A stretch of 22,497 bases of DNA. Origin: a virus. Both the position numbers and the translations under genes were made by a program. Below the pieces are notes generated by a model, which was not told where the DNA came from, searched no databases, and worked only from the letters and a program-made list of their open reading frames with translations. Shown here in pieces: positions 1 through 22,497 of this stretch. The stretch's first letter is position 1, and every line of letters begins with the position of its first letter. The DNA lies in the IMG/VR virus record IMGVR_UViG_3300007345_000312, positions 1 to 22,497 of that record; one strand, 5' to 3'.

Positions 1-1003
1 CGCCGAGCATCTGCAGGTTGGTGTTGGATCGGGTGAAGGCGCCGACCAGCACGTCACCGACGCGCCCCATGTCGCTGGCTTGCAGGTTGAAGCCGGTGAG
101 GATGTTGGAGGCAATGTCGGCGGTTTCGGCTAGCTCGCTGTCGCCCGCTTTGGCGAGCGAGAGCATGCCAGGCATCGCTGCGCGGATGGCCTGCGGGTTG
201 AACCCCGCCATCGCTAGGAAGCCCTGGGCGTCGGCGGACTGACCGGCGGTGAACTGAGTGCTTGCCCCCAGTTGGCGGGCCTGTTCGCGCAGGGCTTCCA
301 GCTCGGGGCTGTTCTTGTCCAGCCGGGTGAGCGATTGCACCTTGGACATGCTGGCGTCGAAGTCGAGCCCCGGCGCGAGCAGGCGCGCCCCGGCGTAGAG
401 AATGCCGCTACCGGAGGCCAGGCCAGCGGCACCAGAGCCGGCCATGCTGCCGGCCACTCGCTGGGTTCTGTCGTACTGGGCGCGTGCCTGGGCCAGACGC
501 TTGGTCTGTTGGCTGAGCGCCTGCATGCGCTTGGTCTGGTCGGCGATGCTCTTGTTGGTGTGCTCGATGCGGCTGCGGAGCTCGCGCTCATGCGTGCTCA
601 GGTCGCGGGTGCTGATGCCGGCGGCGCTGAGCTTGCCGCGCAGGCCTTGGAGCTGGGTTTGTTGCTCCTGGTGCTCGCGCTTGAGTTTGGTTGCCTCGCG
701 GATGGCGCCCTGCAGGTCGCGTTGCATCTGTCGCGTGGGCACGCCGTTGGCGGCCATCTGGCGGCCGAGTTCCTTGACGCGGTCGCGGGCTTGCTGGAGC
801 GATTGCTCGGTTTGGCCGGCGGCGGTGCGCATGGTTCGCCAGCTGCTGATGTCGCGCTGCTGGGCCTGCATGGCCTTGAGCTGGTCGCGGGAGTCTTTCA
901 GGGCGCGGCCGAGGCCCACGCTGCCCTGGGTGATGGCGCGAATGGGGCGGGTGGCACGGTCAATCGCCTGGAGGATGACCTCCATTTTCAAATCATTGGC
1001 CAT
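1..1003 (-). CDS. T: Phage tail tape measure protein (P2 gpT), 5' part
   Basis: The N-terminal 334 residues of the tape measure protein, which sets tail length and fills the tail tube before DNA passage. The reading frame starts MANDLKMEVILQAIDRATRP and stays open to the window edge. The first 200 residues are rich in Gln, Arg and Ala and look like long coiled coil (QQARDRVKEL, HERELRSRIEHTNKS). They are followed by a Gly/Ala-rich stretch and a conserved tail-protein section (FDASMSKVQSLTRL, FTAGQSADAQGFLAMAGF). The start overlaps the end of the frameshifted E' reading frame by 11 bases, the usual P2 arrangement. P2 gpT is about 815 residues, so more than half lies outside the window. The family is sure; the full length is unknown. 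Confidence 0.95.
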   Translation of the reverse strand, partial: MANDLKMEVILQAIDRATRPIRAITQGSVGLGRALKDSRDQLKAMQAQQRDISSWRTMRTAAGQTEQSLQQARDRVKELGRQMAANGVPTRQMQRDLQGAIREATKLKREHQEQQTQLQGLRGKLSAAGISTRDLSTHERELRSRIEHTNKSIADQTKRMQALSQQTKRLAQARAQYDRTQRVAGSMAGSGAAGLASGSGILYAGARLLAPGLDFDASMSKVQSLTRLDKNSPELEALREQARQLGASTQFTAGQSADAQGFLAMAGFNPQAIRAAMPGMLSLAKAGDSELAETADIASNILTGFNLQASDMGRVGDVLVGAFTRSNTNLQMLG

Positions 1004-1474
1004 GCTGCCGCTCCCAACGCTTCCTGGCTTCTTCTCGCCAGTCGATCAGTTCTGCCAGGCCGAGCGGGTCCATATCCGCCGGCCCCCAATGGAAAACCAT
1101 GGCGATGTCCGCCATGGCGTCGTCTACGCGTCGAGGACAGCTTCCCTCGCCGACTTCTTCAGCAAAAAAGCCGCCACCTTGCCCGCGCAGTCGACCAGGT
1201 CGGCTGGGTCCATGTTGCCGATCTCGTGATCGGTCAGGCTGGGGGTGGTGATGCGCGGCAGGACCTTGCGCAGGGCGAGCACGTCCATTTGCAGCAGGTC
1301 GACCAGGGCGACGCCGCGCAGCTCGCCGCTTTTCGGCTTACGCAGGACGATTTCTTTGATTTCCTGGGTGCCGCGCACGATGGGGGTATCGAGGGTGACG
1401 GTGGCCTCGTTGGGGTTCTTGGCTGGGGCGGCAATCTCGCCTTTCGGCTGCTGCTTGGTTGTGTCGTTGTCCAT
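993..1474 (-). CDS. E': Tail assembly chaperone E+E' (-1 frameshift product)
   Basis: The extended chaperone made by -1 slippage at TTTTTTG (1169-1163). The zero frame reads GCT TTT TTG CTG. After slipping one base back the frame reads GCT GAA GAA GTC and stays open for 56 codons to a TGA at 995-993, giving about 160 residues. The extension contains MADIAMVFHWGPADMDPLGL and AELIDWREEARKRW, which resembles the P2 E' tail (a DIA-FHW segment, then a DWR helix). The shared short start with a longer alternative C-terminus parallels lambda G/GT. The stop overlaps the start of T, so translation of T may be coupled to the frameshifted product. The frameshift is inferred from the sequence; its efficiency is unknown. 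Confidence 0.88.
1124..1474 (-). CDS. E: Tail assembly chaperone gpE (zero-frame product)
   Basis: A 116-residue protein that matches the P2 gpE family: a non-structural chaperone that binds the tape measure protein during tail assembly. The core VTLDTPIVRGTQEIKEIVLR and KSGELRGVALVDLLQMDV is typical. The start is preceded by AAGGAG at good spacing. It sits between the tube gene FII and the tape measure gene T, as in P2. The 3' end carries a T6G slippery heptamer that lets a fraction of ribosomes make the longer E+E' protein (separate entry). The zero-frame stop is TAG just after VLDA. Confidence 0.93.
   Translation of the reverse strand: MDNDTTKQQPKGEIAAPAKNPNEATVTLDTPIVRGTQEIKEIVLRKPKSGELRGVALVDLLQMDVLALRKVLPRITTPSLTDHEIGNMDPADLVDCAGKVAAFLLKKSAREAVLDA
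1163..1169 (-). promoter_or_regulatory. Programmed -1 ribosomal frameshift site (T6G)
   Basis: TTTTTTG on the minus strand, in frame as T TTT TTG, the same heptamer known from P2 E/E'. The alternative frame downstream is open and encodes a recognisable E' sequence, which supports genuine recoding rather than a sequencing error. Confidence 0.88.
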
Positions 1475-1551
1475 GGGTGGGCTCCTTCAGGTGTAAGGGC
1501 CGGCGCACGCTGCGGGGGCAGCGCTGCCGGCATCGGGGTGGGTTATGCGGG

Positions 1552-2067
1552 TTACAGGCCGATGTTGCGGCGGTGCTGTTCGAGCAGGTCGGTGCCGTCG
1601 ACGATGAAGACGAAGTTGAGCAGGTCGATTTCGATGAGCACTTCGCCGTCTACGGTGAGCTTGTAGTAGGTGCAGGTGGTGGTGATTTCGTGCTCGGTGT
1701 CTTCGCCGGGGGTGGCGTCGCCGAAGTTGATTTCTTCATGCCGACCGCGCACGACGACTTCCACGGCGCTGACCTCACCGGTGTCGTCGCGTTGAACGGA
1801 GCCCATGAAGCGGAGCGGGACGCCATCCGCGCGCACGGCGCCGTATTGGCGCAGGGTGATCAGCGACCAGCCACCGAGGGTGTAGCTGAGCTGAATACCG
1901 TCGTCACCGAGGCCGAGGTCAGCCTTGACCGGGCCGTCCATGCCGGCGGCGCGGAAGGCCTCCAGCTTGCGGGTGAGGTTGGGCAGGGTGACGGTCTTGG
2001 CCTCGCCTTGGTGGCTGTTACCGTCGTTGAAGATGTTCATGTGCTTGAGCTTTTTGGGCAGCGCCAT
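1552..2067 (-). CDS. FII: Major tail tube protein (P2 gpFII)
   Basis: A 171-residue tail tube protein, about the same length as P2 gpFII (172). It forms the inner tube that penetrates the cell envelope when the sheath contracts. It starts MALPKKLKHMNIFNDGNSHQ and has the family segments LPNLTRKLEAFRAAGMDGPV and TCTYYKLTVDGEVLIEIDLL. An AGGAG lies about ten bases before the ATG. It follows the sheath gene FI after 45 bases, so the two are very likely in one operon. Nothing is unusual in the protein. Confidence 0.97.
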   Translation of the reverse strand: MALPKKLKHMNIFNDGNSHQGEAKTVTLPNLTRKLEAFRAAGMDGPVKADLGLGDDGIQLSYTLGGWSLITLRQYGAVRADGVPLRFMGSVQRDDTGEVSAVEVVVRGRHEEINFGDATPGEDTEHEITTTCTYYKLTVDGEVLIEIDLLNFVFIVDGTDLLEQHRRNIGL

Positions 2068-2112
2068 GGTGTTGCTCTCCTACGGCGCGGCCGGGCCGCG
2101 CGGGTGAATGGG

Positions 2113-3306
2113 TCAGGCCGCGTTGACGCTTTCGGCGAAGGTCATGAGGTAGCGGTCGGTGATGCGCTGGCGGAGGGTGAGGTCTTCAAGCGGCGGCACG
2201 GGGGTGTAGTCGTAGTCGATGAAGCACTTGCCGGCCTTGAGGGTGTCTTTGTCGTTGGCGTCCGGGTCGAACCAGCACTGGCCGTCGATGATGTAGCCGC
2301 CGGTTTTCAGCTCGCGGAACTTGGCGTTGATGCCTTCGATGATGTCTTTCACCAGGCTGCCATGCATGGGCTTGTCGATTGCCCAGAAGTGGGCCTCGGC
2401 CATGGTGTCTGCCAGCACCTGGGCGGTGCGGGTGTAGTTCTCGAAGGCGAACAGCGGGTCGCTGCTGGTGGTGCGGTTGCCCCAGAAGCGGAAGCCGTCG
2501 CGGCGAATCAGGGTGGTGACTTCGTTGGCGTTGAGCAGGCCGGCATCGGTGGCGGGGTTTTGCAGATCCCAGTACACGTCACGCGACAGCCCGGTGACGC
2601 CGTTGACGGCCACGTTGGACAGGGTTTTGTGCCAGCCGACTTGCTGATCGATCTTGGCGCGCAGACCGAGCGCGCGGGCGACGGCTGCGGCCGGCGCGCT
2701 GGTGCTGCTGGCGGTGTCCCAGTTGATGAAGTCGGGCCAGATGAGCATGAGCTCGCGCGAGCCGAAGCCCTCACGGTAGGCGATGGCCTCGGATACGTTG
2801 TCGGCGCCCCAGGCGCTGGCGTAGGAGAACGCGCGCATTTGCTCGGCGATGGCGGCCAGCTCGGTGGTGACTGGCAGGTTGTCGAGCCCCGGCACGCCGA
2901 GGATGCGCGGGCGCACGCCGAGCTGTGCTTCTGCTGCCATGAGGGCCTTGAGGCCGGTGTATTGGCCGCCCGTGGTGACGCCACCGATGATCTTGGTGGT
3001 TTGGTCGGCTTGTTTGGCGGCGTCGTCGGCGCCTTCGCCATCGGCTACGCGAACCACGACGGTGACGGGCTTGGTCTGGTCGGCGATGGCATCCAGGCTG
3101 CGCGCCAGGGTGCCGAGTTCGCCGGCATTGCCGGAGGCCTTCAGGACGTTGGTGAGCAGTACGGGTTTGTTGAGCGGGAAGACCTCGGGGTCGGCATCGC
3201 TGGCAGTGCAGACCATGCCCACCACGGCGGTGGAGATCGTGCGGATGGGGCGCGTGCCTTCGTTGAGTTCGAGGACGCGCACGCCATGGTGATATTCGGT
3301 GGACAT
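2113..3306 (-). CDS. FI: Contractile tail sheath protein (P2 gpFI)
   Basis: A 397-residue sheath protein, almost the same length as P2 gpFI (396). Its rings surround the tube and contract on infection. The N-terminus [20 protein letters not shown] and the motif [11 protein letters not shown] are typical of P2-type sheaths, as are WADPDF-like and [20 protein letters not shown] segments near the C-terminus. The start is well supported by AGGAG before ATG. It is the first gene of the FI-FII-E-T operon, with a late-promoter element 80-100 bases upstream and a terminator behind that, so expression is probably set by the late activator alone. Confidence 0.97.
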
Positions 3307-3387
3307 GGGCTAGCTCCTGGTGGCGTGGTGCCGTTGCAGTGAGCCTTGAGGGTGACGCGCGCGCGCAAGCGGCGCGAGCGGCGGGGG

Positions 3388-3408
3388 CTGTAACGGGGCG
3401 CGGTACAG
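3388..3408 (-). promoter_or_regulatory. Late activator (Ogr/Delta-type) binding element upstream of FI
   Basis: A 21-bp imperfect palindrome, CTGTA-N11-TACAG, centred 92 bases before the FI start. The same element occurs upstream of V and between O and P, the positions of the P2 late promoters. P2 Ogr sites are known as short TGT/ACA dyads about 55 bases upstream of transcription starts; the spacing of the TGT and ACA here is 13 bases. No clear -35 hexamer is present, as expected for activator-dependent promoters. Confidence 0.72.
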
Positions 3409-3417
3409 GGCACGCAC

Positions 3418-3445
3418 AAAAAAGCCCCGCACTGGGCGGGGCTTA
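3418..3445 (-). terminator. Intrinsic terminator after the 259-residue cargo gene
   Basis: On the minus strand AAGCCCCGC, a five-base loop, then GCGGGGCTT form a perfect 9-bp stem (3445-3437 with 3431-3423), followed by a run of seven T. It begins 12 bases after the cargo stop codon. It separates the fibre/cargo operon from the FI operon. Confidence 0.92.
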
Positions 3446-3456
3446 ACTAAAGAGTT

Positions 3457-4236
3457 CTACTGGCTCAAATGGCTTAGCAGCCACGTTCCCAGAGGGGTGA
3501 TACTGAAGGCTCTAGGTGTCTCGGAAGGTGCACTTCGAGTGCTTCCAAATGTGCTCCCAGAAATATCAAATGAATCATTGAGTAGGCCATGGGCGACTAG
3601 GTCTGAGGCGCAAGATGCCATAAGCATGGTGTCCATAACTGGCATTAGGGTGCCGATATCCACGCTCTGCGGGTAGCCCTTTGTACCAATGCGGAAAGTT
3701 TTCAATCCGGACTCTGCGGTCTCCGAATCTTTGAGTTCCTGCGCTGCTCGGAGAATAAGGATGTGAGCATCCTCAAAGTGCCGGATAAGTCGAAGTGTCT
3801 GGGCCACTTCATCCCATTTAGAGGCTTGTTCATTCCAGGTACCAGCAAGAACGGTGGCGAAGCGCTTCAATTTTTCTTCACTGGGTGTTTGAAGAATGTC
3901 TTGGACCACTTGGTTCAGAGCAGGGAAAAAGTTTTCTGAACGTGGCTCCGCAAGCTTCTTGTCGATTCTGCTTTCAACCTCATAAAGCAGGGTCTCCATT
4001 CGCTTGAACGTAAAGTCGGCCGCACGTTTCGACATCAAGCGATCAACAACACCCAGTCCCATTGCATTAAGAGCGCAAACCACGAATGGCATGAGTACGT
4101 TGGTTTCATGGAGGTTACAGAAACGTTCGAACCTTGTGGGCTCTTTGGGGCGCTTGCGCGGAACAACCTGATTCATGGCTCGTAACTCTTTAAGAATCCA
4201 AGGAATAAGGCTATCCAACCCAGCGCGTTGCGTCAT
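3457..4236 (-). CDS. Uncharacterised cargo protein at the P2 fun(Z) position
   Basis: I do not recognise this 259-residue protein. It is mostly alpha-helical in appearance, with a basic N-terminal patch (VVPRKRPKEPTRFERF), a hydrophobic segment around residues 47-65 that could be one membrane helix, and a middle section with an EEKLKRFATVLAGTW then RLIRHFEDAHILILRA pattern. It ends with FSITPLGTWLLSHLSQ. That layout resembles helical proteins of defence or abortive-infection type only in a general way. Base composition is clearly more AT-rich than the flanking structural genes. It starts in an ATGA overlap with the preceding fibre-assembly gene, so translation is probably coupled, and it has its own terminator. 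It lies between the fibre-assembly gene and FI, exactly where P2 carries the exclusion gene fun(Z). A role in superinfection exclusion or defence is inference. Confidence 0.85.
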   Translation of the reverse strand: MTQRAGLDSLIPWILKELRAMNQVVPRKRPKEPTRFERFCNLHETNVLMPFVVCALNAMGLGVVDRLMSKRAADFTFKRMETLLYEVESRIDKKLAEPRSENFFPALNQVVQDILQTPSEEKLKRFATVLAGTWNEQASKWDEVAQTLRLIRHFEDAHILILRAAQELKDSETAESGLKTFRIGTKGYPQSVDIGTLMPVMDTMLMASCASDLVAHGLLNDSFDISGSTFGSTRSAPSETPRAFSITPLGTWLLSHLSQ

Positions 4237-4808
4237 GCGTTATTGCCGATACCGGCGACGGCGGCCTCGATGGCGGCGATGGTCTGGTTTGCGACGTGCT
4301 CGGCTTGTTCGACCTGGTTGGCGGCCATCAGCGCGCGGATTTGCTCCTTGGCGGCCAGGCGTGCGGTGCGCAGCCGCTCCAGGGCGTTGGTGTAGGCGGC
4401 CGCTTCGTTGAGGATGCTGTCGGCCGCTTGCTGCGCCGTGCGGCCGTTGATTGCCCAGGCGGCGACCATGGCAGGCACTTCGCCCTCGTAGCCGGCGGCG
4501 GCGAATTGCTCAGCGGCCAGGCGGGCGCGGTCGTACTCGACTGCACGCAGCGGGTCGCCGGCTACGGCAGAGCGGGCGCGGTCGGCGGCGGTGTCGATAC
4601 GGTTGCAGAGGTCTTCGACCGTTGGCACGTAGGCTGCGGGGGCGGTGATGGCTGGGGCGCCGTTGCCATCTGGGGTCAGCTGTTTGCCGGCGGCAAGGGC
4701 GTCGAGCAGTTCGATATGGCGGGCGGGTTCGATAGCGACGCCGCCGTTGTCGTCAGGGGAGAAGGCAAAGCGGCTATCTGCCGCGATCCATTTTGCATAG
4801 ATGGTCAT
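4233..4808 (-). CDS. Putative tail fibre assembly protein (P2 gpG position)
   Basis: A 191-residue protein directly after the fibre gene, with 7 bases between them. This is where P2 encodes the fibre assembly chaperone gpG. The first third (MTIYAKWIAADSRFAFSPDD, then IEPARHIELLDALAAGKQL) looks like a fibre-assembly N-terminus, in which residues that mimic fibre context are followed by a variable linker. The rest is Ala-rich helix (LAAEQFAAAGYEGEVPAMVA, AKEQIRALMAANQVEQAEHV) and is probably coiled coil. I cannot place it firmly in the gpG family by sequence, so the function rests mainly on position and size (P2 gpG is about 175 residues). Its stop overlaps the start of the downstream cargo gene. 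Confidence 0.75.
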   Translation of the reverse strand: MTIYAKWIAADSRFAFSPDDNGGVAIEPARHIELLDALAAGKQLTPDGNGAPAITAPAAYVPTVEDLCNRIDTAADRARSAVAGDPLRAVEYDRARLAAEQFAAAGYEGEVPAMVAAWAINGRTAQQAADSILNEAAAYTNALERLRTARLAAKEQIRALMAANQVEQAEHVANQTIAAIEAAVAGIGNNA

Positions 4809-4815
4809 TGTGGCC

Positions 4816-5844
4816 TCACTTGCCGAACGTAAAGAAGTCGATGGTGCCGGCTAGGTTGTTACCGCTTCCTACCCATTGGTTATCGAGGGTGAACCCGGTC
4901 AGCGTTTTGTCTCGTGGCTGGGCTACGTTGCCGTTTTCCACGCGGCTGCCGGCGTACCAGAATGTTGCGCCTAGCGAGTAAGAGGTGGTGTATGCGATAG
5001 GTAGCGTCACCGAAACGGAATGAGCCCCGCCTTCCGCCGCTAGAGAAACGCTGCCGCGTTGGAACACCCATCCGCCAAGCCAGGTCGGCAATTTGAGGGC
5101 CATGTAGGTGCTGCTGATGATGAGAGCGCCGTTGAATAGCTTCTTCGGTGTAACAGCGACATAATCCAGCGCCCCCGCGTCCACCTCTGCCTGGGTACCC
5201 ACTCGAATCACGCCGCGCAGCGTCTCTGTAGCGTTCGCAACGACAGAGCGCAGGGTCTGGAGCACGCGCAGCGGGGTCATACGTTTGACGTTGTTGACGC
5301 CGGCCTCGGCTTCTTCCTTGGTGGCTACCTCGGTCTTGTATTGCGGGTGCGGGTCGGCGCTGAGCATGTGCACGGCGATCAGGCTGTCGGCATAGGCCCG
5401 CGTAGCCAGCACCACGGACGGGTCGATCTTGAGTTGCACGGCAGCGGTGCTGGCGACGATCAGCACCATGCGCAGCACCTGGGTGCGGCCAGAGCCTTCG
5501 GCCAGCTGCGGCTTGTAGCTTGGCGGGCAGTTGGCCACAGCGACCAAGTCGCCATCGGCGTCATAGATGCCCATTTCACGAATCCACCAGCCGCCAATGT
5601 TCTCGGGGATGACCAGCTCAGCAATGATCTGGCTGGCGTTGAGCGGGTCGACCTTCAGCTCATTGAGACCGGCGCGGTACTGCTCGCGCACCAGGGCGGG
5701 TTGCAGGCGGTCGGGCACGGGCAGGTTCCCGTTGCCATCGCCCACGGCCATGTGGCTGTACTGCACTTGGGTGCCCAGCGCCTGGGCGTTGGCGAGCTTG
5801 GCCTCGCCGCGATCAGTGAGAATGGCGAAATAGGTCTGGCTCAT
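4816..5844 (-). CDS. H: Tail fibre protein (P2 gpH-like)
   Basis: A 342-residue fibre, about half the length of P2 gpH (about 669). The N-terminal 150 residues are the baseplate-attaching tail-collar domain (MSQTYFAILTDRGEAKLANA, VQYSHMAVGDGNGNLP, IPENIGGWWIREMGIYDADG). A short middle linker follows (HPQYKTEVATKEEAEAGVNN, VKRMTPLRVLQTLRSVV). The last 80 residues (LGGWVFQRGSVSLAAEG to GTIDFFTFGK) resemble the small receptor-binding tip found in gp53-like fibres. The tip binds the host surface and determines host range, so the C-terminus is expected to vary between relatives. The start overlaps the stop of I in an ATGA. Confidence 0.92.
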   Translation of the reverse strand: MSQTYFAILTDRGEAKLANAQALGTQVQYSHMAVGDGNGNLPVPDRLQPALVREQYRAGLNELKVDPLNASQIIAELVIPENIGGWWIREMGIYDADGDLVAVANCPPSYKPQLAEGSGRTQVLRMVLIVASTAAVQLKIDPSVVLATRAYADSLIAVHMLSADPHPQYKTEVATKEEAEAGVNNVKRMTPLRVLQTLRSVVANATETLRGVIRVGTQAEVDAGALDYVAVTPKKLFNGALIISSTYMALKLPTWLGGWVFQRGSVSLAAEGGAHSVSVTLPIAYTTSYSLGATFWYAGSRVENGNVAQPRDKTLTGFTLDNQWVGSGNNLAGTIDFFTFGK

Positions 5845-6458
5845 GGGTAGACGCTCATGGTGTCGATGGTGTGGGCGGCGCCGCCGAGCAGCACGGCAGG
5901 GCTGCTGACTTCGATTGGGCCGGGGGCGTAGGGGTAGACGGTGACGACTTCGCCATCGATGGCAGCGGCGCCGATATAGGTGCGCCCGCGCGTCTCCAGG
6001 CCGATGGCGAGGCCGATCAGATGGCGGCTCAGGGGCTTGGCGTCATCAATGAGCCAGGACAGCTCCTGGTACATGGTTTCGTCGATGCCGGTGTCGAGCA
6101 CGCCGATCAGCAGGCGGAAGGTGCCGGGCACGCCGGCCGGCACTTCCTCCCACCATTCGCGCACCTCGATCAGGTAGCCCAAGGGCTCGACGACACGGCG
6201 CAGCGCGCCGATGGTGCCTTTGCGTGAGTGGATAAAGTAGGCGCTGCGGATGGCAGCGCGCTTGGCGCTCTCGGGCCAGGCCGGCGACCAGCGATCAACC
6301 GAAAAGGCCCAGGCCAGGTACGGCAGCAGCTCGACGGGGCAGGTGTCTGGGTTCCAAAGGTCGCGCAGCGGTACAGGCACGCGCTCGATCTGCGCCAGGG
6401 CCTGGGCGGCGTTGCGCTCCAGCTCGCTGGCGTTGCCGGGCAGCAGGCGGGCGGCCAT
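5841..6458 (-). CDS. I: Tail protein I (baseplate wedge, P2 gpI)
   Basis: A 205-residue gpI family protein. It belongs to the baseplate wedge together with W and J and connects to the fibre. The family signature is clear: LLPGNASELERNAAQALAQI, the region VPLRDLWNPDTCPVELLPYL, LAWAFSVDRW and the segment RKGTIGALRRVVEPLGYLIE. It is about 30 residues longer than P2 gpI. It overlaps J by one base (TAATG) and H by four bases (ATGA), so the W-J-I-H block is translationally coupled. Confidence 0.96.
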   Translation of the reverse strand: MAARLLPGNASELERNAAQALAQIERVPVPLRDLWNPDTCPVELLPYLAWAFSVDRWSPAWPESAKRAAIRSAYFIHSRKGTIGALRRVVEPLGYLIEVREWWEEVPAGVPGTFRLLIGVLDTGIDETMYQELSWLIDDAKPLSRHLIGLAIGLETRGRTYIGAAAIDGEVVTVYPYAPGPIEVSSPAVLLGGAAHTIDTMSVYP

Positions 6459-7369
6459 TACTCGGCCACCGTGACGTTGAACTCGGTGCAGTAGGGTGCC
6501 TGGGTGAGGGTGGCGACGACGTCTACCCAGCCTTCCAGGTCCACACGCTTGACGCCTTCGATGTGTAGGGCGGCGTCCAGCGCGGAGCGGTTCACTTCCA
6601 TGCCCAGGCGGCGGCGCCGGTTGACCAGGGCCAGGCCACGGGCCAGGGCGGCGGCGCGGATCGGCTCGGCCTCGGGGCCGGTGCTGGTGAGGTGCAGCAC
6701 GGCGTTGACCTGGTAGGGCAGCACCTCTGCGCTTTGCACGGTGAGACGGTCGGCTACTGGGCGGCGGTCTTCGTCACTGAGGTAGGCATAGACGATGGCT
6801 GGTAAGTCTGGAGGGGCCGCGCCGTTACCGAGGGCGCTCTGGATAGTGACAACGACCACGGCTGGCGAGGGGCTGATCGCAGTGGCGTCAGCAACGCGGC
6901 CGTCCGCTCCCCGAGCGTGGAAAATGTAGGCGTTGCGAGGGCCTGCGGTGCTCATACCCTCCATGGCCATCTGGATGCGTTCGCGGAGGCTGTCGTCTTC
7001 TTCCATGACCGCCGCCACGGGCGGTACCGCGCTCGGGTTGGCCGGGACGATGACCAGGCGGGCGACGTTGAAGCGCGCGCCGATCTGCTCCAGGTCGGCA
7101 CGCCTGGCGAACGGCAGCAGCACGGCGAGTGCGGCCTCGTTGACGCGCTGCCGCCAGAGGGTTTCGCGGTAGGCGTTTTCCTGCAGCAGCTTGGTGAGCG
7201 GTTCGGACTCCAGGGCCAGGGTGGCGGCGACTTCGGCTTGCTTGTCGGCGGGCCAGAGGCTGATGGCGTAGGCCTTGCGCTCGGCGAGGATGGCCTCGAA
7301 GTCGATGGGCTCGACGACATTCGGCGCCGGCAGCTGGCTGAGGTCGATGGGGGTAAAGGTGACGGTCAT
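6458..7369 (-). CDS. J: Baseplate assembly protein J
   Basis: A 303-residue baseplate wedge protein, the same size as P2 gpJ (302) and a member of the gpJ/Mu gp47 family. Family features include the N-terminal IDLSQLPAPNVVEPIDFEAI, the segment REQIGARFNVARL-like 'LEQIGARFNVARLVIVPA', DDSLRERIQMAMEGMSTAGP, RNAYIFHARGADGRVADATA, and the late VNRSALDAALHIEGVKRVDL. Its start overlaps the W stop by four bases. Nothing is missing. Confidence 0.96.
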   Translation of the reverse strand: MTVTFTPIDLSQLPAPNVVEPIDFEAILAERKAYAISLWPADKQAEVAATLALESEPLTKLLQENAYRETLWRQRVNEAALAVLLPFARRADLEQIGARFNVARLVIVPANPSAVPPVAAVMEEDDSLRERIQMAMEGMSTAGPRNAYIFHARGADGRVADATAISPSPAVVVVTIQSALGNGAAPPDLPAIVYAYLSDEDRRPVADRLTVQSAEVLPYQVNAVLHLTSTGPEAEPIRAAALARGLALVNRRRRLGMEVNRSALDAALHIEGVKRVDLEGWVDVVATLTQAPYCTEFNVTVAE

Positions 7370-7719
7370 GCGGCAGCCCCCAGGTTGACGGGTACGCGCA
7401 GGCTCAAGGGCTCGTTGGTGTCGGTGATGGTGCCTTCCACGTCGAGGAACGCTTGGCCGGCCACGGTGCCGGGGGTGAGCAGCACGCGGCTGAGGCGGAT
7501 GCGCGGCTCCCAGCGCATGAGGGCTGTGGCCACAGCGGCATAGGCCTGCAGGCGGGTGGCGGCGTTAAGCGGCCAGTCGACGAGGTTGGCGAGGTGGCAG
7601 CCGTATTCGCGGCGCATAACGCGGCTGCCCACCGGGGTGGTGGTGATGTCGGCGATGGACTGGGCCAGGTGCTGCTGGCTGGTAATGGTGCGGCCGGTGC
7701 GGGCGTTCATGCCGATCAT
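7366..7719 (-). CDS. W: Baseplate assembly protein W (gp25-like)
   Basis: A 117-residue gp25/gpW family protein, the same size as P2 gpW (115). It is part of the baseplate wedge and is structurally related to the initiator of sheath assembly. The hallmark TTPVGSRVMRREYG is present, followed by WPLNAATRLQAYAAVATALM and RWEPRIRLSRV. The annotated start gives MIGMNARTGRT; the ATG three codons later is equally possible. It follows the PAAR gene after two bases. Confidence 0.96.
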   Translation of the reverse strand: MIGMNARTGRTITSQQHLAQSIADITTTPVGSRVMRREYGCHLANLVDWPLNAATRLQAYAAVATALMRWEPRIRLSRVLLTPGTVAGQAFLDVEGTITDTNEPLSLRVPVNLGAAA

Positions 7720-7721
7720 GC

Positions 7722-8015
7722 TCAGCCCCCAGCGAAGACGTTGGGCGAGCCGGCGGCGACGCTGCTGCCGCAGGCGACAGGGTCACCGATGCGGCCAATC
7801 GGCTTGCTGTTGACGAATACGGTGCCGCTGCCTGCGGCAAGCACGCTGGCGTGCGTTTCGGGAATGGTCGGGCAGGTATGCGCCGCCCAGGCATCGCCCT
7901 GGCGGTGCACGGCGATGCCGTTGACGAATACGTCCGGGCTCGCGCCGGTGCTGGGGCGCGGTGGCCAGCAGCCGTGGCCGGTGCAGTTGTCGCCCTTGCG
8001 GGTTACGGCCGGCAT
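7722..8015 (-). CDS. PAAR-domain spike tip protein
   Basis: A 97-residue PAAR protein, which caps the central spike with a sharp metal-stabilised cone and helps pierce the outer membrane. The start MPAVTRKGDNCTGHG, the repeats DVFVNGIAVHRQGD and TVFVNSKPIGRIGDPVACGS, and the end SPNVFAGG are typical. Candidate metal ligands are Cys11, His14, His37, His46 and Cys48. It overlaps the V stop by one base (TGATG), which suggests coupled and roughly stoichiometric production with the spike protein. P2 itself has no separate PAAR gene; many Pseudomonas P2-like phages and tailocins do. Confidence 0.93.
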   Translation of the reverse strand: MPAVTRKGDNCTGHGCWPPRPSTGASPDVFVNGIAVHRQGDAWAAHTCPTIPETHASVLAAGSGTVFVNSKPIGRIGDPVACGSSVAAGSPNVFAGG

Positions 8016-8491
8016 CAGTTGAGGTCCACACGCGCGCCGGTGATGGCGACGTTGCCGGCGGCGGCGATCTGGATGTTGCCGCCGCTGTTGAGGGTGATGT
8101 TGCCGGCGGCGATCAGCTCGGCGCTGCCGGGCAGGGTGGCGCGCAGGTGGTGGGCAAGGCTGTCGTACTCGATCACGGCGCCGTCGCGGTAGGTGCGGCG
8201 GTGCAGGCCTTCACGGTCGCCGTTGGCCGGGTGCTGGTCGCTGCTCAGGCCGGTGAGGGCCACGCCCTGGGCGAGGTTGCCGGAGGGGCTGAAGAGGATG
8301 ACTTGCTCGCCTACGGTGGGCGGGTCCCACTCGCGGTCCTCGCCGGCGCGCAGGTTGAGCCAGGGGCGCCAGGTGGTGGTGATGCTGCCGGTTTTGATGC
8401 GCACGCGAGGCGGTTTGACCTGCACGGCTTCGACGGTGCCGAAGCGGATCAGGTTTTCTATGAGGCGGGCGAGTTCGGCGAGGCTGTTCAT
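8015..8491 (-). CDS. V: Baseplate spike protein V
   Basis: A 158-residue central spike protein of the gpV family. It starts MNSLAELARLIENLIRFGTV and contains VEAVQVKPPRVRIKTGSITT, TTWRPWLNLRAGEDREWDPP and PTVGEQVILFSPSGNLAQGV, which form the OB-fold domain. It ends with short beta-helix repeats (LNSGGNIQIAAAGNVAITGA). It is clearly shorter than P2 gpV (about 211) and lacks a His-rich apex, which fits the separate PAAR tip encoded next. The ATG at 8491 was chosen over an upstream GTG at 8527 because of homology to P2 gpV; the Shine-Dalgarno is weak. It is the first gene of the V-W-J-I-H operon, with a late promoter element just upstream. Confidence 0.94.
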   Translation of the reverse strand: MNSLAELARLIENLIRFGTVEAVQVKPPRVRIKTGSITTTWRPWLNLRAGEDREWDPPTVGEQVILFSPSGNLAQGVALTGLSSDQHPANGDREGLHRRTYRDGAVIEYDSLAHHLRATLPGSAELIAAGNITLNSGGNIQIAAAGNVAITGARVDLN

Positions 8492-8537
8492 GCCGCTGAT
8501 GCTGCGGCTCACGCGCGCGGGGTGCACGCGGTGGCCC

Positions 8538-8558
8538 CTGTAGCGGGGCGAGGTACAG
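8538..8558 (-). promoter_or_regulatory. Late activator binding element upstream of V
   Basis: A 21-bp CTGTA-N11-TACAG element nearly identical to those at FI and O/P, differing at one or two inner bases. Its centre is 57 bases before the V start codon, the same distance as the O/P element to the P start. It marks the position of the P2 PV promoter and lies downstream of the cargo cassette, so V expression does not depend on transcription through the cargo. Confidence 0.72.
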
Positions 8559-8616
8559 GATCAGATCAACAGGGCATTCGCATGGGGGATGGGCAAGGTA
8601 ATTTCAGTAGCGTTAG

Positions 8617-9354
8617 CTATTTGAAAGCTGAATCCGACCCCTTCAACTCCTCTACGGGTTTTCTTTCATTTGGCTTCTTGCTCTCAGGTTTCTTGAGAAG
8701 ATCAGGCCAATGCAGATAGGGAGCCTCCTCGTCAGGGGTAAAGCAGAATGGATGTAAATTCTGCATTGCTTGGTCAGTGTCCATGTCGGGGTGCTGGGCA
8801 AGTCTTAACGTTTCATCGCCGAGCCAGCGAGAATTCTGCTTTGGTGTAACCTCTATTACTACTCCCTCCCTATTAATAGAGAACTCCGCATAATCTACGG
8901 GATAACCTTTCTCTACGTCCCAGGCGATTACCGTGGCACTATTTCCAAAAAGAGATATCTCTCCCTTTAGCAGTTTGTAGCCATGAGGAAAACCAACCCG
9001 GCACAGGCGACGGTCAGATATCACGCCGTCAATCTGGCCTCTATGGCTCGTAAGTACAAGCTGGGTGGTGGTTTCGGATAACTCCATGGAGGCCATGTCC
9101 ACATAACCTTCTGGGTAGTTGTTAAATAGGCCGTTCCAATATTCCTCCTCATAGAGCCAACCATAGAAGTCATTGGTTAAGTCAGAAAACAACCCCTTAT
9201 TATTGGCGTAAAGCACCAGCCCACCAAGCACTGCGTTAACAAAAAGCGATACTGCTGTCAGCGCGGCGAATACCTCTTTTACAGAAGTCGCCAGTGAAGT
9301 CTTGGGGAGAGGGCTGGGAGTTGCTGAGGTTTGAGTTCGCTTCCTTCTTTTCAT
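8617..9354 (-). CDS. Uncharacterised membrane-anchored cargo protein
   Basis: An unrecognised 245-residue protein. A positively charged N-terminus (MKRRKRTQTS) and a Ser/Pro linker lead to one membrane helix at about residues 28-50 (VFAALTAVSLFVNAVLGGLV). By the positive-inside rule the remaining 190 residues would face the periplasm. The middle is predicted beta-rich (TQLVLTSHRGQIDGVISDR, LLKGEISLFGNSATVIAWDV, EFSINREGVVIEVT). The last 25 residues are Lys/Glu/Pro-rich. An AAGGAG five bases before the ATG supports the start. It follows the nuclease-like gene after 36 bases on the same strand, so the two probably form one unit. It is more AT-rich than its phage neighbours. It lies at the site of P2 orf30. 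A role as the membrane partner or effector of a defence pair is possible but unproven. Confidence 0.88.
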   Translation of the reverse strand: MKRRKRTQTSATPSPLPKTSLATSVKEVFAALTAVSLFVNAVLGGLVLYANNKGLFSDLTNDFYGWLYEEEYWNGLFNNYPEGYVDMASMELSETTTQLVLTSHRGQIDGVISDRRLCRVGFPHGYKLLKGEISLFGNSATVIAWDVEKGYPVDYAEFSINREGVVIEVTPKQNSRWLGDETLRLAQHPDMDTDQAMQNLHPFCFTPDEEAPYLHWPDLLKKPESKKPNERKPVEELKGSDSAFK

Positions 9355-9390
9355 AACGGCTCCTTAAGCGGTAATGCAGGCCTTACAGGT

Positions 9391-10494
9391 TTATCGTGGA
9401 AGACTGAGCAGGAACTCATCGGTCAAGTCATAAAGGTAATCGCTTGGGTCGTTACCCGCATCCTTAGCTTTGAGCATTTCAATTACTTCATTGTCTCCAA
9501 GTATTAGTATCAGTTTTCCACTTTCTCGCATCGCGCCTTGAGCTATTTTTAAAGCACTATCGCTGGCGCCTGCGCGAGAAATTATAATGGCTACACGCCG
9601 TAGCGCTTTATCTGTTAGGTATTTTTCTGTCGTTAGAACTTGTCCTTGGTTGATTTCGTTAGAATGGTTCTTGATTTCAATAAATAAATATTGTGTGTTT
9701 AATCTTGATGAGAGAAAACCCCAGAAGGCATTGTTTGAGTTTATTCTGCATGCATAGTCGTAGCGATTTAAGTTGTCAGTTGTTTTTGTTTGCTTTTTCC
9801 ACTTATCAAGTGCAGGGCTGAATAAGTATTTCAGTATATCGAGTGAAATTTTTTCAAATTTCTGCCACTCGTCCTTGCCGCGCTTAATAGTGGCTAGTTG
9901 TGTAATTAATTTATCGCCAGGCAGTTCGGAGGGCGTAGGGTCATTGTTCGCGTTTGCGTGGTTCTCGGTCTGGATATTCTCGTTTAAAGGGTTGGGCTCA
10001 TCACCCACGCTCGGGGGTTCATGAATCTTGTACTCTGGCAGAACTGTCTCAGGTTCAAATGCAAACGATGGTGTATTTGTTGTCGCGAAGTAGTTGGGTA
10101 TCAGGTTTGGGTGTTTGGATGTAAGATTTCCCAGTTCATTTTTGTCTAGGAGTATTGTGTTATATTTTTTGGCCAGTTCGTCTCTTAGGTGAAACGGGAC
10201 CGCAACGTTGACTGCTAGTATTTTTTCTGATCTTGGGTATGGAATCGAAATTAATGAGAGCTGTCGCGCGGCTGCGAGTATTAAGTCGGCTTGAAATATT
10301 CGGGTTCTGTAGTGCTTGGCGCTAACTAAGTATCTTCTTGAGTCCTTTCTTAGGACAAGATCGGGCTGCCGGAAGGGATTTAATGCGTTAGGCGTTGTTG
10401 ATACGGGGTCTACAGTGAAATTTTCCGCTTTAAATAAGCTCTCTAGGAAGTCTACAAACTCTTGCTGGTCGATGTGGATGTTTGGCGTTGTCAC
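9391..10494 (-). CDS. Cargo protein with two restriction-endonuclease-like domains
   Basis: A 367-residue protein from a GTG start at 10494, preceded by AGGA; a TTG at 10545 would add 17 residues. An N-terminal domain (to about residue 130) has a PDLVL, then YLVSAKHYR pattern like Mrr-type PD-(D/E)XK nucleases, but the acidic residue before xK is Ser58 and so the site is degenerate. A low-complexity Pro/Asn/Glu linker follows (about 140-195). The C-terminal domain has a complete-looking site: Glu214 in a helix (EWQKFEKISLDILKYLF), Asp246 (NRYDYACRI), Glu273-x-Lys275 (LFIEIKNHS) and Gln285 (GQVLTTEKYL). Nuclease activity on DNA is inferred. The gene is markedly AT-rich, sits directly after S at the P2 orf30 position and is followed by a membrane-protein gene. 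It could be an anti-phage nuclease; no methyltransferase is nearby, so classical restriction-modification is unlikely. Confidence 0.85.
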   Translation of the reverse strand: MTTPNIHIDQQEFVDFLESLFKAENFTVDPVSTTPNALNPFRQPDLVLRKDSRRYLVSAKHYRTRIFQADLILAAARQLSLISIPYPRSEKILAVNVAVPFHLRDELAKKYNTILLDKNELGNLTSKHPNLIPNYFATTNTPSFAFEPETVLPEYKIHEPPSVGDEPNPLNENIQTENHANANNDPTPSELPGDKLITQLATIKRGKDEWQKFEKISLDILKYLFSPALDKWKKQTKTTDNLNRYDYACRINSNNAFWGFLSSRLNTQYLFIEIKNHSNEINQGQVLTTEKYLTDKALRRVAIIISRAGASDSALKIAQGAMRESGKLILILGDNEVIEMLKAKDAGNDPSDYLYDLTDEFLLSLPR

Positions 10495-10522
10495 TATGCA
10501 TTCCTGGGTTTTAGATGTTTTG

Positions 10523-10987
10523 TCAACTGCTCCTTGAGCCGACAATATAAGCGATAAGGGTAGATCGGATCAGCTCCAGATCTGTATTGGCGAAGCCGAG
10601 CAGTTCGCGCTTGGCATATTGCACCTCGGCCTGACCTCGGCCGGGGCGATCACGAAGGCCCTGTTGGTGAACTTTGGCGATGCGGGCGATACGCCCGGTG
10701 AAGGCGATTGCGATGGAATCCGCGGTGCTCTGCAGGCGCAGGTGCTTGGCCCGGCGCAGGCGAGCGAACATCTGGCGCTTGATGCGCCCTTGTTTGCTGC
10801 GCAGCGCCTGGGCCTTGCGTGGGGCGTAGGGGGTGCCGTCCGGGTTGCGCTGGGTGGCGATGCGCTGCTGTTGGTTGCGGCGCAGGTCGCGGCCGATGCG
10901 GGTGGTGAGCTTGCGCCGCTCGGCGGGGCTGAGCTTGGCCAGCAGGGCGCCTGCCCAGTCTTCGAGGGCTTCTAGATTGTCGGTCAT
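10523..10987 (-). CDS. S: Tail completion protein S
   Basis: A 154-residue gpS family protein (P2 gpS is about 150), needed to finish the tail so it can join heads. It shows the family pattern: LEDWAGALLAKLSPAERRKL, TRIGRDLRRNQQQRIATQRN, the PDGTPYAPRK motif, and FTGRIARIAKVHQQGLRDRP. Its start overlaps the R stop in an ATGA-type junction. The cargo nuclease gene begins within 30 bases of its stop. Confidence 0.95.
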   Translation of the reverse strand: MTDNLEALEDWAGALLAKLSPAERRKLTTRIGRDLRRNQQQRIATQRNPDGTPYAPRKAQALRSKQGRIKRQMFARLRRAKHLRLQSTADSIAIAFTGRIARIAKVHQQGLRDRPGRGQAEVQYAKRELLGFANTDLELIRSTLIAYIVGSRSS

Positions 10988-11394
10988 AGCCCGAAGTCTG
11001 GCTCGGGCGGGTGGGTGACTTCGAGGCTTTCGTCCGGCAGGCGCTTGACGATCACGCGCTCGGTGAGGGGCATGGTGATGGACAGGTCGACCTTGTCATT
11101 GCCGAGGATGTCGGCCTCGAAGCCGATGGCGTCTTTGCCCTTCTCGATGTTGGTGAGCAGGTCGGGCTGGTTGCGGCGCAGCCAGGCCAGCAGCGGGATG
11201 GCGATGTTGTCGGGGTGGCCGGCGTAGTCGGTGATGATGATGTTGAGGGTGTAGAGCCATTCGAACGACAGCCCCGGAGCTGCCGTGGCGCGGATGTTGC
11301 CCTCGTCGATGAAGACGAGCAGCCGCTCGGGGTTCTGCGCGAGGGTTGGGTCAGCGGCGAGCAGGTGGTCGCGCAGGCTGTTGGGTTTGTTCAC
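10984..11394 (-). CDS. R: Tail completion protein R
   Basis: A 136-residue gpR family tail completion protein. The start is the GTG at 11394 (reading MNKPNSLRDHLLAADPTLAQ), with a GAGG eight bases upstream; it overlaps the Rz1-like stop (GTGA). Family segments are PERLLVFIDEGNIRATAAPG, SFEWLYTLNIIITDYAGHPD and LLAWLRRNQPDLL. It is a little shorter than P2 gpR (155). It is coupled to Rz1 upstream and S downstream. Confidence 0.95.
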   Translation of the reverse strand: MNKPNSLRDHLLAADPTLAQNPERLLVFIDEGNIRATAAPGLSFEWLYTLNIIITDYAGHPDNIAIPLLAWLRRNQPDLLTNIEKGKDAIGFEADILGNDKVDLSITMPLTERVIVKRLPDESLEVTHPPEPDFGL

Positions 11395-11657
11395 GGGGCA
11401 GCCCTCGGCTGTTGCTGCTGGTGTTCGTATACCGCGTCGACCTGGGCGGCGCATTCGGCCCAGGCGGCGGCCAGGTAGTCGCTGTCGTCGCTGAGGTCGC
11501 CGTTATTCTGCGGCGCTGCCGGCAGCAGGCTGCAGGGCGTTACGGCGGGACAGCCAGTCACGGTAACCACTGGCTCCGGTAAGGGCGGGACGCTCATGCA
11601 GCCTGCGAGCAGCATCAGGCAGAGGCTGCCGCCTCCAATCACTAAAACTCGGGTCAT
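11391..11657 (-). CDS. Outer-membrane spanin subunit (Rz1/LysC-like lipoprotein)
   Basis: An 88-residue small lipoprotein. A short signal peptide ends in a lipobox, LMLLAGC, giving acylated Cys20; the mature protein starts MSVPPLPEPV and is Pro-rich, as usual for o-spanins. It pairs with the inner-membrane Rz-like protein to fuse inner and outer membranes in the last step of lysis. The first 155 bases lie inside the Rz-like gene in a different frame, the classic nested Rz/Rz1 layout. The tail contains a Gln run. Confidence 0.9.
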   Translation of the reverse strand: MTRVLVIGGGSLCLMLLAGCMSVPPLPEPVVTVTGCPAVTPCSLLPAAPQNNGDLSDDSDYLAAAWAECAAQVDAVYEHQQQQPRAAP

Positions 11658-11946
11658 TGCGGCTTATCTCCTGTTTCTGGATCTGGCTGGTGGCGTGCTG
11701 CCTACGCACGTCGGCCTGTGCCGTTTGCATGCCCTGCTGGGCGACTCGCAGGTCGGCCAGCTCGCCACCGAGGCGGACGATGCTGGCGGCCTGGCGGGCA
11801 CTGCGCTGCTTGAGTTGGTCGATGAGCTGGGCGTCGCGCTCGGCGCGTGCCGAGGCGGCCTGGCTCTGCTGGTAGGTGCCCCACAGCAGCAGGCCAAGGG
11901 CGCCGAGCAGGGCGGCGCCGTAGAGGGCCTGGCGCAGGGTGGTCAC
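11503..11946 (-). CDS. Inner-membrane spanin subunit (Rz/LysB-like)
   Basis: A 147-residue i-spanin with an N-terminal membrane anchor at about residues 7-24 (LYGAALLGALGLLLWGTY) and a long periplasmic coiled coil (ASARAERDAQLIDQLKQRSA, RLGGELADLRVAQQGMQTAQ). The conserved C-terminal part DWRRQPLPDAARRL matches phage Rz-like proteins (P2 LysB group). It starts in an ATGA overlap with the endolysin stop. Confidence 0.92.
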   Translation of the reverse strand: MTTLRQALYGAALLGALGLLLWGTYQQSQAASARAERDAQLIDQLKQRSARQAASIVRLGGELADLRVAQQGMQTAQADVRRQHATSQIQKQEISRNDPSFSDWRRQPLPDAARRLHERPALTGASGYRDWLSRRNALQPAAGSAAE

Positions 11947-12794
11947 GCGGCGACCTTCTGGCCACAGCCGCAGTCAGCGTGCCGCTGGTAGGCGCGTTCG
12001 AGCTTCACGTCGTACAGGTTGCGGGCGTAGGCCGGGCCGTTGTAGCCCTCGGCGAAGGCCGCCCACTTCTTGGCCTTGAGGGCCTTGAGCAATGCCGGGT
12101 CTTTCTCGATGAAGCGGACGAAGGCCTCGAACTGCTGGTTTTCATCCTGGTGCATGAGGCGCACGAACTCGGCGGCGCTGGCATAGCCGAGGCGCGTGGC
12201 GTGGTAGCCCATGATCTGGAACGCGCCCCAGCTGGCGGACTCGTCGGCGCAGAGGGCGTCGAGCATGCGGGCCTGGGCGATGCGCTGGTGCTCGGCAGTG
12301 CCGCCGGCGTAGCCGCCCGGCTTGCGGCTGACCAGGTTGGGGTAGGTGAGGGCCAGTTGATCGGCATGGGCAACCAGGGCGGCCGCGTCGTCGCCTTTGT
12401 TGCGCACCAGGGCCAGGCGGGCGTGCATGACGTGACGTTCAAACAGGGCCTTGGGTTTGCCGTTGGCCAGGAAGCCAGCGCCGGCGCTTTCCACCTCGTT
12501 GACGGCGTAGACGGTGGCCAGCTCCACGCCCAGGCGCGCGGCTGCGGCGACGAGGGTGGCGTTGTTGAGCAGCTTGCTGCAGTCGGCGCCGGCCAGGGCG
12601 GCGAGGGTCTTTTCGCCGGCGCGGCCATCGACTACCAGGCCTTTCTTGAGCTGGTAGGCGCGGACGGCTTTCTCGGTTTCGTCGCCGAAGTCGCCATCGG
12701 CGAACAGTTTGGCGCCGGCGGCGTTGAGGGCCTTCTGCAGTGCCAGGACTGCCTGGCCTTTGGAGCCGTGCTCCAGGGTGGTGGGCTTGTTCAT
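11943..12794 (-). CDS. Endolysin: peptidoglycan-binding domain plus N-acetylmuramidase
   Basis: A 283-residue lysozyme-type endolysin. Residues 6-68 are a PG_binding_1 repeat (GSKGQAVLALQKALNAAG, DGDFGDETEKAVRAYQ, DGRAGEKTLAAL). Residues 80-275 are the N-acetylmuramidase domain (DUF3380 type) with candidate catalytic Glu100/Glu102 in YAVNEVESAGAGF and the conserved SASWGAFQIMGYHATRLGY and AEGYNGPAYARN segments. There is no signal peptide, so release depends on the holin encoded just upstream (ATGA overlap). The ATG at 12794 has AAAGG before it and begins a good N-terminus. P2 gpK is a different, shorter endolysin (about 165 residues), so this is a module swap within the lysis block. Confidence 0.94.
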   Translation of the reverse strand: MNKPTTLEHGSKGQAVLALQKALNAAGAKLFADGDFGDETEKAVRAYQLKKGLVVDGRAGEKTLAALAGADCSKLLNNATLVAAAARLGVELATVYAVNEVESAGAGFLANGKPKALFERHVMHARLALVRNKGDDAAALVAHADQLALTYPNLVSRKPGGYAGGTAEHQRIAQARMLDALCADESASWGAFQIMGYHATRLGYASAAEFVRLMHQDENQQFEAFVRFIEKDPALLKALKAKKWAAFAEGYNGPAYARNLYDVKLERAYQRHADCGCGQKVAA

Positions 12795-13114
12795 AGGGTT
12801 TCTACCTTTCTGCTGTAGAGGCGTTTGAGGCCGGTGCGGATGCCGTCGGCGCCGATCAGACCGACCAGGCCGCCGAAGAAGGGGGCGAACTCGACGGGCA
12901 CGCCGAGCCACGGCAGGCCGTTGGTGAGTGCGAGGGTGAGCAGGCCGCAGATGAAGCCTTCGCCCAAGGCGCGCCTGACGGCGCCGCCGCTGTAGATGAA
13001 GCGGGCAGAGGCGATGGACGCGGACAGCACGGCGGCATAGACCAGAGGGTGGTGGTGTTCCAGCCAGGCAAGCAGCCAGGCCCAGGTTTCAGGACGGTCA
13101 GGCATGTTTGGCAT
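12791..13114 (-). CDS. Holin, lambda-like family
   Basis: A 107-residue protein with three probable membrane helices at about residues 24-43 (LVYAAVLSASIASARFIY), 49-72 (GFICGLLTLALTNGLPWLGV) and 76-93 (FAPFFGGLVGLIGADGI), and a basic C-terminus (RTGLKRLYSRKVE). This fits lambda-family holins that form the inner-membrane lesion which lets the endolysin out. A GAGG precedes the ATG at 13114; an in-frame ATG at 13105 offers a second start, as in dual-start holins. It lies between the peptidase-like gene and the endolysin and overlaps both. Confidence 0.9.
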   Translation of the reverse strand: MPNMPDRPETWAWLLAWLEHHHPLVYAAVLSASIASARFIYSGGAVRRALGEGFICGLLTLALTNGLPWLGVPVEFAPFFGGLVGLIGADGIRTGLKRLYSRKVETL

Positions 13115-13634
13115 CCGGGTGGCCCTCGGCTAGCGAGTGGGGAAGCTGCACGAACGGCAGCCGGTTGATGCGGTGCACGGTTTCACCCAGCAGTACGGGG
13201 CTGAAGCGCTGGCCGATGCCGGTAAAGCCCAGGGCGACGGCGCAGAACTCGCTACAGAACATGCGGCGTTCGCTGTGCAGGCCGCTGCCCAGGAGCTGGC
13301 TGAGGAAGATGCCTGCCCAGTCGTAGCCTTTGCCCTGGTGCCGCTCGAAGACTTCCTCGATCCAGCGCGCGTTGGCCCAGGGCACGGGGATCAGCTCCCA
13401 GTGTTCGGGCTTGTAGTCGATGTGTTTGGCGCGCACGCCGCCGTCCATGGCCGAGGCGGACAGCCAGCGGCCGTCCGGCATGACCAGCTCGCAGTGGCTG
13501 TAAATGGAGCCCGTCCAGGCGCGGATAAGGGCGTTGAACAGTTGGCCCTTGCCCTTGTAGAGCGCCAGGAAGATCGGTGTGTTTTGTTCGTGGGTCGTAC
13601 CCATGCCCGTGGTCTTGTAGATCGTCAGTTCCAT
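13098..13634 (-). CDS. Permuted papain-like (YiiX/C92-type) cysteine peptidase-like protein
   Basis: A 178-residue protein with His47 in GSIYSHCELVMPDGRWLSAS and Cys127 in RRMFCSEFCAVALG, in that order. This is the permuted NlpC/P60-like arrangement of YaeF/YiiX enzymes. Related proteins sit in the lysis block of many Pseudomonas prophages; their substrate is unknown, with peptidoglycan amides or lipids proposed for the family. It has no signal peptide. The ATG at 13634 overlaps the end of X; a second ATG at 13604 is possible, and neither has a strong Shine-Dalgarno. Its 3' end overlaps the holin. P2 has no counterpart here. Confidence 0.82.
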   Translation of the reverse strand: MELTIYKTTGMGTTHEQNTPIFLALYKGKGQLFNALIRAWTGSIYSHCELVMPDGRWLSASAMDGGVRAKHIDYKPEHWELIPVPWANARWIEEVFERHQGKGYDWAGIFLSQLLGSGLHSERRMFCSEFCAVALGFTGIGQRFSPVLLGETVHRINRLPFVQLPHSLAEGHPDAKHA

Positions 13635-13834
13635 AGGTTCACCACTTGCGGTTGTTCGGCTTGCGGGGGGGCGTCTGGCAGGGTCACGGCGGTGCCGTGG
13701 GGGATGATCGGGCCGAGGTCGGCCAGGCCTGGGTTGGCGTCGAGGACAGCTTCGGTAACGCCGGCGGTGCGGCCGTAGTAGTCCCAGCAGAGGCTGTCGA
13801 CGGTGTCGCCCTGGGCGGCGATGACGGTGGGCAT
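13625..13834 (-). CDS. X: Tail protein X (LysM-like)
   Basis: A 69-residue gpX family protein (P2 gpX is 67). MPTVIAAQGDTVDSLCWDYY and GRTAGVTEAVLDANPGLADL are the family core, a short LysM-like fold, followed by LGPIIPHGTAVTLPD. It acts in the tail, probably near the baseplate or hub. It overlaps the L stop by one base (TGATG) and the next gene by ten bases. Confidence 0.95.
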   Translation of the reverse strand: MPTVIAAQGDTVDSLCWDYYGRTAGVTEAVLDANPGLADLGPIIPHGTAVTLPDAPPQAEQPQVVNLWN

Positions 13835-14298
13835 CAGAGCAGCTCCACGGTGTTGTGGCTCTCGCCGAGGATGTTGCGCAGCGCCCAGCGGGCGTCGCGC
13901 CGGAGCTGGTCGGGGCTGGTTTCTTCTTCGGTGACTTTCTGCTCGCCGCTGTTGGTGGCGTCGTAGCTGCGGTAACGCTCGATCAGCTCGGCCAGGGCGC
14001 GGCAGTAGACGATGCGGCGGTAGAGGTGCAGCAGCTGGCTTTCGCCCTGGATCTTCTCGGCCGGCACGTCGCCCAGGGTGGCGTGGCCTTCGGCCTGGCG
14101 GGCGGCGCGGTAGTCGGCCAGCTCGCGGTTGGCCTCGATCATGGCGTTGACGGTGGCGACCTCCAGGCGGTCGTCGGTGACGCTGGAGTCGATACGCATG
14201 GCGGTGCGCAGTTTCTGGCCGTCGATCTCTGGCCAGAAGTCGGCGTTGCTGATGGGGTATGGGGCGTTGGGGGTGCCGCCCGCTACGAACGCGCTCAT
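13834..14298 (-). CDS. L: Head completion/stabilisation protein L
   Basis: A 154-residue gpL family protein (P2 gpL is about 169), which completes the head at the portal vertex after packaging. Family features are FWPEIDGQKLRTAMRIDSSV, TDDRLEVATVNAMIEANREL and LLHLYRRIVYCRALAELIER. GAGGCACCGC precedes the ATG. A 100-base gap separates it from M, with no terminator seen. Confidence 0.95.
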   Translation of the reverse strand: MSAFVAGGTPNAPYPISNADFWPEIDGQKLRTAMRIDSSVTDDRLEVATVNAMIEANRELADYRAARQAEGHATLGDVPAEKIQGESQLLHLYRRIVYCRALAELIERYRSYDATNSGEQKVTEEETSPDQLRRDARWALRNILGESHNTVELL

Positions 14299-14398
14299 GC
14301 GGTGCCTCGGAATTAGTCGGCGGTGGTCGGGGCGTCACAGCGTGCGAAGGAGTAAGCAGCTGATCGGCCCCGAGCCGCCGGGTGCGTGGGACGCTCGG

Positions 14399-15100
14399 TT
14401 AGCCGTTGGTGTCGGCGTGTTTCTTGAGGAGGCGGTCTACGCGCTCCAGATCCTTTTTGGCGCCGCAGGCGCTGTACAGGCTGATGGCCTTGGTCAGGTA
14501 TTCCTTGGCGTTGACGAGGTTGCCGAGGTCTTCGCCGCTGGCATCGTCCTTGACCTTGAGCGCGTACAGGCGACCGATGGCGAGCATGAGCTTGGCGCGG
14601 GCGCCGTCGGGCATGTCGTGGCTCTCGGTGAGCTCGTTGGCCTGCAGGGTGACTTCGAGGTCGAAGCCGGTGCCGGCCTTGAGGGCGCGCAGGGCGGCCT
14701 CGGCGATCTCTTCGGCGACCACGCAACCGGTGGTGCGGTTGAAGCGCTCGGGCATTTTCAGATCGTGCTGGAGCACGTAGGCCGCAGCCTGCAGGCCGCC
14801 AGCGAAGTCGCCCGCGTCGAAGCGCCAGAGCATGACGGTGACGAATACGTCGTCTTGCGCGCCCTTGCCGCCGGCGAGCACGCCGGCAACGTAGTCGGCG
14901 TATTCCGGCAGCAGCTCGGCCTTCAGAAGCGCCTTGTTGCGGTTCGACTGCACCTGTTTCAGGCGCAGTTGATCCTGTTGCAGCTTGGCGAGCATGAGCT
15001 CGTAGGTGGTGAGCCCGTCCATGAGCGCCGGCGGTGCGGTGCGCGCCGATTCCGCTTCGGCACGCTTGCGCAGTTGGGTGCGTTGGGCAAGGGATGCCAT
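14399..15100 (-). CDS. M: Terminase small subunit M
   Basis: A 233-residue gpM family protein (P2 gpM is about 247), which together with the large subunit P recognises and cuts cos and loads DNA into the prohead. Family segments are MASLAQRTQLRKRAEAESAR, LPEYADYVAGVLAGGKGAQD, DDVFVTVMLWRFDAGDFAGG and CVVAEEIAEAALRALK. It starts three bases after the N stop. As in P2, the two terminase genes are separated and lie in divergent operons. Confidence 0.95.
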   Translation of the reverse strand: MASLAQRTQLRKRAEAESARTAPPALMDGLTTYELMLAKLQQDQLRLKQVQSNRNKALLKAELLPEYADYVAGVLAGGKGAQDDVFVTVMLWRFDAGDFAGGLQAAAYVLQHDLKMPERFNRTTGCVVAEEIAEAALRALKAGTGFDLEVTLQANELTESHDMPDGARAKLMLAIGRLYALKVKDDASGEDLGNLVNAKEYLTKAISLYSACGAKKDLERVDRLLKKHADTNG

Positions 15101-15103
15101 GGC

Positions 15104-16123
15104 TTATACCTTCTCGATGTTCTCGACCAGGGCGATGGCGCCGAAGTCTTCGATGACATAGGCCTCGTTCGAGGACTGGTAGTCGGCGACCTGGTCGAAG
15201 TCCGGCTCGTCGCGGATGTGGCGACGGCGCTTGCCGCTCTGGACGTAGATGGACAGGTTGCTCAGCGGGGTGATGAGCACGCAGCCGTCGATGAAGAAGG
15301 GGGCGTCGTGCTCGATGGGCAGGCCGCCCAGGCGGCCCTTGGTGACTACCTCGTCGGCGGCGTTTTCTTCGACGTTGGACTCGGCGCCTTTCTCGACTGC
15401 CTTGAGCTGCTTTTCGTGCAGCAGCTGCGGGTCAACGATGACGACCAGGTCTTTGCGTTTGCGGTGCCACGGGGCCAGTAGCTGGATGGCATCGAAGACC
15501 AGGCCATCGAGGGTTTTGTAGTCGCCGGCGGCGCCTACGGTGACCTTGCCGGCGGTGACTTCACCTTCGCTCATGACCTGGTCCGGTGCGCCTACGCGGA
15601 TTTTCTGCAGCCAGCCGATGTTGACGTCCTCCAGCATCGGGTTGGCGTCGAGGTCGGTGTCATCCTGGGCGCTGGTGCCGTTGAAGCCGATCATGATGCG
15701 GTCCAGGCACTGTTGTACGGCGATGGAGCCGGACAGCATGGTCTGGAACTCGGGGAACTTGGCCCAGGCGTCGAGCTTGGCGTAGGGGAAGGCGGTGTCG
15801 AAGTTGGTTTTCTTGCAGGCGTAGGTGTCTTTGCTCAGGGCGCTGACATCGCGCGGCTTGCGCTTTTTGCCGGTAGCCGCGTCAGTCTTGGTGCGGCTGG
15901 CAGTCGGGCCGTTGACGCCGAGCAGGATGGCTTCGCCTTCGGGCTCGTCGACCGGGATGATGTTGATCTTGGTGAGAAAGCGGTTCGATTCCTGGATCGC
16001 TTTTTCCAGCTTCTGCGCCGGGGTCGGGGCGACGGTGAACGTCACCGTGGCCGATTCGACTTCGTTGATTTTCGCCTGGTTGGCCATGTAGCCGTTGAAG
16101 GCGATGCGGGTGTGCTTCTGCAT
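15104..16123 (-). CDS. N: Major capsid protein N
   Basis: A 339-residue major capsid precursor of the HK97-like fold (P2 gpN is 357). It starts MQKHTRIAFNGYMANQAKIN, with family segments LTKINIIPVDEPEGEAILLG, YACKKTNFDTAFPYAKLDAW, DRIMIGFNGTSAQDDTDLDA and PLSNLSIYVQSGKRRRHIRD. In P2 its N-terminus is trimmed by the protease domain of gpO, encoded just upstream here. CGGAG precedes the ATG. The leader shares a 14-base word with the sheath gene leader. Confidence 0.97.
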   Translation of the reverse strand: MQKHTRIAFNGYMANQAKINEVESATVTFTVAPTPAQKLEKAIQESNRFLTKINIIPVDEPEGEAILLGVNGPTASRTKTDAATGKKRKPRDVSALSKDTYACKKTNFDTAFPYAKLDAWAKFPEFQTMLSGSIAVQQCLDRIMIGFNGTSAQDDTDLDANPMLEDVNIGWLQKIRVGAPDQVMSEGEVTAGKVTVGAAGDYKTLDGLVFDAIQLLAPWHRKRKDLVVIVDPQLLHEKQLKAVEKGAESNVEENAADEVVTKGRLGGLPIEHDAPFFIDGCVLITPLSNLSIYVQSGKRRRHIRDEPDFDQVADYQSSNEAYVIEDFGAIALVENIEKV

Positions 16124-16162
16124 GGTGTTACTCCGAACTGGTGGCGTGGTGGCGGCTTGGGG

Positions 16163-17005
16163 TCAGAACTCGGCGACGACAGCACCGTCACCGCCGGGGT
16201 TGGCCGGCCGCTGGGGCTGCTGGCTGTGGTCTTCGGTTTCGCTGAGGCGCTTGACCAGGTCGGCGAAGTCGGTGGACAGCTTGTCGTGGGCTGCCTGGAG
16301 CTTGTTGTGGGCGGTCTGCACGCTGGCGAAGGCGTCGGCCTGCTTGGCGCCGTGCTCAGCCAGGCTTTCGATCATTTCGCCCAGTTCGGCGAAGTGAACT
16401 GCGTCCTTGCCTTCCTTGTCCTTGCTCAGTTTCAGCAGCTCGCCGAGGCGGGTTTTCAGGCCGGCGAACATGCTGGGGGTGTCGTCGACTTCATCGAAAT
16501 CAAGCGCCGTTTCTTCGGCGGCGGTGAAGAGGTTGTCTTTGTCTTGCTTGCGGTTGGCCAGGGTGCCGTTCTTGGCGCTGAACTGGAGCATTTCGGTACC
16601 CAGGCTGGCCGGGCTGTCGGTGATGGCCAGGCCGACCAGGTAGGCCTTGCCGGTGTCGGCGAAGTCGGGGTTGACCTCGATGGAGGTGTAGACCTTCTGC
16701 CCCTTCTTGTTCAGCTCGATCAGGGTGTCGGTGGGCGCCATCTGCGCGAATAGAGCCAGCTTCTTCTTGCCGTCGATGTCGATCTCTTCAGCCTTGAGGG
16801 CGACCACGTCGCCGTAGGCGCCGAAGTCGCTGCCCGGCCAGACGCCGCGCAGGTGCTCACAGTTCAGGCGAGCGCCGTAGGTGTTGGGGCTGTACTGCTG
16901 GGCCATCTCCTGGATCCATTTGCGCTCGATGTTGCGGCCATCGGTGGTGGCGCCTTCGACGGCAATGCGGGTCCATTTGGAGACGGTTTTCTTGGTGGCG
17001 GCCAT
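16163..17005 (-). CDS. O: Capsid scaffolding protein and maturation protease O
   Basis: A 280-residue gpO family protein (P2 gpO is 284). The N-terminal half is a serine protease that matures the capsid; the C-terminal half scaffolds it. The candidate triad is Asp22 (ATTDGRNIER), His51 (LNCEHLRGVWPG) and Ser108 (KVYTSIEVNPDF), which aligns well with the P2 triad of Asp19, His48 and Ser107. The C-terminal 110 residues are helical (LGELLKLSKDKEGKDAVHFA, VQTAHNKLQAAHDKLSTDF). The start MAATKKTVSKWTRIAVEGAT, with GAGGA upstream, was chosen over longer frames. It is the first gene of the long O-to-S operon. Confidence 0.96.
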   Translation of the reverse strand: MAATKKTVSKWTRIAVEGATTDGRNIERKWIQEMAQQYSPNTYGARLNCEHLRGVWPGSDFGAYGDVVALKAEEIDIDGKKKLALFAQMAPTDTLIELNKKGQKVYTSIEVNPDFADTGKAYLVGLAITDSPASLGTEMLQFSAKNGTLANRKQDKDNLFTAAEETALDFDEVDDTPSMFAGLKTRLGELLKLSKDKEGKDAVHFAELGEMIESLAEHGAKQADAFASVQTAHNKLQAAHDKLSTDFADLVKRLSETEDHSQQPQRPANPGGDGAVVAEF

Positions 17006-17081
17006 GCGGGGTGATCCTCGGTGCGGGTTTCGCGTTGAGGGCATGGTCGGCAGGCTGGGCAGAGGCGGCAACGCGCTGAGC

Positions 17082-17102
17082 CTGTAGCGGGGCGCGGTAC
17101 AG
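17082..17102. promoter_or_regulatory. Late activator binding element shared by the divergent O and P operons
   Basis: A 21-bp CTGTA-N11-TACAG element in the 143-base interval between the divergent O and P start codons. It is 57 bases before P and 87 before O. It is the only copy in the interval, so one dyad may activate both directions. The inner G-rich strand points the same way relative to O as the copies at FI and V do to their genes. Confidence 0.72.
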
Positions 17103-17148
17103 GGCGCGCTGGTAGGGGCTCGCGCGCGCGAACGGCAGCATCGGCGCC

Positions 17149-18903
17149 ATGAATGCCATCGTCGATTTGCCCACCGATCACCGCCGCCACGCCAAGCACT
17201 TGTATTGGCAGGGCTATCGCGTGTGCGAAATCGCCGAGCTGATCGGCGAGAAAGAAAAGACCCTGCACAGCTGGAAGGCCCGCGACGAGTGGGACCGCGC
17301 TACGCCGCTGGAGCGGATCCAGGCTGCGACTGAAGCGCGGCTTGTTCAGTTGATTCTGAAAGACCCGAAGTCGGGCGCCGATTACAAGGAAATCGACCTG
17401 CTGCACCGGCAGCTGGAGCGGCAAGCGCGGATTGATCGCTTCCAGAAGGGCGGTACCGAGGCCGAGCTAAACCCGGAGCTGGATAAGCGCAACGCCGGGC
17501 CGAAGCGGAAGCCCAAGCGCAACGACATTACCGAGGAACAGACCGAGAAGCTGGTCGAGGCCTTCCTCGAAGGGTGCTTCGACTACCAGCTCGACTGGCA
17601 CCGCGCAGGCAATCAGCGCACGCGGGTCATTCTGAAAAGCCGCCAGATTGGCGCCACGTTCTACTTTGCTCGCGAGGCGCTGATCGATGCGCTGACCACT
17701 GGGCGTAACCAGATTTTCCTGTCTGCGTCGAAGGCGCAGGCGCACATTTTCAAGGCGTATATCCAGGCCTTCGCGCGGGATGTGATCGGGGTGGACCTGG
17801 CCGGTGACCCGATCATTCTGCCGAACGGCGCCGAGCTGCACTTCCTGGGCACCAACGCGCGTACCGCTCAGGGCTATCACGGCAACTTCTACTTTGACGA
17901 GTTCTTCTGGACCTACAAATTCCAGGAGCTGAACAAGGTCGCCAGCGGCATGGCGATGCAGAAGCGCTACCGCCGGACGTATTTCTCGACGCCGAGCAGC
18001 ATGGCGCATGAGGCTTACACCTTCTGGACGGGCGAGCGGTTCAACAAGGGCAAGCCTTCGGCCGAGCATATCAATCTGGATGTAAGCCACGCCGAGCTGC
18101 AGCAGGGCCGGCTGTGCGAGGACGCCATCTGGCGCCAGATTGTGACGATTCTGGATGCGGCCGACCGGGGCTGCGATCTGTTCGACATCGACGAGCTGCG
18201 GCGCGAGTACGACGCGGCGGCGTTCCAGAATCTGCTGATGTGCCAGTTCGTCGACGACGGGGCGAGCATCTTCCCGCTGAGCATGCTGCAGAGCGGCATG
18301 GTGGATAGCTGGGTTGACTGGGATGACTTCAAACCGCTGGAAATGCGCCCGTTTGGCTCGCGGCAGGTCTGGCTTGGCTATGACCCTGCGGAGAGCGGCG
18401 ACTCGGCCGGCCTGGTGGTGGTGGCGCCGCCGGCGGTACCGGGCGGGAAATTCCGCATCCTGGAGCGCCACCAGTTCAAGGGCATGGACTTCGACAGCCA
18501 GGCCAGGACGATTCAGAAGGTCACCCAGCGCTATTGGGTCACCTATATCGGTATCGATACCACCGGCATCGGCAGCGCCGTGGCGCAGCTGGTGCGCCAG
18601 TTCTTCCCAGGCCTGACGACGTTCAGTTACAGCCCCGAGGTGAAAACGCGCCTGGTGATGAAGGCATGGCATGTGATCAGCCAGGGCCGCCTTGAGTTCG
18701 ACGCCGGCTGGACGGACATGGCGCAGTCGCTGATGGCGATTCGCAAGACGGTCACGCCGGGCGGGCGGCAGTTCACCTACACCGCAGGCCGCAACGACAA
18801 CACGGGCCACGCCGATCTGGCGTGGGCGCTGTTCCACGCTTTGCACAACGAGCCCCTGGAAGGCCAGACGGCAGCCAATACGGGCGTTATGGAGTTCTAT
18901 TGA
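17149..18903 (+). CDS. P: Terminase large subunit P (ATPase and nuclease)
   Basis: A 584-residue packaging motor (P2 gpP is 590). An N-terminal helix-turn-helix-like section (YRVCEIAELIGEKEKTLHSW, about residues 23-42) precedes the ATPase. The Walker A-like loop is RVILKSRQIGATFYF (about 158-172) and Walker B is GNFYFDEFFW (about 245-254), followed by the coupling motif TYFSTPSS. The C-terminal nuclease has acidic residues in WLGYDPAESGDSAGLVVV (about 407-424), YIGIDTTGIGSAV and GHADLAWALFH. It is transcribed away from O and is followed immediately by Q (TGATG). The start was taken from family length; no strong Shine-Dalgarno is present. Confidence 0.96.
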   Translation: MNAIVDLPTDHRRHAKHLYWQGYRVCEIAELIGEKEKTLHSWKARDEWDRATPLERIQAATEARLVQLILKDPKSGADYKEIDLLHRQLERQARIDRFQKGGTEAELNPELDKRNAGPKRKPKRNDITEEQTEKLVEAFLEGCFDYQLDWHRAGNQRTRVILKSRQIGATFYFAREALIDALTTGRNQIFLSASKAQAHIFKAYIQAFARDVIGVDLAGDPIILPNGAELHFLGTNARTAQGYHGNFYFDEFFWTYKFQELNKVASGMAMQKRYRRTYFSTPSSMAHEAYTFWTGERFNKGKPSAEHINLDVSHAELQQGRLCEDAIWRQIVTILDAADRGCDLFDIDELRREYDAAAFQNLLMCQFVDDGASIFPLSMLQSGMVDSWVDWDDFKPLEMRPFGSRQVWLGYDPAESGDSAGLVVVAPPAVPGGKFRILERHQFKGMDFDSQARTIQKVTQRYWVTYIGIDTTGIGSAVAQLVRQFFPGLTTFSYSPEVKTRLVMKAWHVISQGRLEFDAGWTDMAQSLMAIRKTVTPGGRQFTYTAGRNDNTGHADLAWALFHALHNEPLEGQTAANTGVMEFY

Positions 18904-19922
18904 TGAGCAACGAGACAATCACTGAGCAGCCGGCCGCCAGCACGCCCGGCGGCATGGCCTTTACCTTCGGTGAGCCTACGGCGGTGCTCGATGGGCGTGA
19001 CTTCCTGGATTACCTGGAGTGCTACGCAAATGGGCGCTGGTACGAGCCGCCCGTCTCGCTGGACAACCTGGCGAAGGCGTCGAAAGCGGGCGTCTATCTG
19101 CCATCTGCCCTGGTGTTCAAGCGCAACGCGCTGTCCCGCACCTTCATTCCGCACAAGCTGTTGAGCCGGGCTGCGTTCGAGCAGATCGTCACGGACTGGG
19201 GGTGGTCGGGCAACCTGTATCTCGAGAAACGCAACAACATGCTCCGGCAGGCCCTGGGGCTGTTGCCGTGCCTGGCCAAGTACATGCGGCGCGGGGTGGA
19301 TCTCGATACGTACTACCAGGTGCGCGGCTGGAAAGACGAACACGAGTTCAAGCGCGGCAGCGTTTGCCATCTGCGTGAGGCCGATATCAACCAGGAGATT
19401 TACGGTCTGCCGGAGTGGCTGCCAGGCCTGCAGAGCGCGCTGTTGAATGAGGCGGCCACGCTGTTCCGCCGGAAGTACTTCGCCAACGGCTCGCATGCTG
19501 GATTCATCCTGTACATGACCGACGCGGCCTTCGACGAGAATTACGTCAAGGACCTGCGCAAGGCGATGCGCGACAGCAAGGGGCCGGGCAACTTCCGTAA
19601 CCTGTTCATGTACGCGCCGAACGGCAAGAAGGACGGCATCCAGCTGATCCCGATCAGTGAGGTGGCGGCCAAGGATGACTTTGGCGCCATCAAGAACATC
19701 AGCCGCGATGACCAGCTCGCCATGCTGCGCATTCCGCCGCAGCTGATGGGCGTGGTACCGCAGAACGCTGGGGGCTTCGGCTCAATCCGAGAGGCCGCCC
19801 AGGTGTGGGCCGTCAATGAGCTGGAGCCGGTGCAAGCCCGGCTCATGCAGATCAATGACTGGGTAGGGGAGGAGGTCGTGCGGTTCACGCCGTATGAGCT
19901 GCCCATCAGCGCCGCCAGCTGA
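18903..19922 (+). CDS. Q: Portal protein Q
   Basis: A 339-residue portal protein (P2 gpQ is 344), forming the dodecameric ring through which DNA enters the head. Family segments are MAFTFGEPTAVLDGRDFLDY, YEPPVSLDNLAKASKAGVYL, LVFKRNALSRTFIPHKLLSR, the region YLEKRNNMLRQALGLLPCLA, and MLRIPPQLMGVVPQNAGGFG. The ATG overlaps the P stop by one base. A strong terminator follows 20 bases after the stop, ending the P-Q operon. Confidence 0.96.
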   Translation: MSNETITEQPAASTPGGMAFTFGEPTAVLDGRDFLDYLECYANGRWYEPPVSLDNLAKASKAGVYLPSALVFKRNALSRTFIPHKLLSRAAFEQIVTDWGWSGNLYLEKRNNMLRQALGLLPCLAKYMRRGVDLDTYYQVRGWKDEHEFKRGSVCHLREADINQEIYGLPEWLPGLQSALLNEAATLFRRKYFANGSHAGFILYMTDAAFDENYVKDLRKAMRDSKGPGNFRNLFMYAPNGKKDGIQLIPISEVAAKDDFGAIKNISRDDQLAMLRIPPQLMGVVPQNAGGFGSIREAAQVWAVNELEPVQARLMQINDWVGEEVVRFTPYELPISAAS

Positions 19923-19940
19923 GCGCAACGCAGAAGCACG

Positions 19941-19966
19941 AAAGCCGCCCATGAGGCGGCTTTTTT
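19941..19966 (+). terminator. Intrinsic terminator after Q, probably bidirectional
   Basis: AAAGCCGCC, a five-base loop, and GGCGGCTTT form a 9-bp stem, followed by further T residues on the plus strand. It ends the P-Q transcript. The convergent DUF2513 gene stops at 19965, so the same hairpin may also stop its transcript, although the T tract on that side is poor (TTTCG). Confidence 0.9.
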
Positions 19967-20354
19967 AGAGCTCAATACCGGTGAGCTTCTCAATGTTCTT
20001 GCGGACGAATCCCTTGGCAAGATCTTTCACCAAATCGATGCTGATTCCACCAGCCGCCAGCGCTCCTTCCTTGGTCTTTCTCCAGATTTCTTCGTCCCTC
20101 ACTGCATCAACAAAGTCATGACCTGCCCAAGTAAGTCGTCTAAATAGAAAGCCGTTCATGATGCCATCGCTGCCCATGTCGACAAGCCCAGCCTCGTCCG
20201 CTAGATCGTAGTGGTACGAAATCTGTTCCCAGCTGTAGCCCTCGATATCAATATCAGGGTCACCTTCGCGGAAGTGATAGACGCTTTGGCCATCCTGATC
20301 GAGCTCTTCGAGTCTTAGCAGCAGCAACCGAATCAATCCCATATCTCGCTTCAT
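19965..20354 (-). CDS. DUF2513-family cargo protein
   Basis: A 129-residue protein with the DUF2513 pattern: MKRDMGLIRLLLLRLEE at the start, ISYHYDLADEAGLVDMGSDG in the middle, FLFRRLTWAGHDFVDAVRDE and EIWRKTKEGALAAGG, then a hydrophobic to basic C-terminus. The layout suggests a small winged-helix-like protein. The function of the family is unknown; members are common in phages and integrative elements. The start at 20354 has GGGGA just upstream and matches the family N-terminus; a longer frame to 20384 is unlikely. It lies between Q and the probable cos site, an addition to the P2 plan, and is AT-richer than Q. It converges on the Q operon and probably has its own promoter between it and cos. 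Confidence 0.88.
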   Translation of the reverse strand: MKRDMGLIRLLLLRLEELDQDGQSVYHFREGDPDIDIEGYSWEQISYHYDLADEAGLVDMGSDGIMNGFLFRRLTWAGHDFVDAVRDEEIWRKTKEGALAAGGISIDLVKDLAKGFVRKNIEKLTGIEL

Positions 20355-20424
20355 TGCTTTCCCCAGACCGACGGTGGACCTCAAGTCTATTGGATCGGGA
20401 AGGTGTTAGCACCCGGCGCGCGCC

Positions 20425-20443
20425 CTCGTCCCCACGCCACGCC
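20425..20443 (-). other. Probable cos site (cohesive end)
   Basis: The minus strand reads GGCGTGGCGTGGGGACGAG. P2 cos is GGCGAGGCGGGGAAAGCAC and phage 186 is similar, starting GGCGTGGCGGGG. The strand and position agree: in P2 the left end reads from this sequence toward a leftward-facing Q gene, as here. It is followed by a GGCGCGCGCC palindrome and GTGCTAACAC, comparable to the GC-rich start of P2. Exact cut positions are not known. Confidence 0.72.
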
Positions 20444-20506
20444 GGCGGGCTAAATAGGGTGCTTTTTCTTCACCCCTGCGGACTGCTCGATGTGGCCCAG
20501 GCTATG

Positions 20507-20520
20507 TACTGCATGCAGTA
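20507..20520. repeat. Perfect 14-bp palindrome near cos
   Basis: TACTGCATGCAGTA is its own reverse complement. It could be an operator for a dimeric regulator or part of the packaging signal. It does not have LexA spacing. Confidence 0.5.
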
Positions 20521-20623
20521 TTCAGGCTGTGGCAAAACCCTGCGAATCCCTGCACCAAGGGACTCATGCTGGGGGCGGGGAGGCTGCTTTCTGTCTAGGT
20601 CGGCTGACGCGAGATCTGGAATG

Positions 20624-20898
20624 GGTAATTTTCGTAATTGGATGATCTGGCAGCACTACAGGCCCCGGTTTTACTGGGTTTTCCCGATTACCTTGGCTGG
20701 TAATTCTGGGTAATGATGGAGGTAATATTTTTGTAAGCTACTGATTTTAAAGGATTTTGATTTTCCCTCTTCTAGCCAGTCGTCTAGGTAATCTCCTAAC
20801 CTTCCGATTACTGATTTATTACCTTTATGAGCTACTGATAAGCCATTGAAAATAAAGGGCTTCAGGGGCTTTAAGCTCTCACGATTACCAAAATTACC
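20624..20898. repeat. Cluster of GGTAAT/ATTACC iterons between cos and att
   Basis: The exact hexamer GGTAAT occurs at 20624, 20699, 20709, 20721 and 20787, and its complement ATTACC at 20687, 20818, 20884 and 20893: nine copies in 275 bases, against about 0.1 expected by chance. Paired copies are spaced 9-10 bases apart (20699/20709 and 20884/20893), about one helical turn, and degenerate partners are present (CGTAAT at 20633, ATTACT at 20807). The outermost pairs, GGTAATTTTCGTAAT and (inverted) GGTAATTTTGGTAAT, face each other. The likely role is a binding array for an integrase, excisionase or replication protein. Confidence 0.7.
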
Positions 20899-20961
20899 TT
20901 TTTGCTTTGCCTCAAAATAAATCCGTGTAGAATGCCGCCGCCTGCGGTGTTGAGCACTCAT
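20671..20961 (-). CDS. Small hypothetical ORF between cos and att
   Basis: A possible 96-residue protein starting MSAQHRRRRHSTRIYFEAKQ and ending HHYPELPAKVIGKTQ. I do not recognise it. An in-frame upstream start at 21027 is unlikely because it runs into the repeats beside att. The Shine-Dalgarno is weak (GAGAACGAG). Much of the frame is made of the GGTAAT repeat cluster, which yields GNFGN-type residues, so the ORF may be fortuitous. If real it is a basic, probably DNA-binding small protein encoded next to the attachment site. Confidence 0.35.
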   Translation of the reverse strand: MSAQHRRRRHSTRIYFEAKQKGNFGNRESLKPLKPFIFNGLSVAHKGNKSVIGRLGDYLDDWLEEGKSKSFKISSLQKYYLHHYPELPAKVIGKTQ

Positions 20962-20972
20962 GCTCGTTCTCA

Positions 20973-20992
20973 CTGGGAACAAGCTGGGAACA
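20973..20992. repeat. Tandem CTGGGAACA repeats beside the attachment site
   Basis: Two exact copies of CTGGGAACA start at 20973 and 20984, 11 bases apart, about 70-80 bases from the att core. Short direct repeats at this place are typical arm-type binding sites of tyrosine integrases; the role here is inferred. Confidence 0.5.
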
Positions 20993-21062
20993 GATTCACG
21001 CTCACGCACACGCGCCCATTCACACAAATCAAGGCCTCCAGGCCTGGCAGTCGGGGTGTGGT

Positions 21063-21088
21063 GAGTTCGAGTCTCTCCGTCCGCACCA
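21063..21088 (+). other. Prophage attachment site in the 3' end of a tRNA (leucine-type) fragment
   Basis: The bases from GAGTTCGAGTCTCTCC to GTCCGCACCA read as a T-loop (TTCGAGT), the 3' T-stem, the acceptor strand CGTCCGC, discriminator A and encoded CCA. There is no matching 5' half (GCGGACG) upstream in this window, so only the tRNA 3' end is present. T-stem pairing breaks one base 5' of the core (21062), as expected if the left side is phage DNA. It is the tig-proximal copy; the intact tRNA should lie at the far (left) end. The leucine assignment rests on the acceptor sequence and is tentative. Confidence 0.75.
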
Positions 21089-21125
21089 TCTTTACAAATC
21101 CTCCCGATTGCCGCCTGCTTCTAGG

Positions 21126-21154
21126 GTGACTTCTTCATATTGACCCTCTAGAAT
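21126..21154 (+). promoter_or_regulatory. Probable sigma-70 promoter of tig
   Basis: GTGACT (21126-21131), a 17-base spacer and TAGAAT (21149-21154), about 60 bases before the tig start codon. It lies on the host side of the att site, so insertion of the prophage should leave tig expression intact. A GCCGG-loop-CCGGC hairpin follows in the leader (21173-21188). Confidence 0.55.
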
Positions 21155-21214
21155 GCTTGGCCTTGATTCGGGGCCGGTTCGAGCCGGCTTATGTCTGTGC
21201 AACGAGGAATATCC

Positions 21215-22497
21215 ATGCAAGTTTCTGTTGAAAGCACTTCTGCTCTTGAGCGTCGCATGACCGTCGGCGTACCCGTCGAGCGCATCGAGACTGAAGTCAA
21301 CAAGCGTCTGCAACAGACTGCCCGTCGCGCCAAGGTTCCTGGCTTCCGTCCTGGCAAGGTGCCGATGAGCGTTATCCGTCAGCGTTACGAAGACGCCGCT
21401 CGTCAGGAAGCCCTGGGCGACCTGATCCAGGCTACCTTCTACGAAGCCGTGGTCGAGCAGAAGCTGAACCCGGCCGGCGCTCCGTCGGTTGAGCCGAAGT
21501 CCTTCGAGAAGGGCCAGGCACTGGAATACGTGGCCACTTTCGAAGTGTTCCCGGAGTTCGAGGTCACTGGCCTGGATGGCATTTCCATCGAGCGCCTGCA
21601 GGCTGACGTGGTTGATAGCGACGTCGATAACATGCTGGACATTCTGCGTAAGCAGAATACCCGCTTCGAAGCTGTTGAGCGTGCTGCCGAGAACGGTGAC
21701 CAGCTGAACATCGACTTCGTTGGCAAGATCGACGGCGAAGCCTTCGCTGGCGGCAGCGCCAAGGGTACTCAGCTGGTGCTGGGCTCTGGCCGCATGATTC
21801 CGGGCTTCGAAGATGCTCTGGTTGGTGCCAAGGCTGGTGAAGAGCGCGTGATCAACCCGACTTTCCCCGAGGATTACCAGAACCTCGATCTGGCCGGCAA
21901 GACCGCCGAGTTCACCGTTACCGTGAACGAGGTTTCCGCCCCGCAACTGCCTGAGCTGAACGACGAATTCTTCGCCCTGTTCGGTATCAAGGAAGGCGGT
22001 CTGGAAGGTTTCCGCGCCGAAGTCCGCAAGAACATGGAGCGCGAACTGCGCCAGGCCATCAAGTCCAAGGTCAAGAACCAGGTAATGGACGGCCTGCTGG
22101 CTGCCAACCCGGTCGAGGTGCCGAAGGCGCTGATCGGCAATGAAGTTGATCGCCTGCGCGTGCAAGCCGTTCAGCAGTTCGGTGGCAACATCAAGCCTGA
22201 CCAACTGCCGGCCGAGCTGTTCGAAGAACAAGCCAAGCGCCGTGTCGTGCTGGGCCTGATCGTCGCCGAAGTGGTCAAGCAGTTCGAGCTGAAGCCGGAC
22301 GAAGCCCGCGTGCGTGAGCTGATCGAAGAGATGGCTTCGGCCTATCAAGAGCCCGAGCAAGTGGTTGCCTGGTACTACAAGAACGACCAGCAAATGAACG
22401 AAGTACGTTCGGTTGTACTGGAAGAGCAAGTTGTAGATACTGTTCTGCAGAAGGCCAACGTGACCGATAAAGCGGTTTCCTACGAAGACGCAGTCAA
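21215..22497 (+). CDS. tig: Trigger factor (ribosome-bound chaperone and prolyl isomerase), partial
   Basis: The first 427 codons of trigger factor, which binds ribosomal protein L23 at the exit tunnel and shields nascent chains. It starts [20 protein letters not shown] after GAGGA. The ribosome-binding signature is [20 protein letters not shown] (about residues 37-56). The FKBP-type isomerase domain covers about 150-245 ([40 protein letters not shown]), and the helical C-terminal chaperone domain follows. The window ends within the last few codons (the usual length is about 436). In Pseudomonas, clpP, clpX and lon normally follow. This host gene with Pseudomonas-like sequence anchors the right end of the prophage. 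Confidence 0.98.

Follow-up and report, generated by a model that had tools for sequence, protein, structure and literature searches.

We found that the gene at positions 3457-4236 (minus strand) of the window, the whole stretch of 22,497 nucleotides analysed here (IMG/VR virus record IMGVR_UViG_3300007345_000312), is foreign, horizontally exchanged, under selection and dispensable, that it stands singly where two operons meet, and that it occupies an exchangeable moron slot between the tail genes G and FI of P2-like phages of Pseudomonas-type bacteria. From its predicted fold, its hydropathy and its relatives, we put the probability that this G-FI moron encodes an Abi-alpha-type anti-phage factor that acts as a single protein at roughly one half. 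Its product would probably help the infected cell to resist other viruses, a role that is supported indirectly, by the genomic neighbours of the relatives and by a transitive profile link to Abi-alpha.

The open reading frame runs for 259 codons from an ATG that overlaps the stop codon of G, and it is flanked on one side by the tail sheath gene FI (2113-3306; PF04984, PF17482 and phrog_23) and on the other by G (4233-4808), which we call tail fibre assembly-like by its position after the tail fibre gene H (4816-5844; PF12571 and a PHROGs match); the best PHROGs match of G itself is phrog_8983 (unknown function), with a weak match to phrog_8258 (tail fibre assembly). All four genes lie on the minus strand, and the GC content of the open reading frame is ~0.49 vs. 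0.65-0.70 in the flanks and 0.66 genome-wide. An earlier note on this DNA had described an AT-rich gene distinct from fun(Z) at the place where phage P2 carries fun(Z), and both halves of that description hold: fun(Z) is annotated in the G-FI interval of the P2 reference record, and homology of the window protein to Fun(Z) was rejected (best E-value 0.75 over 27 residues). The two genes share the G-FI position and the character of a non-essential accessory gene, but Fun(Z) has 528 aa and is encoded antisense to the tail genes, after the V-operon terminator and followed by the pF activator site and FI, whereas the window gene has the sense orientation and precedes the terminator. We also rejected homology to the gp44 gene of Wphi in the same interval and to a 233-aa antisense gene of another P2 isolate, neither of which showed any similarity.

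Sheath-based scans returned 40 genome loci and 80 viral loci, and slot contents were counted at the 50 non-duplicate loci where both G and FI could be placed, which are not a random sample because loci with a too-divergent G went unscored. The G-FI interval was empty at 29 of these loci (97-256 bp, GC 0.69), occupied at 20 (534-2237 bp, GC 0.45-0.59) and intermediate at one (321 bp). The window gene and its relatives, referred to here as family X, fill six of the 20 occupied slots (the window, L003, L050, L069, L087 and L100), Acyl_transf_3 proteins fill at least four (L047, L075, L084 and L101), and a family of small probable membrane proteins encoded on the opposite strand fills another six (L004, L005, L066, L072, L077 and L080, some of which are near-identical phages); the remaining occupants are singletons, and the content is unrelated to the window gene at 14 of the 50 loci. 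The flanks thus stay constant while the content is absent or unrelated, and the gene is not kept in all relatives as a structural gene would be (29/50 intervals are empty). These results confirm that G-FI is an exchangeable moron slot in P2-like phages of Pseudomonas-type bacteria, at a site that had already been described in enterobacterial phages under the name P2 moron position 2 (PMC3573123). Eight slot contents were compared with PADLOC and gave no match. In the antisense slot protein (~185 aa), hydrophobic segments lie at the two ends and the middle part is conserved, and its L066 copy matches nothing in Pfam or PADLOC; a further slot protein (L041:5127-5840) resembles by eye the uracil-DNA-glycosylase fold and has no Pfam match below E 0.01.

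The earlier note had spoken of an exchangeable defence slot, of which the exchange stands and the word ‘defence’ proves too narrow, because acyltransferases hold at least four of the 20 occupied slots and neaT, the moron-position-2 acyltransferase of the P2-like prophage phi-b0847 in E. coli CFT073, is a host-fitness gene (PMC3573123). Like the window gene, neaT is an AT-rich moron in this interval; it differs in belonging to the Acyl_transf_3 class and in lying on the opposite strand, and its counterparts here are the four acyltransferase slots. The same observations would suit the window gene as a lysogenic-conversion gene with a non-defence host role (a stress, surface or metabolic change), which we nevertheless regard as rather unlikely, since the window protein carries no enzyme or surface-modification domain, its relatives stand near Hachiman, AbiJ and Abi_2 genes, and a second family links it to Abi-alpha (see below). 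Another variable P2-like locus, the P2 hotspot between A and Q, is enriched in anti-phage systems (PMC9122126) but lies at a different place in the genome from G-FI.

The closest independent homologue of the window gene lies in another P2-like IMG/VR contig (L003), and the comparison of this pair indicates that the gene was exchanged separately from its flanks: its product is 92% identical vs. 65% for G and 71% for FI (and 64% for FII). At the DNA level, the two contigs share 92-98% identity from the final few bases of G across most of the gene; this value falls in the 3′ third of the gene and is ~66-68% beyond it. Over 238 codons, dN is 0.045 and dS is 0.389 (dN/dS 0.12): this is a real gene under purifying selection.

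The window protein found no similarity in Pfam, PHROGs, PADLOC or NCBIfam (in PADLOC-DB 2.0.0, no family matched at E up to 1), none in PDB by sequence and none in phages and plasmids by tblastn, and a scan of genome contigs with the single protein gave no confirmed relative. The profile of family X retrieved a second undescribed family, Y, marked by the motif IPNQRIDR; further scans of genomes and viral contigs for family Y or distant X members found none. Eight members of family X lie in P2-like contigs (identical copies not counted), two of them between tail genes outside the six slot counts (L125 and L127); the family thus occupies the tail-gene interval in eight or more such contigs, with divergence down to ~40% identity. 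Its conserved blocks are S-x-EK-x3-FA-x-LAGTW, W-x-EV-x-Q-x-LRL-x-R-x-LED-x-HI-x-IL, C-x-SDL-x3-GL-x-NDSF and a C-terminal SI-x-PLG-x-W-x-L. The six more distant members are chromosomal: scans of 399 Pseudomonas genomes, 56 Stutzerimonas genomes and 342 genomes of the order returned three, two and one of them, respectively, so that family X is rare and scattered. This patchy presence is what a neutral passenger or a selfish gene without benefit might also produce; however, the low dN/dS over 238 codons and the number and divergence of the P2-like contigs that carry the family make such an account barely credible. The Pseudomonas chromosomal homologues (35-38% identical) are stand-alone genes, which argues that the window protein is not part of the virion. 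Family Y proteins (loci L128/L159, L134, L144/L160, L150, L151 and L152) have a glycine-rich hydrophobic N-terminal segment and are scattered on chromosomes, plasmids and one Acinetobacter contig; the surroundings of the L159 gene look like an integron cassette array.

Two further claims of the earlier note, that the gene has its own terminator and a translationally coupled start, did not survive closer comparison. The intrinsic terminator hairpin is real (3422-3444, minus strand), but the stretch ahead of FI also contains a terminator in 26 of the 29 empty intervals vs. 3 of the 20 occupied ones (shuffles gave none), and we therefore take the hairpin to be the ancestral end of the upstream tail operon and not specific to the inserted gene; the P2 reference record likewise annotates the V-operon terminator in its G-FI interval. 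As for the start, the ATGA overlap with the end of G exists, but no Shine-Dalgarno sequence accompanies it in the window, which makes coupling unlikely. A Shine-Dalgarno-like AAAGAG (4183-4188, minus strand) lies 9 nt ahead of the ATG at 4173, which encodes Met22. AAGGAG or a close variant precedes the Met22 equivalent in most family X members (AAGGAG or similar stands at the matching place in L069, L087, L125, L127 and L130), and the members in L050, L125, L129, L130 and L131 start at or near the residue that matches Met22 of the window. Judging from this comparison of upstream regions and from the family alignment, the true coding sequence is probably 3457-4173 (minus strand), with a product of 238 aa.

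The strand shared with the tail operon, the ATGA overlap with G and the position ahead of the operon terminator would all be expected of a late tail or virion assembly accessory that is co-transcribed with H and G. We consider such a role very unlikely, given that the gene is missing in 29 of the 50 relatives and replaced by unrelated content in 14, that its chromosomal homologues stand alone, and that in L050 a terminator-like hairpin (by eye) separates G from the family X gene.

Between the terminator and FI lies a dyad, TGTA-N11-TACA (3389-3407, minus strand), which is a candidate activator site for the FI late promoter. A dyad of the form TGT-N13-ACA stands ~100 nt ahead of FI at 24 of the 29 empty and 19 of the 20 occupied loci, against a background of 0.4% of random 40-nt pieces, and its position before FI is that of the annotated pF activator site in P2. 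The window holds exactly three copies of TGTA-N11-TACA, the other two being at 8539-8557, immediately ahead of V, and at 17083-17101, in the O-P interval, and we read all three as candidate late-promoter activator sites. If FI has a late promoter region of its own, this would account for the tolerance of the G-FI interval to inserts, since cargo placed there could leave late expression intact.

Another AT-rich insert separates S from V in the window (8617-10545), and both inserts end just upstream of a TGTA-N11-TACA dyad. The S-V insert encodes a protein of 245 aa, in which one membrane segment is likely, and a Mrr_cat-domain protein (phrog_31260), the C-terminal part of which is PDC-M36A-like. 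Most relatives have S and V side by side; inserts occur in L015, L038, L046, L058, L089 and L109, the last of which encodes a 60% homologue of the 245-aa protein.

The genomic neighbours of the chromosomal relatives bear on the defence reading. Within 8 kb of one family X member (L153) are a PDC-S64 candidate, an AbiJ_NTD3 protein and Hachiman HamB and HamA, and another (L158) lies 42 bp behind the gene of an Abi_2 protein that matches the PD-T4-5 and AbiD models. Inspection of L154, L156 and L157 revealed no known defence neighbour. Clear defence neighbours at two of the six chromosomal X loci are suggestive rather than conclusive. The family Y gene in L160 adjoins an MmeI-type restriction enzyme. 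By eye, the L155 member adjoins apparent remnants of a P2-like portal gene, and the gene next to the L156 member (L156:8035-8733) encodes a protein of 232 aa that looks CHAT/caspase-like (HLSCHGSHNE, VSACEVG) and has no Pfam or PADLOC match.

Abi-alpha is an abortive-infection protein of an Enterococcus faecalis prophage, and infected cells that carry it lyse early (PMC6356687). Direct membership of family X in Abi_alpha was rejected, as none of the six members scanned matched this Pfam family at E up to 10 and the direct hhalign comparison of the X and Abi_alpha profiles was not significant (0.2-0.5%). The connection instead runs through family Y: hhalign gave 98% (E 1e-13) for X vs. Y, 90% (E 2e-6) for Y vs. 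Abi_alpha and 74% (E 3e-5) for X and Y combined vs. Abi_alpha, all E-values being those of single comparisons with small alignments, and the Abi_alpha alignment of the final comparison leaving out L147 (one of nine rows, with a wrong open reading frame). Controls (reversed alignments and four unrelated families, of which the DUF2513 control had only two rows) reached at most 1.3%. Because of the single-comparison E-values and the small alignments, we regard this remote, transitive link of family X to Abi-alpha as likely, not proven. Abi-alpha has been reported as similar to PDB 3H35 (PMC6356687), and the Abi_alpha alignment matches the 3H35 chain at E 0.14. Like the window protein, Abi-alpha (PF14337 Abi_alpha, formerly DUF4393; prophage 6) is the product of a single gene, of comparable size (272 aa), carried on prophages and found near other Abi genes, with a hydrophobic segment near the N-terminus and a weak co-linear alignment of the middle and C-terminal part; a phenotype, by contrast, has been established for Abi-alpha alone.

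An AlphaFold model built from eight sequences (mean pLDDT 56) places residues 151-220 and 241-259, mostly at pLDDT 64-85, in a predicted winged helix, with residues 1-77 below pLDDT 50. VIA-align matched this region to many MarR-like domains (Z ~10 over ~75 residues, rmsd ~2), and Foldseek, in a search that covers the winged-helix part only, found no match below E 0.04 in PDB and BFVD. The description of the product as a helical protein thus suits the N-terminal two thirds and not the C-terminal 110 residues, which are modelled as a winged helix. By its KD19 of 1.88, a hydrophobic stretch at residues 47-65 (259 numbering) is a borderline candidate for a membrane segment, and nearly all X, Y and Abi_alpha members have a hydrophobic segment in the equivalent relative position. 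The predicted layout is therefore a hydrophobic N-terminal segment (47-65), a helical middle and an acidic winged helix (~150-259). The resemblance of the modelled C-terminal domain to MarR-family winged helices could indicate a regulator of prophage or host transcription; we find this improbable, as the predicted recognition helix has a charge of -2 and the C-terminal 110 residues a net charge of -4, an acidic C-terminal domain recurs in all seven family X members checked, the N-terminal hydrophobic segment is conserved, and the scattered family has no fixed target operon. The acidic domain and the non-basic recognition helix make DNA binding unlikely.

If the window protein is indeed an anti-phage factor of the Abi-alpha type, the hydrophobic N-terminal segment might keep it at the membrane or admit it to the membrane, and the acidic winged helix, which lacks a basic recognition helix, might act as a sensor of a protein or ligand rather than as a reader of DNA. 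A superinfecting phage would bring the trigger, upon which the protein would disturb the membrane or the timing of lysis, and the cell would be dead or lysed before progeny mature, thereby protecting the lysogenic population; here we infer expression in the lysogen, the trigger and the killing step. The gene sits just upstream of what we read as the independent late promoter region of FI. The weakest point of the defence reading is expression in the lysogen, for which the window yielded no promoter: a search for a sigma-70 promoter of the gene gave nothing above shuffles, and since the gene lies with the late tail operon, before its terminator, it may be expressed only late. Just after G, four slot homologues (L069, L087, L100 and L125) carry TTGCAW-N17/18-TNTAAT; scanned singly, L125 is clearly above shuffles (P 0.01), and L069, L087 and L100 give P 0.20-0.29.

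We tentatively raise the broader possibility that the window protein is the founding member of a superfamily, so far undescribed, of abortive-infection proteins that are encoded by single genes, associate with the membrane and carry a winged-helix sensor; Abi-alpha would be its sole tested branch. P2-like phages of Pseudomonas and related bacteria would then exchange members of this superfamily, as well as receptor-modifying acyltransferases, at cassette sites that lie on operon boundaries just before activator-dependent late promoters. These results add P2-like phages of the Pseudomonas type to the enterobacterial ones for which P2 moron position 2 was known, and they replace a vague description of the gene at the fun site by a testable prediction, with a family that has a conserved core and a probable corrected start. 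Named relatives of the gene adjoin known defence systems, while the family itself is in no Pfam, PHROGs, NCBIfam or PADLOC entry; if the prediction is true, Abi-alpha would no longer be the only tested branch, as family X would supply another.
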